A stretch of DNA of 55,120 nt from Gemmatimonadota bacterium (lineage in GTDB: Bacteria; Gemmatimonadota; Gemmatimonadetes; Gemmatimonadales; GWC2-71-9). Below the pieces are notes generated by a model. The model was not told the origin of the DNA. It saw only the letters and a program-made list of their open reading frames with translations, and did no database searches. Both the position numbers and the translations under genes were made by a program. The stretch covers positions 1 to 55,120 of the forward strand of contig JACQVB010000219.1 in the NCBI GenBank assembly GCA_016209985.1, in the 5' to 3' direction. Of this stretch, positions 1-55,120 are shown piece after piece. Numbering within the stretch: the stretch's first letter is position 1; the number at the start of each line of letters is the position of its first letter.

Positions 1-42
1 GGCTTAGAAGGCCGATGCTCTGTCCAACTGAGCTACGGGCGC
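1..42 (-). tRNA. tRNA-Arg(TCT), 5' part only
   Basis: The minus strand reads as the 5' half of a tRNA: a GCGCCCG acceptor strand, TA, a D-arm starting GCTC, and an anticodon loop CTTCTAA with anticodon TCT. The 3' half lies beyond the left edge, so the acceptor and T-arm cannot be checked. Isotype is taken from the anticodon only. Confidence 0.85.
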
Positions 43-122
43 CCGGTCCAAGGTTGAGGATGTCGCGCCGGCTGCGCAAGAGAGCGACTTGCGCACGGCG
101 GCCCCTTCTCAGACGTTTGGTT

Positions 123-635
123 GTGAACTGTACAATCAAATACCGGCTTGCCGGTATTGCATCCGTGGCCTTGATTCTCAGCCTGCTAAGTGGCTGCCGG
201 GAGAAGGTCCCGCCACGGCATCTGGTGCGGCTCCAAGCGTTCATGTGCAGCAAGCCAGAACAGACCAAGTGCAGTGGCGTTCCGCGGGGCGCTCCGATTT
301 CCCCGGAGAGTCTTCCGCCGGTTAATGAGGCCTTTCAGGTGTGGGCCTGGCATCCCGGAACCGGAAAGGTCGTCTACCGAATCGAATGGCAGAGCCCGTT
401 TTTCGTCGGAGACAGCGGAGCCCCGGTAGCAGCGAAGCGGAGCGAGACGGAGTTGGAGGCGGCGATCGACTCGAGCACGCTCTCCTACAACTTTGCGTCG
501 GCGGCTCGAACCCGCTACCTGCTGAGAGTGTTGCTGTTGACGCCGAAGGGACGGATCCAGGACGAGGACTCACTCGTGTGGGACTATACTCGCGCGGCCC
601 CGTCGGCATCGCTCCAACCGGAGCACGGTCATTAG
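123..635 (+). CDS. putative secreted lipoprotein, unknown function
   Basis: About 170 residues from a GTG start at 123, chosen because it leaves a short basic n-region (CTIKYR), a hydrophobic core and a lipobox LLSG followed by Cys at residue 26. An ATG at 60 is also in frame but would put a long Arg-rich tail in front of the signal. After the Cys the protein shows no domain I recognise; the middle has a Trp/Tyr-rich stretch that could be a small beta-sandwich. It lies on the chromosomal side of the left attachment site, between tRNA-Arg and the duplicated tRNA-Pro segment. Probably periplasm-facing and lipid anchored; function unknown. Confidence 0.6.
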   Translation: MNCTIKYRLAGIASVALILSLLSGCREKVPPRHLVRLQAFMCSKPEQTKCSGVPRGAPISPESLPPVNEAFQVWAWHPGTGKVVYRIEWQSPFFVGDSGAPVAAKRSETELEAAIDSSTLSYNFASAARTRYLLRVLLLTPKGRIQDEDSLVWDYTRAAPSASLQPEHGH

Positions 636-653
636 CCTGGATCCGCGAGTCAA

Positions 654-695
654 TCGGGGCGCCGGGATTCGAACCCGGGACCTCTTGGTCCCAAA
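654..695. repeat. attL: 42-bp duplicate of tRNA-Pro 3' half
   Basis: Identical over 42 bp to 9482-9523. It contains the T-arm, variable region and half the anticodon stem-loop of tRNA-Pro in minus orientation, then diverges at 696 where an intact tRNA would continue with the anticodon 5' stem. It is therefore a residual attachment core and not a functional tRNA. Confidence 0.92.
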
Positions 696-753
696 GCCTG
701 CCTGTCGCGCCTTCGAAGTGATCATCTGAGCACCTCTCCGCCTCGGGACTAGC

Positions 754-1485
754 TCATCCTGAACCGGTTCCGTCCCCCGCATCGTTCGTCTCGGACCGCG
801 TGTGGGCACTCTTTTGGGCACTTAGTTTTCTGGCAAGTTGGGCGGTTACCTTGACCCCCACCGTCTGCAGCAGGTGCTTCTTGCACTCCGCCAGTTCGGC
901 TCGTGCGGTCGCGATGACAACCTCGGCATTCTCGTGCGGATCTTCCCAGCGGAGCAGGCTCGCGGTCTGCACGAGAACCTCCTTCGCTTCGAGGAAAGTT
1001 GTGAAGGCCGGATAAACAAACTGCTGCACGCTCTCTGAGGCCTGCCCGGCAAGAGCAGCGAGTTCGATCATGCGCGGTTCGATGCCTCGCAGCTGGTCGG
1101 CGATGGAGCCCACCGTCCCGAGATCGCCCAAGTCCTTCATGTCCACATCGTGCTCGATGTCAACCTCGATTGCCGCGACCTCCTTCTGGAGCGCGTGCGC
1201 GCGTATCCGGACCTGTTCATCGGTAGCATCTCGTCGCCGCCTCTCATCCTTTCGCTGGTAGTAGATGGTCAGCCCAGCGAACCACGCCAGGACGACCGTC
1301 GTGAAGAGGTTAACGAACGTGACGGTGAGCTGCTTCCAATCCGTTTTCGGATTCTGCAGCACCCACAGTGTGTCGTGCACGACGGTCGCGGCCTGTTGGA
1401 CCGGGGTTGCTGCTGCCTGAAGGAGGAACATCCGGGATGCCGCCAGGGGTGCAAGAGGACCGGAAGATGCGCCGCAGGCGGGCAC
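754..1485 (-). CDS. single-pass membrane protein with long helical cytoplasmic domain, unknown
   Basis: 243 residues if started at GTG 1485; an ATG at 1431 (residue 19) is an equally good start and neither has a clear ribosome site. One strong membrane segment spans roughly residues 55-77 and is followed by a positive patch (KDERRRR), which places the C-terminal ~165 residues in the cytoplasm. That part is charged and helical, with no motif I recognise. It is the only minus-strand gene in the element and sits directly inside attL, divergent from the terminase. In satellites and prophages this edge position often holds accessory genes such as superinfection-exclusion or defence genes; that role here is only a guess. 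Confidence 0.6.
   Translation of the reverse strand: MPACGASSGPLAPLAASRMFLLQAAATPVQQAATVVHDTLWVLQNPKTDWKQLTVTFVNLFTTVVLAWFAGLTIYYQRKDERRRRDATDEQVRIRAHALQKEVAAIEVDIEHDVDMKDLGDLGTVGSIADQLRGIEPRMIELAALAGQASESVQQFVYPAFTTFLEAKEVLVQTASLLRWEDPHENAEVVIATARAELAECKKHLLQTVGVKVTAQLARKLSAQKSAHTRSETNDAGDGTGSG
801..821 (+). promoter_or_regulatory. candidate integrase arm-type site, left end
   Basis: TGTGGGCAC at 801-809 is followed five bases later by GGGCAC at 816-821. The same pair (TGTGGGCAC, then GGGCAC) occurs at 9385-9404, on the same strand and at a similar distance inside the other end. It overlaps the 3' part of the membrane-protein gene. Interpretation as integrase or excisionase arm sites is inference. 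Confidence 0.35.
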
Positions 1486-1505
1486 CTGCCTAGGTGGGGC
1501 CAGGG

Positions 1506-1618
1506 GGTCAGATGATCAACCCCCAGACGGAATAACATGATCACCTGATCATTCTGACCAGGGTACACAATGATCACCTGATCAACTTTTCATATACGGC
1601 GGTTTTGATCATCTGACC
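1506..1618. promoter_or_regulatory. TGATCA repeat cluster: candidate origin or operator array
   Basis: Six TGATCA hexamers lie in 115 bp (1513, 1538, 1546, 1571, 1579, 1606). A 13-bp perfect inverted repeat, GGTCAGATGATCA at 1506-1518 and its complement at 1606-1618, encloses two direct copies of ATGATCACCTGATCA (1537-1551 and 1570-1584) spaced 33 bp apart. The same TGATCATCTGA word recurs once at 719-729 beside attL. The block is less GC-rich than its surroundings and sits between the divergent membrane-protein and terminase genes, which suits a divergent operator or an iteron-type replication origin for the PrimPol protein. The remaining 260 bp to the terminase contain no gene I can support, only a short AAGG/CATAAG repetition at 1672-1709. 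Confidence 0.6.
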
Positions 1619-1880
1619 TTTCTCTCACCCCTGGTCGCCGGGCTCCGCATGGTCCGGAACCAAGGGGTCAAGGCCGCATAAGTCGTTGTCGATCAAGGCA
1701 TAAGGCATCGTCGTCGTGCCCACACTGATGCCCGCTCGGCCCGTATCCGGGCCCTAATCGGACCCACTACCCACCCTAGTCCCGCTTCAAGCAACACCCG
1801 TGGCCCCCCGGTGACACCGAGGGCCCTCCAAACCCGTCCGCCAAGCTCGTTCCTCGCCTTCCCCCTGCCAGGAGTTCTCG

Positions 1881-3380
1881 ATGCCCCGAGGCAATCCGAA
1901 CATCGCCCAGTACGCCGCGAAGGGAGCGGCGGCTGCCAAGAAAGCCCGGCAAGAGAAGCGCGCCGCAGCGGTGCCCATCGACACCCGGTTCGTGCGGTAC
2001 CGGGACGACCCTGCCGCTTTCGTCACCGACTGCCTGGGCGCCACCAGCGCCACCCGGAGATCGGACGGCAGCCCGTACCAGTTCCAGGTCCTGGCCGACC
2101 TCGCCGCGTTCCCGCGCGTGGCGGTCCGCTCCGGCCACGGCATCGGCAAGTCGGCGCTCGACAGCTGGGCCCTGCTGTGGTTCCTGCTGTCCCGTCCCCA
2201 CTCCCGCGTCGTCGTGCTGGCGCCCGAGTACAGCAGGCAGATCCGGGCCATCCTCTTCGCCGAGGTCCGCCGCTGGGTACGCCGCGCCACGGTGAAGCTG
2301 CCGGTCCAGGTGCTCGCCAGCCGCGTCCAGGTCGGCGACTACGGCGACGCGTGGTCGGCGCAGGGCATGTCCACGTCGGGCGACCCGGACAAGATCGAAG
2401 GTTTTCACAGCGAGGAAGGCGGCGTGCTGGTCATCGCCGACGAGACCAAGGGCATCCCGCAGGCCGCCTTCGACGCGATCCAGGGGGCGCTCTCCTCCAG
2501 CGGCGGCGACTCCAAGCTGCTGGTCACCAGCGTCCCCGGCGGCGCGGGTGCTGGGCCGTTCTGGAAGATCTTCGCGCGCGGCGGGTCGCGCTGGAGGATG
2601 CACCACGTCCCGAGCACCGACTCCACCTTGGTCGCGCCAAGCTGGCTCGACGACATGGCCGGCGAGTGGGGCATCGGTTCTCCGCTCTGGCAGACGCGAG
2701 TTTTGGGCGAGTTCGCCGATGCCGGCGAGGGTGTGATTTTCCCGCTCTCGCTCCTGGAGGCCGCCATGCAGCGCGGGCGGGAGCCGGTCGTCCGCAACGT
2801 CTATGCGGAGGCGATGGCCGCGCCGGAGCCGGTGACCCTGGGCGTGGACGTGGCGCGCAGCAGCGACGGCGACCTGAACACGATCGCCGAGTGCCGGGGG
2901 AACCGGACGCGGGTGCTCGCCACGTGGCGCTCGCCGGACACGATGGTGACGACCGAGAAGGTCGTGCAGACGGTGGCCACCAGCGGTGCCACGCTCTCCC
3001 GCGTGGACGTGACCGGCGTCGGCGCGGGTGTGGCCGATCGCCTGGCGCAGCTCGGACACGCGACCGTGGCGTTCGCCTTCGGCGGCGGCGCCCGTGACCC
3101 ACGCCGGTTCCGCAACGGGAGGGCGGAAATTTTTTGGGGCCTACGTGAACGGCTGGAGAAGGACCTGTGTCTACCCGACGACGATCAGCTGTTCGCCGAT
3201 CTGAGTTCGCTCCGGTATTTCTTCACGGCGTCCGGACAGATCCAGCTGGAGAGCAAGGACGAGACGCGGCGGCGCCTCGGGCGTTCGCCAGACCGCGCCG
3301 ACGCGGTGGCGCTGGCCTGCGCGGCGCCGGGTGTCGCCGGGTCGGCGTGCACGGGGCTAGCGGACATGATCGATATCTAG
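1881..3380 (+). CDS. terL: phage terminase large subunit (ATPase-nuclease)
   Basis: 499 residues, a normal length for the family. The start ATG has a CAGGAG ribosome site 6-11 bases upstream. The N-terminal ATPase shows a Walker A GHGIGKS at about residues 85-91 and a Walker B VLVIADE near 181-187. The C-terminal RNase H-like nuclease shows an LGVDVARS strand with its first acidic residue near 322, a DVTGVGAG strand near 376, and a final acidic SPDRADAVA motif near 471. Known family role: pumps phage DNA into proheads and cuts concatemers. No small terminase, portal or capsid gene accompanies it, so its partners would have to come from a helper phage. Domain identity is strong; the helper idea is inference. 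Confidence 0.88.
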   Translation: MPRGNPNIAQYAAKGAAAAKKARQEKRAAAVPIDTRFVRYRDDPAAFVTDCLGATSATRRSDGSPYQFQVLADLAAFPRVAVRSGHGIGKSALDSWALLWFLLSRPHSRVVVLAPEYSRQIRAILFAEVRRWVRRATVKLPVQVLASRVQVGDYGDAWSAQGMSTSGDPDKIEGFHSEEGGVLVIADETKGIPQAAFDAIQGALSSSGGDSKLLVTSVPGGAGAGPFWKIFARGGSRWRMHHVPSTDSTLVAPSWLDDMAGEWGIGSPLWQTRVLGEFADAGEGVIFPLSLLEAAMQRGREPVVRNVYAEAMAAPEPVTLGVDVARSSDGDLNTIAECRGNRTRVLATWRSPDTMVTTEKVVQTVATSGATLSRVDVTGVGAGVADRLAQLGHATVAFAFGGGARDPRRFRNGRAEIFWGLRERLEKDLCLPDDDQLFADLSSLRYFFTASGQIQLESKDETRRRLGRSPDRADAVALACAAPGVAGSACTGLADMIDI

Positions 3381-3416
3381 GCGCGCCGCTACCACCCTTC
3401 GAACTCCGCTGCAGAT

Positions 3417-3434
3417 AAGCACTTACAAGTGCTT
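3417..3434. promoter_or_regulatory. palindromic operator-like site
   Basis: AAGCACTT-AC-AAGTGCTT is a perfect 8-bp inverted repeat with a 2-bp spacer, located 37 bp after the terminase stop. The shape fits a dimeric HTH regulator site; three XRE regulators are encoded downstream. No T-run follows, so it is not a terminator. Confidence 0.4.
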
Positions 3435-3466
3435 TAGTTGAAGTGAGAATTCGTTGCACAAATCAA

Positions 3467-3497
3467 CGGGGGCGTGTAGGTTGTGCCCCCGCTTTTC
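3467..3497 (+). terminator. intrinsic terminator after the terminase gene
   Basis: CGGGGGC (3467-3473) pairs with GCCCCCG (3485-3491) around an 11-base loop, followed by CTTTTC. It would end the terminase transcript and isolate it from the following small gene. Confidence 0.6.
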
Positions 3498-3552
3498 ATC
3501 CGATTCAAACTCGTTTCGCTCCGCTGAGATGCGGAGGGGGAGAGGACGACCC

Positions 3553-3822
3553 TTGCCCAAAACCGTGTACTGCTCCAGGCGTACCTGCGGCATTCCCTGC
3601 TCCGGCCTCTTCTATATACAGACGATGGCACGGGGTCGAAAAAGAGTGCTGTGCGCCCGGTGCGCTCTCGGACGGGTTGGTGGAAAGAGGATGAAAGGGA
3701 ACATGAAACGGGTTTCCGGCATCCGCCTGGTTGGAGATCGGGCGGCCGCCCAGGTATTCAGTGAACGGAGTGCGAAGCATCGGGTTGCGTGGATACGGTG
3801 GCAGCGGACCCGTGCTGCGTAA
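3553..3822 (+). CDS. small basic cysteine-rich protein, possible zinc ribbon
   Basis: 89 residues from a TTG at 3553, preferred because GGAGGGGGAGAGG at 3532-3544 is a strong ribosome site just upstream; an in-frame ATG at 3529 overlaps that site. Cysteines fall at about residues 7, 12, 16, 34 and 37, the last two as CxxC, which could bind zinc. The rest is Arg/Lys-rich and likely binds nucleic acid. It follows the terminase terminator and precedes the strong promoter at 3855. No family recognised. The reading frame is open well upstream and base composition is coding-like, but with no homologue in view it could be spurious. Confidence 0.4.
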   Translation: MPKTVYCSRRTCGIPCSGLFYIQTMARGRKRVLCARCALGRVGGKRMKGNMKRVSGIRLVGDRAAAQVFSERSAKHRVAWIRWQRTRAA

Positions 3823-3854
3823 AAGAATAGAGGCACAAAAACAGATTTCTAACG

Positions 3855-3882
3855 TGGACATTCGTTAGGCCTACGGTATAAT
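3855..3882 (+). promoter_or_regulatory. strong sigma-70-type promoter with an internal palindrome
   Basis: TGGACA (-35, five of six consensus bases) at 3855-3860, a 16-bp spacer, and a perfect TATAAT at 3877-3882. The spacer contains the 8-bp palindrome TAGGCCTA (3866-3873), a repressor-type position between the two boxes. Start of transcription is expected near 3888-3891. Confidence 0.75.
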
Positions 3883-3887
3883 TTCTT

Positions 3888-3986
3888 ATTAACGGGAGGG
3901 GCGAAGCAGTTTGCCCTTCCGCCCGAAGACGAAATACCCAACCAGAAAGGTCTCGCAGCCATCGTGGCGCGGGACCTTTTTGTTTT
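3888..3986 (+). ncRNA. candidate ~98-nt regulatory RNA with two hairpins
   Basis: The transcript from the 3855 promoter would contain an 11-bp hairpin (3895-3905 with 3910-3920, loop GCAG, two G-U pairs), a 25-base unpaired linker, and a terminator hairpin ending in a T-run. No convincing reading frame fits inside. It lies directly ahead of three XRE repressor-like genes. Two readings are possible: a free-standing small RNA, like the immunity RNA of satellite P4, or a leader with an attenuator controlling the regulators. Structure is read from the sequence; function is inference. Confidence 0.5.
3946..3986 (+). terminator. intrinsic terminator/attenuator before the XRE cassette
   Basis: AAAGGTCTCGC (3946-3956) pairs with GCGGGACCTTT (3969-3979) with one G-U pair. 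The hairpin extends through GCCA/TGGC over a TCG loop, with a single bulged A at 3957. TTTTTGTTTT follows (3977-3986). This is the strongest hairpin-plus-T-tract in the element. Confidence 0.75.
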
Positions 3987-4011
3987 CCACCCCAATGGAG
4001 GACCAGACCAA

Positions 4012-4272
4012 GTGACCAAACCCCCGAAGCATTCCATCCAAGTGAAGGTGTGGCAGCTGCGAGAACTGTGGGGCTGGAGCCAGGCCGATCTGGCCACCGC
4101 GGTCGGCGTCTCGGTCCCGTATCTGTGTCTGATCGAAAAAGGGCGGGTCCTGCCGAGCCTGCGACTGCTTGGCGCGATCGCCGAGGCGCTGGGCATCCAC
4201 GTCGCGGCCCTGCTCGAAATGTCGGCCTTGCGCGCCCCGATCCATCCCCGGAGGCGCCGTGCGCGAGCCTGA
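4012..4272 (+). CDS. XRE-family HTH regulator 1 of 3
   Basis: 86 residues from GTG 4012, chosen for the GGAGG at 3996-4000; an earlier in-frame GTG at 3964 lies inside the terminator hairpin and is unlikely. A canonical Cro/C1 helix-turn-helix spans about residues 10-66, with the WSQADLATAVGVSVPYLCLIEKGR core and the SLRLLGAIAEAL helix. No sensor or cleavage domain follows, only a basic tail. It begins 26 bp after the terminator, so its expression may depend on read-through. It overlaps the next gene by 14 bp. Likely a repressor/antirepressor component of the element's lysogeny-like switch; the target is unproven, with the palindromes at 3417 and 3866 as candidates. Confidence 0.75.
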   Translation: MTKPPKHSIQVKVWQLRELWGWSQADLATAVGVSVPYLCLIEKGRVLPSLRLLGAIAEALGIHVAALLEMSALRAPIHPRRRRARA

Positions 4273-4471
4273 TCTCAACTGCTACTCCGGGCCCCGGCTC
4301 ACCCGTCGCCGGGAACGCGCGCGTCTGACCATCGAGGATCTGAGCGATCGGTCCGCCGTCCCGGTCTCCGTGATACGCCACGCGGAGATGGCGCCAGGCT
4401 ACCGGATGAACCGCGAATGTCAGCGGCGCCTGGATCAGGTGCTCCTGCCCCGACCTATGTGGATGTCATGA
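4259..4471 (+). CDS. divergent XRE-like HTH protein 2 of 3
   Basis: 70 residues from GTG 4259, supported by CGGAGG five bases upstream and by overlap with the end of regulator 1. Residues about 14-62 follow the XRE pattern (LTRRRERARLTIEDLSDRS, then PVSVIRHAE), but less typically than regulator 1. It is a single domain with no extra region. Its stop overlaps the ATG of regulator 3 (ATGA), so the three are probably translated together. Small one-domain XRE proteins often bind as dimers or heterodimers; heterodimer formation here is speculation. Confidence 0.6.
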   Translation: MREPDLNCYSGPRLTRRRERARLTIEDLSDRSAVPVSVIRHAEMAPGYRMNRECQRRLDQVLLPRPMWMS

Positions 4472-4665
4472 CCGGCCGCGAGCTGCGCGCCCGGCGGAAG
4501 GGGCAGAACATGCCCATCACCACCCTGGCCCGCCTGACCGGCTACGGCGTGCAGGCCCTCCGCCGTTTTGAAAGCGGCCACCCGCCCCGAGAGGCCGTGC
4601 GTCGGGTCCTGTGGGCGCTGGGCATCAACCCCGACGAACAACCCCCAGAGGAGAACACCCCATGA
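4468..4665 (+). CDS. XRE-like HTH protein 3 of 3
   Basis: 65 residues from the ATG that overlaps the previous stop. It reads MTGRELRARRKGQNM, then TTLARLTGYGVQALRRFESGH, the turn and recognition helices of an XRE domain, and a final helix containing VRRVLWALGI. The protein is little more than the HTH itself. It overlaps the following gene by ATGA, so translation runs through. Sequence differs strongly from the other two regulators, so the trio did not arise by very recent duplication. Confidence 0.65.
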   Translation: MTGRELRARRKGQNMPITTLARLTGYGVQALRRFESGHPPREAVRRVLWALGINPDEQPPEENTP

Positions 4666-5195
4666 CGGAACAACAGCTGCGGAAGGTGCGCCTGAGCGAC
4701 GGCACCGAGGCGCTCGCCTATGTCGATAACGTGATCAGCATCGACGAGCATATGCGGAGGATCAGCGACGTCGGCCAGGAGCTGTACGACCGGCTCATCA
4801 AGCAGGTCAAAAAGCCGGTCACGATCACGCGCGAGGAAGCCAGTGACGGCCCGACCTGGCGGCGCGCCCGGGATCGCGCCCTGGCCGCGGGCGTCAAGCT
4901 CGTGATCGAGGATGAGCCCGGCCACGATCCGTTCGTGCCACCGCCGCCCCGACCGGGGATCGATGTCATCCTGACCCGCGAGCAGGCCAACGACCACGCG
5001 CTGTACCAGCTCGCGAGCGCGAAAGCGCAAAAACGCGGTGGCACCGTGCGCGTGGCCGAGGACAAACCGTATCACGAGAAGATCGGGCTTACGAAGGAAC
5101 AGGCCGCCGATCCAAACCAGTATGAGGCCGCCCGCAAAGCGGGGGAGAAGGTTGAGACGGATCGTCGGCAGCAGATCGTGGACGCCCTGCCATGA
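4662..5195 (+). CDS. triple-repeat protein of unknown function
   Basis: 177 residues from ATG 4662, coupled to the XRE cassette. Three copies of one ~32-residue unit are visible: residues 53-84 (VTITREEAS...), 102-134 (VILTREQAN...) and 151-167 (IGLTKEQAA..., shortened). Shared pattern: hydrophobic-x-L/I-T-x-E-Q/E-A-x-D, then a helix with Y/W and alanines, then a GxxVxx strand and ED. The middle is a proline-rich linker (about 93-98). Strand-helix-strand repeats of this kind suggest a small scaffold or binding protein. No family recognised. Position between regulators and replication genes suggests an element-specific role. Confidence 0.65.
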   Translation: MTEQQLRKVRLSDGTEALAYVDNVISIDEHMRRISDVGQELYDRLIKQVKKPVTITREEASDGPTWRRARDRALAAGVKLVIEDEPGHDPFVPPPPRPGIDVILTREQANDHALYQLASAKAQKRGGTVRVAEDKPYHEKIGLTKEQAADPNQYEAARKAGEKVETDRRQQIVDALP

Positions 5196-5368
5196 AGAAG
5201 CCAACGCTCCATGGATTCAAGACGGACCCGTCCGGTCCGAAAAAGCTGAAGGGCGGGAAGGCCGCACCCCCGCCGAGCCCGCAGGTGGGTCCGACCATCC
5301 AGACCGCCTACCCGCAAGGCCGCGAGGTCCAGGCGGCGGAAACCGGTATCCGGAGGCTGCGCCCATGA
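5192..5368 (+). CDS. small basic protein, unknown
   Basis: 58 residues, starting with an ATG that overlaps the TGA of the repeat protein and ending in an ATGA overlap with the next gene. The composition is Lys/Pro/Gly-rich in the first half (MKKPTLHGFK, then several KK and PPP), likely disordered. Support is its position: both junctions are overlaps typical of translational coupling in a compact operon. No function can be assigned. Confidence 0.45.
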   Translation: MKKPTLHGFKTDPSGPKKLKGGKAAPPPSPQVGPTIQTAYPQGREVQAAETGIRRLRP

Positions 5369-5520
5369 AAACGCTCATGCCGGAAGACCTCGTCGCGATC
5401 GAATGCGCGTTGAACCGGGTGACCGACGTGCTGCTGAACGAGATCACGCCGTTGTTGCAGGAGATGGCCGTCTCCTTACGTGCCGTCGCCCGGCAGACTC
5501 CCGCCCCGAAAGGAACGTGA
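5365..5520 (+). CDS. small helical protein, unknown
   Basis: 51 residues from ATG 5365, overlapping the previous stop. The sequence forms one long amphipathic helix (EDLVAIECALNRVTDVLLNEI, then a second helix LQEMAVSLRAVARQ), consistent with a small coiled-coil or dimerising adaptor. It ends three bases before the next start, so it belongs to the same operon. No known family recognised. Confidence 0.5.
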   Translation: MKTLMPEDLVAIECALNRVTDVLLNEITPLLQEMAVSLRAVARQTPAPKGT

Positions 5521-5523
5521 ACG

Positions 5524-5844
5524 ATGGAGAAGATCCTCTCGCTGATCCCCGCCCCGGCAGGGGTATACGCCGCCTATGCCAACCGGCACGGTGTGGAAAA
5601 GGTGACGGTGCAGGCATACGCGTTGATCGAAAACGCCCTGGGGGAGCGGGCGATGTTGCCTTGCGTCCTGGACGGGGACACCCTGCGGCCGGCGCGCGAT
5701 CGCAGCGGTTTTCTCGGCTGCTCCGACCACCCCTGGTCGCGGGAGGCCTGGGCCGCGAAGGGCGATGCGTGGCGACACCGCTTCAAAGCCAACTGGCAGC
5801 GGGCGCTGAAAGAAGGCGGGTCCGCTCCCGTTCCTCTCAAGTAG
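5524..5844 (+). CDS. hypothetical protein of the element
   Basis: 106 residues. The ATG has a GAAAGGAACGTGA ribosome site directly upstream. The protein is acidic-to-neutral in its first 60 residues, with AYANRHGVEKVTVQAYALIE and a Cys in MLPCVLDG, then Trp-rich (HPWSREAWAAKGDAWRH). It is cytoplasmic, with no signal or membrane segment. No motif recognised. It is the last gene before the hairpin at 5923 and the replication gene. Confidence 0.5.
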   Translation: MEKILSLIPAPAGVYAAYANRHGVEKVTVQAYALIENALGERAMLPCVLDGDTLRPARDRSGFLGCSDHPWSREAWAAKGDAWRHRFKANWQRALKEGGSAPVPLK

Positions 5845-5911
5845 TCTGGACGAGCACCACCACCGATCAGATCGCCCGGCAGAAATCCACCCGCCACCGG
5901 GGGCCAGGGAG

Positions 5912-5952
5912 GAAAAAGAAAAGCCGTCCCCATTCGAGCGAACGGGGACGGC
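5912..5952 (-). terminator. intrinsic terminator oriented to the minus strand
   Basis: GCCGTCCCC (5923-5931) pairs with GGGGACGGC (5944-5952), with TTC/GAA stacking inside. On the minus strand this is followed by CTTTTCTTTTTC (5911-5922). There is no T-run on the plus strand. Genes on both sides are plus-strand, so it would block antisense transcription entering from the replication gene. The hairpin may also weakly stop plus-strand transcripts. Confidence 0.55.
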
Positions 5953-5971
5953 GGAAGGATGCACCCTGACC

Positions 5972-7753
5972 ATGGGTACCCCAAATTTACCCCCCGACAA
6001 CTCCGAGAGCCACGCCCTGCTGATCGCCGCGCTTTCGTATGCGAAAGCTGGCTGGCGGGTCTTCCCGCTCACGCCCGGGCAGAAGCAACCGCCGCTCGTT
6101 CCTGACTGGCCGAACCTCGCGACCACCGACGAGCGGCAGATCCGCACCTGGTGGGCGGACCATCCCCGCGCGAATATCGGCATCGCGACCGGCGCCGCCA
6201 GCAATCTCTTCGTCCTCGACGTGGACGGCCCCCAGGGCGAGCGATCGCTGGCCGCGCGTTTCTCTGATCTCCCGCCGACCCGCGAGGTCAAGACACCACG
6301 CCCCGGGCGCCATCTGTATTTCTGCGATCCGCCCCCGGACGTCGCTTCCTCGGTCGGGAAGCTCGGGCCCAGGCTCGACACCCGCGTCAACGGTGGCTAT
6401 GTCGTGGCGCCGCCGAGCGTGGTCAACGGGAACGCGTACACCTGGACGAATCCCGACGCTTCCCTGAGGCGGGTTCCGCCCGCCCTGCTCCCCTCTCCGG
6501 TTACTCAGCCCACCGCGATCTCCGAGGGCCAGCGCAACAGCAAGCTCTTTCACCTGGCCTCGCGCCTTCGCGGCATCGGGCTCGGTGACGAGGCGCTGCG
6601 CGAGGCAATCAAGGCGGAGAACCAGCGCTGCGACCCGCCGCTACCGGAAGAAGAACTGGAGGAGACGATCTTCCGGTCCGTCCTCCGGTATCCGGAAGGT
6701 GCTCCTGCCCCAACCTCAACCCTGGCGATCACCGCGTTCGCCGACATCGAGCCGGAGGTCGTCCGCTGGCTCTGGCCGAAGGTGATCCCCTACGGAAAGC
6801 TGACGCTGCTCATCGGCGATCCGGGTCAGGGCAAATCGTTTCTCACCGTCGATCTGGCCGCGCGCGTCTCGGTGGGCGGCACCCTGCCGGACGGTTCGAC
6901 GGTGGACGCGGCGGACGTGCTCCTGGTGTTCTGCGAGGACGGCGCGGGCGATACGGTCAAGCCTCGCCTCAAAGCGGCGGGGGCGGACGAACGCCGCGTG
7001 CATGAGGTGACGGTCACCGGGCGCGACGGTGCCCCTCGGCTGCTGGTCGTGCCCGACGATCTCCCGCCCCTCCAGGTGGTGATCGAGAAGACGGGCGCCC
7101 GTCTGGTGGTCCTCGATCCAATCTCGGCGTTCCTCGGCGAGAAGGTCGATAGCTGGAAGGACGACCAGGTGCGGCGCGCGCTCGTGCCCATCTCCCACCT
7201 GGCGGAGGCGACCGGCGCCGCGATCGTCGCGATCCTCCACCTCAATAAGAAGTCGAGCGCCAACGCAGTACATCGGGCCATGGGGTCGGTGGCGTTTACC
7301 GGCGTGGCCCGCTCGGTGTTCATGGCTGGCCCGCATCCCGAGGACAAGGAGCTGGAGCTGCGGGATCAGCGGAAGGTGTTCGCGCCGGTCAAGATGAACC
7401 TGACCCAGGCGCCCCGGTCCCGGGTGTTCCGGATCGTGGAGGCCGAGGGCGTGGCGCGGGTGCTGTGGGAAGATGAAACGCGGCACTCAGCCGAGGACGT
7501 GCTCACCAGCCAGATGGGGGTCCAGGCCACGCCCGAGGGCGCGCTCGAAACAGCCCTGCAGTTCTTGAGGGAGACGCTGGCGGGTGGACCCCGCCCTGCG
7601 AAGGAGATCTTCGACCTCGCCAAAGGGCAGGAAATCAGCGACGTGACGTTGCGGCGCGCTGCCGACCGGGGCGTGATCAAGCGGCAGGAGAAGGACGTGA
7701 CCGGCAAACGCTGCTGGACGTGGGCGCTGTCCGACGTGAAGGAGAACTTCTGA
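5972..7753 (+). CDS. PrimPol-AAA replication protein (primase/polymerase plus helicase)
   Basis: 593 residues. The N-terminal third is a bifunctional primase-polymerase domain: GWRVFPLTPGQKQP near 27-40, a catalytic LDVDG near 82-86, a PRPGRHLYF strand near 110, and GYVVAPPS near 143. The C-terminal half is a RepA/RecA-like AAA domain with Walker A GDPGQGKS near 283-290 and a hydrophobic-plus-D motif VVLDPISAFLG near 375. A short helical C-terminal region follows. Family role: primes and unwinds DNA to replicate plasmids, phages and satellites. The likely origin is the TGATCA array at 1506-1618. GGAAGG at 5954-5959 is the ribosome site. The stop overlaps the next ATG. Confidence 0.88.
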   Translation: MGTPNLPPDNSESHALLIAALSYAKAGWRVFPLTPGQKQPPLVPDWPNLATTDERQIRTWWADHPRANIGIATGAASNLFVLDVDGPQGERSLAARFSDLPPTREVKTPRPGRHLYFCDPPPDVASSVGKLGPRLDTRVNGGYVVAPPSVVNGNAYTWTNPDASLRRVPPALLPSPVTQPTAISEGQRNSKLFHLASRLRGIGLGDEALREAIKAENQRCDPPLPEEELEETIFRSVLRYPEGAPAPTSTLAITAFADIEPEVVRWLWPKVIPYGKLTLLIGDPGQGKSFLTVDLAARVSVGGTLPDGSTVDAADVLLVFCEDGAGDTVKPRLKAAGADERRVHEVTVTGRDGAPRLLVVPDDLPPLQVVIEKTGARLVVLDPISAFLGEKVDSWKDDQVRRALVPISHLAEATGAAIVAILHLNKKSSANAVHRAMGSVAFTGVARSVFMAGPHPEDKELELRDQRKVFAPVKMNLTQAPRSRVFRIVEAEGVARVLWEDETRHSAEDVLTSQMGVQATPEGALETALQFLRETLAGGPRPAKEIFDLAKGQEISDVTLRRAADRGVIKRQEKDVTGKRCWTWALSDVKENF

Positions 7754-8091
7754 TGCGCGCCCCCATGTGTACGTCCGGACCCTCGCAAACTATTAATACC
7801 CTGGTCGAGGCGTGGCGGGCCGAGGCCGAACATTACGCCCGCGACGGCGCGCTGGTCCGGGGCGATCTGCTGCTGCTCCGGGTGGCCGACGAGATGGAGC
7901 GCGCGCTCGGTCAGGCGGCGCTCGAAGCCCTGGTGGTGAAGGACGCCGCTGCCGAGGCCCGCGTCTCACCGGGGACGATCCGGCGCTGGCTCCGCGAGGA
8001 GCGGCTGCCGAACGTCGGGACGAAAGGGAGACCTCGCGTACGGCGGGGCGATCTCCAGCGGAAACCGGATATGAGAAAGGAGCCAGCATGA
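7753..8091 (+). CDS. excisionase-like HTH protein
   Basis: 112 residues from ATG 7753, which overlaps the stop of the replication gene. The first ~65 residues are helical (VEAWRAEAEHYARDGALVRG, then LLLLRVADEMERAL). The C-terminal part contains a helix-turn-helix of the excisionase/MerR-like type (AAEARVSPGTIRRWLREERL, then PNVGTKGRPRVRRGDL). It overlaps the integrase start by ATGA, which matches the usual xis-int coupling. It probably bends DNA at the att sites and directs excision; it may also regulate. The family call is by HTH pattern and position. Confidence 0.7.
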   Translation: MRAPMCTSGPSQTINTLVEAWRAEAEHYARDGALVRGDLLLLRVADEMERALGQAALEALVVKDAAAEARVSPGTIRRWLREERLPNVGTKGRPRVRRGDLQRKPDMRKEPA

Positions 8092-9365
8092 GCAGGGGCA
8101 AGAAGCGCAAGGCCTGGAGCTACTCGACGGGGGCGTATAAGGAACGCGTCCGCGTCTACGAGCTTGCGGGCGGAGCCCTGGTTGCGGACATCCGCGAGGG
8201 GGGTCGCCGTCGTCGGGTCCGGCTGCCGCTCCGGGACAGGGGTGCGGCCATCGACTGGGCCCGCGAGCAGGCGGCACAGCGTGCCGTGGGCGTGGCCAGC
8301 GACGTGAGCCGACCGACGCCGACCGTGGCGTTCGTCCTGAGCCACTACCTCCACCACTGGCGGAGCAAGCGCGGTCGCCCGGTCGGTCCCGACGATCACC
8401 GGCGCGCCGAGCTATGGACCCGCGTGCTCGGGGCCCACACCGACGTGCGACGGCTCTCCTCCGCTGTGTGGCAGCGCTTTATCGAGGACCGCCGGGCGGG
8501 CGCCATCGATGCCCGGGGCGAGCGGGTGCCGCTGGAGGGCCAGGTCATCGGCGAGCATCCCGACGGCACCGTACGCCGCCGACCGCGCCGGACGGTGCTG
8601 GCCCGTGCGGTCGAGGCCGACTGCGAGTGGCTGGTCGGCGTCCTCGCCTGGGCGGTCAACTGGCGAGACCAGGGGGCGTACCTGCTGACGGAGAATCCGG
8701 CGCGCGGCCTGCCGATCCCGCGCGAGACGCAGCCGCGCCGCCCGCTGGCGACGCAGGACCGGTTCGAGGCGTTGCGGGCCGTGAGCGACCAGGTGCAGAT
8801 GGAGATCCGCTGGAAGGGTCGCCGCCAGCGGCAGCGGTCCTACCTCCGGGAGCTGCTCGACCTGGCCAACGGGACCGGGCGCCGCATCGGGGCCATCTGC
8901 CAGCTACGGTCGGATGACCTGCGCCTCGACGTGAAGCCGCACGGCGCGATCCGCTGGCCGGCCGATACGGACAAGATGGGCGCCGCGTGGTTCGCGCCGA
9001 TCAACGCCGAGGTGCGGCGCGCGCTGGACCGGATCGCCGTCGAGCGGCTGACCGGCGCCTGGGCCGAGGCGGACTCACCTTTCCTGTTTCCTTCCCCGCA
9101 GCGACCGGGCAAGCCCGTCTCCAAGGATCTCGCAGCGGCATGGCTCGAAGAGGCGGAGACGCTGGCCAAGCTGGACCATCTGCCGCGCGGCGGCTTCCAC
9201 ATGTTCCGCCGGAAGTGGGCCACCGATCGCAAGGCGCTCCCCGTTACCGATGTGGCGGCGGCGGGCGGGTGGAAGACCCCCTCGATCGTGACGGACATCT
9301 ACCAGCAGGCGGACGCGGAGACGCTCCAGCGCGTGGTCGATAACGACCGGGAAGGGCGAGGGTAG
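8088..9365 (+). CDS. int: tyrosine recombinase (integrase)
   Basis: 425 residues from ATG 8088; the frame is open further upstream but that part is the shadow of the excisionase gene. It has an N-terminal arm-binding-like region, then a core-binding domain, then a catalytic domain with GRRIGAICQL (Arg about 266), HMFR (His 371, Arg 374), GGWKTPS (Trp 396) and the nucleophile Tyr at 405 in DIYQQ. The usual Glu after the first catalytic Arg is Ala here, which is tolerated in some members. It reads toward the right attachment site. It joins the 42-bp tRNA-Pro cores on integration and, with the excisionase, reverses it. Confidence 0.93.
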   Translation: MSRGKKRKAWSYSTGAYKERVRVYELAGGALVADIREGGRRRRVRLPLRDRGAAIDWAREQAAQRAVGVASDVSRPTPTVAFVLSHYLHHWRSKRGRPVGPDDHRRAELWTRVLGAHTDVRRLSSAVWQRFIEDRRAGAIDARGERVPLEGQVIGEHPDGTVRRRPRRTVLARAVEADCEWLVGVLAWAVNWRDQGAYLLTENPARGLPIPRETQPRRPLATQDRFEALRAVSDQVQMEIRWKGRRQRQRSYLRELLDLANGTGRRIGAICQLRSDDLRLDVKPHGAIRWPADTDKMGAAWFAPINAEVRRALDRIAVERLTGAWAEADSPFLFPSPQRPGKPVSKDLAAAWLEEAETLAKLDHLPRGGFHMFRRKWATDRKALPVTDVAAAGGWKTPSIVTDIYQQADAETLQRVVDNDREGRG

Positions 9366-9384
9366 CGGGCTTGGATCGCGCCGA

Positions 9385-9404
9385 TGTGGGCACGAAGCGG
9401 GCAC
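9385..9404 (+). promoter_or_regulatory. candidate integrase arm-type site, right end
   Basis: TGTGGGCAC (9385-9393) and GCGGGCAC (9397-9404), mirroring 801-821. GCGGGCACCTGC at 9397-9408 is also repeated exactly at 1478-1489. It lies about 80 bp inside attR, after the integrase stop. No other feature is visible in 9366-9481. Confidence 0.35.
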
Positions 9405-9481
9405 CTGCGCTCCTCAGGGGGCGCGGGGCTCGCGCCGGACGAGGGCCCTCAACTACCTTGGTGCATGCGAGTTAGGAAGAG

Positions 9482-9523
9482 TCGGGGCGCCGGGATTCGA
9501 ACCCGGGACCTCTTGGTCCCAAA
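9482..9523. repeat. attR: 42-bp core inside tRNA-Pro
   Basis: Identical to 654-695. Here the core continues into the 5' half of a complete tRNA-Pro, so integration kept the tRNA functional by supplying its 3' half. Confidence 0.92.
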
Positions 9524-9555
9524 CCAAGCGCGCTACCGGACTGCGCTACGCCCCG
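9482..9555 (-). tRNA. tRNA-Pro(TGG)
   Basis: 74 nt without encoded CCA. Acceptor CGGGGCG pairs with CGCCCCG, the D-arm is GCGC...GCGC, the anticodon loop holds TGG, and the T-arm CCGGG-TTCGAAT-CCCGG is perfect. It is the integration target of the element to its left. Confidence 0.95.
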
Positions 9556-9602
9556 CGACGACCGGTGAAATTAAGCGAAGCCGGTCAATCGCGCCTCTTT
9601 GG

Positions 9603-10244
9603 ATGGCCGCGGCCCTCCTTTGCGTTCGAGCGGCGGCAGGATTGGCCCAATTCTCGGTCGGCACGGCATACGGCGGCTACGCTCCCCTGGGAGGCTCGCT
9701 GATCAAGGAGCTCGGCGGCCTGAACGGAAGCCCCGTGTCGTATCCGGTATTCGAGAAATGGCACACCGGGGCTCCGGTACTGTCAGCGCGGGTCAGCCGG
9801 CGAATGACGCCGCGCTTTTCACTCGAAGCGAAATTCGCCCATTCGCCGGGCCGGGTGGATACGCGCGATTCCACCAACACGGTGGTCGAGCGCTCCGGCT
9901 ACATCATGATGATAAGCGTACGGGCGCCGGTCAGGATAACATCGCCGCTGTCCTCCACCTTCTTTCATGTCGCTCCGGGGCTGGCAATGATCCGACGGGG
10001 GGGCCGAGCATGGCGGGGATATGCCGGGACCACGAGGCCGGCGGTCCTGCTCGCGATCGGGGTCGGAGGCTTGCTGGGCAGGCGATCGAGGTTTTCCTCA
10101 CGCATTGAGCTCGAAGACTACGCGTCGTTCGTGCAGTTCAATTACGACAGATGGCAGCCGACGACGCGCCGGCTCCATCACGACCTGATGCTGACGGTGG
10201 GCGTGGATTACAGCTTCCGACGTCCTCCGCGCAGGGTTCGTTAG
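9603..10244 (+). CDS. secreted beta-barrel-like protein, unknown
   Basis: 213 residues from ATG 9603, giving a signal peptide MAAALLCVRAAAGLA with cleavage near GLA-Q. The mature part has alternating hydrophobic/polar strands with many Gly, Tyr and Phe (FSVGTAYGGYAPLGG, RMTPRFSLEAKF, SRIELEDYASF) and ends in VGVDYSFRRPPRRVR. This is typical of small outer-membrane barrels of the OmpW/outer-membrane-beta-barrel class. It is the first chromosomal gene right of the element and converges on rdgB with a 4-base overlap. Function unknown. Confidence 0.6.
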   Translation: MAAALLCVRAAAGLAQFSVGTAYGGYAPLGGSLIKELGGLNGSPVSYPVFEKWHTGAPVLSARVSRRMTPRFSLEAKFAHSPGRVDTRDSTNTVVERSGYIMMISVRAPVRITSPLSSTFFHVAPGLAMIRRGGRAWRGYAGTTRPAVLLAIGVGGLLGRRSRFSSRIELEDYASFVQFNYDRWQPTTRRLHHDLMLTVGVDYSFRRPPRRVR

Positions 10245-10858
10245 ACGCGGGGCGTGCAAGCCAGCCAATTCGCGAACGCGCGCAGCGCGCGTCCTCGATG
10301 GCTCACTGCGTGTTTTTCCTCCGGGCTCGCCTCGCCAAAGCTCTTCCCCAGTTCATCCGAGAGGAACAGTGGGTCGTAGCCGAACCCACCCTTGCCGCGG
10401 GGCTCCTGGAGAATCGTGCCGGTACAAGCTCCCTCGAACACCTGGGGAACAGCGCCGGGGTGTTGGACGAAGACGATGACCGAACGGTACCGGGCGCGAC
10501 GCCGCTCAGGGGGGGCGCCGCGAAGCTTGCGGAGCAATTCCGCGTTGTTGGCCGCATCCTGGTCCGCGGCGAGCGCGGCAAGGCGACGCGAGCGAACTCC
10601 GGGCAAGCCGCCAAGCGAAAAGACCTCGATTCCGGAGTCTTCGGCGGCGGTGGGAAGTCCGGACCGGCGCACGAAGTACTCCGCTTTCCTTCGGGCATTT
10701 CCCTCAAACGTTTCGGCGTCCTCGAGCGCTTCCTCTTCCACCTGCTCGCTCAAGCCGACGTCGTCCGGAAAAACGAGTTCGTATCCCGACGGCCGAAAGA
10801 TCTCCCGGATCTCCCGCTGCTTGCCGCGACTTCGGGTAGCGATGAGGACGGTGGTCAC
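10241..10858 (-). CDS. rdgB: XTP/dITP (non-canonical purine NTP) pyrophosphatase
   Basis: 205 residues, the usual length for the HAM1/RdgB family. Motifs: IATRSRGKQREI at the N-terminus (the family Asn is Arg here), TAAEDSGIEVFSLGGLPGV near 70-88, GKGGFGYDPLF near 155 and SHRGRAL near 187. It hydrolyses XTP, ITP and dITP to monophosphates, keeping them out of DNA and RNA. It overlaps RNase PH by ATGA and is the last gene of a twelve-gene minus-strand run. The rph-rdgB pairing is common in bacteria. Confidence 0.92.
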   Translation of the reverse strand: MTTVLIATRSRGKQREIREIFRPSGYELVFPDDVGLSEQVEEEALEDAETFEGNARRKAEYFVRRSGLPTAAEDSGIEVFSLGGLPGVRSRRLAALAADQDAANNAELLRKLRGAPPERRRARYRSVIVFVQHPGAVPQVFEGACTGTILQEPRGKGGFGYDPLFLSDELGKSFGEASPEEKHAVSHRGRALRAFANWLACTPRV

Positions 10859-11565
10859 CGCGAAAGCGCTTGGCGCTGGGCGGCGAAGAGCTGCCCGATT
10901 CCCAGGCCGGCGAGCGCGAGGAGGTCGTCAAGCTCCGAGCGGCTGAAGGTGGAACGCTCACCGGTTCCCTGAACCTCGACAAACCTATCGGGGGCGGCAA
11001 CGACGACATTGGCATCCACCGACGCGATCCGGTCTTCCGCGTAGTTCAAGTCGAGTCTGGGCTCGCCGTCCACAATCCCCACCGAAACTGCGGCCACCAG
11101 CGAGCCGAAGGGATTGGGAACCTTGCGGGTTCCCGCCATCCACGCGCAGGCATCGGCCAATGCGACGGCTGCGCCGGTGATCGCCGCGGTTCGCGTGCCG
11201 CCGTCGGCCTGAAGGACGTCACAGTCCACCCGGATGGTGCGCTCGCCGAAGTCGAATGTAGTAAGGGCCGCTCGGAGGCTGCGACCGATCAGCCGCTGGA
11301 TCTCCTGGGTGCGACCGCCCGCGCCCTGGCGCTCCCGGGGGGTGCGTTCCAGCGTTGCGCGGGGCAGCATGGAGTATTCGGCCGTCAGCCACCCCGATCC
11401 GGTACCCCTCTTCCAGACCGGAGCCGTTTCCTCGACCGACGCGGTACAGAGCACCAGCGTCGCGCCCATGCGGATCAGGCAGGACCCTTCCGCGTAGGGA
11501 TTAGCCCCGCGCTCCAGCGAGACCGCGCGAAGCGCGTCGGGCGCGCGCGAGTCGGGGCGGGTCAG
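10855..11565 (-). CDS. rph: ribonuclease PH
   Basis: About 236 residues, matching the family. It opens with a RPDSRAPDALRAVSLERG motif, followed by GATLVLCTASVE, LPRATLERTPRERQG, IGRSLRAA and VDCDVLQADGGTRTAAI, all diagnostic. It trims tRNA 3' ends by phosphorolysis. The start is unusual: no ATG, GTG or TTG fits, and a CTG at 11563-11565 overlaps the upstream TGA as CTGA exactly where the family begins. An ATG at 11637 would add 24 unrelated residues and overlap the upstream gene by 76 bp. Confidence 0.93.
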   Translation of the reverse strand: MTRPDSRAPDALRAVSLERGANPYAEGSCLIRMGATLVLCTASVEETAPVWKRGTGSGWLTAEYSMLPRATLERTPRERQGAGGRTQEIQRLIGRSLRAALTTFDFGERTIRVDCDVLQADGGTRTAAITGAAVALADACAWMAGTRKVPNPFGSLVAAVSVGIVDGEPRLDLNYAEDRIASVDANVVVAAPDRFVEVQGTGERSTFSRSELDDLLALAGLGIGQLFAAQRQALSR

Positions 11566-11939
11566 AGGAGGGCCCGGGCCTCGGGCCGGAACGTGATCAC
11601 CCAGGTATAGAACGGCAGGTCGATCGCCTCCTGCCATCTGGTGGTGATCACGATTTCGCGAGGTCGTTCTCGCCGGCGAATCACGAATCTGGTGGCTTCG
11701 GCGGGCAGGTCGAGCTCTTCGGCGCGCGTCACCAGTCGCCGACGGATGACCGGGTCGTCGAGAGTCGGGGCGAGGCGCGCCTGCGTTCTCATCGCGTCCT
11801 GCATTCTCCAGTACCGCAAGTACGCCGAGCCGATCCCCACTCCGTAATAGGCGACGACCACCAGCACCAGCAGCGTGAAGAGGCAACCGGTACTGGTCTT
11901 GCCGCTCCGATTCTGCCATCGCTGTCGCCGGCTCACCAC
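11562..11939 (-). CDS. small single-pass membrane protein, unknown
   Basis: 125 residues: a basic N-terminus (RRQRWQNRSGK), one membrane segment at about 19-40 (CLFTLLVLVVVAYYGVGIG), then a ~85-residue soluble domain with YLRYWRMQDAMRTQARL and ...EELDLPAEATRFVIRRR, ending in a strand pair around WQEAIDLPFYTW. The layout resembles DUF4845-type proteins, with the soluble part outside the inner membrane. It sits between lptE and rph with overlaps on both sides. No function known. Confidence 0.6.
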   Translation of the reverse strand: MVSRRQRWQNRSGKTSTGCLFTLLVLVVVAYYGVGIGSAYLRYWRMQDAMRTQARLAPTLDDPVIRRRLVTRAEELDLPAEATRFVIRRRERPREIVITTRWQEAIDLPFYTWVITFRPEARALL

Positions 11940-12430
11940 TGGGACTGCGCTCCATCGACGATGTCGGACACCAGCTTGTTGAGCGCGGTTTGCCGACCCT
12001 GCGCTTCCTGGGGAGGCTGGTATTCACCATCTACGGTCAGTCCGGATCGTTGCCAGAGCATACGCCCCTGGCGCTGATCATAGATCTCGACGTTCAGCGT
12101 GAGCTGCACGCGTCGCTTATTCACGGTCACGTTGCCTGCCTGCCCTGCTTGGAAAGAAACCGGAATGTCGGGCTCGTAGCGGATGATTGCTCCCCGTACC
12201 ACTGCGTCGGCGGTGGCTTCTGCCGCCGGCCTCAGCCCGAGGCGGTTTTCCACGGCCTCCCGCAACGCATCGGACACCGCCTGGGTGAGCGCCGGTTGGG
12301 AGGTCTGATTGTCGAAGGGCAAGATGGCGACCGTATGGATTTGCGGCGGCAGGCCGCCGCCGGCAAATCCGTACAAACAACTCCAGGCGCCCAGCACCGA
12401 GAGCGCGATCCAGGCCAGCTTATGGTTCAC
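11933..12430 (-). CDS. lptE: LPS-assembly lipoprotein LptE-like
   Basis: 165 residues. A signal peptide ends in GAWS-Cys18, followed by the family-typical YGFAGGGLPPQIHTVAILPF, a helix with LTQAVSDALREAVENRLGL, and strands ADAVVRGAIIRYE, VQLTLNVEIYDQRQGRMLW. The lipobox is somewhat loose (AWSC). LptE plugs the LptD barrel that delivers LPS to the outer surface; lptD is not in the window. It overlaps both neighbours, within a set of other envelope genes. Confidence 0.82.
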   Translation of the reverse strand: MNHKLAWIALSVLGAWSCLYGFAGGGLPPQIHTVAILPFDNQTSQPALTQAVSDALREAVENRLGLRPAAEATADAVVRGAIIRYEPDIPVSFQAGQAGNVTVNKRRVQLTLNVEIYDQRQGRMLWQRSGLTVDGEYQPPQEAQGRQTALNKLVSDIVDGAQSQW

Positions 12431-13139
12431 GCCAAATGTCCGGATCGAAGGTCTCCACTCGAGTCACGCTATCTACCGTGAAGCTGAATCGGGACTGCGC
12501 CCTGGGAAAATCGAGTCGGGCGGATACCACGTGATCGCCCGATTCATCAAAGTGGGCATCCGACAAACCGATGATTCTGCCTGCCCGGCGCATCTCCGCC
12601 ATCAGGCGCAGTGGTTTCTGTCGCACCTCGACGAAATCAAAGGTGTCCGATGCTGCGGCGTATCGCCACGCGCGGCGTTCGGTGGTAGCCATTGCGGATA
12701 CGGCTACCTGGGGCTTAGGCGGCGGCGGCATCCCGAGCGCGGTCCAGAAAAGGGGGGCGGACCGCAGTACGTCCGCAAAATCCCCCTCCGGCTTGGACCA
12801 CAGACCCGAATCTCCGATCACCACTGCAGCTCCAGACTTTCCGAAGGGGCCGCGAAAATCGAAACGGAGCGAATCCGGGGGAGCGACACGCACCGACGCT
12901 CGACCCCCGGCTGCGCCGCGCTCGTTGCGGTACTTCCAATGAAGATGGTAGTGGACCGGTTGTTTCGGTACATACGCCACGACCCAAGTCCGCGCGGCCG
13001 ATGCCGAATCGGGGGTCATGCCCAACGGGGCGATGCTCTTGAGTCCCCGTTGGCATCCCGCCGCAAGGACCACCGCGAGAATCGGCGCGGCATGATGGAC
13101 CCAATTCGCCTCGGCAACAGGCACAACCCGTTGGGCCAT
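12420..13139 (-). CDS. outer-membrane lipoprotein, LolA/LolB-like fold
   Basis: 239 residues. A signal segment ends in VVLAAG-Cys29, so it is a lipoprotein. The rest alternates strands in the manner of LolA/LolB or DUF4292 proteins: KQPVHYHLHWKYRNERG, ASVRVAPPDSLRFDFRGPFG, AVVIGDSGLW, then ...MAEMRRAGRIIGLSDAHFDE near the end. It may bind a lipid or lipoprotein between membranes. It lies between the Omp85-type protein and lptE, sharing one base with the former. The fold call is by pattern only; LolB itself is not proven. Confidence 0.55.
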   Translation of the reverse strand: MAQRVVPVAEANWVHHAAPILAVVLAAGCQRGLKSIAPLGMTPDSASAARTWVVAYVPKQPVHYHLHWKYRNERGAAGGRASVRVAPPDSLRFDFRGPFGKSGAAVVIGDSGLWSKPEGDFADVLRSAPLFWTALGMPPPPKPQVAVSAMATTERRAWRYAAASDTFDFVEVRQKPLRLMAEMRRAGRIIGLSDAHFDESGDHVVSARLDFPRAQSRFSFTVDSVTRVETFDPDIWREP

Positions 13140-15973
13140 CAGTAGTTAAAGCCAAAGAAGAAGTCGACAAACTTGCGACCGCGGGAGGTGGGTGGGAGTC
13201 CATAACCTCGGATCTCCCCAGCCTCGAACCGGGATCCGAAGTCGAGCCTCAGCACCATCGGTCCGAGCGGCATGCGCAGTCCGACCCCGGCACTGCCCAA
13301 CAGGCCTCGTCGAGTCGACTCGGGGCTGCGTGCCGCTCCGAAGTCTACGAAAGCGGCTCCCTGGACTCCCGGGAAGCGAACCTCACCAAATGGGAAGCCA
13401 AGGGACAGGAAGTCGACGATCGGTAATCTCAGCTCTTGGTTCAACATGACGGCCTGGGTGCCGGCGACGCGGCCGATGCGTGGGTAACCGCGCAGCCCCC
13501 ACGGCCCGCCGATGGAAAGCCGTTGCGGTCGGCTGCCACCGGAGATGTAGCCGAACACCCGGACGGCATAGGCCGACCGGAGGGCGACCCGGAAGTAGCG
13601 CCGGTGATCAAGGGAGAGCGTCCAGGAATCGAACCTGCCGCTGGAAAGGTCGTTCCGGATTCCCGCGGTGAAGTTGCTCCGTTGGCCATCGATCGGCCCG
13701 GTCGGCAGCCACAGGGAATTATCGCGGACCAGACTGAGGAAATTGGACGCCAGCCAGCCGACCCGATGCGGCTGGATTTCATCACCGCCGACCAGGTCGA
13801 ACCGGTCGGAACGCTCCAGGCGGAACTGGCCTTCCACCCGGGAAAACCGGGAAAACGGCCAGCGGAGGTCGGTAAAGGTCCCGAACGAAGTCTCATCGTA
13901 AACGGTGCGAAAGTCCGCTTCGTAGAAGAGACCGCGGACTCTGAATGCTCCGGCCCCCCAATTCAATCGTCTTTTCTGATTCAGGTAGAAGACGGATCCA
14001 TTCAGATTATCGATCAAGCCTCCCAGGCCGTTGCCCTGAAAGGAGGTCAACGAGGCGTACACCAGGTGATCACTCAAGAGGTCGGAGAACAGGAAGAGTG
14101 CGCCCTGGGCCGATCCGATGCCGGGGGCAAATGCCACATCGCCCGTCGCAAAGTCCAGCGTGAACTTGCGCTCATAGGGTGTCGGGTCGGTACGGGCGTA
14201 GGGGGACTCCGAGAGCTCGGGCCAGGTCCAACCTGGTGTAGGAAGGTCGGACGCGAGCTCAAAGGATTGAGTTTCCGCCGAGTCATCTCTGGTGGCACGG
14301 AAGACGCCGAAACTCAGCTCATTGAATCCGGTGAACAGGAGGGCGTTTTCTTCCGCCACCCACTGCGGATCAAAGGCTCCGCTCAGCGTCCGGGTTTCGC
14401 GGCGTCCCCTGCCCAGGGTATCCACCGAGTACACGTCGAAGACGCCTTCGCGATCCGAGGAGAAAAAAATCCGCCCATCGGGGCCCCATCGCGGGCTTTC
14501 ATCGCGCCAGCGGCCACAGGTGACATAACGAATGGCGCCGGATTCCAGCTCCAGGACGAACAGGTTGTGGGCCCCATCGGCGCCGCCTTGCGTCCGGTCC
14601 GACGAGAAGACGACCAACCGGCCGTCCGGTGAAATAGTCGGGTCGAGGTCTTCGTATCGGTCGGCGGTGAGTTGCTCCAGGCGCCCATCGGGGAGCCACA
14701 GCCGGTACAGATCGGAGTACCCGGAAATGGTGAGACCGCTGAAGATCACGCTGCGGCCGTCAGGCGCCCATGCCGGCGAGAGGATCGAAATGAGCTGGGG
14801 AAACTGATACCGTCCGACGGCCCGCTGATTCCCCAGGTCCCAGAAAAAAAGGGCGTCCCGCTCCAAGTACTTGCTGGCGAAGATCGCCACGCCGTTTCGC
14901 ACGTCCAGGCGGGAGGCGAATGGGTGAAACGACTCGAATTCCGCCGAGTGCTCGCCTTGCACCACCACGCGGGCTCGCCCGCCGGGCTTCCACGGCATCC
15001 CGTAGATGTTCATGTACCCGTTACTGGGAGAGATATACAGGAGGCGGGTGGCCGAATCGCCGGGCGGCCGGTACGCGAACGGCTTGACCGCGAGTCTGGC
15101 CAGCGGCCGGGACGTGACGTCGAGCGGACGCCGGTCGATAACGTGGGTGAAATGACGCTGGCGGAAATAATCGCGGAACAGGTTGTCGAGGTCGCTCAGC
15201 GATTTTCCGTAAACGCCGGCGATGGCCTCAGCGAAGGAGCGGTAGCGCCACAGGTCCCGGTACAGGAGCTGCACCCGCCATTCACCGAACCGTTCACCCA
15301 GCCAGCGATGAATGGCCCCGCCCAGGGGATAGACGACCGTCCCCCCTTCGTAGCTGAGCTGCTCGAGGCGAGGGAGCTCGCCTCCAATGGTCAAGTCCCG
15401 CAGCACCATTTCATCGCGGCTGTCCTCGCCGGAGGACCAGTACTCGGCCAGCCCTTCGGTCCACCAGAGAGGCAAGTCCGGCCGGCTCGCACGCGGATGG
15501 AGTCGTGCGGTTTCCGATTGGACGCTCAGCTGGAAGGCGTGGACCAGTTCGTGGCGGAGCGTGTGCCTGAATTCCTCGTAGCTGCCGTTGAAGGGCAACG
15601 CGACTCGGCGCTTGAGGAACTCCGTTACCCCCAACAATCCTTCCGGTGGCACGAACGGCAAGACGTTCGTTTGCTCGAAATCGCTGTGCGAGGCATAAAC
15701 GATCAGGGGGATTCTGCGCGAGGGCGAGTGTCCGAACTTCACCTCGAGAAAGTGAAAGCTCTCTTCCGCATAACCGAGTGCCACCCGCGCGAGCTCGTCC
15801 TCTTCGGGATAGAAGTACAGATCGACATGGGCCCCGTGCAGCACCCGCCATTCGAAGTCCCGGTACTGAATCTTGTTCTGGCCGAAGTAGTTGATCTGCG
15901 CTGAAACCGGAGGGGCTGCCAGGGTGAGCGCAGCAGAAACCGCCAAGCACCACCGCACCACCGGCCGCATCAC
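13139..15973 (-). CDS. peptidase-MA / TolB-like propeller / Omp85 barrel fusion
   Basis: 944 residues with a signal peptide (cleavage after PPVSA). Region 1 (about 30-250) is a peptidase-MA-type domain with HTLRHELVHAF, the HExxH zinc motif, and a downstream WWTEGLAEYW supplying the third ligand. Region 2 (about 280-560) is a WD40/TolB-like beta propeller with repeats such as SPAWAPDGRSVIFSG, DPTISPDGRLVVFSSDRT and SPRWGPDGRIFFSSDREG. Region 3 (about 600-944) is an Omp85/BamA-type barrel with GGSRPQRLSIGGPWGLRGYPRIG and a C-terminal aromatic strand FFFGFNY. It is probably an outer-membrane protein with a periplasmic or surface protease and propeller. The fold assignments are clear; the role is unknown. 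Confidence 0.85.
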   Translation of the reverse strand: MMRPVVRWCLAVSAALTLAAPPVSAQINYFGQNKIQYRDFEWRVLHGAHVDLYFYPEEDELARVALGYAEESFHFLEVKFGHSPSRRIPLIVYASHSDFEQTNVLPFVPPEGLLGVTEFLKRRVALPFNGSYEEFRHTLRHELVHAFQLSVQSETARLHPRASRPDLPLWWTEGLAEYWSSGEDSRDEMVLRDLTIGGELPRLEQLSYEGGTVVYPLGGAIHRWLGERFGEWRVQLLYRDLWRYRSFAEAIAGVYGKSLSDLDNLFRDYFRQRHFTHVIDRRPLDVTSRPLARLAVKPFAYRPPGDSATRLLYISPSNGYMNIYGMPWKPGGRARVVVQGEHSAEFESFHPFASRLDVRNGVAIFASKYLERDALFFWDLGNQRAVGRYQFPQLISILSPAWAPDGRSVIFSGLTISGYSDLYRLWLPDGRLEQLTADRYEDLDPTISPDGRLVVFSSDRTQGGADGAHNLFVLELESGAIRYVTCGRWRDESPRWGPDGRIFFSSDREGVFDVYSVDTLGRGRRETRTLSGAFDPQWVAEENALLFTGFNELSFGVFRATRDDSAETQSFELASDLPTPGWTWPELSESPYARTDPTPYERKFTLDFATGDVAFAPGIGSAQGALFLFSDLLSDHLVYASLTSFQGNGLGGLIDNLNGSVFYLNQKRRLNWGAGAFRVRGLFYEADFRTVYDETSFGTFTDLRWPFSRFSRVEGQFRLERSDRFDLVGGDEIQPHRVGWLASNFLSLVRDNSLWLPTGPIDGQRSNFTAGIRNDLSSGRFDSWTLSLDHRRYFRVALRSAYAVRVFGYISGGSRPQRLSIGGPWGLRGYPRIGRVAGTQAVMLNQELRLPIVDFLSLGFPFGEVRFPGVQGAAFVDFGAARSPESTRRGLLGSAGVGLRMPLGPMVLRLDFGSRFEAGEIRGYGLPPTSRGRKFVDFFFGFNY

Positions 15974-18048
15974 CGTAGCCGCACCCGGCGGATGCGGTCT
16001 CCCTGGACGATTTGGGTGAGCGCTTCCATGCCGGAATCTACCCGCCCAAAGACCGTATAGACCCCGTCGAGATGAGGCTGGGGAGACAACGTGATAAAGA
16101 ACTGGCTTCCACCGGTATCCGGTCCATCGAGCGCCATTCCGACGGTGCCTGGTTGATAAGTATTGCGGTTGAGCTCGTCTCGGAGGGCGAATCCCGGCCC
16201 GCCGCCGCCGTCTCCGCGTGGATCTCCGTCCTGCGCGACGAATCCCGGAACGACCCTGTGCCAGGCGCCCCGGTCGAAATAGCCACGCTCGACGAGCCGC
16301 ACGAACGCGTTCACCGTGAGCGGAGCGTCTGACGCCAGCAGCGTGATGCCGATGCTCCCGCGATCTGTTTCGATCACGACGCCTGGGACAATGCCGTCAT
16401 GCTCGGCCGGCCAGAGCAACCGGCGGGCGATGTCGCGGTAGTCGCCAAGGCCGAGGCCAGTGGACACGGGCGCCCAAGGTCCCCACCGTGCGGCAAGGCT
16501 GGGGAAGAATTCGGTGGCTGTGCGGCGGACCAGATAGTCCGGGCACGCCGGGTAGCGCCTGGCGAATGCGTCAGTGGCAGGTCCCGGGCCATTCGGATCG
16601 TTCGCCGCGATCCGGCCGGCCGCGATCACGATGGCGATCCGGGCGTCGGCAATGGGATCCCCCAGTGAGTGGCCGTAGGCGTCAATCAGAATAGGGAGAT
16701 CGGGGGGTCCGGATCGCGACCCGAGCCGGGTGGCGGCCAGGGAACGGACCAGGGGATCCGCGTGGCGCAGCAGCGTGCGAGCCATGTTGGAGGCGCGGGC
16801 ACTATCGGTTTCGGCCAGGGCCGCAAAGGCGGCCGCCACGACGCGGCCATCAGAAGCTTGGAGCAGCCGCAGGAGCGAAGCCGTGGCAGAGTCTGAGCCC
16901 ACGATCCCGAGCGCTTCGGCGGCAACGGCGCGCAGGCGCCAGTCCGATTCGGCCAGCAACCCCTGGGCGGCGGGCAGAGCGTCGGCTGGGGACACTGCCG
17001 CGAGACTCAGCAACGCCTGCCGGCGATGGGCGAAGCCGCCTTCCCTAGCGTGCCCGGCCAAAACGACTCGTGCCTCCGGACCGCCCAGCTCCCCCAGCGT
17101 CGCCAACACCTGCACCCGGACGTTCGGATCGCGATCGGCGGCCAATGCCATCGCAGCGGAAGCAAGATCGGGAGAGCGGTAGGTCCCCAGGGCACGCAGC
17201 GCGGCGATCCTGACCTGTGGATCCGGATCCGCGGTCAGCCGTTGGACTCTGGCGGAGAGTGCCTTGCGGTCGATTCCTGCCGAATCGGCAAAGGAAAGGG
17301 TCAGCTCCCGCACGGCGACGGCACGTATCGCGGGGAGCGAGTCATCGGTACCCGCAACCAGCACCTCAGGGGCACCGCGCCCATGAAGCCGGCCGAGTGA
17401 ATAGATGGAACGCCAGCGGGCCTCGGGATCGGGGGCAGTCGCGAAGCGCGCAATCTGCGCGACCGGTGCGGCCGGACCCAGCCGCCAGGATTCGGCCAGC
17501 GCGCGGCGGACGACGTGCGGAACAGTGGCCGACCCAGCCAGGGCCGCCGAGCGACCAAGAAGCTCGATGAAGACTTGAGCGGCAGCCCGTCCGCCGATTC
17601 GCGCGAGCGCGGCGACCCCCTCCGCCTGACCAGTCGCGGCGGTGGCGGGCGAGGGATCGAGGATGACCTGGCGAAGTCGGCTGGTTGCGGTGGGATCAGC
17701 GAGGAGGCCAAGGGCGAAGGCCACGTCAGCCTGTACGGTCGAGTCGGGGTCGGCGAGCATGTCCAGGAGAACGGCCGTGCCGGAGCGATCGCCGATGCGC
17801 CCCAGCGCGAGGGCTGCGTGGCGGCGCACCATCGGGTCGGGGTTTCGTGCGGCATCGCGTAAGAGTGGCGCGTCGTAACTCCGCGCGTCCTCCGTCGCGA
17901 GGAGATGCGCGAGTACCTCGACTGCCGCTTCCTGCTGCTGGGCGCGCGCCGGCGTGGTGGGCGCGACAAGGAGGCAGCTACACGCGAACGGGATCCGCCA
18001 CCGGCGCCAGGTGGTCGAGAACGTGGGGGGGCAGCGAACCGAGAACAC
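15970..18048 (-). CDS. HEAT-repeat protein with C-terminal cyclophilin-type PPIase
   Basis: 692 residues. A possible signal segment (RWRIPFACSCLLVAPTTPARA) precedes about 12 HEAT/PBS-lyase-type repeats (DPMVRRHAALALGRIGD, DSTVQADVAFALGLL, DPQVRIAALRALGTY, DPNVRVQVLATLGEL) up to about residue 490. Residues ~545-692 form a cyclophilin domain: VIETDRGSIGITLL, TVNAFVRLVERGYFD, FVAQDGDPRGDGGG, GTVGMALDGPDTGGSQFFI, HLDGVYTVFGRV. It probably acts as an exported folding factor for outer-membrane or secreted proteins. The ATG at 18048 overlaps the thioesterase by 71 bp; no better start is visible. The stop overlaps the next gene by ATGA. Confidence 0.85.
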   Translation of the reverse strand: MFSVRCPPTFSTTWRRWRIPFACSCLLVAPTTPARAQQQEAAVEVLAHLLATEDARSYDAPLLRDAARNPDPMVRRHAALALGRIGDRSGTAVLLDMLADPDSTVQADVAFALGLLADPTATSRLRQVILDPSPATAATGQAEGVAALARIGGRAAAQVFIELLGRSAALAGSATVPHVVRRALAESWRLGPAAPVAQIARFATAPDPEARWRSIYSLGRLHGRGAPEVLVAGTDDSLPAIRAVAVRELTLSFADSAGIDRKALSARVQRLTADPDPQVRIAALRALGTYRSPDLASAAMALAADRDPNVRVQVLATLGELGGPEARVVLAGHAREGGFAHRRQALLSLAAVSPADALPAAQGLLAESDWRLRAVAAEALGIVGSDSATASLLRLLQASDGRVVAAAFAALAETDSARASNMARTLLRHADPLVRSLAATRLGSRSGPPDLPILIDAYGHSLGDPIADARIAIVIAAGRIAANDPNGPGPATDAFARRYPACPDYLVRRTATEFFPSLAARWGPWAPVSTGLGLGDYRDIARRLLWPAEHDGIVPGVVIETDRGSIGITLLASDAPLTVNAFVRLVERGYFDRGAWHRVVPGFVAQDGDPRGDGGGGPGFALRDELNRNTYQPGTVGMALDGPDTGGSQFFITLSPQPHLDGVYTVFGRVDSGMEALTQIVQGDRIRRVRLR

Positions 18049-18403
18049 GGTTCGAATCTAAGGCGATGAGCGCCGTCTGTGCGGTAGCGAGGAGCGAATG
18101 GTCTTCCGCACGGTGGACCGCGTAGCCGAATATGATCCGGCGCCGGTTGCGTTCGCGGACCCAGCAGTCGATCCGTAAGAGGTCGTCGTATCGCGCCGCC
18201 GCGCGATAACGTACCTGTACCTCAACGACCACGAGGAACAGGCCACGCTGCTCCAGTTCGCGATAGCTGATGCCAGAGCTCCGCAGGTGCGCGGTGCGGG
18301 CATCCTCACACCAGATCACGTAATTCGCGTGGTGGGCGATTCCCATCTGATCGGTTTCGGCGTAGCGCACTCTGAGCTCGATCGAGCTCACTCCGGAGGT
18401 CAC
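17978..18403 (-). CDS. YbgC/FadM-type acyl-CoA thioesterase
   Basis: 141 residues, a single hotdog domain. The catalytic region reads VRYAETDQMGIAHHANYVIWCEDAR, with Asp in the YAETDxMG motif near residue 17, followed by RAAARYDDLLRIDCWV and RRRIIFGYAVHR. It hydrolyses acyl-CoA thioesters. It overlaps pduL by ATGA, directly downstream of a CoA-acylating aldehyde dehydrogenase and a phosphotransacylase, so it could act on the same acyl-CoA pool. YbgC relatives also sit beside tol-pal genes, and the next but one gene holds a TolB-like propeller, so the envelope reading is also possible. Confidence 0.85.
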   Translation of the reverse strand: MTSGVSSIELRVRYAETDQMGIAHHANYVIWCEDARTAHLRSSGISYRELEQRGLFLVVVEVQVRYRAAARYDDLLRIDCWVRERNRRRIIFGYAVHRAEDHSLLATAQTALIALDSNRVLGSLPPHVLDHLAPVADPVRV

Positions 18404-19470
18404 GTCGAGTCGCGCCAGATCCCCAGCGCGCGGGCGCGGTCGCGGGCCAGCGGGGTCAACCGGTAGGGTCCGGAATCGGAGAGCGTTTCGCCGCGCGCGG
18501 CCACCGGGTCCACGTCGCGCTCGGTCAGGAGAGGTCGGTGTCCGCTACCGCCGCTGCCGCCACCACCCGAGCGCGCGCGGGTCCTGGTGGGGCGTCCAAC
18601 CAGTGTTGCCGAGTCACCGTTCCTGACCCCGAACGCGTACGCCTCATCGATGTCGACGTGCATCTCGGTCGCGTGGCTGCTGCCGCTGCGAACCAGCACA
18701 TCGGAGAGAGTGGCCCGCCGGTCGGCGGGGCCGAGAACCACAGTGACACGGTCGCCATCTGCGACACTCAGCCGGGCGGTGTCGGCAGGACTCACGTGGA
18801 TGTGCCGGGCGGCGATGATGGCGCCCTCGGGAAGCGCGAAGGATCCTGCTGGGCCTTCGAGCGTGATCCCGGCGCTGCCGGCGATCTGGCCGGAGTGACG
18901 GACCGGGGCGTCGAGACCGATCGCTCGACAGTCCGCAGCGGATAACTCGATCTGGGTCGCTTTCCGCGCCGGGCCCACGATCCTGATGCCCTCGATGGAA
19001 CCCTTGGGGCCGGTGGCCTTTACCCGTTCGCGCGCCGCGAACTGTCCGGGTTGGGTAATCGGTCGCTCGGGAGTGAGCTGCTGGCCCAACCCGTAGAGGC
19101 GCTCGAAGTCTGCCTGAGTGATGTGGACATGCCGGTTGGAAACGGCGATTGGGACCATGCGACCGCCGCCGGTGCCCGCGCGCGAGGCCGGACTCCCACC
19201 AGGAAGGGGCGCCGGGCCGCGGCCGGCCGCCGCTGCGCGCACCGCGGCCGTGAGTGCATCGTAGGCCGGTCGGTGCCGGCCGGAAACAGTTTTCCGGCCC
19301 GCTACCGGCGCTATGTCCCCGAGCTGTTGCGAGGCGGCTGCCCACGCGGGGAGCTGCCCCGGGGTCGGCGGCCCCGGCGGCTCTGGGCGCACTGGTCCCA
19401 ATATCCAGGGACGTCGCAGGATGGCCTCGGCGATCCGGGCAGCGAGTGCCTGCAGTTCGTCCTCTGTCAC
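18400..19470 (-). CDS. pduL: phosphate propanoyltransferase (PduL-type) with terminal extensions
   Basis: 356 residues, longer than plain PduL (about 210). The core (about 107-295) carries the zinc/active-site motifs VSNRHVHIT (His114, His116), ARHIHVSPAD (His223, His225) and SHATEMHVDIDE (His266, His271). A ~100-residue N-terminal extension begins with an amphipathic helix (EDELQALAARIAEAILRR) followed by Pro-rich linker, the typical look of an encapsulation peptide. The C-terminus adds a Gly-rich linker and a LLTERDVDPVAARGE / LTPLARDRARALGI motif. The enzyme turns acyl-CoA plus phosphate into acyl-phosphate, recycling CoA inside a microcompartment. It is coupled to its neighbours by ATGA on both sides. 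Confidence 0.9.
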   Translation of the reverse strand: MTEDELQALAARIAEAILRRPWILGPVRPEPPGPPTPGQLPAWAAASQQLGDIAPVAGRKTVSGRHRPAYDALTAAVRAAAAGRGPAPLPGGSPASRAGTGGGRMVPIAVSNRHVHITQADFERLYGLGQQLTPERPITQPGQFAARERVKATGPKGSIEGIRIVGPARKATQIELSAADCRAIGLDAPVRHSGQIAGSAGITLEGPAGSFALPEGAIIAARHIHVSPADTARLSVADGDRVTVVLGPADRRATLSDVLVRSGSSHATEMHVDIDEAYAFGVRNGDSATLVGRPTRTRARSGGGGSGGSGHRPLLTERDVDPVAARGETLSDSGPYRLTPLARDRARALGIWRDST

Positions 19471-20975
19471 GCGCGTTTCCGGAAGCGACGGTCGGCGAGA
19501 AAAGCTTCGACGGCACGGGCGACATCGTCAGCGGCATACCGGGATGGCGGCATGACGGCACCTGATCCTGGCGCGATGCCCTGCCGCTGTGCCGCCATGC
19601 CGCTTTCCGGCGCATCGGCAGCCACAAACGGCCTGAGCTCGTAGGCCAGGCGCTTCACGTTGATCAGATGAAGGGGCGTGATGTTGTCGCTGGTCACCGA
19701 TCCGGCCCAGGTGCCCGGGCCAAGGCTCATGGCGGGCGCCAGCCCCGTGGTATACCCGACCGCGCCCATGGCAGCCATGGTATTGACGAGAATCCGAAAG
19801 GCGGGTTTTTCTTCGAAGAACCGCTGGATCACGTGTTCGTCGCGGCTGTGAATGACGAGCGAGTGGCCCACCCCGCCGAAATTCAGCAGCTCCATCGCCC
19901 GCTCGCAGCACTTCTCCCAGCCATCTTCGATGTAGAGAGCGAGAACCGGGGACAGCTTCTCCCGCGAGAAGAATTCATTCGGCCCAACCGCCGAACACTC
20001 GACCACCAGTACGCGGGTTCCGGCCGGGGCGGCGATACCCGCCCTCCGGGCAATCTCCGATGCAGACAGCCCGACGACCTCACTACTGACGTGACCGGTC
20101 TTCGGATCCTGCATGAGCGCCCGCAGCCGCTCCCGGTCCGGGCCGGTCACCACGAGCGCCCGCTGTCGTTGCAATTCGGCTCGGGCCTCGGTTTCCACCG
20201 GCCGGTCGCAAATCAGCGAATTTTCCGCGGAACACAGAAGACCATTATCGAAGCTCTTCCCCGCAACGATATCGGCTACCGCCTTCCGCACGTCAGCGGT
20301 GCGCTCGACGATGGCCGGGACGTTGCCGGGACCGACTCCGTAAGCCGGCTTTCCCGAGCTGTATGCCGCCCGAACCATGGGAGCGCCGCCGGTCGCGAGA
20401 ATCACCGCGGTCAGCCGGTGGCGCATCAGCTCAGTGGTGGCTTCCAGGGTGGGCGCGGTGAGGCTGAGGACCAGATCTTCGGGCTCGCCCACGCTGCGCA
20501 ACGCGTCCCCAAGGACCCGGACTGTTTCGACCACACATTTCGTTGCACGAGGGTGAGGCGAAAAGACCACCGAGTTGCGGGCTTTGACGGCGATCAGCGC
20601 TTTGTAGATCGCGGTCGACGTTGGATTGGTGGTGGGAACCAGAGCGGCCACCACGCCCATCGGTACCGCGAGCTCCTTCACCCGCGCTTCCGCGGCTTCC
20701 CGGATGATGCCGCAGGTCTTCAAAGGCAGGATGTAGTCCCGAACGTCGACCGCGCTGAAGCGGTTCTTGAGGATCTTGTCCTGGTAGCGCCCCATGCGCG
20801 TTTCATCGACCGCGAGTCTCGCCAGCGGCTCGGCCGCCCGCTCGGCGGCCTCGCCCATTGCGCGGATTACCCGATCGACGCGCTCCTGAGTCGCCGAAGC
20901 GAACACCCGCTGCGCGGCGCGCGAGCGCGTGACCAGATCGCGGGCTTCCTGAATCGATTCGAGGTCACGGTCCAT
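19467..20975 (-). CDS. CoA-acylating aldehyde dehydrogenase of microcompartments (PduP/EutE type)
   Basis: 502 residues. It has a Rossmann region with ALVPTTNPTSTAIYKAL and VFSPHPRATKC, the cofactor stretch GVGPGNVPAIVERTAD, and the catalytic Cys at about 248 in SFDNGLLCSAENSLI. A C-terminal helix DDVARAVEAFLADRRFRKRA after a flexible linker looks like an encapsulation peptide. The reaction is aldehyde plus CoA plus NAD to acyl-CoA plus NADH. With PduL and two shell proteins it forms the core of a microcompartment pathway. The aldehyde-producing signature enzyme is not in the window, so the substrate is unknown. Confidence 0.9.
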   Translation of the reverse strand: MDRDLESIQEARDLVTRSRAAQRVFASATQERVDRVIRAMGEAAERAAEPLARLAVDETRMGRYQDKILKNRFSAVDVRDYILPLKTCGIIREAAEARVKELAVPMGVVAALVPTTNPTSTAIYKALIAVKARNSVVFSPHPRATKCVVETVRVLGDALRSVGEPEDLVLSLTAPTLEATTELMRHRLTAVILATGGAPMVRAAYSSGKPAYGVGPGNVPAIVERTADVRKAVADIVAGKSFDNGLLCSAENSLICDRPVETEARAELQRQRALVVTGPDRERLRALMQDPKTGHVSSEVVGLSASEIARRAGIAAPAGTRVLVVECSAVGPNEFFSREKLSPVLALYIEDGWEKCCERAMELLNFGGVGHSLVIHSRDEHVIQRFFEEKPAFRILVNTMAAMGAVGYTTGLAPAMSLGPGTWAGSVTSDNITPLHLINVKRLAYELRPFVAADAPESGMAAQRQGIAPGSGAVMPPSRYAADDVARAVEAFLADRRFRKRA

Positions 20976-20996
20976 GCCGAAGCCTCACCGGCCCGG

Positions 20997-21461
20997 TCAG
21001 AGAAGGCCGATCTGGCGGAACCCGGCGAGAATTTCTTCCCGCCCTGCCCGCGCGAGATTGCGCCCTTTGATGGGAAACTTGGGGACCCGTCGGGCGGTCC
21101 GGCGAAGCTCGACCACCTTGAGCGATGTAAGACGGGAAAGATCAGGCGGAGCGCCTGAATCCGACCCGGCCGGACCCTCCTCCATTTCTTCGGCGAGGAT
21201 ATCCAGCTCGGGATCCGGTTGGGGAATGACGTGAACTGACACGAGCTGGCCCACCCGTTCGGCGGCGGCGGCACCGGCATCGACCGCTGCCTTTACCGCG
21301 GCCGTCTCGCCCCGAAAGGCAACGGTCACGAGTCCCGCGTCGGCGTACTCGCGGCCCACCAGCGTGACACTCGCAGCCTTCACGCCCGCGTCGGCAGCCT
21401 CGATGGCGCCAACCAGCCCGCGGGTTTCTATCAGTCCAAGGGCCTGGCCAGACCAGACCAC
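20997..21461 (-). CDS. BMC-H shell protein with C-terminal extension
   Basis: 154 residues. Residues about 6-87 are a BMC domain ([24 protein letters not shown], then [17 protein letters not shown]). A ~65-residue extension follows: an acidic linker, then a basic helical segment LKVVELRRTARRVPKFPIKGRNLARAGREEILAGF. The extension resembles short SAP/Rho-N-type nucleic-acid or peptide-binding helices and parallels the extra domain of EutK, but I cannot confirm homology. It forms hexameric shell tiles; the extension may recruit cargo. It lies three bases after the other BMC-H gene. Confidence 0.9.
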   Translation of the reverse strand: MVWSGQALGLIETRGLVGAIEAADAGVKAASVTLVGREYADAGLVTVAFRGETAAVKAAVDAGAAAAERVGQLVSVHVIPQPDPELDILAEEMEEGPAGSDSGAPPDLSRLTSLKVVELRRTARRVPKFPIKGRNLARAGREEILAGFRQIGLL

Positions 21462-21464
21462 GGT

Positions 21465-21752
21465 TTACGCCTCGTCGGCGCGCTGCGGAAGGATGAACTC
21501 GACGTCCTGGTGCGGTCGCGGAATGACGTGGACCGACACGAGCTCACCTACCCGCTCGGCGGCCGCGGCTCCGGCATCGGTGGCCGCTTTGACGGCGCCT
21601 ACATCGCCACGAACCATCACGGTGACATAGCCGCCGCCGATTTTCTCCTTCCCCAAGAGCCGTACGTGGGCCGCCTTGACCATGGCGTCTGCTGCCTCAA
21701 TGGCCCCGACCAACCCTTTGGTCTCAATCAAGCCCAGCGCATTCTCCGGCAT
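21465..21752 (-). CDS. BMC-H shell protein
   Basis: 95 residues from ATG 21752, which has AAGGAGGGG just upstream; a longer open frame exists but lacks that support. It is a single BMC domain: [48 protein letters not shown], then [16 protein letters not shown]. It forms cyclic hexamers that tile microcompartment facets. It is the first gene of the run 21752-10241, so its promoter probably drives the whole set. No pentameric (BMC-P) or trimeric (BMC-T) shell gene is present in the window. Confidence 0.95.
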
Positions 21753-21768
21753 TGACCCACCCCTCCTT

Positions 21769-21857
21769 GGGAGCACGCCCGGTGGCACGACGCCAGCCAA
21801 AATGCGTGCTCCCGCGCGAAAAGTCAATCAGGACAGGAGCTTGCGGGCCGTGCTCCC
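21769..21857 (-). promoter_or_regulatory. microcompartment operon promoter with repeated GGGAGCACG sites
   Basis: On the minus strand TTGACT (21822-21827), a 17-bp spacer and CATTTT (21799-21804) form a moderate promoter. GGGAGCACG(C) occurs three times: at 21849-21857 (upstream), 21804-21813 (inside the spacer) and, inverted, at 21769-21778 (near the start of transcription). The last two form a perfect 10-bp inverted repeat. A regulator binding here could repress or activate the microcompartment run; no regulator gene lies next to it. Confidence 0.45.
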
Positions 21858-21875
21858 GAGCCCATATGTTGGTCT

Positions 21876-22607
21876 GTGCTCGTCGAATCTGTCCTCGTTG
21901 TCGCCGACGCCCACTTGGGACACGCTCCCCCGAGTGTGGCAGACGCCTTCCACCGGTTCTTGGCCAAGGTCCCCGAACTCGGGCAACACCTCATCATCAA
22001 TGGCGATCTGTTCGACTTTTGGTTCGAGTACAAGCGGGTGGTGTCGCGTGACGCCTTCCCGACTCTGTCTGCGCTACTGCAACTGCGAAAAGCCGGGGTG
22101 AAACTGACTGTGACGGGTGGCAATCACGACCGCTGGGGGGGCGACTTCTGGATCCGCGAGCTGGGCGCCCAGTTCTACGCCGAGCCGGTCGAGCTCAACC
22201 TCGCGGGATTTCGGGTTCTGGTGGCGCATGGTGATGGCCTGAGCGAGGCCCGGACCGCCAGTCGCATCATGCATCACATTACGCGACTTCCACTTACGGC
22301 TCGCCTGTTCGGCTGGATCCATCCCGATCTTGGGTTCTGGCTGGCCGACCGTATGTCCGGCTCTCTGGCGGAACAGACCCGCGACGCCGCGTCGTTGGGC
22401 CGTGCCGCGGCCGCCCAGGCGACCTTCGCGCGGAATCTGCTGGTCAAACGGCCCGATCTCGACATTGTGGTCCTGAGCCATACGCATCGGGCCGCGCTCT
22501 TGGCCGTGGGGCCCCGCCGCTGGTTTCTCAATCCTGGCGCGTGGATGGACGGTGGGTCTTACGCGGCACTGACGTCTGCGGGTCCGGAGCTCCGGAAGTT
22601 CGGGTAA
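21876..22607 (+). CDS. lpxH: UDP-2,3-diacylglucosamine hydrolase-like metallophosphoesterase
   Basis: 243 residues from GTG 21876. Calcineurin-type metal motifs appear in order: VADAHLGH (residues about 9-16), NGDLFDFWFEY (about 46), GGNHDRWGG (about 84), VAHGDG and LSHTHRA (about 200). The GDLFDFWFE motif is typical of LpxH/LpxH2. It converts UDP-diacylglucosamine to lipid X in lipid A synthesis. It is divergent from the microcompartment operon and shares the 123-bp intergenic region. It may act on a related substrate. Confidence 0.8.
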   Translation: MLVESVLVVADAHLGHAPPSVADAFHRFLAKVPELGQHLIINGDLFDFWFEYKRVVSRDAFPTLSALLQLRKAGVKLTVTGGNHDRWGGDFWIRELGAQFYAEPVELNLAGFRVLVAHGDGLSEARTASRIMHHITRLPLTARLFGWIHPDLGFWLADRMSGSLAEQTRDAASLGRAAAAQATFARNLLVKRPDLDIVVLSHTHRAALLAVGPRRWFLNPGAWMDGGSYAALTSAGPELRKFG

Positions 22608-22613
22608 GGGACA

Positions 22614-23186
22614 CTAGCTTCGACGCAGTCGCACTCCCGCTGCCACCCCTCCCGGCCGGGCCCGCATTTCCACCTCAACCGGGAAATCCCAGAGCTGGGC
22701 AGCGACGAAGGCTTCCGCGCCGGCGAAGAGGTGGTTGAATACCAGGAGAACGAGCCAATCCTGCACTTCCTGTTTCTTGGCCGTCACTTTGGTTGAGTTG
22801 ATTTCACGATCGTAGCGAAGCTGGTGGGACGCTTTCAGGGTCATGGTCAGGGTGATCCCTTCCCAGAAAACGAACGCGGCCCCCGTGACCCTCCTCCCCA
22901 GCACCGCCTGACCCCAGCCCGGCAGTAGCAGCGAACGCGCCATCGCGGCTAGCGGAGGCGTCGGCGGCTCGAATCGAAACGCTGGCACCTTCACCGTGTC
23001 GGCACCGGAGGTGTCCTGGCGGGCGGGAGGGGTCGGAAAAGGAATTTGCGCCTCCGCCGGCTCCGCAGGTTGCAGGAGTAACAGAGCGCCGGCGAGCGAA
23101 ACAGCGTGAAGCGTGAAGAGTGAAGAGGGAAGAGTAAAGCAGCATCGGAGCAGACTCTTCCCTCTTCCCTCGCTGTCACTCTTCAC
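22614..23186 (-). CDS. DUF5683-like membrane protein
   Basis: About 190 residues if started at GTG 23186; the N-terminus is uncertain because upstream codons come from a simple GAAGAGTGA repeat. A signal-like segment (AVSLAGALLLLQPAEPAEA) and a Pro-rich stretch precede the conserved part: MARSLLLPGWGQAVLGRRVTGAAFVFWEGITLTMT, then DREINSTKVTAKKQEVQDWLVLLVFNHLFAGAEAFVAA. The LPGWGQ motif and two membrane segments match small DUF5683 membrane proteins. It lies just downstream of tRNA-Sec on the same strand. Function unknown. Confidence 0.6.
   Translation of the reverse strand: MKSDSEGRGKSLLRCCFTLPSSLFTLHAVSLAGALLLLQPAEPAEAQIPFPTPPARQDTSGADTVKVPAFRFEPPTPPLAAMARSLLLPGWGQAVLGRRVTGAAFVFWEGITLTMTLKASHQLRYDREINSTKVTAKKQEVQDWLVLLVFNHLFAGAEAFVAAQLWDFPVEVEMRARPGGVAAGVRLRRS
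23123..23166. repeat. 13-bp inverted repeat of GAAGAG-type sequence
   Basis: AAGAGGGAAGAGT (23123-23135) and its exact complement (23154-23166) around an 18-base loop, within a longer stretch of GTGAAGAG-like words (23104-23136 and 23154-23189). It lies between tRNA-Sec and the DUF5683-like gene. It could end the tRNA transcript or be a dispersed intergenic repeat. Confidence 0.5.
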
Positions 23187-23191
23187 TGTCT

Positions 23192-23288
23192 TGGCGGGAG
23201 CGTGTGGGAATCGAACCCACCGGAGCCACCACTGGCGTCTCCCAGCAGTTTTGAAGACTGTGCAGACCACCAGGCCCGATCCGCCCCC
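23192..23288 (-). tRNA. selC: tRNA-Sec(TCA), selenocysteine
   Basis: 97 nt including an encoded CCA. Anticodon TCA sits in loop CTTCAAA (23252-23254 on the plus strand). The long variable arm, GTGGG-TTCGATT-CCCAC T-arm and G73 are typical of selC. The acceptor pairs GGGGGCG with CGCTCCC (one G-U), and the eighth position is a G-A mismatch. Its presence implies that the host inserts selenocysteine at UGA; no selA, selB or selD lies in the window. Confidence 0.93.
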
Positions 23289-23299
23289 GCGACGATCGA

Positions 23300-23677
23300 T
23301 CACCGCTTCAACGCCACCGCTTCGATTTCTACTCGCGCGCTTTTGGGAAGTTGCGCCACGGCTACGGTGGACCGCGCCGGCTTGTGGGACCCGAAATGCC
23401 GCTGGTAGACCTCGTTCATAGCGGCAAAGTCCGCCATGTCGGCGAGAAACACGGTGGTCTTCACGACCTTTTGAAGGCTGGAGCCCGCGCTGTCGAGAAT
23501 GGCGGCGAGGTTCTTCAGGACCCGCTCCGTCTGCTCGACGATGCCACCCGGGACGAGCTCGGTCGTGGCGGGGTCGAACCCCACCTGGCCGGCCGTGAAG
23601 ATCAGGGTCTCCGTGATGATCGCCTGGCTGTAGGGTCCGATCGCGCGGGGTGCCCGCTCGGTTGAAACGATTTCCAT
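23300..23677 (-). CDS. ridA: RidA family enamine/imine deaminase
   Basis: 125 residues, the exact family length. Signature motifs are RAPRAIGPYSQAII near the N-terminus, FTAGQVGFDP, VVKTTVFLADMADFAAMNEVY and the C-terminal ARVEIEAVALKR with its substrate-binding Arg and Glu. It hydrolyses reactive enamine intermediates from amino-acid catabolism, protecting PLP enzymes. It lies 11 bp upstream of tRNA-Sec on the same strand and follows tatD. Confidence 0.93.
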   Translation of the reverse strand: MEIVSTERAPRAIGPYSQAIITETLIFTAGQVGFDPATTELVPGGIVEQTERVLKNLAAILDSAGSSLQKVVKTTVFLADMADFAAMNEVYQRHFGSHKPARSTVAVAQLPKSARVEIEAVALKR

Positions 23678-23707
23678 GGTTTTCCCTCGCAGTGCCGAGT
23701 TTCGAAT

Positions 23708-24487
23708 TCAAGCCAGCGGTACGGTTTGGCGCAAAAGGCGTTCACCAAAACACCGGGCGGCATTGGCGGTGGTCTGGCGAGCAATGGTCTCGATGGTCTC
23801 GCCGCGCAACTCCGCCACCCGCGTGGCGACCTCGCGGACGAACGCGGGCTCATTACGGCGGCCGCGATGGGGGACCGGAGCCAGATAAGGCGCGTCGGTC
23901 TCGACCAGCAGACGATCGGCCGGGCATGCCCGGACACAATCCACCAAGGCCCAGTTCCGGAATGTCACCATGCCGCTGAATGAGAAATAGGCGCCGACGT
24001 CCAGGCCCGCCTGAAAAACGGCGACCCCTGAGCTGTAGGAATGCAGGACCACCGGGCCGCCCGCGTCACGCAGCATCGCCGCGACCTCATCGTCGGCCTC
24101 GCGGGCATGAACGACGACCGGGCGCCTGGCCCGGGCGGCAATCTCGAGGTGGGCCGCGAAGACACGGCGTTGAACATCGCGGGGCGAGTGGTCGTAGTGG
24201 TAGTCCAGGCCCGTCTCGCCGACGGCTACGACCACCGGGTCGGTCAGGGCCGCTTCGATCGAAGATGCGACATCCGCGGTCCAGGACGACGCTTCGTGGG
24301 GGTGGACCCCGGCCGTTGCCGAGAATCCGAAGTCGCGGGCCAGCTCGAGCGCACGAGCACTGGCCGCCAGCGACTCGGCCACGATGATGATCTGGGTGAT
24401 CCCGCCCTCGCGTGCCCGTCTGACGACTTCCTGCCGATCCGGGTCGAACTGCGGGTCCCCGAGATGGCAATGGGTATCGACGAGCAA
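23708..24487 (-). CDS. tatD: TatD family metal-dependent hydrolase
   Basis: 259 residues. TIM-barrel metal ligands in order: DTHCHLGD (HxH), AVGETGLDYHY (Glu), VVHAREADDEV (His), VVLHSYSSG (His) and LVETDAPYLAPVPHRG (Asp). These match TatD/YcfH-type 3'-5' exonuclease or deoxyribonuclease enzymes. It lies four bases after secF; secDF-tatD neighbours are common in this type of genome. The cellular substrate is uncertain. Confidence 0.9.
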   Translation of the reverse strand: MLVDTHCHLGDPQFDPDRQEVVRRAREGGITQIIIVAESLAASARALELARDFGFSATAGVHPHEASSWTADVASSIEAALTDPVVVAVGETGLDYHYDHSPRDVQRRVFAAHLEIAARARRPVVVHAREADDEVAAMLRDAGGPVVLHSYSSGVAVFQAGLDVGAYFSFSGMVTFRNWALVDCVRACPADRLLVETDAPYLAPVPHRGRRNEPAFVREVATRVAELRGETIETIARQTTANAARCFGERLLRQTVPLA

Positions 24488-24491
24488 CGCC

Positions 24492-25508
24492 TCAGTCGGC
24501 GTCGGCTATGCCTCGCCGGGTGCGGGGGGCGGGCCCGGGGGTGGGCTTGGTAGGCGGGGCCGCGGCGCCGTAGGTTTTGACGCCGGCGACGTCCTCTCCC
24601 GGCCATTTCTGCTCGATCGCCAGCAGCACCGGCGACGCGATGAAAATCGAAGAGAAGGTGCCGGTCACGATGCCCCAGGCCATCACCCACGCGAACGGGC
24701 GGATCACCTCACCACCGAAGATCAGCAACGCGAGGGTGGCCACCAGCGTGGTACCCGAGCTCAGGATCGTCCGGGGCAGCGTTTCATTTACGCTCAGGTT
24801 GATGATCTCGTAAAGATTGGCGCGCTTGAACTTTCGCAGGTTTTCCCGCATCCGGTCCATCGTGATGATGGTGTCGTTGAGGGAATAGCCCACGATGGTG
24901 AGCAGGGCGGCCACGACCACCAGGGATATTTCCAGGTGCAACAACGAAATGAACGCGACCGTGGTGATGATATCGTGGCCGGTTGCCAGGATGGCCGCGA
25001 CGCTGAAGCGCCACTCGAACCGGAACCAGAGGTAGAGGAGTGTGGCGCCGAAAGAGAGCAGTACCGCGAGAATCGCCCGCGACCGCAGTTCACCGCCCAC
25101 CTTGGGACCCACGGCCTCGGTGCGCACGATCTGGAAGGACTCGGCGCCGAAGGTATGGGTGAGGACCGAATCGACGGCAGCGGCGGTCTGCTGTGTCGAC
25201 TGCTCGCTCACCTGAGCCCGTGGGTCGAGACGGGCGCGTATGACGAATTCATCAGGAGCGCCGAAGGTCTGGATTTCGGCGCCGGTGATGCCACCGGCGT
25301 CCAGAGCCGAACGCAGCGACCCCGAGCTGATGTCGGGGTTGCCGGCATGGATCTGCATCAGCGTTCCACCCGTGAATTCGATGCTTTCGTTCAGTCCGCG
25401 GACGAAGAGCGGGATAAGACCGGCGATCACGAACGCGATCGTCAGCCCGTACGCCAGGTTGCGATAGTGGAGGAAATCGTAGTGGGCGTGGGCAAAGAGG
25501 CGAAACAT
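24492..25508 (-). CDS. secF: protein-export membrane protein SecF
   Basis: 338 residues. An N-terminal membrane helix (LAYGLTIAFVIAGLIPLFV) is followed by the SecF motif ESIEFTGGTLMQI and a periplasmic P1 region. Five C-terminal membrane helices carry LEISLVVVAALLTIVGYSLNDTIITMDRMREN and LPRTILSSGTTLVATLALLIFGG. With SecD it uses the proton gradient to pull translocating proteins across the inner membrane. Its start immediately follows the secD stop. The C-terminal ~40 residues are Pro-rich and probably disordered. Confidence 0.95.
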   Translation of the reverse strand: MFRLFAHAHYDFLHYRNLAYGLTIAFVIAGLIPLFVRGLNESIEFTGGTLMQIHAGNPDISSGSLRSALDAGGITGAEIQTFGAPDEFVIRARLDPRAQVSEQSTQQTAAAVDSVLTHTFGAESFQIVRTEAVGPKVGGELRSRAILAVLLSFGATLLYLWFRFEWRFSVAAILATGHDIITTVAFISLLHLEISLVVVAALLTIVGYSLNDTIITMDRMRENLRKFKRANLYEIINLSVNETLPRTILSSGTTLVATLALLIFGGEVIRPFAWVMAWGIVTGTFSSIFIASPVLLAIEQKWPGEDVAGVKTYGAAAPPTKPTPGPAPRTRRGIADAD

Positions 25509-27152
25509 CTAGATCGAGATCTCCTGCATGTCAGGACGCCGTTTGAACCAGATGAGGAACAAGGTGCGGGTGACGAACACGGCGGTCAGCAGTGAAGCCG
25601 CAATGCCGATCGTGAGGGTGACGGCAAACCCTTTCACCGGTCCGGTGCCGAACTGGAAAAGGAACAGGGCCGCGATCATGGTGGTCGCGTGGGTGTCGAT
25701 GATCGCGCGAAGCGCCTCTTTGAACCCGAGGTCGATCGCCGCTCGGAGCGTTTTCCCGAGCTGGATTTCCTCGCGAATCCGCTCGAAGATCAGCACGTTG
25801 GCATCGACCGCCATTCCGATCGAGAGAACGAACCCGGCGAGACCCGGCAGGGTCAGGGTCGCGCCGAAGGCGCCCAGGCCCCCCAGCGTGAAGACCACAT
25901 AGAACGCCAGGGCGCAGATCGCCAATAGGCCGGAGACGCGATAGTAAAGCGCCATGATCAGAATGACGGCCACCGTGCCCACCAGTCCGGCGCGAATGCC
26001 GTCCTTGATGGAGTCCTGCCCCAGGCTGGGGCCCACCGTCCGCTCCTCCACGATCACCAGGGGGGCCGGCAGCGCGCCGGCGCGGAGCACCAGGGCCAGG
26101 TCCTGGGCCTGCTGCAGGCTGGCATTGCCGAGCTCGATCTGCCCCCGCTGGTTGATCTGACTGCGAATGACCGGGGGCGCTCCCTGTACCCGCCCGTCCA
26201 GAACGATCGCCATGAAATCACCGATATGCCGACCGGTTTCCCGGCCGAAAATGCGGCCACCGGAGCGCGTGAGCTGAAAGGTCACGATCGCCTGGTTGTA
26301 GACCGGATCGAGCTGGGCCCGGGCGTCCGACAAGTATTCACCGGTGATGATCGGGCGGGACTCGACGACGTATACCGCGCGGTAGGACCGGGCGCCCTGA
26401 GAGACGGGCGCCTGGGCCCACAGCAGCTCGAGCCCCCGAGGAATCAATCGCTGAACCAGCGGCAAATGGATCAAACTGTCAACGCGGGGGAAATCTTCCT
26501 CGGGAACGAGGTATTCCCACTGTTGGCTTCCATTGAACAGCAGTGAGGAGAATGGTCCGGCCGCGTTCGCATCTGCGGTGTCGGCCTGGGACTGGTCCTT
26601 GGCAGAGGTGGTGTCCCCTCCCAGCAGGCGTTCCACCGCGCCGGTCGCGGGTTTGCCGCCGCTCGGGGCGCGCACGCCGGCCTTGCGTAATTCCGCATCG
26701 ATCGCCGGGAGAGCCGCCCGGAACTGATTCTGCATGTCGGTGATGCGAAACTCGAGGAAAGCCGACCGCTGAACGATGTCCTTGGCGCGCTCAGGATCTT
26801 TCAGGCCGGCCAACTCCACGACGATGCGATTGTCTCCCACCTTCTGGATCAGGGGCTCCGCCACGCCGAATTCGTCGATCCGGGTGCGGATTACCGTCAG
26901 CGCCCGCTCGAGAGCCCCTTTCGGGTCCGCGACCGTGCCTTTGCTCTGGTCGACTTCGAGTGCAAGGTGGATACCCCCCTGGAGATCGAGACCTTGCTTG
27001 AGGGGCACGCGCTTTTCAACGGTGTCACGCATGCGCCCATCGGGACCCCGGGCGCGACGGGTGATCTCGCGGGGCCACAACGAATAGATCGCGACCGCCA
27101 CGAGCAGTGCGGTAGTGATAATACGGCTTCTTATGGTCGAGAACATTGGCAA
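25509..27152 (-). CDS. secD: protein translocase subunit SecD
   Basis: 547 residues. A first membrane helix (IITTALLVAVAIYSLWP) leads into KQGLDLQGGIHLALEVD, the SecD signature, a large periplasmic region, and five C-terminal membrane helices with SIKDGIRAGLVGTVAVILIMALYY, GMAVDANVLIFERIREE and GFKEALRAIIDTHATTMIAALFLF. The periplasmic region has a Pro/Ser-rich insert around residues 165-205. It works with SecF, encoded immediately downstream. Confidence 0.95.
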   Translation of the reverse strand: MPMFSTIRSRIITTALLVAVAIYSLWPREITRRARGPDGRMRDTVEKRVPLKQGLDLQGGIHLALEVDQSKGTVADPKGALERALTVIRTRIDEFGVAEPLIQKVGDNRIVVELAGLKDPERAKDIVQRSAFLEFRITDMQNQFRAALPAIDAELRKAGVRAPSGGKPATGAVERLLGGDTTSAKDQSQADTADANAAGPFSSLLFNGSQQWEYLVPEEDFPRVDSLIHLPLVQRLIPRGLELLWAQAPVSQGARSYRAVYVVESRPIITGEYLSDARAQLDPVYNQAIVTFQLTRSGGRIFGRETGRHIGDFMAIVLDGRVQGAPPVIRSQINQRGQIELGNASLQQAQDLALVLRAGALPAPLVIVEERTVGPSLGQDSIKDGIRAGLVGTVAVILIMALYYRVSGLLAICALAFYVVFTLGGLGAFGATLTLPGLAGFVLSIGMAVDANVLIFERIREEIQLGKTLRAAIDLGFKEALRAIIDTHATTMIAALFLFQFGTGPVKGFAVTLTIGIAASLLTAVFVTRTLFLIWFKRRPDMQEISI

Positions 27153-27190
27153 TGTCGGATTGGCAAACGGTAATGACTAGTGGCGAAGGT

Positions 27191-28102
27191 TCATTGTGTC
27201 AACGCGGCCCGAGCGGCCCGAAAGTCCTTGTCCAGCTGGGCCTTGAGCGCTTCCGCCGAGTCGAATCGCCTGACATCCCGCAGCCTGCTCACCCACGACA
27301 CTTTGACTTGCGCGCCGTAAAGGTCGACCTCGGTGTCGAGCAGATGGATTTCCAGGGATCGCTGGGTATCTCCAAACGTGGGCCGGGGCCCCTGGTGCAT
27401 CATTCCACCTGAGGAGCCGGTAGCCCATTCCACCCATACGGCATAGACGCCCTGCGGTGGGATCAACTTCCTGGCATCGGGAACCACGAGGTTGATGGTC
27501 CGGTACCCGATGGCGTGCCCCCGCCCCGCTCCACGAACGACCTCCGAACTGAGCGAATAACGCCGTCCGAGCAACCGGCCCGCCAGTCTCAGGTCGCCTC
27601 CGGCCACGGCCCGGCGGACCGCGGTGGACGATACGGCGCGGCCGTCGACTTTCACCGCGCTTACCACGTCCACTGCAAAATCCAGCTGCTTACCCAGACG
27701 GCGAAGCAGCTCGACGTCGCCGGCACGGCCGCGCCCGAAGCCATGGTCGTATCCGATCACCAGCTGGCGCATCCGGAAGCGCTGGAGGAGGAGCTGAACG
27801 AATTGCTCGGGACTGTACTGGGACAGCGCCGGAGTGAATGCCAGTACTGCCAGGATATCGAGCTCACTTTGAGCGAGGATCTCCCGGCGCTCTTCGGGAA
27901 GCGTCAGGAGCGGCGGCGCCGCCTGCGGATTCACGACCGACAATGGATGGGGCTCGAAGGTGACCAGGACGCTTCGCGCGCGCACCTTTCGCGCGCGCCG
28001 CGCGATCTCCTCCAGCACCTTATGGTGCCCGAGGTGGACCCCATCGAAAGTCCCGACGGTGACCACCGTCCCCCCCGGGGCGTCGGGCAGCGGCATGGTC
28101 AT
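27191..28102 (-). CDS. ribF: bifunctional riboflavin kinase / FAD synthetase
   Basis: 303 residues, the family length. The N-terminal FAD synthetase domain has VTVGTFDGVHLGHHKVL (nucleotide-binding GxFDGxHxGH) and a VSSTAVRRAVAGG ISSTxIR-type motif near 175. The C-terminal kinase domain has GRGHAIGYRTINL, where the usual PTAN flavin/ATP motif reads RTIN, and GVYAVWVEW. It makes FMN and FAD from riboflavin. It overlaps truB by ATGA at the end of the rimP-to-ribF cluster. Confidence 0.92.
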   Translation of the reverse strand: MTMPLPDAPGGTVVTVGTFDGVHLGHHKVLEEIARRARKVRARSVLVTFEPHPLSVVNPQAAPPLLTLPEERREILAQSELDILAVLAFTPALSQYSPEQFVQLLLQRFRMRQLVIGYDHGFGRGRAGDVELLRRLGKQLDFAVDVVSAVKVDGRAVSSTAVRRAVAGGDLRLAGRLLGRRYSLSSEVVRGAGRGHAIGYRTINLVVPDARKLIPPQGVYAVWVEWATGSSGGMMHQGPRPTFGDTQRSLEIHLLDTEVDLYGAQVKVSWVSRLRDVRRFDSAEALKAQLDKDFRAARAALTQ

Positions 28103-28947
28103 GAAGCCTCGAACACGACGCTCGGGCGCAGCACCACGCCATCCGACTCGGCGACCGCCACGAGCTCTTCCCCGGCGAACAGTGCCACCGGTCCCGTACC
28201 GGCGCCGGCCGACGGGATGGCACGGCCGTGTCTTACCGCCACGCGGGACTCCTCATCCAGCCGAATCAGCGGCAAATGGGCCACAGCGTCGCGTGCGGGG
28301 CGAAGCGCCACCGGCCCGATGGCCAAATCCCCCAGGGGAATAGCGTCGGCGGCGGCAAATGGCCCGACCGCGACCCGGCGCAGGGCGGCGAGATGTGCTC
28401 CGCATCCCAGCCGGTCCCCCAAGTCGCGGGCCAGCGCGCGAAGGTACACGCCGCTGCCGACCTCGGCGTGGATGACGAGGTCCGGACCGCTCCGGGAAAC
28501 GAGATCGAGCCGGTAGACGTCGATCGGCTCCGGATCGAGCTCGAACTGTTCGCCGCGGCGAGCGCGGCGGTAGGCGCGACGCCCGGCGACGCTTTTGGCG
28601 GAAAACATCGGTGGGCGTTGGTCGGTGCGGCCGATCAGGGATGTGAGAGCACGTTCGACCTCGGAATCGGTCAGCCCCAGCCACGCCTGGGATGCGTGAA
28701 GGAGCTGTCCGGTGAGGTCATCCGTCGTGGTGCTTTGGCCCAGGCGGATGGTTCCCGTGTAGACCTTGGGCAGGCTGAGGAAGAAACGCGCGAGGCGGGT
28801 GGCTTTTCCCACCAGCACCACGAGCAGGCCGGTGGCAAAGGGATCCAGCGTTCCGGCGTGCCCCACTCGCCGCGTGTTCAGGGCGCGGCGGACGGTGGCG
28901 ACCACGTCGTGCGAGGTCGGGCCGGCCGGCTTGTCCACCAGGAGCAT
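28099..28947 (-). CDS. truB: tRNA pseudouridine-55 synthase
   Basis: 282 residues from ATG 28947, just after the rbfA stop; the frame is open further upstream but that part shadows rbfA. Motifs: MLLVDKPAGPTSHDVV, HAGTLDPFATGLLVVLVGKATR with the catalytic Asp in GTLDP, QRPPMFSAKSVAGRRAY, and VYLRALARDLGDRLGCGAHLAALRR. It modifies U55 in the T-loop of tRNAs. Confidence 0.94.
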   Translation of the reverse strand: MLLVDKPAGPTSHDVVATVRRALNTRRVGHAGTLDPFATGLLVVLVGKATRLARFFLSLPKVYTGTIRLGQSTTTDDLTGQLLHASQAWLGLTDSEVERALTSLIGRTDQRPPMFSAKSVAGRRAYRRARRGEQFELDPEPIDVYRLDLVSRSGPDLVIHAEVGSGVYLRALARDLGDRLGCGAHLAALRRVAVGPFAAADAIPLGDLAIGPVALRPARDAVAHLPLIRLDEESRVAVRHGRAIPSAGAGTGPVALFAGEELVAVAESDGVVLRPSVVFEAS

Positions 28948-28960
28948 CCCGTCCGGCAGG

Positions 28961-29326
28961 TTACTCGCTCTCGTCTCGCTTGAGATCGGCGAGGATCTGG
29001 TTGATACGCTGGGCATGCTGGAGCCCGCGGTCCAGCTCGAACCGGAGCTCAGGCACCGTGCGAAGGGCGAGCGTACGGGCCAACTGTCCCCGGAGGTAGC
29101 CACGAGCGCTCTCCAGGCCCTCCAGCGCGCGGGTTTTTTCATCCTCGGTTCCCATCACGCTGACCCGCACCATCGCGTGCGTGCCATCGGGAGACACCGA
29201 CACCCCGGTGACGGTGGCGAATCCCACGCGGGGATCCTTGAGCGACGTCGCCATGGCGCCGGCGACCGATTCCTGAATGAGCGCAGCCAGACGCTCCGGA
29301 CGGCGCTTCCCGCTCTTGGGTCTCAT
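28961..29326 (-). CDS. rbfA: ribosome-binding factor A
   Basis: 121 residues from ATG 29326. A KH-like fold with RRPERLAALIQESVAGAMA, DPRVGFATVTGVSVSPDG, and the end LRTVPELRFELDRGLQHAQRINQIL, which is diagnostic of RbfA. It binds immature 30S subunits and helps 16S 5'-end processing. The start overlaps the ylxP stop by ATGA. Confidence 0.93.
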   Translation of the reverse strand: MRPKSGKRRPERLAALIQESVAGAMATSLKDPRVGFATVTGVSVSPDGTHAMVRVSVMGTEDEKTRALEGLESARGYLRGQLARTLALRTVPELRFELDRGLQHAQRINQILADLKRDESE

Positions 29327-29604
29327 ACGAAGCTCTTGGCCGAATCGATGATCCGGGCCTGGGGGTGGCTGGCGAGCAGGCCATCGGCGGAATTCAACAC
29401 CGCGTCTGCCTGACGCCGGTCGGTCGCAACCACACAGCAGGAGAGTTCGGCGCGCTGCCAGAGGTCTTGATGGTCGGTCTCCGCCACTGACACGTTGAAG
29501 CGGTCGTGCAGCCGATCCTTGAGACTTTTCAGGATCTGGCGTTTGTCCTTCAGGGACCGGCACCCGGCCAGGTGAAGTTCCCAGGTGACGATCCCGACGA
29601 CCAC
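29323..29604 (-). CDS. YlxP/DUF503 family protein
   Basis: 93 residues. It matches the small DUF503 family: VVGIVTWELHLAGCRSLKDKRQILKSLKDRLHDRFNVSVAETDHQD, then WQRAELSCCVVATDRRQADAVLN. It always sits between infB and rbfA in many bacteria and is thought to be linked to ribosome maturation. It begins one base after the infB stop. Confidence 0.88.
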   Translation of the reverse strand: MVVGIVTWELHLAGCRSLKDKRQILKSLKDRLHDRFNVSVAETDHQDLWQRAELSCCVVATDRRQADAVLNSADGLLASHPQARIIDSAKSFV

Positions 29605-29605
29605 G

Positions 29606-32302
29606 TCAACCGCCCTTCGAGGCTCCCGCGGGTTCGAGCGACCGCGCTACTTCTTCGACCTTGTACGACTCGAGGACGTCGCCGACCTTGATGTCGTTGA
29701 AGTTCTCCACGCCGATGCCGCATTCGAGCCCTTCCTTGACCTCTCGCACGTCGTCCTTGAAGCGCTTCAGGCTCGACAGGCCCCCGTGGTAGACCTCGAC
29801 GCCGTCACGAATGACGCGAATGCTGGTGCCGCGGCGAATGATGCCGTTGCGGACGAAGCACCCGGCGATGACGCCGACTCCGGAGATCTTGAAGATCTGG
29901 CGAACCTCGGCCTCGCCGAGCACCACTTCGCGCTTTTCGGGAGCCAGCAAGCCCTCCAGTGCGGCACGCACATCTTCGACCGCTTCGTAGATGATGCGGT
30001 AGGTGCGGATATCCACCTTCTCCCGCTCGGCCGTGGCGCGCGCGTTGGCGTCGGGGCGCACGTGGAACCCGATGATGATCGCGTTCGCCGAACGCGCGAA
30101 CAGCACGTCGCTTTCGGTGATCTGGCCGACGCCGCGATGAACGACCTCCACCCGGACTTCGGGAGTGGACAACTGAGCGAAGGCGTCGGCAAGCGCTTCG
30201 GCGGGACCGCCCTGGTCGGCCTTGATGATGATGTTGAGGACCTGGACTTTGCCCTCGCCCACCTGCTTCGACAACTCTTCCAGGGATACTCCCCGCCCCT
30301 GGCGCCGGTGATGGGCTTCCCGATCCAAGCGCTGGCGTTTCTGGGCGATCTCGCGGGCCTCCTGCGCGTTGGCGACCATCATGAACGTGTCCCCCGCCTG
30401 GGGGATGCCATCCAAGCCGAGGACCTGAACCGGAATGGATGGGCCCGCCTCTTCCACTCGGTTCCCCCGTTCGTCGAACAGCGCCCGGACCCGTCCCGCG
30501 AGGTTTCCGCAAATGATGTCCGAGCCGACTTTGAGGGTGCCGTTCTGGACCAACATGGTAGCGATGGGTCCCTTGCCCGCATCGAGACTGCTCTCGATCA
30601 CGGTGCCCTTGGCCGGCCGGTTCGGATTCGCCTTCTTGTCCAGCAACTCGGCCTGCAGTAACACCTTTTCCAGCAGCTCGTCGACCCCCTTGCCGGTCTT
30701 GGCGGAGATCGCGGCCGAGAGGGTCTGGCCGCCGAATTCCTCCAGCACCACGCCCTGCGCCAGCAGGTCCTGCTTCACCTTCTGCACGTTGGCGGCCGGC
30801 AGGTCGATCTTATTGATGGCCACTACCATCGGAACGCCGGCGTTCTTCGCATGGCTGATGGCCTCGACCGTCTGCGGCATGACCTGATCGTCGGCGGCGA
30901 CGACCAGCACGACGAGATCGGTCACCTGAGCGCCGCGGGCGCGCATGGCGGTGAATGCCTCGTGGCCCGGGGTGTCCAGGAAGGTGACCCGTTTCCCGTC
31001 GGCCCGCTCAACGTGATACGCCCCGATGTGTTGGGTAATGCCGCCGGCCTCACCGGCGATCACGTTCGTCTTCCGGATGTAGTCCAGCAGCGAGGTCTTG
31101 CCGTGGTCAACGTGGCCCATCACGGTGACAACCGGAGGACGCGAGACCAGCTGCTCCTCACGGTCTGCTTCTTCGACCGGGCCGCCTCCCTGCACGTAGG
31201 CCGCTTCCCGTACCGCCTGGAATCCGAACTCGCTGGCGATCAGCTCGATCTGGTCAAAATCCAGGCGCTGGTTCACGGTGATCATCAACCCCAGTTCTTT
31301 GAACGCGAAGGTGACGATCTGGGTGGGTGGAACCTTGAGGACGTCCGCCAGCTCGCTCACCGTGATGAACTCGTTGACCCGGACGATGGTCTTTTCGCGC
31401 TCGCGCTCCTCGGCTTTCCGCTGTTCCTCCAGCTCCCGGAAGCTTGGCTCGTCATCGCGGCGGCGGACGCCTTTCTTGGCGGCTCCCGTCTTTATGGAGG
31501 TGAGGGTTCGGGTGATGTTGGCCTGTACCGCTTCGACGTCGACCTGAGAACGTTTCCCCTTTTTCCGCTTTTTCTTATCACGGCGGCGGTCATCCACCGA
31601 CTCGCCTGGCGCTGCTGAGGCGATAGGCCGGGGCGGTGCCGCGGACGTTCCCGGCGCCGCGGAAGCGACGGGTTTGAGTCGCGCGGGAGCGGGACGCTGG
31701 ACGCGGGGGGGGATGAACGCCTCGGTGCGGGGCTCGCGCGGGGCCTCGGGCTCGGACGGCGGGGGCGGTGTTTCAACCGCGGGTAGCGCGGGCGGTTCCG
31801 CCACAGCGGGCTCGGGCCGCACGGACGTTGCGGGTTCGACGAAGAGCGCGGCGGCCCGTTCTTCCAGGGACGGCTTGGGCTCCAGCGGCTCCAGCTTGAG
31901 CGGGACTTCCGCGATGGCGGCCTCGGCCGCCTCGCGCTGGCGCTCCTCTTCGGCCGCCGCCTCCTTGGCGGCGACTTCGGCCGCGGTACGGCGGCGACGG
32001 CGGGGGCGGTCTCCGGCTTCCTCGGGCTCCTCGGCCGGCTTGGTGGGCTTGGCTGCCCTGCGAGCCGTCCCAGTCGTGGCGGTCGCGGTTCCAGCGGCGC
32101 GCCGGCGACCCTTTTTGGGCTCGGGCTCGTCTTTCTTGCGCTTGTCGCGCTCACGCCGGGCACGCACCAGCGCCACCTGCCCCGGGTCGAGCGCCGATAG
32201 ATGGCTCCGCACGGGAATGCCGAGCTCCGAGAGGAGCTTCTGCAGCTCCTCGCTGCTCACTCCGAGTTCTACCGCGAGATCATGGATCCGCGTACTAGTC
32301 AC
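29606..32302 (-). CDS. infB: translation initiation factor IF-2
   Basis: 898 residues. It has an N-terminal IF2_N motif (RIHDLAVELGVSSEELQKLLSELG), a ~250-residue Ala/Pro/Glu/Arg-rich linker, a second IF2_N (VSELADVLKVPPTQIVTFAF), then the GTPase with VMGHVDHGKTSLLDYI, FLDTPGHEAFTAMRARG and INKIDLP, and domains II-IV. It delivers initiator tRNA to the 30S subunit. Central gene of the nusA-infB cluster. Confidence 0.97.
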   Translation of the reverse strand: MTSTRIHDLAVELGVSSEELQKLLSELGIPVRSHLSALDPGQVALVRARRERDKRKKDEPEPKKGRRRAAGTATATTGTARRAAKPTKPAEEPEEAGDRPRRRRRTAAEVAAKEAAAEEERQREAAEAAIAEVPLKLEPLEPKPSLEERAAALFVEPATSVRPEPAVAEPPALPAVETPPPPSEPEAPREPRTEAFIPPRVQRPAPARLKPVASAAPGTSAAPPRPIASAAPGESVDDRRRDKKKRKKGKRSQVDVEAVQANITRTLTSIKTGAAKKGVRRRDDEPSFRELEEQRKAEEREREKTIVRVNEFITVSELADVLKVPPTQIVTFAFKELGLMITVNQRLDFDQIELIASEFGFQAVREAAYVQGGGPVEEADREEQLVSRPPVVTVMGHVDHGKTSLLDYIRKTNVIAGEAGGITQHIGAYHVERADGKRVTFLDTPGHEAFTAMRARGAQVTDLVVLVVAADDQVMPQTVEAISHAKNAGVPMVVAINKIDLPAANVQKVKQDLLAQGVVLEEFGGQTLSAAISAKTGKGVDELLEKVLLQAELLDKKANPNRPAKGTVIESSLDAGKGPIATMLVQNGTLKVGSDIICGNLAGRVRALFDERGNRVEEAGPSIPVQVLGLDGIPQAGDTFMMVANAQEAREIAQKRQRLDREAHHRRQGRGVSLEELSKQVGEGKVQVLNIIIKADQGGPAEALADAFAQLSTPEVRVEVVHRGVGQITESDVLFARSANAIIIGFHVRPDANARATAEREKVDIRTYRIIYEAVEDVRAALEGLLAPEKREVVLGEAEVRQIFKISGVGVIAGCFVRNGIIRRGTSIRVIRDGVEVYHGGLSSLKRFKDDVREVKEGLECGIGVENFNDIKVGDVLESYKVEEVARSLEPAGASKGG

Positions 32303-32311
32303 TCCGTCCTC

Positions 32312-32626
32312 CTAATCATCCTGCTCCTTGACGTCTCCACGGATACCGGCTGCCAGTTTCGGGTCTCTGACACCGACCGCCTGCACTGTTTCCCGTCCCA
32401 CCCGGCGACCGAGCTCGGTCGCCGGCGGACCTTCCAGCAGCGGCACGCCCCGTGCCTCTGCCAGCCGAATCACTTTCTCCTGCGTGCGCCGGCTCCGGTC
32501 CTGCGCGACGATCACCAGCGCGAAGTCCCCCCGCCGCAACCCGTCGCGGACGCCGCTCGTTCCGACTACGACCGTGCCGGCCCGGAGTCCCAGCCCCAGA
32601 AGGCCGAGTCGCCCGGAAGGAATCAC
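32312..32626 (-). CDS. YlxQ-type L7Ae family RNA-binding protein
   Basis: 104 residues with the L7Ae/L30e fold: LGLGLRAGTVVVGTSGVRDGLRRGDFALVIVAQDRSRRTQEKVIRLAEARGVPLL, then ELGRRVGRETVQAVGVRD. It overlaps nusA by ATGA and precedes infB, the standard position of ylxQ. The YlxR gene usually found between nusA and ylxQ is absent. Confidence 0.85.
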   Translation of the reverse strand: MIPSGRLGLLGLGLRAGTVVVGTSGVRDGLRRGDFALVIVAQDRSRRTQEKVIRLAEARGVPLLEGPPATELGRRVGRETVQAVGVRDPKLAAGIRGDVKEQDD

Positions 32627-33993
32627 TCCGCCGCCGGCGTCTCCGGTGCGGGTTGGCCTTCACCTTCCGTCTTGGCTGCCGCGGACGCGCCGCTTTGCTC
32701 ATTCTCTTCGGTGAGCTCCGAGAGAAATCCCATCAGGACGTCGGCGTGCTCAGGGGTCATACCCTCGATCTTGAGCACGTCCTCCCGCTCGAGGTCCAGA
32801 ATGTCGCGCAAGGTCTTTCGTCCCGCTTTCTCGAGGGTCGCCACCAGCTCCGGCGGCATACCCTTCAGCTCGTTCAAGCGCACTTCTGCCACCAACTCTT
32901 CGGCGGGCGGAAGCGGAGCAAACAGGGGGCCTTCGCCTCCGCGCTCCAGCCACTCCCGACTGGAGTAGAGATCGATCTTCCAGCCGGTCAATTCGGACGC
33001 GAGGCGGACGTTCTGCCCGTTGCGGCCGATGGCGAGCGATAACTGATCTTCATCGACGATGGCCTGGATGGTTCGGCTGTCGGGATCAGAGAACACCCGC
33101 GCCACTCGCGCCGGGGCCAGCGCCAGGCGGGCAAACCGTTCAGGATCCGGGGACCAGGGAACGATATCGATTCGCTCCCCGCCCAGCTCATTCACCACCG
33201 CCTGCACCCGACTTCCCTTGAGGCCGACGCAGGCGCCGACCGGGTCGATGGAGTCGTCCCGGCTGCTCACGGCGATTTTGGTCCGGCTGCCGACCTCGCG
33301 TGCCGCCTCTCGAATCTCGACGATGCCCTGCTGCATTTCCGGCACTTCCAGCTTGAAGAGCGCCTTCACGAACATCGGGTCACCCCGCGAGAGCACCAGG
33401 CGGGGACCCTTGGGGGTTTCCTCCAGACGCTTCAACACCGCCCGGATACTGTCCCCCTGATGGAAATGCTCCCGGTGGTTCTGTTCGCGGTAGGGGATGA
33501 TGGCTTCGGCCTCCCGGAACTTGTTGATCATGATCACCAGCTTACCGCGCTCGATTTGCTGGATCTCGCCCGAGAGGAGCTCGCCCACCTTGTTGGTGAA
33601 CTCCTCGCGAATCCGGCTCCGTTCGCCTTCTCGAACCCGCTGGATGATCCGCTGCTTGGCCGCCTGCACCGCGCTCCGGCCGAACTGCTCGAAGGGGACC
33701 TCTTCCTCGAGCACGTCACCCGGCTGGAAGTCCGGATCCTCCCACCGGGCCTCCTCCAGCGATACCTGCGAGCTCTGATCCTCTACTTGCTCGACCACGG
33801 TCCGCAGTATCGCGACCCGGATCGCGCCTTTCAGCTCATCGATGTCGATCTCCGACCGTACCCCCGGCCCGTACCGCTTGACCAGCGCCGCGTGAATGCC
33901 GTCACGCAGCAGATCGAGCAGATCGGCTCGCTCCAGCTGTTTCGCGTTCGACAACTCGCGAATCGCGGTGAGAACTTCGGGTGAACTCGCCAT
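32623..33993 (-). CDS. nusA: transcription termination/antitermination factor NusA
   Basis: 456 residues. It has an N-terminal RNA-polymerase-binding region, an S1 domain (about 130-200), KH1 with DPVGACVGLKGSRVQAVVNELGGERIDIV and KH2 with DEDQLSLAIGRNGQNVRLASELTGWKID, then a C-terminal helix-hairpin-helix segment (PELVATLEKAGRKTLRDILDL) and an acidic tail ending in EGQPAPETPAAE. It modulates pausing, termination and antitermination. Confidence 0.97.
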   Translation of the reverse strand: MASSPEVLTAIRELSNAKQLERADLLDLLRDGIHAALVKRYGPGVRSEIDIDELKGAIRVAILRTVVEQVEDQSSQVSLEEARWEDPDFQPGDVLEEEVPFEQFGRSAVQAAKQRIIQRVREGERSRIREEFTNKVGELLSGEIQQIERGKLVIMINKFREAEAIIPYREQNHREHFHQGDSIRAVLKRLEETPKGPRLVLSRGDPMFVKALFKLEVPEMQQGIVEIREAAREVGSRTKIAVSSRDDSIDPVGACVGLKGSRVQAVVNELGGERIDIVPWSPDPERFARLALAPARVARVFSDPDSRTIQAIVDEDQLSLAIGRNGQNVRLASELTGWKIDLYSSREWLERGGEGPLFAPLPPAEELVAEVRLNELKGMPPELVATLEKAGRKTLRDILDLEREDVLKIEGMTPEHADVLMGFLSELTEENEQSGASAAAKTEGEGQPAPETPAAE

Positions 33994-34032
33994 AACGCTC
34001 CTAACCGTGGACCACGGGGGCCCGTACCGGTC

Positions 34033-34509
34033 TCATTTGGTCCAATCGACTGCCAACCGGGCGTCTCGGGCCTCGGCCAGCGTTACTGCCAGCTCCTCGC
34101 CGCCCGACTGCAGCCGCAGCACGACCGTATCGGCGTCCTCCGGAACCCGCACGATCGTCGCGCGGACTCGTCCCCGGCCGGGCAACCGGACGTTCACATC
34201 TCGCCCGACAAACCGAACCCAGTGCTCCCGCCAGCGGACCGGCCGGTCGATCCCGGGTGAGGAAACCTCGAGGATGTAGCGGACCCCCAGAGTGCCGGCT
34301 TGGTCCAGCCACTGCTCCAGGGCCCGGGAAACCCGAGCGCAGTCATCGACGGTGACGCCGCCCCCCACGGTGATGTCGGGCCGGTCAATCCGCACCTGCA
34401 GGAGGGGGCGACTCCGCGAGCCGCCTTTTCGGATGTCCGCCAGCTCAAAACCGAGCGCGGCGAGCCGCGCACGCACCTGGACAGTCAGTTCCGCGAGATC
34501 GTCGAGCAT
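34033..34509 (-). CDS. rimP: ribosome maturation factor RimP
   Basis: 158 residues. Features: LAALGFELADIRKGGSRSRPLLQVRIDRP, VTVDDCARVSRALEQWLDQ, YILEVSSPGIDRPV (the RimP signature) and an SH3-like C-terminal domain ending AEARDARLAVDW. It assists late 30S assembly. First gene of the cluster rimP-nusA-ylxQ-infB-ylxP-rbfA-truB-ribF, placed after the pgeF terminator. Confidence 0.94.
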   Translation of the reverse strand: MLDDLAELTVQVRARLAALGFELADIRKGGSRSRPLLQVRIDRPDITVGGGVTVDDCARVSRALEQWLDQAGTLGVRYILEVSSPGIDRPVRWREHWVRFVGRDVNVRLPGRGRVRATIVRVPEDADTVVLRLQSGGEELAVTLAEARDARLAVDWTK

Positions 34510-34517
34510 AGACTCGG

Positions 34518-34547
34518 AAAAAAAAGCGCGGGCCGACTGCGCCCGCT
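34518..34547 (-). terminator. intrinsic terminator after pgeF
   Basis: On the minus strand GCGGGC (34541-34546) pairs with GCCCGC (34528-34533), followed by GC and eight Ts (34518-34525). It separates murA-pgeF from the rimP-nusA operon. Confidence 0.8.
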
Positions 34548-34594
34548 CGTTGCAAATCGCAATATAGAGGGAAGGATGGGCCCCGGCAAGCTCG

Positions 34595-35368
34595 CTACAT
34601 CGACGGTCCGGGACGTCCCAGGTAAGCGAGCATGCGACCGTCGTGCCCTCTGGATCGCCGATGAGAAAAGAACAGTTCGCCGTCGTGGCTGCTGCACCAG
34701 GAGCTCACCGTTATCTCGCGCAAACCGGCCCGGGCGGCACGGTCGGCAAGAGCCGCTCGAAGGTCGAGCTTACCGGCGTGAGCCACCGCTGCCCCTGTCA
34801 CCTGTGCGATCACTTCAGGACCAACTTCATAACAGCTACCGCAAATGCCTACACCACAATGCATTATGATGTCGCCCATGACACAACCGCAACTCTGGCT
34901 GAGCCGCTGAAGCCCAGTTTCGAGGATGCCATCGGCGATGCCTCTCCATCCCGCATGAAGGAGTGCCACCGTGGCGGACTTGGGGTGCGCCAAATAAACC
35001 GGAATGCAGTCAGCGACGGTGATCGTGAGGAGCAGCCCTGGCTCGCCAGTGAGATGCCCATCGATTGCGTCGCCAACCAACCATCCCGCGGCGCTGCCGT
35101 TGTGTTCCCGAACCGTGGACCGGTGCACCTGGCTGGCGACGGCAATCGCGCGGAATTCGGGTTGGTGACTGCGGTCAAAGAGGAGCCAGTTGGACAGCAC
35201 CCGTCCTGCCGGGCCGTGGGCGAAGAGACCGAGATCGAAATCTCCCTCCCGACCGGTAATGCCGGCACGCAGGCCCCAGTCACGCCAGGAATCCAGCTCG
35301 AAGCGGGGCACCGACTCGCGGGCGAGGCGACGTTCCGTCAGAACCGTGGCCATGATCGGCGCGCTCAC
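34595..35368 (-). CDS. pgeF: PgeF/YfiH family purine nucleoside phosphorylase-laccase protein
   Basis: 257 residues. Family motifs: ASQVHRSTV (His), [18 protein letters not shown] (Cys), [20 protein letters not shown] (His) and [16 protein letters not shown]. These hold the zinc and active site. Members act on purine nucleosides, and the group is linked to cell-wall quality control in some bacteria; the position directly downstream of murA fits. It overlaps murA by ATGA and ends in a terminator. Confidence 0.85.
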
Positions 35369-36657
35369 GCGGCCGGGCCGTCCTCCCGCTCGATGCGGGC
35401 GCCGAGCTGCCGGAGACGCTCGTCGATCCGTTCATAGCCCCGGTCGATCTGTCCGATGTTGTGGATGATGCTCTCTCCTTGTGCGGCAAGGGCGGCCAGT
35501 AGCATCGCCATGCCGGCCCGGATGTCGGGGCTGTCCACCACCCCACCCCGGAGTGGCGCGGGGCCGGCGATCACGGCGCGATGGGGATCGCAGAGGACGA
35601 TTCGCGCTCCCATGCCGACCAGCTTGTCCACGAAGAACAGCCGGGACTCGAACATCTTTTCGAAAATCAGGACCAGGCCTTCGCACTGGGTGGCGACCAC
35701 GATTGCGATGGAAGTGAGGTCAGCCGGAAATGCGGGCCACGGACCGTCTTCGATTTTCGGCACGTGGCCGCCCAGGTCGGGCCGCACCCGGCGCTCCTGA
35801 TTCGGCGCAACCGTTGCACGATCGTCGGTCAATTGCGGCCGGACGCCGAGACGGTCGAAATGCAGGAAGATGCTGCGGAGATCCTCCGGGCGTACCCCTT
35901 CAATGGTAACGTCTCCGTTGGTGACCGCCGCAAGACCGATGAAACTGCCCACCTCGATGTGGTCCGGCCCGATTTCCAGGCGGGAGCCGTGCAAGCGCTC
36001 CACTCCGTCGATCGTCAGCATGTTGGTGCCGATGCCTTCTATCTTCGCCCCCATGCCGACCAGACCTCGCGCGAGGTCCTGGACATGCGGTTCGGACGCC
36101 GCGTTTCGCAGTATGGTCCGGCCGCGGGCACGCACCGCCGCCATCAATGCGTTCTCCGTGCCCGTCACACTTGGCTCGTCCAGGAAGATGTCCGCCCCGG
36201 TCAGGTGCCGGGCGTCGAGCTTGAACTCGGCTCCGATGGTGACTTCGGCTCCGAGCTGCTCCAGGGCCAGGAAATGGGTGTCGAGCCGCCGCCGGCCGAT
36301 GACGTCGCCGCCTGGAGGCGGCAGGGTGACCGTGCCGAAGCGCGCCAGGAGGGGCCCCGCCAGCAAGATCGACGCCCGGATCTGCGCCACCAGCCGCGGG
36401 TCGAGTTGCTTGGACTGAACCGACGAGGGGTCGATCCGCACCGCGTTTTCCCCGGTCCATTGCACCTGCCCGCCCAGATGCTGGATCAGCTCCAGGAGAG
36501 CCTGGACGTCGCGAATACGGGGGACGTTGACCAGGTCGGATGGCTCATCGGAAAGGAGCGTGGCGGCTATCAAGGGGAGCGCGGCGTTCTTGTTGCCCGC
36601 CGGCCGGATGCGGCCGCGCAGGGGCGTGCCGCCGGTGACGTGGAAGCGCGAGGGCAT
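35365..36657 (-). CDS. murA: UDP-N-acetylglucosamine 1-carboxyvinyltransferase, Cys-to-Asp variant
   Basis: 430 residues, family length. Lys-Asn pair in [15 protein letters not shown] (about 19-33), [12 protein letters not shown] loop, [33 protein letters not shown] and [13 protein letters not shown] are all MurA features. The catalytic loop reads PPGGDVIG, with Asp118 where most MurA enzymes have the Cys that fosfomycin alkylates. This exchange is known from mycobacteria and chlamydiae and gives fosfomycin insensitivity with retained activity. It catalyses the first committed step of peptidoglycan synthesis. Operon with pgeF. Confidence 0.95.
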
Positions 36658-36739
36658 GACCGGACCATACGCGCGGAGCGTGGCGCGTCAAGGCACTTTG
36701 CTTAACTTCCCCTGAGAAGAGACCAGGCCGGGAGTTCCC

Positions 36740-37207
36740 GTGGGTGTGGGGGGTAGACCGATGCCGTGGACGGATGTCGTCGTTGCGATATCGACTGCGA
36801 TCATCGCCGTTTTGCTGGCCTTGCCGGCCGTGGCGTCGTTCTTTCTTTTCCGTGAACTCCGCCGGGCCGTCGCCCTGCTGGAACGGGCAGCCGACACCCT
36901 GCAACAAGAAATCGTTCCTGCCGTACAATCGGTTCGCGGAGTCGTGGAACAGGCGACGCAGGTCGCTGGAACGGTGCGGGGGGAGCTTGAGGCGGTGGTC
37001 GACACGTCGCGCGATCTGCGGGGCCGCGTGAAGCGGGCCGCCGACGCGGCCCAGGCCCGGCTGAGCGACCTGGAAACGCTGCTGGATGTCGTCTATGAAG
37101 AGGTGGAAGACACCGCCCTCGATGTCGCCTCCGCCCTGCGCACGACCCGGCGTGGGGTCGGGATGTTTTCTGCGATGAAACGAGCATTTCTCCGGCGGGG
37201 CCGCTGA
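36740..37207 (+). CDS. DUF948-like membrane-anchored coiled-coil protein
   Basis: 155 residues from GTG 36740 with GGGAG five bases upstream; ATG 36761 is an alternative. One N-terminal membrane helix (VVVAISTAIIAVLLALPAVASFFLF) is followed by a long heptad-rich helix (LRRAVALLERAADTLQQEIVPAVQSVRGVVEQATQVAGTVRGEL...), the pattern of DUF948 proteins. Role unknown; such proteins are often general-stress or envelope associated. Divergent from murA. Confidence 0.7.
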   Translation: MGVGGRPMPWTDVVVAISTAIIAVLLALPAVASFFLFRELRRAVALLERAADTLQQEIVPAVQSVRGVVEQATQVAGTVRGELEAVVDTSRDLRGRVKRAADAAQARLSDLETLLDVVYEEVEDTALDVASALRTTRRGVGMFSAMKRAFLRRGR

Positions 37208-38187
37208 CCGTTTCCCGGGGCGGTCGCCTCGCCGTCACGTTTGCGCTCGCCGTGCTGGCGGTCGCAATCACCCCCGCTGTCGCGCACGCCTGGACCCCGG
37301 CGACCCACATCTATCTGGGCGAATCGGTGCTGGCCAACCTCGGTCGCCTGCCCGCCGCGATCGCCGATCTGCTCCGGATCTATCCGTACGATTTCTTGTA
37401 TGGAAGCATCGCCGCCGACACGTCCATGGCGAAGAAATACGCCCCGGTCGGGCGTCATTGCCACTCCTGGCACGTCGGCCAGGAGATCTACGATCTGGCC
37501 GAGAGCGAGGCGTTACGATCCTTCGCGCTCGGCTATCTCTCTCATCTCGCTGCCGACGCGGTCGCGCATAATTTCTTCGTTCCCCGCCAACTGGTCCTCA
37601 CCAGTACCGCGATCGGCCTGGGACACTCGTATTGGGAAAGCCGGTTCGAGACTCACCTGGGCGAACAATATGCCCGTACCGCAATGGACATCATCCGGCT
37701 GGACCATGGGAACTCCGATTCCCACCTCGACCGGATCCTGTCCCCCACCATTTTTTCCGTGCGAACCAGCCGCCGTCTGTTCCGGGGAATGGTTGGGGTA
37801 ACGGAAACCCAGAGCTGGCAGCGCGCGTTCCGCATCGTGGCTGAAAACAGCCGCTGGGACCTCAGCGATGACGAGGTCGAGCGCCACATGGCGACGTCGT
37901 TTCACCTGGTGATGGAAATGCTCGGTGAAACCGAAGCAACGGCGCGGCGGCTCGATCCCTCCGGCGAAGCCTCGCTCAGTCTCGCCAAGCGCCTGCGGCG
38001 CGAGTTGGCCCGGCATCAAAAGGGTGATGGGGCCCGGCTCACCGAAGTCGCGGACCAGCATTTCGGTCTGCCGTCCTACCAGCTCACATTCTGGGAGAGG
38101 TCGGAGAGCCACCGGCCGTGGCGAACGCGTGCCGGCCGGTCGGACGTCGAGAAGACCCGAGGGAACGGGGGCCGGGGCTCGCGGTGA
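37204..38187 (+). CDS. exported zinc-dependent phospholipase C-like protein
   Basis: 327 residues if started at the CTG (37204) that overlaps the upstream TGA as CTGA; this start gives a proper signal peptide (SRGGRLAVTFALAVLAVAI...AHA-W). GTG 37252 leaves only a 13-residue stub and no basic region. The mature protein begins WTPATHIYLGE with Trp and His ligands, and has HCHSWHVG, ALGYLSHLAADAVAHNFFVP and HLDRI, which match the zinc-dependent PLC / S1-P1 nuclease-like fold. The substrate is unknown. The C-terminal ~40 residues are basic and disordered. Confidence 0.8.
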   Translation: MTVSRGGRLAVTFALAVLAVAITPAVAHAWTPATHIYLGESVLANLGRLPAAIADLLRIYPYDFLYGSIAADTSMAKKYAPVGRHCHSWHVGQEIYDLAESEALRSFALGYLSHLAADAVAHNFFVPRQLVLTSTAIGLGHSYWESRFETHLGEQYARTAMDIIRLDHGNSDSHLDRILSPTIFSVRTSRRLFRGMVGVTETQSWQRAFRIVAENSRWDLSDDEVERHMATSFHLVMEMLGETEATARRLDPSGEASLSLAKRLRRELARHQKGDGARLTEVADQHFGLPSYQLTFWERSESHRPWRTRAGRSDVEKTRGNGGRGSR

Positions 38188-38198
38188 CCGCTCGGGCG

Positions 38199-39638
38199 TC
38201 AGCGGTCCGCTGCCTGCCCGCTCAGCCTCTCGCGCAACACCGATTGCACCCGCTTGGGATCGGCGCGGCCGCCCGACTCCTTCATGACCGCCCCCATGAA
38301 AAATGCGAGGAGTTTGGCTTCGCCCTGGCGGTAGCGTCGGACCTCACCGGGATGCGACTGTAACACGGTGGTGATCCACCCATCGAGCTGGCCGGCGTCT
38401 CCAATTTGAACCAGCCCCAGTCGCTGGGCGACATTCGCGGGAGGGGCATCCTGCTCCGCGATCTCCCCGAAGACGCGCTTGGCCGCCTGATGACTGACCG
38501 TTCCCTGCTCCACCATCCGGATCAGCTCGTGGAGCCGTGCCGGCAGCACCCGGAAACGTCCCTGATGCTCATTCGCATCGGCCAGCACCGAGCCCAGCAC
38601 CCAGTTGGCGGCGACCTTGGGCTGGGCGCCCGACCCCACTACCACCTCGTAGTACTCGGCCAGGGCCCGCGTCCCGGAGAGGACGGCGGCGTCGTAATCG
38701 GATAAACCGTAGTCCCGCGCAAGGCGGAGACGCTTCGCTGCCGGGAGCTCGGGAAGCCTGTTCCGCTCGGCCACGACGTCGATTCCCGCTTGGGACACCG
38801 AGACCGGGGTCAGGTCCGGCTCGGGGAAATAGCGGTAGTCATGGCTCTCCTCCTTGGTCCGCATCGCGCGCAGCTCCCCGGTGGCGGCGGAGAATGTGGT
38901 CAGCGCGACCGGGGCATTCGATTCGAGAGTCGCGATCTGGCGGTCTCGCAGGAGGATCAGCGCACGCTCGACCGTGGCAAACGAGTTCATGTTCTTCACT
39001 TCCTGCTTGGTTCCCAGCGCGGCGCCGGGCCGGCGGACCGACAGGTTGGCATCGACCCGCAGGCTGCCTTCCTCCATGTTGCAGTCGGAGACTTCAGCGT
39101 ACTCCAGCACCTGCTTCAGGGCTACGAGATAGGCGCGCGCTTCGGCTGGTGAGCGCAAGTCGGGCTCGCTCACGATCTCGACCAGGGGCACACCGGAACG
39201 GTTGAAGTCAACGGCGGTCATTCCGGGAACCCGATCGTGAAACGACTTGCCGGCATCCTCCTCCAGGTGCAGCCGGGTGATCCCGATGGCCACGCGTCCG
39301 CGCTCGGGTGAGAGGATCTCGAGACTTCCGAGCAGGGCAAGAGGACGATCGAACTGGGTGATCTGGTAGCCCTTGGGCAGATCGGGATAGAAGTAGTTTT
39401 TTCGCGCAAAGACGCTGGTATCCCGTTCCACCGCGAACCCCAGTGCCAGCGCCGCACGCACGGCGAGGCGCAAGACCTCGCGATTGGGCACCGGAAGCGC
39501 GCCCGGCAGTCCGAGACACACGGGGCACACGTTGGTATTGGGGGGGTCGCCGAAGGTCGTCGGACAGGCGCAGAAAATCTTGGAGCGGGTCTTCAGTTGA
39601 ACATGGACCTCCAGGCCGACGACTGTTTCCCAACTCAC
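38199..39638 (-). CDS. gatB: aspartyl/glutamyl-tRNA amidotransferase subunit B
   Basis: 479 residues from GTG 39638, which overlaps the gatA stop as GTGA; the frame continues upstream but shadows gatA. Motifs: ETVVGLEVHVQLKTRSKIFCACPTTFG, NTNVCPVCLGLPGALPVPN, KNYFYPDLPKGYQITQFDRPL, MEEGSLRVDANLSVR and KNMNSFATVERA, then the C-terminal GatB/YqeY helical domain. With GatA and GatC it amidates mischarged Glu-tRNA(Gln) or Asp-tRNA(Asn). Confidence 0.96.
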   Translation of the reverse strand: MSWETVVGLEVHVQLKTRSKIFCACPTTFGDPPNTNVCPVCLGLPGALPVPNREVLRLAVRAALALGFAVERDTSVFARKNYFYPDLPKGYQITQFDRPLALLGSLEILSPERGRVAIGITRLHLEEDAGKSFHDRVPGMTAVDFNRSGVPLVEIVSEPDLRSPAEARAYLVALKQVLEYAEVSDCNMEEGSLRVDANLSVRRPGAALGTKQEVKNMNSFATVERALILLRDRQIATLESNAPVALTTFSAATGELRAMRTKEESHDYRYFPEPDLTPVSVSQAGIDVVAERNRLPELPAAKRLRLARDYGLSDYDAAVLSGTRALAEYYEVVVGSGAQPKVAANWVLGSVLADANEHQGRFRVLPARLHELIRMVEQGTVSHQAAKRVFGEIAEQDAPPANVAQRLGLVQIGDAGQLDGWITTVLQSHPGEVRRYRQGEAKLLAFFMGAVMKESGGRADPKRVQSVLRERLSGQAADR

Positions 39639-41038
39639 CGCGCCTCCTCGGTAGCGTCGACCAGTCGTTCGAGGTGGCGGGCCACCTCGAGCATGCCGGC
39701 CTCCTCGAAATGCGGCGCGAGGATCTGCCCCCCGATGGGAAGCCCACTGGTTCTCCCAATGGGAACGGAGACGGCGGGAAGGTGCGCCAGGTTGGCGGTA
39801 CACACGAAAACGTCCGCGTGGTACATGGCAACGGGATCGTTCACTTTTTCGCCGGCCTTGAACGCCGGAGTCGGCGTCGTGGGCGTGAACAGGAAGTCGA
39901 CGCCGTCGGGAGTGGCCGGGCCGCGGAAGACCTGCTGATAGTCCTGCGTGATCAGACGACGCGCGACCTGCGCCTTCTGGTAGTACTTCCCGTAATAGCC
40001 GGCCGACAGCACGTACGTCCCGAGAATGATCCGTCGCCGGACCTCCGGTCCGAAGCCAGCCCCGCGAGTCGCGCGGTAGAGCGCCGCAGGGTCGGCGCCG
40101 GGGTGGGACACCCGCAGGCCGTATCGAATCCCATCGAAGCGGGCCAGGTTGGAGCTGGCTTCCGCAGGTGCGATCACGTAGTAGGTGGGTACCGCGAGCC
40201 GGGTATGAGGCAACGACACCGGCCGGATACTCGCGCCGGCATCCCGGAAGCGTTGGACCGCGCGGTCGCAGGCTGCCTGGATAGCGGGGTCCAGGTCGGG
40301 CGGGAAAAACTCGCGCGGGGTGCCGATCACGACGCCGGAGAGGTCGGTTCGGGACTCGCCAGGCGACAAGGGGTCCAGGTCGGCCGACGTCGGGTCATTC
40401 CCATCACGGCCCGAGATGACACCGAGCACCCGGGCGGCATGGTCCACGGTTCGCCCGAACACCCCGATTTGATCCAGCGAGCTGCCGAACGCGACGAGGC
40501 CGTAGCGACTGACGCGGCCATAGGTCGGCTTGATTCCGACGATGCCGCAAAAAGCTGCCGGCTGCCGCACCGATCCTCCGGTTTCCGAACCCAGCGCGGC
40601 AGCCACCGCCCCGTCGGCCACCAGCACCGCCGAGCCGCCGGAAGACCCTCCGGGAACGCGTTCGGGATCGAGCGGGTGCCGGGTACGCCCAAAGGCGGAA
40701 TACTCGGTCGACGCGCCCATGGCGAACTCATCGAGATTGGTTTTGCAGGCTATCAGTGCGCCGGCTGCCTTGAGCCGGGCGATTGCGGTGGCCTCGTACG
40801 GCGAGCGATAGCCATCGAGGATCCGCGACGCGCATGTCGTGGGATACTCGAGGGTGCAGATGTTGTCCTTGATGGCGACAGCCACGCCCTCCAGCGGGCC
40901 ACTACCTGTGGTAAGAGATCTGGCGTCTGCCTGAGCGAGAAGAATGCCACGGTCGTAGGCGATGACAGCGTTCAGCCCGCGGGCGTTGCTGCGCTCGATC
41001 CGGTCTGCTACGGCCGCGGCGCCGGTGCTCGCGGTCAT
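39635..41038 (-). CDS. gatA: aspartyl/glutamyl-tRNA amidotransferase subunit A
   Basis: 467 residues from ATG 41038. Amidase-signature catalytic triad: Lys in GVAVAIKDNICT, cis-Ser and nucleophile Ser in ERVPGGSSGGSAVLVADG through LGSETGGSVRQPAAFCG. It releases ammonia from glutamine for GatB. It overlaps gatC by ATGA and gatB by GTGA, so the order gatC-gatA-gatB is tightly coupled. Confidence 0.96.
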   Translation of the reverse strand: MTASTGAAAVADRIERSNARGLNAVIAYDRGILLAQADARSLTTGSGPLEGVAVAIKDNICTLEYPTTCASRILDGYRSPYEATAIARLKAAGALIACKTNLDEFAMGASTEYSAFGRTRHPLDPERVPGGSSGGSAVLVADGAVAAALGSETGGSVRQPAAFCGIVGIKPTYGRVSRYGLVAFGSSLDQIGVFGRTVDHAARVLGVISGRDGNDPTSADLDPLSPGESRTDLSGVVIGTPREFFPPDLDPAIQAACDRAVQRFRDAGASIRPVSLPHTRLAVPTYYVIAPAEASSNLARFDGIRYGLRVSHPGADPAALYRATRGAGFGPEVRRRIILGTYVLSAGYYGKYYQKAQVARRLITQDYQQVFRGPATPDGVDFLFTPTTPTPAFKAGEKVNDPVAMYHADVFVCTANLAHLPAVSVPIGRTSGLPIGGQILAPHFEEAGMLEVARHLERLVDATEEAR

Positions 41039-41361
41039 TCTTCTTCGTTCCCAGCGGGCATGCCGTTTGCGCCCACTCCGCCCAGCCGAGGCACCAGGAA
41101 CAACCCATGGCGAAACCGGGGAGCCATCTGCGCAAGGGGAACGGCGAGCGGGGTTCGGTGAGGCTGGTCGTCTCGAAGCGGCTGGCGGGGGCCGGGATAT
41201 TCCAGCGTGGATTCCTGGTCGGATTGCTCCACCCTCTCGAGCTGGGACACGTAGTCGAGTATGCGGCTGATCTGCTCGGTGAGAGTGGGAAGCGACTGCT
41301 CGTCCACGCCGAGCGCCGCTAGCCGCGCGACATGCTCGACCTCCTCCCGGGTGACGCTCAC
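41035..41361 (-). CDS. gatC: aspartyl/glutamyl-tRNA amidotransferase subunit C
   Basis: 108 residues from GTG 41361, chosen because GGAGGAA lies just upstream and it overlaps the pcrA stop as GTGA; a TTG at 41373 is the only alternative. Family features: VTREEVEHVARLAALGVDEQSLPTLTEQISRILDYVSQLERV and a PLRDD tail motif. It wraps around GatA and stabilises the complex. It is somewhat longer at the C-terminus than typical (about 95). Confidence 0.9.
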   Translation of the reverse strand: MSVTREEVEHVARLAALGVDEQSLPTLTEQISRILDYVSQLERVEQSDQESTLEYPGPRQPLRDDQPHRTPLAVPLAQMAPRFRHGLFLVPRLGGVGANGMPAGNEEE

Positions 41362-43562
41362 GCTTCCTCCCAATCACGTTCCAGTCCGGCGTACGCAACC
41401 AGCAGTTGCTTGGTCCCGATCTGCTCGTCATCGAACTCCACCATGACCCGCAGGTCGCGACCGTGACCGGCCAATCCGCGGATCGTTCCGCTGCCGAACT
41501 TGCGGTGAACCACGCGCTCGCCTTTCACGTACCGCGGATTGGCCTGCGATTCGACTTCCGGAGCGGAAAGCGGGACCGTCGCCCAGGTGCCGGGCCCGGG
41601 CCGCCGGCGCGGCAGATCCCCGCCGAACACCCCGCTACTACGGCGTTCGTCGACGACGCCCGCGGGGAGCGCGTCGAGGAATCGTGAGGGCATGCCGGGA
41701 AGCAGTTGGCCACCCCGCCGGCGGGCACGGGCCCAGGTCAGGTAAAGGCGGTCGCGTGCGCGGGTGACGCCGACATAGGCAAGGCGCCGCTCCTCTTCGA
41801 GTCCCTGGGCGGTCTCGGTGGACCGGCTCAGCGGGAAGAGACCGTCTTCCATGCCCGCGAGGATCACGACGGGCCACTCCAGCCCTTTGGCCGTATGCAC
41901 CGTCATGAGGCTCACTCCGGCTGCGTCACCGGTATCGCGTTCGGCCGGCGAAGCGAGAGCCGCAGATGCGAGGAACCGTTCCAGGGGGGACGAAGGGTCC
42001 TCGGCGTCGGCCTCTTCCGACCATTCCGCGGCACCGGCGAGCAGCTCGCGCACGTTCTCGATCCGCTCCGCACCCTCGATCCCCTCCGCCGCCAGGTAGG
42101 CCTCGTACTCGATGGACTGGAGTACCCGCTCGAGCAACGCGGCCGGCGTGCTGCTGGGAACATGGCTGCGCAGCCGCTCGATCAACTCCGCGAATCCGTG
42201 CAGCGCTTCCTTCGCTTGAGGGCGAATATCGGGGATGCGGTCTGCGATGGCGGCTGTTTCCAGCAGGGGACGCTTCCAGGTGGCGGCGACCGTTTGCACC
42301 GTGGCTAACGTTGCCAGTCCAACTCCCCGCCGGGGCACCTGGATCGCCCGAAGAAACGCTTCATCGTCTCTGGGGTTCGCCAGCAGGCGCAGGTACGCGA
42401 CGAGGTCCCTCACCTCGCGCCGCTCGTAGAAGCTGACGGCACCTACTACCCGGTGTGGCAGGGCCACGCGCCGAAAGGCCTCTTCAAATGCGCGCGATTG
42501 CGAATTGGTGCGATAGAGCACCGCGACATCGCCATAGGCATAATGATCGACCGCGGCGCGCTCCCGGATCTCCCGGGCGACCCATTCGGCCTCGTCGCGC
42601 TCGTCCGCCACCGCCACCAACACGACCGGCTCGCCGCCGGCGCGCGCGGTGAAGAGCGTCTTGCCCAGGCGTTCACGATTCTCGGCAATGAGACCATTCG
42701 CGGCGTCCAGGATCACCTGGGTGGACCGGTAATTCTGTTCCAGCCGGACCAGGTGGGCATCGGGAAAATCGCGTTGGAAATCCAGCATGTTCCGGACGTC
42801 CGCCCCCCGCCAGCCGTAAATGGATTGGTCGTCGTCACCCACGGCTGCGAGCTCTCGATGCTCCTGCGCCAGCTGGCTGACCAGGAGATACTGCGCGCGG
42901 TTGGTGTCCTGGAACTCGTCTACCAGAATGGACTGGAAGCGCCGCTGGTAAAAAGCCAACCGTTCGGGTTGTTCCCGAAATAGGGTCAGCGGATGAAGCA
43001 GCAGATCGTCAAAATCCATTGCATTCGCCGCTCTTAACGCCTCCCCCAGTTGCCGGTAGATCTCGGCGGCGGCGCGGGCGATCCGGTCATCCGCAGCCGA
43101 TGCCAGATCCTCGGGGGTCTGGAGCCGATTCTTGGCATGCGAGATGATCGACTGGATGAGCTGGGGCGGGAATGCCTTCGGGGCATACCCGCCGCGCTCC
43201 AGCAGCCGCTTGATGAGCGCCAGCCGGTCGTCCTCGTCGTAGATGGTGAATTGCGGCGTGAAGCCGAGCAGGCGGGCTTCCCGGCGAAGCAGCCGGGCCG
43301 AGAGCGAATGAAATGTCCCGATCCAGAGCCCTACCGGATCCGCGCCCAGAATCTCCGCCACCCGGCGACGCATTTCCTGTGCAGCCCGGTTGGTGAATGT
43401 GACTGCGAGGATCCGGTACGCTGGGGTGCCGCCGTGCATCACCATGTGGCCGAGCCGGGCGGTGAGCACGCGGGTCTTGCCCGATCCGGCCCCGGCGAGA
43501 ACCAGGAGGGGGCCGCCGCGATGCTCAACGGCTTCCCGTTGCGCGTCGTTCAGGGGGATCAC
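41358..43562 (-). CDS. pcrA: UvrD/PcrA/Rep family DNA helicase
   Basis: 734 residues from GTG 43562. SF1 helicase motifs: LNDAQREAVEHRGGPLLVLAGAGSGKTRVL (Q-motif and Walker A), FDDLLL, ILVDEFQDTNRAQY (Walker B), AVGDDDQSIYGWRGAD, LEQNYRST, VSLMTVHTAKGLEWPVVILAGMEDGLFP and ERRLAYVGVTRARDRLYL. It unwinds DNA in repair and removes recombination intermediates. The C-terminal tail contains a Tudor-like VVHRKFGSGTIRGL segment typical of PcrA. It is coupled to the kinase gene by GTGA. Confidence 0.95.
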   Translation of the reverse strand: MIPLNDAQREAVEHRGGPLLVLAGAGSGKTRVLTARLGHMVMHGGTPAYRILAVTFTNRAAQEMRRRVAEILGADPVGLWIGTFHSLSARLLRREARLLGFTPQFTIYDEDDRLALIKRLLERGGYAPKAFPPQLIQSIISHAKNRLQTPEDLASAADDRIARAAAEIYRQLGEALRAANAMDFDDLLLHPLTLFREQPERLAFYQRRFQSILVDEFQDTNRAQYLLVSQLAQEHRELAAVGDDDQSIYGWRGADVRNMLDFQRDFPDAHLVRLEQNYRSTQVILDAANGLIAENRERLGKTLFTARAGGEPVVLVAVADERDEAEWVAREIRERAAVDHYAYGDVAVLYRTNSQSRAFEEAFRRVALPHRVVGAVSFYERREVRDLVAYLRLLANPRDDEAFLRAIQVPRRGVGLATLATVQTVAATWKRPLLETAAIADRIPDIRPQAKEALHGFAELIERLRSHVPSSTPAALLERVLQSIEYEAYLAAEGIEGAERIENVRELLAGAAEWSEEADAEDPSSPLERFLASAALASPAERDTGDAAGVSLMTVHTAKGLEWPVVILAGMEDGLFPLSRSTETAQGLEEERRLAYVGVTRARDRLYLTWARARRRGGQLLPGMPSRFLDALPAGVVDERRSSGVFGGDLPRRRPGPGTWATVPLSAPEVESQANPRYVKGERVVHRKFGSGTIRGLAGHGRDLRVMVEFDDEQIGTKQLLVAYAGLERDWEEA

Positions 43563-44794
43563 GCGAGACTCTGCGATTGCACCGGCAGCGAGGCTTCGAA
43601 GGTGGCGCCGATCGGCGACGCCTTGAGCTGAAGCGTGCCGCCGTGGACGTCCTCGACGATGCGGCGAGCGAGGGCCAGTCCGATTCCCCACCCGCCCTTA
43701 GTGGTGATCCCGGGCTCGAACAGGCGGTCGCGCACTTCCGGCGCGATCCCAGGGCCATCGTCCGCCACGCGAATGGAAACGGTGCCGTCCCCGGCGGCCA
43801 CGGACACACTGATGTTGCCGCCCCTGCCGCTCAACGCGTCAACGGAATTGCGGACCAGCGCCTCCAGCGCCCATTCGAGCAGCACCGGATCGCCCTGAAT
43901 GCTGGGCCCGGCGCCGGGGGCCCGGACCTCGATCGCGACCTGATGGGCATTCTGGGGGAGACGCGGCTCGAAGTAGGCGGCCACGCGTTCGGCCAGAGCA
44001 CCCAGCGCCACCGGCTCCGCCCGGGCCGGCCGGCCGATCCGTTCGAAGCGCTGCGCGACGCGTTGCAGGCGTTCGAGGTCCGCCGCCAGATGTCGAGCGA
44101 TGTCCCGCGATCGCTCGTCGCCCGACTCCAGCCGCTCGATCCAGGCGCCGACGCTCATCAGCGGAGTACCGAGCTGGTGGGCCGATTCCCGCGCCACCGC
44201 GACCCAGAGCCGCTCCCGGTTCCGATCCACCGCCGCCCGGTACGCCCAGATCCCCACGGTCACGCTCGCGACCAGGAGGCCGATTTGCAGCAGCGCGAGC
44301 CAGGTAAGATGGCGACCGAGAGGTATCGATCCGAAGTGGATTTGCCCGAAATCCTGGCCGGTAATCGGAGGGTTCAACCGGTCCAGCTCCCGGATGTAGC
44401 CCAACACCCGCGGATCGTCGTAGTCCACGCTGCCGCCAAAGGGAAGATTCGCCGCGGCGACCGGGATGCCCTCCGGATCGGTGATCACGACCGGGATGCC
44501 GGTGGAGTCGATATCGTTGGCGATCTGGAGCAGGAGATCACCGCTGATCTCGGGTTCCCGGAGCGCGGCGATGATCCGGCCGTACACCTGGGATGTCTCC
44601 CGGGCGTCCGCGCGCATGTGCTGCACCAGCCTCCACGCCTGCCATACCGAGACCGCGGCCAGCACGACGATCAGTGCCAGCGAGATTTCGGGTCCGGCGC
44701 CCTTGAGGCGGCGGAGGGCGCTACGCGCCCGCGGGTGCGAGGCGGTCACGGCCGAGGTAGGGCGCCAACGCTTCGGGAATGACCACGGTGCCAT
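43559..44794 (-). CDS. membrane sensor histidine kinase
   Basis: 411 residues as the longest frame; GTG 44749 (residue 16) is a likely start, reducing overlap with serS. Two membrane helices (about 37-53 and 158-178) flank a ~100-residue periplasmic sensor. The H-box reads VARESAHQLGTPLMSVGAWIERL, followed by LVRNSVDAL (N-box), IRVADDGPGIAPEVRDRLFEPG (G1/F) and GWGIGLALARRIVEDVHGG (G2). It autophosphorylates on His and would pass phosphate to a response regulator, none of which is nearby. Its place between serS and pcrA, coupled to both, is unusual. Confidence 0.9.
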   Translation of the reverse strand: MAPWSFPKRWRPTSAVTASHPRARSALRRLKGAGPEISLALIVVLAAVSVWQAWRLVQHMRADARETSQVYGRIIAALREPEISGDLLLQIANDIDSTGIPVVITDPEGIPVAAANLPFGGSVDYDDPRVLGYIRELDRLNPPITGQDFGQIHFGSIPLGRHLTWLALLQIGLLVASVTVGIWAYRAAVDRNRERLWVAVARESAHQLGTPLMSVGAWIERLESGDERSRDIARHLAADLERLQRVAQRFERIGRPARAEPVALGALAERVAAYFEPRLPQNAHQVAIEVRAPGAGPSIQGDPVLLEWALEALVRNSVDALSGRGGNISVSVAAGDGTVSIRVADDGPGIAPEVRDRLFEPGITTKGGWGIGLALARRIVEDVHGGTLQLKASPIGATFEASLPVQSQSLA

Positions 44795-46001
44795 CGGGTT
44801 GCTGGTTGTTCTCCAGGAGCGCGATGATGGTCCGGGGAAAGGCGACTCCGGACGCGTTCAGGGTATGCAGGAATTCTGGCTTGCTGTCGGGCCGGGGCCG
44901 GTACCGAATGTTTGCGCGACGTGCCTGAAAATCGGTGAACGTGCTGGCGCTTGAAGCCTCCAGCCAGGTCGCTACCCCGGCTGCCCAGACCTCCAGATCG
45001 TAGGTCTTGGCGCTCGAGAACCCCACATCGCCCGCGGCGAGCAGCACCACCCGATAGGGAATCCCGAGCCGGCGAAGTACCGCCTCCGCGTGGCCCAGCA
45101 GTTTCTCGTGCTCGCTCGGCGAGTTCTCCGGTGTGGAGAACCGAACCAGTTCCACCTTGTCGAACTGGTGGATCCGTATCAGGCCGCGAGTGTCCTTCCC
45201 ATGCGAGCCCGCCTCCCGGCGAAAACACGGGGTATATGCGACATAGCCTCGCGGGAGATCGCCGGCCGCGAGCACCTCGTCGCGGTGGATGTTGGTCACC
45301 GGGACCTCGGCCGTGGGCACCAGGTAGAGGCCGTCTTCCGTCACGTACATGTTGCGCTCGAGGTCGGGAAGCTGTCCCGTGCCGGTTGCGGTTTCTCGAT
45401 TCACCAGCAGTGGGGGTGCCACCTCGGTGTATCCATGCTCCCTGGTGTGCAGGTCGAGCATGAAGTTGATGAGGGCGCGCACCAGTCGGGCCCCGGGACC
45501 GGTGAACAGCGGAAACCCGCTTCCCGTGATTTTCGCCCCCCGCGGAAGATCAAACAGACCGAGGGCCTCACCGAGCTCCCAGTGCGGTTTTGCCGGAGAG
45601 GCCAGCTTGGGGATCTCTCCCCAGGTGCGCACCACGCGGTTGGCCGCCGCGCCGCCATCGGGTACCTCGGAGAGCGGCAGGTTGGGAAGCTGCAGCAACC
45701 GTTCGTGCAGCTCGGCGTCCAGGGTCCGCTCCTCGTCGTCCAGCCGCTTGATCTCCTCGGAAAGTTCCCGCAGCCCGGCCAACGTGCCGCCCGCATCCTC
45801 CTGGGCGCGTTTGCGTCTCGCCACCACTTCGGACGCGGTATTACGCTCGGCCTTGAGCTTCTCGACCTTCTGGAGGGTCTCGCGCCGCCGCTGATCCAGC
45901 TGGATGATGGAATCGAGGAGCGGGCCGTGTTGCCCGCCGCGCCGGGCGATCGCCGCGCGCACCTGCTCGGGCGATTCCCGCAACAGCCGGATGTCGATCA
46001 C
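44721..46001 (-). CDS. serS: seryl-tRNA synthetase
   Basis: 426 residues, family length. It has an N-terminal coiled-coil arm (MIDIRLLRESPEQVRAAIARRG, then about 30-100), and class II motifs: motif 2 TPCFRREAGSHGKDTRGLIRIHQFDKVELV and motif 3 LNASGVAFPRTIIALLENNQQPDGTVVIPEAL. It charges tRNA-Ser and also tRNA-Sec, whose gene is in this window. First gene of the serS-kinase-pcrA-gatCAB run. Confidence 0.97.
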   Translation of the reverse strand: MIDIRLLRESPEQVRAAIARRGGQHGPLLDSIIQLDQRRRETLQKVEKLKAERNTASEVVARRKRAQEDAGGTLAGLRELSEEIKRLDDEERTLDAELHERLLQLPNLPLSEVPDGGAAANRVVRTWGEIPKLASPAKPHWELGEALGLFDLPRGAKITGSGFPLFTGPGARLVRALINFMLDLHTREHGYTEVAPPLLVNRETATGTGQLPDLERNMYVTEDGLYLVPTAEVPVTNIHRDEVLAAGDLPRGYVAYTPCFRREAGSHGKDTRGLIRIHQFDKVELVRFSTPENSPSEHEKLLGHAEAVLRRLGIPYRVVLLAAGDVGFSSAKTYDLEVWAAGVATWLEASSASTFTDFQARRANIRYRPRPDSKPEFLHTLNASGVAFPRTIIALLENNQQPDGTVVIPEALAPYLGRDRLAPAGA

Positions 46002-46005
46002 GGAA

Positions 46006-46596
46006 TCAGGCGGTCGGCGTGCCGGGCGTGAGGCTACGGTAGCCGCAATTCCTGTTGACCAGGGTCTCCATGGTCATACTGCGCTGGACCGGATCCACCG
46101 CGAGGACGCGGAATTTTCCATAGCGGGGGAGCTGTCCGGTGAATTCGCAACCGGTGAGGATCGCCCGTGAACGCACGATGAACACGACGTCGGCATCGAC
46201 CGCAAGCGACAGGCTGTCGACATAGCCGCTGCTGGGCGCGCTCTTGATCGAATCGAAAGGCTGCTGGGTCAGGAAGATGCCGGAAGACCTGGGCAGGCCG
46301 AGAGCACCGGCCGGGTATACCGCAGCGCGGCCGTTGGCAGTGATGTCGAACGCGAAATCAAACCCCGAGACGTCGGTGCGCGTGGCGCTGCTGGTGGGAA
46401 GGTCGTAACCGCTCGGCAAGGTCACGCTGGTGCCGTGCAGCGCGTACAGCGTCACCGTGTCGACCACATTCTCCCGGGAGGCCTCTGGCAACTGCAGCGG
46501 ATCGTCACAGGCTGCCGTCGCCGCGATCGTGGTCATCGCGACGAGGACGGCATTTCGCATTTCTCGAGTGATTCGCATTTCTCGGATGAATTGCAT
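46006..46596 (-). CDS. putative lipoprotein, unknown function
   Basis: 196 residues as the longest frame; the N-terminus IREMRITREMRN comes from a small tandem DNA duplication (about 46555-46590), and ATG 46557 gives a cleaner signal MRNAVLVAMTTIAATAA with Cys as lipidation site (CDDPLQLPE). The mature part looks like a beta-rich surface or periplasmic domain (TVTLYALHGTSVTLPSGYDL, GFDFAFDITANGRAAVYPA). A later Cys pair may form a disulfide. No family recognised. It lies four bases upstream of serS. Confidence 0.6.
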   Translation of the reverse strand: MQFIREMRITREMRNAVLVAMTTIAATAACDDPLQLPEASRENVVDTVTLYALHGTSVTLPSGYDLPTSSATRTDVSGFDFAFDITANGRAAVYPAGALGLPRSSGIFLTQQPFDSIKSAPSSGYVDSLSLAVDADVVFIVRSRAILTGCEFTGQLPRYGKFRVLAVDPVQRSMTMETLVNRNCGYRSLTPGTPTA

Positions 46597-46686
46597 CGTC
46601 GAGGTGAAGATTACCCGTCGCTGAAAAGAGGGTCAACCCACAGTGTTGCCTTGACTTCGCTTACTGCCATTCCTAGCTTGGCCCGC

Positions 46687-47040
46687 ATGGCGACCATTCG
46701 CGACGTGGTGCAGGCCTTGGGCCGTCGTGAGGGGGTGGATGCAGTCATCGTGTTGGGCCGCGACGGGCTCACCATCGACGCCGCGGCCGCGAACGGTTTG
46801 GACGCGGATGGTCTCGCCGCGTTGGTCCCGTCGGTGGCCGCGGCGTGCACCCGGCTGGGAAACGCGGCATTGCGCGGCGAGTTCACCAGCGGGGTGGTCG
46901 AATTCGGACGCGGCATGGTCGTCGTCACGGTACTTACGCCCGAGGTCCTCCTGGCGATGGTGGTGGCTCCCGGCGTCAACATCGGTGCCCTGCTGTTCGA
47001 GCTGCACCGGCATCGGGCTGCCATCGCCGGCCTGCTGTAG
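46687..47040 (+). CDS. roadblock/LC7 domain protein
   Basis: 117 residues from ATG 46687. It fits the bacterial roadblock (MglB-like) fold: a first helix RDVVQALGRREGVDAVIVLGRDGLTIDA, helix LAALVPSVAAACTRLGNAA, strands TSGVVEFGRGMVVVTVLTPEVLLAMVVAPGVNIGALLFEL and a final helix. Roadblock proteins regulate small Ras-like GTPases in polarity or motility; no GTPase gene is in the window, so the partner is elsewhere. Divergent from the lipoprotein gene. Confidence 0.8.
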   Translation: MATIRDVVQALGRREGVDAVIVLGRDGLTIDAAAANGLDADGLAALVPSVAAACTRLGNAALRGEFTSGVVEFGRGMVVVTVLTPEVLLAMVVAPGVNIGALLFELHRHRAAIAGLL

Positions 47041-47082
47041 CCGGAAGTTCACCATTCCCAAGCCGCTTCACGCTTTCGACGC

Positions 47083-48120
47083 ATGAGCCGCTGGGCCGCG
47101 GTGCTCGCCGGTGGATCCGGCACTCGCTTCTGGCCCCTTTCGACCAGCCGGTCCCCGAAGCAAATGTTGTCGCTCACCGGCTCGGAATCGCTGCTGGCGC
47201 AGGCCGTCCGTCGGCTCTCCGGCCTCATTCCGCCCGAACGCATCCTGGTGATCACCGCCGAGGCGCTCTGTGAGGCCACCCTGGAGGTGCTGCCGGAGCT
47301 GCCGCCGAAAAACATCCTGGCGGAGCCGCGCGCCGCATCCACCGGCCCGGCGCTGGTGTGGGCAACTCACCGGGCGCAGGAAAGCGATCCGGACGCGACC
47401 CTGCTCTCGCTTCATGCGGACTGGTTCGTAGGAGATGATGCCGCGTTCCGGGAGACGGCCCGCCGTGCCATGGACGTCGCGGACCGGTTCGACGTTCTGG
47501 TCGCCGTAGGCGTCGTGCCCAGCCGGCCCGATGTTGGATACGGATACATCGTGCCCGGAGAAGTTCTCGACGGCGACGTCCGCGTGATCACCCGTTTCGT
47601 GGAAAAGCCGGATGCCGAGCGGGCGACCAGACTGATGCGCGAAGGTGCCCTGTGGAACAGTGGCCTTTTTGCCTGGACCGCTCGCCGATTCTTCCTCGAG
47701 ACCGAAGCGCTAGCACCCGAAATCGCTCCCCACCTGACCGCCCTGCGCGCGGGTGACGTGGCCCGCTACTTCCGCGAGGTGCGCCCGATCGCGGTGGACG
47801 TTTCTCATTTCGAGCGAAGCCGCCGGGTGGCGGTCCTTCCCGGCCGGTTCCCGTGGGACGATGTCGGCACCTGGGCCGCCCTCGCGCGGGTCCGAGCGAC
47901 GGATGCCGCCGGCAACACATCCGTCGGTGACGTCACCGCGGTGGATACCGCCGGAACGGTCGCCTGGGCCGACGGTGGCCCGGTGGTGCTTTTCGGCGTG
48001 CGCGATCTGGTAGTCGTGCGGGCCAACAGCATCGTGCTGGTCACCACCACCGAGCGCGCGGCCCACTTGAAGGACTTGCTCTCCCGCCTGCCTCCTCCGC
48101 TCCGCGATCCCGTTTCATGA
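47083..48120 (+). CDS. manC: mannose-1-phosphate guanylyltransferase
   Basis: 345 residues. Nucleotidyltransferase motif WAAVLAGGSGTRFWPLSTSRSPKQMLSL at the N-terminus, then DATLLSLHADWFVGDDAAFRET and the ITRFVEKPD motif near 170, followed by GALWNSGLFAWTA. No C-terminal isomerase domain, so it is the short single-function form. It makes GDP-mannose for glycans. It overlaps the next gene by ATGA, which also encodes a sugar nucleotidyltransferase-like protein. Confidence 0.9.
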   Translation: MSRWAAVLAGGSGTRFWPLSTSRSPKQMLSLTGSESLLAQAVRRLSGLIPPERILVITAEALCEATLEVLPELPPKNILAEPRAASTGPALVWATHRAQESDPDATLLSLHADWFVGDDAAFRETARRAMDVADRFDVLVAVGVVPSRPDVGYGYIVPGEVLDGDVRVITRFVEKPDAERATRLMREGALWNSGLFAWTARRFFLETEALAPEIAPHLTALRAGDVARYFREVRPIAVDVSHFERSRRVAVLPGRFPWDDVGTWAALARVRATDAAGNTSVGDVTAVDTAGTVAWADGGPVVLFGVRDLVVVRANSIVLVTTTERAAHLKDLLSRLPPPLRDPVS

Positions 48121-49292
48121 GCGACGTCTATCTGCTCGAGCCAGAGCCATCCGCGGTCTGGTATCCCTTCGGAGACTGCCGGCCGCTGAGCGAGATGCGC
48201 GCCGGAGCGTGGTTGATCCGGGAGCGCTGGGAGGCGATCGGCGAAGGGGAAACCAGAGCGGTCTTTGCCCCCGCCCACCTTCGCGACTTCGTCGAGGATG
48301 GGGTGCCCCCTCTGGTGAAGCAGAACGAGGTGAACGGCCCCGCGCTGATCGGCCGATCGGACTTCGCACCGGCCGGCACGCGCCCGGAGCTGCCGCCGGG
48401 GCCGGCGCGTCTGATTCATGAAGAGACTGCCGTAGGCTGGTGGGTCCCGTCCGGCAGCAAGTGGAACGGCAATCAGGAAGAGTGGCCGGGCATCGAGCTG
48501 GACGGGCTCCTGTTGCGGGGGGCCTACGACCTGGTCACCGCACTCGAGCATCTGCTGCATGCCGACGCGGTGGACTTCACGGTCGAACGCGGCGACGAGC
48601 TCCCCGACGGTTGCACCGTGATCGGGGACCCGGCCGATGTAGTTCTGCTGGGTGCGACCGTTGAGCCCGGTGTGGTTTTCGACGTGCGTGAAGGTGCGGT
48701 CGTCGTCGAGCAACGGGCCTACGTGAAGAGCGGGACGAGATTCGAGGGGCCGGTGTATATCGGTCCCGGAACGGAAGTGTTCGGGGGGCCGATTCGCTGG
48801 TCCACTATCGGGCCCCGCTGCAAGGTGCGGGGCGAGATCTCCTCGACCGTCTTCGTCGGTTTCGCCAACAAGGCCCATGACGGGTTCGTGGGCCACTCCG
48901 TGATCGGGCGCTGGGTAAATCTGGGTGCCGGCACCATCACGTCGAACCTCAAGAATACTTATGGGAAAGTGCGGTTACAGGTGGGTGCCAGCTCGATCGA
49001 CACCGACCGGCAGTATCTCGGCAGCCTGATCGGCGATCATGCGAAGACCGCCATCGGAACCTTGCTCGGCACCGGAACGGTAGTCGGTGCCGGCGCGAAC
49101 GTGTTCGGCGAGGTGCGACCGCCGAAGTATGTCCGGCCGTTTGCGTGGGGTGGTGCGGACGAGCAGCGAGTCGAGCAAGAGGGATTCCTGTCGAGCGCCG
49201 AGCGCGTCCTGGCGCGTCGCAACGTGTCGCTTTCCGAGCCGGTCCGAAGGATGCTCGAGGGCCTGTACCGCCACGCGGCCGGCCGCCTATGA
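48117..49292 (+). CDS. GlmU-family putative sugar nucleotidyltransferase with left-handed beta-helix
   Basis: 391 residues. The N-terminal ~160 residues follow the divergent GlmU-like family (YLLEPEPSAVWYPFGDCRPLSEMRAGAWLIRERWEAI), lacking the classic GxGTRM loop. From about 205 hexapeptide repeats form a left-handed beta-helix (VEPGVVFDVREGAVVVEQRAYVKSGTRFEGPVYIGPGTEVFGG), with WVNLGAGTITSNLKNTYGKVRL typical of GlmU acetyltransferase ends. It probably has acyl/nucleotidyl transfer activity on a hexosamine phosphate; exact activity unknown. Coupled to manC and to the next gene by ATGA. Confidence 0.8.
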   Translation: MSDVYLLEPEPSAVWYPFGDCRPLSEMRAGAWLIRERWEAIGEGETRAVFAPAHLRDFVEDGVPPLVKQNEVNGPALIGRSDFAPAGTRPELPPGPARLIHEETAVGWWVPSGSKWNGNQEEWPGIELDGLLLRGAYDLVTALEHLLHADAVDFTVERGDELPDGCTVIGDPADVVLLGATVEPGVVFDVREGAVVVEQRAYVKSGTRFEGPVYIGPGTEVFGGPIRWSTIGPRCKVRGEISSTVFVGFANKAHDGFVGHSVIGRWVNLGAGTITSNLKNTYGKVRLQVGASSIDTDRQYLGSLIGDHAKTAIGTLLGTGTVVGAGANVFGEVRPPKYVRPFAWGGADEQRVEQEGFLSSAERVLARRNVSLSEPVRRMLEGLYRHAAGRL

Positions 49293-50065
49293 AGGTGACC
49301 GTTCTCGGATCCGGCAGCCGGGGGAACGCCATCGCCTTCTCGGCGGCCGGCACCACCATCCTGGTGGATGCCGGCTTCCCGCTCCGCACGCTCAAGCGGC
49401 GCGCGGCGAGTGCGAGACTGCGCCTTTCAGACCTCGCCGCCCTCGTTGTTACTCACGAGCACACCGATCATTCGCTCGGCGCGGCGCGGCTGGCCAAGGC
49501 GGCGTCCTGCGTGCTGCTCGCTTCACGAGGCACACTAGCGAGCCTGGCGGAGGCCGCCTCCCTTCCCACCAGGGTGATCGCGCATCTGGAAACCGTCACG
49601 ATCGGTCCCTTCGGGATCACCGCCTGCCGCATTGCGCACGACGCGGCGGAGCCGCTGGCCTTGGCCATCGTCGGTCCTGACGGCGAAAAGGCCGCTCTGG
49701 CCTACGATCTTGGGGGCTCCAGTCCGGTTCTCCGATATCTGCTGCGATCCGCGGATTGCCTCATCGTTGAATCCAATCACGATGAGGCGATGCTGCGCGC
49801 GGGTCCCTATCCGGCGTCGGTCCGACGTCGGATCGCCGGGCCCGACGGGCATCTGTCGAACCGCGCGGCAGCGACATTACTGGCCGAGGCCTGCCACCCG
49901 GCGCTGGCGACGATCGTACTCGCACACGTCAGCGAGGTGTGTAACCGGAAAGAGCTGGCGGAAGAAACGACCCGGCGCGCACTGGTGGCGCGGGGATTTG
50001 GGGGGAAGCTCTTCGTCGCGGACCAGGACGCGGGCCTGCAGTCCTTCGACGTCGCTCGCGCCTGA
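49289..50065 (+). CDS. metallo-beta-lactamase fold hydrolase (YycJ/WalJ-like)
   Basis: 258 residues from ATG 49289. Motifs: MKVTVLGSGSRGNAIAFSAAGTTILVDAGFPL, VVTHEHTDHSLGA (HxHxDH zinc site), HDAAEPLALAI, ADCLIVESNHDEAML and IVLAHVSEVCNRKEL. GSGSRGN and SNHD are typical of YycJ-type predicted nucleases. It may act as a 5'-3' exonuclease linked to repair or cell-wall control. Third gene of the manC run; it converges with the HD-GYP gene. Confidence 0.87.
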   Translation: MKVTVLGSGSRGNAIAFSAAGTTILVDAGFPLRTLKRRAASARLRLSDLAALVVTHEHTDHSLGAARLAKAASCVLLASRGTLASLAEAASLPTRVIAHLETVTIGPFGITACRIAHDAAEPLALAIVGPDGEKAALAYDLGGSSPVLRYLLRSADCLIVESNHDEAMLRAGPYPASVRRRIAGPDGHLSNRAAATLLAEACHPALATIVLAHVSEVCNRKELAEETTRRALVARGFGGKLFVADQDAGLQSFDVARA

Positions 50066-50068
50066 TCC

Positions 50069-51241
50069 TCAGCCGGTGGGGACCGGGTCGTCCGCGCTCA
50101 CCGTGGAGATCCGCGCTTCGCGCTGTCGCATCATGCTCACGAATTGGGTCGCCACTTCGGGGTCGAACTCGCTTCCCGCACGCTCCTCGATATAGGAGAG
50201 CACCCGGTCCGCGGGCCAGGCGTCCCGATAGGGCCGATCGGTCCGGAGCGCGTCATAGACGTCGCAAACGTGCACCAGCTTGCTGGCCTGGTGACAATCT
50301 CGCGCGTGGGTGAACGCCGGATACCCGCCGCCGTTCAGCATGATGTGATGCTCGTAGGCCACCACCGCGGCGAGATCCAGATCCTGTTCGGTGGCGATGA
50401 TAATTCTGGCGCCCTCCACCGGATGGCGGTTCATGATGGCCCGCTCTTCCGGCGTGAGCTTGCCGGCCTTGTTGAGGACATCTCGCGGGATCTTGACCTT
50501 CCCCAGATCGTGCATCAGTCCGGCGATGCCGAATGCGCGCACGTCGCGCGCGCCCATTCCCACCCATTCGGCAAGCCCCATGGTCAGGACGGACACGTTC
50601 ATGGAGTGGGTGGTCGTGTACTCGTCGAATTGCTTGAGCTTCAGCAGCGGGAGAATCATCTGCTGGTCGCCGTGCATCGCGACCGATAACCCGCGCACGA
50701 CCGCCTCGGCCTCGCGGAGCGGCAGAGCGTGCCCAGTCTGCAGCTCCTCGTGCAGCCATCGTACGGTGTCGGCTTCCTCTCGCAGCGTAAAGTTGATGGT
50801 CGCCGTCGGGATCTCTTCGACCGCCGCGGCCGGCTCCCCGCGGATGCCCACGCTGCCGAACCGGATGGCGCTGGGCCGCGTTTGACGGGCCTCGCTGGTA
50901 TCGATGGTGCGGAGCAGCACGCGGGCGAGGATTTCGTCGAGGAATACTTCGAGATCGTCGCGCGTTACGGCCTGGTCGAACTGGAGTCGCTGGACCCCGA
51001 CCTCGGCCAGCCGGCGGCTCCAATCCCAGCCGCGCATTTCCCGCAACGGAAGGTTGCTGAAAATCACCTCGTCGCCGAGGAACGAGAACAGCACTTCAGG
51101 CTCCTGCTGGCACAGGTCGGTGAGCTTGCCGTACACCGTATCGAGCGCCCGTTCGCGTGAGCGGTGGCCCTCGGGGTATAATGACAAAGCCGAGAGCGCC
51201 TGGGCGAATGCGGCGAGAAAATCGACCGCCGGGAGGCTCAT
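50069..51241 (-). CDS. HD-GYP-type phosphohydrolase with an N-terminal domain shared with its neighbour
   Basis: 390 residues. The C-terminal domain (about 200-370) carries GIAGLMHDLGKVKIP (HD), NRHPVEGARIIIA, YEHHIMLNGGGYP (GYP motif as GGGYP) and HVCDVYDALRTDRPY, the pattern of HD-GYP cyclic-di-GMP phosphodiesterases. The N-terminal ~120 residues (ALSALSLYPEGHRSRERALDTVYGKL... and VQRLQFDQAVTRDDLEVFLDEIL) are clearly related to the start of the upstream gene (NKFSMYPDGHPSLRPAVEGLLRTL... and ITFSRGAELDELIEFVGRV). Probably co-transcribed with it (ATGA overlap). Confidence 0.87.
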   Translation of the reverse strand: MSLPAVDFLAAFAQALSALSLYPEGHRSRERALDTVYGKLTDLCQQEPEVLFSFLGDEVIFSNLPLREMRGWDWSRRLAEVGVQRLQFDQAVTRDDLEVFLDEILARVLLRTIDTSEARQTRPSAIRFGSVGIRGEPAAAVEEIPTATINFTLREEADTVRWLHEELQTGHALPLREAEAVVRGLSVAMHGDQQMILPLLKLKQFDEYTTTHSMNVSVLTMGLAEWVGMGARDVRAFGIAGLMHDLGKVKIPRDVLNKAGKLTPEERAIMNRHPVEGARIIIATEQDLDLAAVVAYEHHIMLNGGGYPAFTHARDCHQASKLVHVCDVYDALRTDRPYRDAWPADRVLSYIEERAGSEFDPEVATQFVSMMRQREARISTVSADDPVPTG

Positions 51242-53415
51242 GCGGTTGTCCCCCCACCGGCCGCGGCGCGGGTGACGTCGGCGTCACGCGAACGAGCCGC
51301 CTGGTCCAGGATCGCTCGCGCGCGGGGATCGTCTCCGAAAGACCGCAGGGCAGCAATCGCCGCGAGGTATTCCGGCGTCTTGTCCGGCGGTCTGGCACCG
51401 AACCACGTTTTCCGCGGAGCCGTCAGCCTGAGGAGCGCGTCCACGGCGGACCGAACCCCGCTCGCCCCGAGTACCCGGATGGCCAGCACGCGCTGATCTT
51501 CCGAGGTCCCGGACAAGGCCCGCGAGCTCACCAGCGGCAGGGCGGTCGGTGGGCAGGACTGCAGTGCCGCGGTGAGCGCCGCCCGCACCATGCGTTCATC
51601 CGGGTCGCCGAGACCACGGCAAATCGCCCGCTCGCGCAGAGCCGGATCGCGCAAAACGATCCGCAGCGCCTCCCGCCGGACCCGGGCCTCTTCGTGCTGG
51701 AGGTAGTCACTCGCCCGCAGATCCGGGGGAATGACCTCCAGGTCGCCCAGAATCCGAAGCATGTTCCGCTGTACGTACCATCGCTGGTCCCCGAGGCGCT
51801 GCATCGCGAGGGGGGCGACCTCGAAGCCCAGTCCGATGATGCGGTCGAGCAGCAGTCGCCGGGTCTGGCCGGAGTCCACCGCGATCAGTGCGTCGAGCAG
51901 GACGCCGGCCGCCGCCATTCCCAGTTGAGGGAGCAAGGCATCGACCAACTCGATGTTCAGGGGGGGCACCCGCAGCACTGCAGCCAGTTGCTCGGGTGTG
52001 GCGATCTGACGCCAGATTTCCGACACGGTGGACGATCGAGCGGCGGTCTTCAGCGTCTCGACCAACCAGAGAAGCTGATCCTTTTCCATCAGCTCGCGGA
52101 TCGCCCGGGTGAGCGGCTCGCCTGTCGCATCCACTTCCAGCGCCATCTGGACGATGCGCTGCGGTCCGGGCAGGTAGACGGCTTCCGGCGCTACCGCGAA
52201 AACCGGGTCCGCGGTGGAAAGAGCCTCTAGCGCATGACGGTACGCATCCGGATTCGGATCCTTGAGCGACCAGCCCCGGATCAGCTCGCCGACCTGGTCG
52301 CGAACCGACTGTTCCGCAACGACTCGTCGCTCACCCATGCCTCGGTCGGCATGCCGGGCCAGTTTCTGGAGCATCCGAAGCATGGAGTGGGAGATGGTCT
52401 GCTCTTCGGTGTGACTCGCCGCGTTGACCAGATCGAGGACCGCATCGACGGCCATTCCCTGGGAGGCATTGAGCAGGAACTGACGTCGCTGCATCCCGTC
52501 GCCTCCCATGTCCAACAGCCGCTCCAGGGTGTGCGGCTCCAGGGTCGATACCAGTCGCGACATCCGTTTCTTGAGCTGGGTAGCCTCGGCGGTCCCCGCG
52601 CCACGCAGTTCTTCGGCGATCTGGAGCATGTAGCCCACGATAACCTGGTCGTATGCCGTGCCTCGCGGGTGCTCTTCGATGGCACGGGCGACACTGGCAG
52701 GATCCGTTGCAGGTTGAGCGGTGCCGGCCGCCGACTGTCGGTGTCCGGTGTCCGGTGTCCGGTGCTCGGGGCTGCGCGAGGGAGTCCCGGACACCGGTAG
52801 CCGGTCGCCGGACACCACGTCTTGGGGCACGGAATCACCCGCCGCAAGCGCGGCCCGAGCCATGCCTACCCACAGCTGAGCGGCCCGCGTGCGCTGACTG
52901 CGTGCGGCCGGATCGTCCGCCTGGGCCGGCTCCTGGTCGCGCTCGTCCAGCAACTCGAGCCGGTCATACATCAGGGGATGCATGCGGACATGGGGCCACG
53001 CCGCGAGCTGTGCGATCATCAGCCCCAACGGCTGCTCCGCGCGGTCGGCTTCGACAGCCACGCGGCCGACGAACTCGATCAGCTCGTCGAGTTCCGCCCC
53101 GCGTGAAAAGGTGATGGCGCCGAGGTGATGGCGGTGAAGTCGACCAGCGAGATCCTTGAGGACGGGGTTGTTGGTGTCAGTGGCCACGCCCTCGATGACG
53201 AGCTGCTGGCGCGCCACTCCCAGCGAGAGCGAGCCTCGCTCAAGCAGCAGCTGCTCGAGCGTGCGCAGCAGTCCCTCCACCGCTGGCCGCAGCGATGGAT
53301 GGCCATCCGGGTACATGGAGAACTTGTTGAGCGCGATGGAGAGCTCGATAAGGAACTCCCCCAACTCGCGCGAGAGTGCGGCGCGTGCGGGACCGGGTTG
53401 CTGAGGCGGCGTCAA
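51238..53415 (-). CDS. HEAT-repeat protein paired with the HD-GYP gene
   Basis: 725 residues, cytoplasmic. The N-terminal ~130 residues share the domain described for the downstream HD-GYP protein. A low-complexity insert (about 200-225, SGDRLPVSGTPSRSPEHRTPDTGHR) is encoded by a GTCCGGT-type tandem DNA repeat. The remainder is helical repeats of HEAT type, clearest near the end (DLRASDYLQHEEARVRREALRIVL, DERMVRAALTAAL, QRVLAIRVLGASGVRSAVDALLRL). It probably serves as a scaffold or adaptor for the HD-GYP enzyme. No enzymatic motif seen. Confidence 0.75.
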   Translation of the reverse strand: MTPPQQPGPARAALSRELGEFLIELSIALNKFSMYPDGHPSLRPAVEGLLRTLEQLLLERGSLSLGVARQQLVIEGVATDTNNPVLKDLAGRLHRHHLGAITFSRGAELDELIEFVGRVAVEADRAEQPLGLMIAQLAAWPHVRMHPLMYDRLELLDERDQEPAQADDPAARSQRTRAAQLWVGMARAALAAGDSVPQDVVSGDRLPVSGTPSRSPEHRTPDTGHRQSAAGTAQPATDPASVARAIEEHPRGTAYDQVIVGYMLQIAEELRGAGTAEATQLKKRMSRLVSTLEPHTLERLLDMGGDGMQRRQFLLNASQGMAVDAVLDLVNAASHTEEQTISHSMLRMLQKLARHADRGMGERRVVAEQSVRDQVGELIRGWSLKDPNPDAYRHALEALSTADPVFAVAPEAVYLPGPQRIVQMALEVDATGEPLTRAIRELMEKDQLLWLVETLKTAARSSTVSEIWRQIATPEQLAAVLRVPPLNIELVDALLPQLGMAAAGVLLDALIAVDSGQTRRLLLDRIIGLGFEVAPLAMQRLGDQRWYVQRNMLRILGDLEVIPPDLRASDYLQHEEARVRREALRIVLRDPALRERAICRGLGDPDERMVRAALTAALQSCPPTALPLVSSRALSGTSEDQRVLAIRVLGASGVRSAVDALLRLTAPRKTWFGARPPDKTPEYLAAIAALRSFGDDPRARAILDQAARSRDADVTRAAAGGGTTA
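52739..52817. repeat. tandem/inverted CCGGTGT repeat inside a coding region
   Basis: GTGTCCG-type heptamers (TGTCCGG) are repeated head to tail at 52739-52768, and CCGGACACCGG / CCGGACACC at 52792-52817 are their inverse, so the segment can fold back. It encodes an in-frame disordered insert of the HEAT protein. Confidence 0.6.
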
Positions 53416-53424
53416 TCCCCCGGT

Positions 53425-53883
53425 CTAGCCGCCGGTGCGCGGTGGCGTGGCCTGTGGCTTCGAAGGCTTGGCGCCGGAGGTGCCCGCGGGTACGCTGGTG
53501 CCTCGCCGGTCAGCAGGTGGAGCGGCCGGCACTTCCACCCCCTTGGGAAGCGGTGTTGCCGGACCGGTCCGTTTCAACGTGATCGGTTCTTCCAGGTCGC
53601 CACCGGAAAGGGTCAGCCGTTTTCCCTTGAGCTGGTAGCGGTAGACCATCCACTCGTCGCCGAAGGCGATATGAATGGAGTCTCCCTGGAGCCGCCAGCG
53701 CACGGTTTCGTCGCCGTAGCTCGCTGAAGAATCCGAACGGATGATCACCGACCGGGGTCCCTCCGGAGTTTCGGCCTTCCAGGTGCCGCCGAGCTGAACC
53801 TGGGGCTGGCTCTTGGGTTTCTGCGCGGCAAGCGCGGAAGCGGCAACAAGAAACACGAGGGATGCGATGCGAAGAGAGCGCAT
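53425..53883 (-). CDS. small secreted protein, unknown
   Basis: 152 residues with a clear signal peptide (MRSLRIASLVFLVAASALA, cleavage before AQKPK). The mature domain (about 28-105) is a short beta structure: VQLGGTWKAETPEGPRSVIIRSDSSASYGDETVRWRLQGDSIHIAFGDEWMVYRYQLKGKRLTLSGGD, the layout of lipocalin-like DUF5640 proteins. The last ~50 residues are Pro/Ala/Thr-rich and disordered. It lies between the HEAT gene and groEL. Function unknown. Confidence 0.65.
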   Translation of the reverse strand: MRSLRIASLVFLVAASALAAQKPKSQPQVQLGGTWKAETPEGPRSVIIRSDSSASYGDETVRWRLQGDSIHIAFGDEWMVYRYQLKGKRLTLSGGDLEEPITLKRTGPATPLPKGVEVPAAPPADRRGTSVPAGTSGAKPSKPQATPPRTGG

Positions 53884-53964
53884 GAATGTGCCGGGAAAAA
53901 GTAGTTTGGTCGGACTTTATACGCCACGCGAGCGGCAAGAGGTCCCAGCTCCTTCATTAACAAT

Positions 53965-54000
53965 CCGAAGCGCCTCGAGGTTTCCCCCGAGGCGCTTCGG
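53965..54000 (-). terminator. strong hairpin after groEL
   Basis: CCGAAGCGCCTCG (53965-53977) and its exact complement (53988-54000) form a 13-bp stem with a 10-base loop, 28 bp after the groEL stop on the minus strand. Only a weak T-rich tail (ATTGTTAAT) follows. It would end or stabilise the groEL message. Confidence 0.7.
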
Positions 54001-54028
54001 ACTACGCACCGTCGATGCGGCGATGGGT

Positions 54029-55120
54029 TTAGTACATCCCGCCCATGCCGCCTCCCGGAGGAGCCGGCAGGCCTTTCTCTTCTTCCTTCTTCTCGACCAC
54101 GACGCATTCGGTGGTGAGCAACAGGCCCGCCACCGACGCGGCATTCTGCAAGGCGGTGCGCGTGACCTTGGTCGGATCGATTACCCCCGCCTGCACCAGG
54201 TCCTCATACTCGCCTGACTGGGCGTTGTAACCGTAGTTCTTCTCTTTCGAAGAACGAACCTTCTCGACCACGATCGAACCTTCGGCGCCCGCGTTGGTCG
54301 CGATGGCACGGATGGGCTCTTCCAGCGCGCGACGCACGATGTCGACGCCCACCTGCTCGTCGGCGTCGGTTACCTTGAGCTTGCCCAGTGAAGTCTGCGC
54401 CCGCAGCAGCGCAACACCACCGCCCGGGACGATGCCCTCTTCCACCGCCGCGCGAGTCGCATGCAATGCGTCCTCGACGCGTGCCTTCTTTTCCTTCATT
54501 TCGGTTTCGGTCGCCGCACCGACGTTGATGATGGCCACGCCGCCGGCCAGCTTGGCCAGACGCTCCTGCAGCTTTTCCTTGTCGTAATCGGACGTGCTCT
54601 TCTCGATTTGCGACTTGATCTCCTTGATGCGGCCCTGGATGTCGTCCTGCTTGCCGTGGCCGTCGACCAGGGTGGTGTTGTCCTTGTCCACCACGATCCG
54701 CTTGCAGCGGCCGAGGTCGCTCAACACCGCGTTCTCCAGCTTGAAGCCGACTTCCTCGCTGATCACCTTGCCGCCGGTGAGCTTGGCGATGTCCTCCAGC
54801 ATGGCCTTGCGGCGGTCACCAAAGCCCGGCGCCTTCACGGCGCAGACCTTGAGCGTGCCCCGCAGCTTGTTGACGACCAACGTGGCGAGCGCTTCACCCT
54901 CGACGTCTTCCGCGATGATGAGCAACGGCTTGCCGGCCTGCGCCACCTTCTCGAGCGCCGGCAGCAGGTCCTTCATGGAGGAAATCTTCTTGTCATGGAT
55001 GAGGATGTAGGCGTCTTCCAGCACCGCCTCCATCTTGTCGGGATCGGTGACGAAGTAGGGCGACAGGTAGCCACGGTCGAACTGCATGCCGTCCACGGTC
55101 TCCAGCTAGGTCTCCAGACC
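54029..55120 (-). CDS. groL: chaperonin GroEL, C-terminal part
   Basis: About 360 residues are visible, beginning near the middle of the apical domain ([45 protein letters not shown]). It includes [61 protein letters not shown] and a C-terminal GGGMGGMY tail. It folds client proteins in an ATP-driven double ring with GroES. An in-frame TAG at 55106-55108 interrupts the LET-x-LETVDGMQ stretch where an intact gene needs a sense codon; being 13 bases from the edge, it may be an assembly end error. The 5' part is outside the window. Confidence 0.93.

Follow-up and report, generated by a model that had tools for sequence, protein, structure and literature searches.

An integrated element of 8,828 bp, situated at a tRNA-Pro gene of a Gemmatimonadota contig, is probably a phage satellite that would use its own terminase large subunit (TerL) to load its DNA into the heads of a helper phage. 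Related TerL-encoding elements occur in other members of the phylum, and the chances are roughly even that they make up a Gemmatimonadota-wide family of capsid-less satellites which supply the whole packaging motor, TerL usually being accompanied by a TerS-like protein and sometimes by a tape-measure-like protein. All of the data considered here are sequences from metagenome-assembled genomes (MAGs).

Boundaries and insertion site

The element lies within positions 654-9523 of the window, by which is meant the whole stretch of 55,120 nucleotides that was analysed, and its 8,828 bp are also the predicted excised unit. It is bounded by a 42-bp direct repeat that corresponds to the 3' part of tRNA-Pro(TGG). 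Its features are as follows.

654-695: distal copy of att (42 bp) at the outer boundary, exact match to 9482-9523
754-1485, minus strand: membrane/coiled-coil protein, possible cargo adjoining att, without Pfam, PHROG or PADLOC match
1506-1618: cluster of palindromic TGATCAYCTGAYC sites with ~33 bp spacing, recognised by count against expectation, function putative
1881-3380, plus strand: TerL, 499 aa (phrog_2, E=1e-31), ATPase and nuclease motifs intact
3964-4272, plus strand: XRE-type HTH regulator (Pfam HTH_3, 4e-11)
4169-4471, plus strand: weak HTH ORF overlapping both neighbours (HTH_31, E=0.014, below cut-off)
4417-4665, plus strand: HTH regulator (HTH_31, 9e-7)
4665-5195, plus strand: ORF for a 176-aa protein with three internal repeats (by eye), without family; AlphaFold pTM 0.28
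5524-5844, plus strand: 106-aa protein without family match
5972-7753, plus strand: PrimPol-PriCT_1-AAA_25 replicase (Prim-Pol 7e-46, AAA_25 1e-31)
7720-8091, plus strand: Xis-like HTH_17 protein (2e-6), 48% identical to its G144 homologue
8088-9365, plus strand: tyrosine integrase (Phage_integrase 5e-13, phrog_1 4.5e-27)
9482-9523: proximal att copy inside tRNA-Pro, exact match to 654-695
9481-9555, minus strand: intact tRNA-Pro(TGG), the integration target (ARAGORN; Rfam 71.8 bits)

An earlier note, made from the sequence alone, had described the att duplication in tRNA-Pro, a coupled xis-int pair, a PrimPol-AAA replicase, a regulator cassette (the HTH genes at 3964-4665) and an intact TerL in less than 9 kb, with no capsid, portal, tail or lysis gene. 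Each of these points is borne out by the matches listed and by the scans reported below. It passed over ORF 754-1485, the palindrome cluster at 1506-1618 and the separate position of TerL.

The chromosomal context agrees with an insertion. In genome G007 rdgB, tRNA-Pro and tRNA-Arg occur in the same order, the two tRNA genes being separated by 1.56 kb that contain no element of this kind, and this synteny of the flanks counts in favour of the satellite insertion reading. The contig itself begins inside tRNA-Arg (Rfam, window 1-42), the 5' part of which forms the left end of the window. An int-TerL element is also found at tRNA-Pro(TGG) in G111, and the site appears to be a hot spot of integration. 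Composition provides no contrast, the GC content of the element (0.671) being near that of the rest of the window (0.660). At the syntenic site two further genomes (G001, L237 2595-2635; G014, L238 364-402) yielded the 5' half of tRNA-Pro(TGG) only, no 3' half being found within the stretches retrieved from either. Elsewhere in the window ARAGORN predicts a selenocysteine tRNA with a TCA anticodon (23192-23288).

Gene content

The genes of the element are mostly on the plus strand, with ORF 754-1485 as the minus-strand exception. The replicase, xis and int genes form an overlapping block, in which xis and int share 4 bp, and TerL stands apart from it. Ten ORFs were scanned, two very short ones (5192-5368 and 5355-5520) being left out, and among these ten no Pfam or PHROG family for capsid, portal, tail or lysis proteins was matched, TerL being the sole structural family. 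The same scans matched no relaxase or conjugation family in the element, and PADLOC gave no match for either the cargo ORF 754-1485 or TerL. The element combines features that are general to phage satellites, namely integration at an att site with an integrase and excisionase and, within the ten ORFs, the absence of a full set of virion genes; a packaging-redirecting role would fall to TerL, for which it is putative.

The motif TGATCAYCTGAYC has 14 matches in the window at no more than two mismatches, against 3.5 expected, and six of them fall within 1506-1618. This TGATCA cluster, the count of which is significant, is located upstream of TerL and has a stable predicted fold (z=-4.8); it may serve as a replication origin, as an operator or as a site recognised for packaging.

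The terminase and its relatives

The family profile of TerL matches the Sf6 Gene 2 protein (4ife) at 5e-17, and Walker A, Walker B and the three nuclease motifs are all present. Pairwise comparison of the window TerL with the other members of its clade gives dN/dS ratios of ~0.3 to 0.6 which, with dS above 1 and near saturation, are indicative of constraint only roughly.

A TerL protein search of 395 genomes of the phylum detected relatives in 10 genomes and a profile search of 394 genomes of the class detected them in 16, the window's own genome included in both cases. In the TerL tree the window protein belongs to a clade of six (clade I, support 100/99) together with those of G021 (CP070666.1, a Gemmatimonadota MAG), G025, G111, G282 and G081, all of which are from Gemmatimonadota. 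A second group (100/99) unites G144, G319, G188, G260 and G035 and belongs to the same type of element. Two clade I sequences are relics and were set aside: the TerL of G021 has no integrase nearby, and that of G025 is a fragment with a kinase fusion, in which the N-terminal two thirds of TerL are joined in frame to a Ser/Thr kinase-STAND sequence (L008:13734-15887), either genuinely or by an assembly join.

The best match to the window TerL in the viral collection is 39% identical, and a single-protein scan of viral contigs yielded no close relatives of either TerL or PrimPol. The viral TerLs of L113 and L114 are placed near clade I in the tree; L113-L115 were considered as satellites and rejected, as ORF inspection revealed portal-like genes after TerL, and they look like phages. 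No larger intact copies of the window TerL lineage were found in these searches, and one distant relative of the window integrase and Xis lies with head and tail genes (see below).

Related elements in other Gemmatimonadota

Three relatives have TerL within recognisable boundaries and no portal or capsid gene was found in any of them. The 14.0 kb element of G319 is flanked by a 47-bp exact repeat at tRNA-Cys and encodes an integrase, TerL, a TerS-like protein, Xis, an AAA_25/DnaB replicase, a tape-measure-like protein (phrog_1535, 3e-17) and an AbiZ-like cargo protein. The latter, a DUF6161/AbiZ-like protein (L029:17518-18717), adjoins the att of the element and is possibly a defence cargo. 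The 7.9 kb element of G081 has a 57-bp exact repeat at tRNA-Leu; its TerL adjoins a TMP_3 protein and its integrase is frameshifted and split between two frames. In G188 an 8.7 kb element at tmRNA has an imperfect repeat (20/23; 0/200 shuffles) and contains int, AAA, TerS-like and TerL genes. Further loci are less completely delimited: G335 has int, an AAA primase, TerS (phrog_51, 3e-28) and TerL at tRNA-Ser with no distal att found, G035 has int, a Prim-Pol/primase and TerL with a 43-bp repeat pair at 88% that is uncertain as att, and G144 has int, Xis, TerS-like and TerL genes with no att found. The earlier note had put forward as a check the co-occurrence of TerL, PrimPol and integrase in tRNA genes of related genomes. 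TerL and integrase do occur together in the tRNA-Cys, tRNA-Leu and tmRNA elements and at the tRNA-Pro and tRNA-Ser loci; nor are the relatives all larger complete prophages, the outcome it had named as damaging, given the att-bounded elements with TerL and without portal or capsid.

Other loci are of a different nature. The int-TerL locus of G282 comprises a MuF-like head protein (phrog_241, 1e-53), a TerS-like protein and TerL at the contig end, and may be a cut prophage; the gene for the MuF-like minor head protein (L025:5058-6404) lies near the integrase and the locus ends at the contig edge. The candidate in G286 was rejected since its TerL is accompanied by a portal according to PHROGs, making it a prophage. 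A search of 11 genomes for the portal family PF04860 and the capsid family PF05065 returned no match, a result that covers these two Pfam families only and also misses the G286 portal. A 4.6 kb contig of KSB1 (L057, JABWAN010000582.1), on which an HTH gene, a primase-like ORF and TerL adjoin, is possibly a similar element outside Gemmatimonadota.

Upstream of TerL, G111, G144, G188 and G319 encode small TerS-like proteins that are homologous to one another; matches to them are weaker in G282, G021, G025 and G081, and tblastn detected no homologue in window 1-9600. Structure models of the TerS-like protein of one relative and of the 176-aa window protein are both of low confidence. The lone TerL emphasised by the earlier note thus holds for the window element and not for the group: because a small TerS-like gene accompanies TerL in most relatives, and a recognised TerS in G335, the window appears to be the exception among them. 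As the window element keeps only TerL, DNA recognition would have to be provided by TerL, by a small protein not recognised as such, or by the TerS of the helper.

Module exchange and a phage-like relative

The Xis and integrase of the window are homologous to those of G144 (48% and 40%), the TerL of which belongs to the other clade, and the window replicase is homologous to that of G188 (30%). Likewise, G319 and G335 have Int and Xis in common while their TerL lineages differ. This pattern suggests that modules have been reshuffled, with one Xis-Int pair occurring alongside more than one TerL lineage.

Among viral sequences the window integrase matched only L324/L325 (IMGVR_UViG_3300017649_000022), in which the integrase is 46% identical and accompanied by a related Xis; a search of phage records with the integrase gave none. 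L324/L325 spans ~16 kb between 45-bp tRNA-Ser repeats and contains a Prim-Pol-like ORF; inspection of its ORFs further points to TerS, a TerL apparently of HK97 type, and genes for portal, protease, capsid and tail. The same inspection distinguished head, connector, tail-tube-like and short tape-measure-like genes and no lysis or fibre gene. The Int/Xis lineage of the window thus seems to drive both capsid-less and phage-like elements. Because this distant relative resides in an element with head and tail genes, it is possible that the window element originated by loss, though apparently not by simple deletion of L324/L325, since the window TerL has no match in the fetched part of the latter.

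Proposed mode of action and alternatives

It is proposed, from the att sites and gene content, that the element is excised from tRNA-Pro by Int and Xis and replicated as a circle or concatemer by the PrimPol-AAA replicase. Upon infection by a tailed helper phage its TerL would take the place of the helper motor, dock onto helper portals and load the element DNA into helper heads. In most relatives the small TerS-like protein would assist with recognition; some also have a tape-measure-like protein.

The main alternative is a defective prophage, a small temperate phage stripped of the genes for head, tail and lysis, of which int, xis, the replicase and TerL are left over. L324/L325, with its related Int and Xis, Prim-Pol-like gene and virion genes, and the relic TerLs of G021 and G025 lend this some plausibility, and the earlier note's preference for a satellite over decay is accordingly upheld only in part. 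In line with its argument from compact overlapping genes, Rep, Xis and Int are intact and overlapping. Decay of a single prophage nevertheless appears less likely than a capsid-less satellite architecture that recurs, because the same capsid-less set is present in several att-bounded elements at different tRNA and tmRNA genes, the clade I TerLs of Gemmatimonadota group together and away from phages, and Xis-Int is found with different TerL lineages; the lack of a TerL match in the fetched part of L324/L325 points the same way. A defective prophage is therefore considered unlikely, although it is the strongest of the alternatives.

TerL could instead be an anti-phage factor that competes for the portal or TerS of the helper, the element moving by generalised transduction or conjugation. 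Interference and defence genes are common in satellites, and the missing recognisable TerS partner in the window and the AbiZ-like gene of G319 would fit such a role. However, TerL keeps both its nuclease and ATPase motifs, neither of which a decoy would need, and the relatives keep a TerS-like gene beside it, which makes interference improbable. Slightly less probable again is a plasmid-like integrative element with TerL as a passenger gene: among the plasmid sequences that match the replicase most closely are AAA/PrimPol plasmid replicases, but TerL and integrase recur together in several distinct element backbones and the element has no match to relaxase or conjugation families. A satellite with its own TerL is the preferred reading.

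Comparison with known systems

TerL is not in itself new to satellites, as the cfPICIs carry TerL and TerS together with capsid, portal, protease and connectors (PMC10690885). The earlier note's candidate new satellite family gains from the recurrence of related TerL elements in Gemmatimonadota but cannot claim novelty for TerL carriage as such. Like cfPICIs, the window element is integrated and has int, a replication gene and its own TerL (with TerS in relatives); unlike them, it has no recognised capsid, portal, protease or connectors. Within the open-licence subset of the literature searched, neither a capsid-less satellite carrying TerL nor any phage satellite of Gemmatimonadota was found.

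PICIs redirect packaging by means of TerS or Rpp, relying on the TerL of the helper (PMC10690885). The window element resembles PICIs and SaPIs, which redirect packaging, in its tRNA-type att, int, Xis-like and HTH regulators, replicase and lack of head genes, but among its recognised genes TerL stands in place of a TerS- or Rpp-type redirector. PICMIs, which have no known packaging-redirecting gene (PMC10803314), and AH14b, which has a primase and no recognised terminase (PMC4936722), are likewise small satellites that lack a capsid and have genes for integration, replication or both, and differ from the window element in that the latter has TerL. Putative satellites associated with RepA_N encode tape-measure proteins and capsid genes but no terminases (PMC10448857); their partial structural sets are reminiscent of the tape-measure proteins of G319 and G081, whereas they have capsid genes and lack the terminase. 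The ATPase and nuclease regions of TerL match by profile the Sf6-type enzyme (Gene 2 protein, PDB 4ife/4idh), from which the window TerL is distant and, in addition, located outside a phage structural module. The capsid-less satellites compared here redirect the motor of the helper or depend on it fully, and a satellite that brings its own TerL would, if the proposal is correct, take over packaging at a different point. It would also place phage satellites in Gemmatimonadota and mean that TerL, taken by itself, marks phages poorly in metagenomes.

Follow-up and report, generated by a model that had tools for sequence, protein, structure and literature searches.

The window, i.e. the whole stretch of 55,120 nt analysed here, belongs to a Gemmatimonadota genome of 4.64 Mb in 289 contigs and contains an 8.87-kb element at 654-9523 which is bounded by 42-bp perfect repeats. 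The boundaries and the recognisable genes of this element are as follows.

654-695, no strand: left att repeat, a 42-bp copy of the 3' part of tRNA-Pro, 100% identical to 9482-9523
1881-3380, + strand: lone terminase large subunit (phrog_2, E = 1e-31)
4012-4272, + strand: XRE-family HTH protein 1, XRE1 (HTH_3, E = 4e-11)
4259-4471, + strand: weak HTH protein 2 (HTH_31, E = 0.007, below the cut-off)
4468-4665, + strand: XRE-family HTH protein 3, with ATGA overlaps at both ends (HTH_31, E = 4e-7)
4662-5195, + strand: 177-aa protein of the same operon, no family match
5972-7753, + strand: Prim-Pol / AAA helicase replication protein (Prim-Pol, E = 7e-46; AAA_25, E = 1e-31)
7753-8091, + strand: excisionase-like HTH protein (phrog_66, E = 1e-4)
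8088-9365, + strand: tyrosine integrase adjoining tRNA-Pro (Phage_integrase, E = 5e-13)
9482-9523, no strand: right att repeat, the 3' part of the intact tRNA-Pro (9481-9555, - strand) in which it lies

The satellite-like element and its operon

Phage satellites have been defined as elements of 7-20 kb with att repeats, an integrase and genes for regulation and replication, lacking structural genes (PMC13376191). The element inserted in tRNA-Pro combines a length of 8.87 kb and 42-bp repeats with an integrase, Prim-Pol and XRE genes, and no portal, capsid or other structural gene was found among the element proteins searched; the terminase large subunit is also carried, and it stands alone. 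The set of integrase, excisionase-like, Prim-Pol/AAA, XRE-type and terminase genes fits a phage satellite, therefore we regard the element as a candidate member of this class, although it may also be a decayed prophage.

Several genes behind the leader are linked by ATGA overlaps (4468, 4662, 5192, 5365). The original prediction had placed three XRE genes directly after a small RNA: three ORFs with HTH character do follow, the match of the middle one being only weak and below the cut-off. No convincing relative of the 177-aa protein (4662-5195) was present in 395 genomes. Other observations in the neighbourhood include a possible 89-aa cysteine-rich protein at 3553-3822, between terminase and promoter, with a TTG start behind a GGAGAGG-like SD and a weak coding signal (GC by codon position 0.57/0.59/0.66); a strong terminator-like hairpin of 13 pairs on the - strand at 5923-5952, between 5844 and the Prim-Pol gene; and, elsewhere in the window, a selenocysteine tRNA gene at 23192-23288 on the - strand.

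Promoter, candidate operator and predicted leader RNA

The region directly ahead of XRE1 comprises the following features.

3849-3876, no strand: candidate operator, half-sites CTAACG (3849), CGTTAG (3863) and CTACGG (3871) around the -35 and the spacer
3855-3882, + strand: sigma-70-like promoter TGGACA (3855-3860)-N16-TATAAT (3877-3882), 11/12 match, the best site of the element
3889-3986, + strand: leader RNA predicted to end at the terminator, about 95-98 nt (~97), fold z = -5.44
3895-3920, + strand: hairpin 1, 11 bp (3895-3905 with 3910-3920), loop GCAG, -19.1 kcal/mol
3911-4015, + strand: candidate 34-codon leader ORF (LPFRPKTKYPTRKVSQPSWRGTFLFSTPMEDQTK), TTG 3911 to TGA 4013-4015, with GC3 bias and a coupled stop
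3943-3986, + strand: intrinsic terminator, hairpin 3943-3982 and U-rich tract TTTTTGTTTT 3977-3986, proposed attenuator
3982-4004, + strand: small hairpin predicted to mask the XRE1 SD (GGAGG, 3997-4001) in the read-through transcript, -7.9 kcal/mol

The promoter that had been proposed from the letters is present with 11 of the 12 consensus positions, and its expected transcription start is near 3889. No second site in the first 10 kb reaches 9/12, and every other site on the + strand of the element scores 8/12 or less; these scores refer to the sigma-70 consensus, by which other promoter types are missed and from which the promoters of the host itself may differ. The pair formed with a terminator roughly 100 nt downstream is unique within the 8.9-kb element, and the combination of a promoter scoring 10/12 or more with a terminator 40-200 nt further on was seen in 0/300 dinucleotide shuffles of the element and in 0/2000 of the local region.

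The palindrome TAGGCCTA that had been noticed between -35 and -10 was located at 3866-3873, occurs in a single copy in the window and belongs to the set of CTAACG/CGTTAG-like half-sites which makes up the candidate operator. This operator contains a perfect inverted repeat with an 8-bp spacer, and the pattern of three half-sites has P about 0.03 in local shuffles. The position of the half-sites over the -35 suggests, as far as the sequence goes, that a repressor controls the promoter as a second layer of regulation. Such ordinary repressor-operator control might even be the entire explanation, with transcription switched by a DNA-binding protein, which may be the product of one of the XRE genes adjoining the promoter, and with the terminator merely damping a constant leaky read-through. 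We consider this rather unlikely, because it leaves a strong terminator 25 nt ahead of the first gene unexplained and because the half-site set is present once in the element and hence provides no tie to a regulon.

The RNA expected from this start is predicted to be highly structured: the fold of 3889-3988 has -46.8 kcal/mol (z = -5.44), and 0/200 shuffles were equally stable. Hairpin 1 has the 11 bp ascribed to it, although it begins 12 bases past the -10 and not within 10 bases as had been stated. It is followed by the linker (3921-3942) and the terminator hairpin (3943-3982), and the length of the RNA, described as ~98 nt, is predicted here as about 95-98 nt. The sequence elements of the original description are all present, with distances slightly corrected and with the statement that the RNA has no reading frame being doubtful. 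In the read-through RNA the XRE1 SD is largely paired too in the predicted fold; the small hairpin at 3982-4004 has P = 0.01 bare and 0.15-0.36 with flanks, which makes it weak evidence. Additionally, the linker segment GAAGACGAAA (3923-3932) can pair with the U-rich tail (3977-3988) at -9.2 kcal/mol (P = 0.01 versus shuffled linkers); this pairing was left out of the explanation, since the model has no need of it.

Candidate leader ORF and proposed attenuation of the operon

Starting at TTG 3911, behind the SD-like sequence GGGAGGGG, the reading frame in question stays open for 34 codons, traverses linker and terminator and shares bases at its stop with GTG 4012, the start of XRE1 (GTGA), in the manner of the ATGA overlaps found downstream. 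Its three codon positions have GC contents of 0.38/0.53/0.79; so high a GC3 is reached in 0.1% of base shuffles (P about 0.001), and GC3 exceeds the other two values in 3/3 sub-blocks. An SD together with an open, coupled frame of 25 codons or more occurs in 3% of shuffles (P = 0.03). The frame has weak points as well: the spacing of 11 nt between SD and TTG is long, TTG is a weak start, the GC1 of 0.38 compares with 0.57-0.76 in the other genes, and no homologue was found in the relatives searched. Taken together, the codon statistics and the coupled stop are no more than suggestive of a translated gene. Both the SD-like GGAGG (3895-3899) and the TTG (3911-3913) sit in hairpin 1, with an unpaired probability of at most 0.05 in the predicted fold.

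The arrangement of the transcription signals corresponds to that of attenuators with a leader ORF, as an intrinsic terminator lies between promoter and first gene with no intervening promoter, as far as the sigma-70 type is concerned. The U tract ends 25 nt before the XRE1 start, no sigma-70-like promoter could be recognised between them, and further downstream on the + strand of the element none reaches at least 8/12; thus the operon appears to depend on read-through. If the operon is reached in this way, which is the simplest reading, then the terminator would be an attenuator. It is conceivable, nevertheless, that two independent parts merely adjoin each other, the terminator ending transcripts from the terminase side, the short RNA being a functionless by-product and the operon having a promoter of another type. 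The scan leaves room for this arrangement, as it misses other promoter types and its consensus may not be that of the host. We judge it quite improbable all the same, since the gap from the U tract to XRE1 is only 25 nt and the terminase gene is already followed by a terminator-like hairpin of its own (3467-3491).

We propose, with about an even chance of being correct, that premature termination in the 5' leader of the regulator and replication operon yields the ~97-nt RNA and that the terminator acts in cis as an attenuator. Between the two functions originally offered for the RNA, immunity and attenuation, the latter is the better supported one, given that no other recognisable sigma-70-like promoter lies from the terminator to XRE1 or downstream of it. 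Transcription would start at about 3889, probably under repression through the inverted repeats over the -35, and by default it would halt at the terminator, 25 nt before XRE1, so that the operon (the three XRE-type genes, the primase-polymerase, the excisionase-like gene and the integrase) would be expressed from read-through transcripts only. The anatomy points to translation as the condition of read-through: hairpin 1 would hide the SD and the start of the leader ORF, which spans the terminator and has its stop at the start of XRE1, and when hairpin 1 is opened, or RNA polymerase is slowed, a ribosome could disrupt the terminator and move on to XRE1.

Translation of the leader ORF alone would probably be insufficient for this, and a pause or another factor would be needed, because in E. 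coli a terminator placed 30 bp into a translated ORF remained largely efficient (PMC4824070). A pause site can bring about the coupling between translation and such a terminator, and pyrBI, as cited in PMC4824070, is a precedent for short leader ORFs of this kind.

Comparison with known RNAs and related loci

One of the closest parallels in architecture is offered by the pyrBI operon of E. coli. There the leader ORF extends across the terminator as far as the first structural gene. The present leader ORF would likewise cross the terminator and stop at the first gene; for pyrBI, coupling through pause sites is cited in PMC4824070. The differences are that here the SD and the start of the ORF are buried in a strong hairpin, that the gene context is another one, and that nothing at this locus points to a pause site or to pyrimidine sensing.

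Satellite P4 provides another parallel, in that termination in an untranslated leader keeps its replication genes off and a short RNA, CI, derives from the primary leader transcript (PMC4825925). In anatomy, and in anatomy only, the locus corresponds to the P4 type, having a prematurely terminated leader, with promoter and terminator, ahead of an operon with a primase. However, the P4 CI RNA acts on the sequences flanking it, seqA and seqC, with which it pairs (PMC4825925), while here no complementarity of the seqA/seqB/seqC type was found in the element, there is one strong terminator, XRE repressor-type genes follow directly, and a match to C4 is lacking. The best duplexes of hairpin 1, the linker, the terminator and the whole RNA with the + strand of the rest of the element were no better than those of shuffled RNAs, in a coarse comparison with 15 shuffles per RNA part. 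The Rfam model C4 matched neither the RNA at E <= 10 nor the genome at E <= 1, and isrK likewise failed to match the RNA at E <= 10 and had a chance-level match only elsewhere in the genome. The P4-type immunity RNA of the original prediction has consequently found no support in the pairing or in the C4 and isrK models, and the target check it had suggested for the linker ended in the same way, with pairing inside the element no stronger than that of shuffled RNAs.

These results bear also on the broader possibility of a stand-alone regulatory RNA working in trans, either in immunity like P4 CI or on its own read-through mRNA like IsrK of Gifsy-1, which is a prophage precedent (PMC4825925). 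A strong promoter, a stable fold, a clean terminator and the location ahead of regulator and replication genes would suit such an RNA, yet the pairing of hairpins, linker and whole RNA with other parts of the element does not exceed that of shuffled RNAs, C4 and isrK are unmatched, and nothing alike was seen in the relatives searched; we therefore hold this explanation to be unlikely. The short RNA may still act in trans on targets outside the element or, as IsrK does, on its own mRNA. The likeness to IsrK itself consists in a prophage-borne short RNA that extends to an intrinsic terminator, read-through of which yields a polycistronic mRNA with a small ORF coupled to the next gene, but orf45 of IsrK lies downstream of the sRNA, whereas the present ORF begins in hairpin 1 and crosses the terminator. 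Among the ctRNAs of repABC, the Rfam model ctRNA_p42d resembles the terminator hairpin and its flanks (AGAAAGG...CCUUUUU) with 22.8 bits; this is far below the gathering score of 50, the resemblance is confined to the terminator, and the RNA lies here in sense to the operon, so that identity with ctRNA_p42d was rejected.

Relatives of the RNA were sought at several levels. A DNA search of 61 relatives gave short chance matches only, the exact hairpin pattern was absent from IMG/VR, and a covariance model, built from this single RNA sequence, found nothing in a phylum-level sample of 395 genomes under stricter filters. In an order-level sample of 287 genomes the same model had two matches besides itself (29.5 and 25 bits), which adjoin genes resembling housekeeping genes and were judged to be terminator look-alikes (L081, L082). 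The genome samples overlap and are draws from larger groups, and the filters lose weak matches. With no homologue among the sequences searched, neither the hairpins nor the leader ORF show conservation, which speaks against the attenuator model. Relatives of the Prim-Pol, integrase and terminase proteins, at about 24-64% identity, lie in other contexts and lack the XRE module, and a promoter and terminator scan of related loci revealed no comparable arrangement. The closest terminase relative found (L067:8027-9385, genome G021) has about 60-63% identity, in a region with no match to other element proteins. The IMG/VR contig IMGVR_UViG_3300017649_000022 (L083) encodes relatives of the integrase (46%), of the excisionase-like protein (38%) and of the N-terminal part of Prim-Pol, beside ORFs that resemble phage head and terminase genes; judged by this content it probably represents a related but more complete prophage, without this leader.

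As read from its letters the arrangement is a real feature, control by premature termination is of an already known kind, and the attenuator proposed here would be a single instance of it. A more far-reaching version, to which we assign only a very slight chance, would make the leader a satellite switch: a trans-acting factor, a protein or RNA of a helper phage, would open hairpin 1, the ribosome would break the terminator and turn on the repressor and replication operon, and the terminated RNA would feed back on its own mRNA. If the attenuator exists as proposed, a satellite-like element outside the well-studied groups would resemble P4 in using premature termination as a gate to regulator and replication genes, though with means other than those of P4, and the leader would be a small switch, open to direct test, from which to learn what activates such elements.
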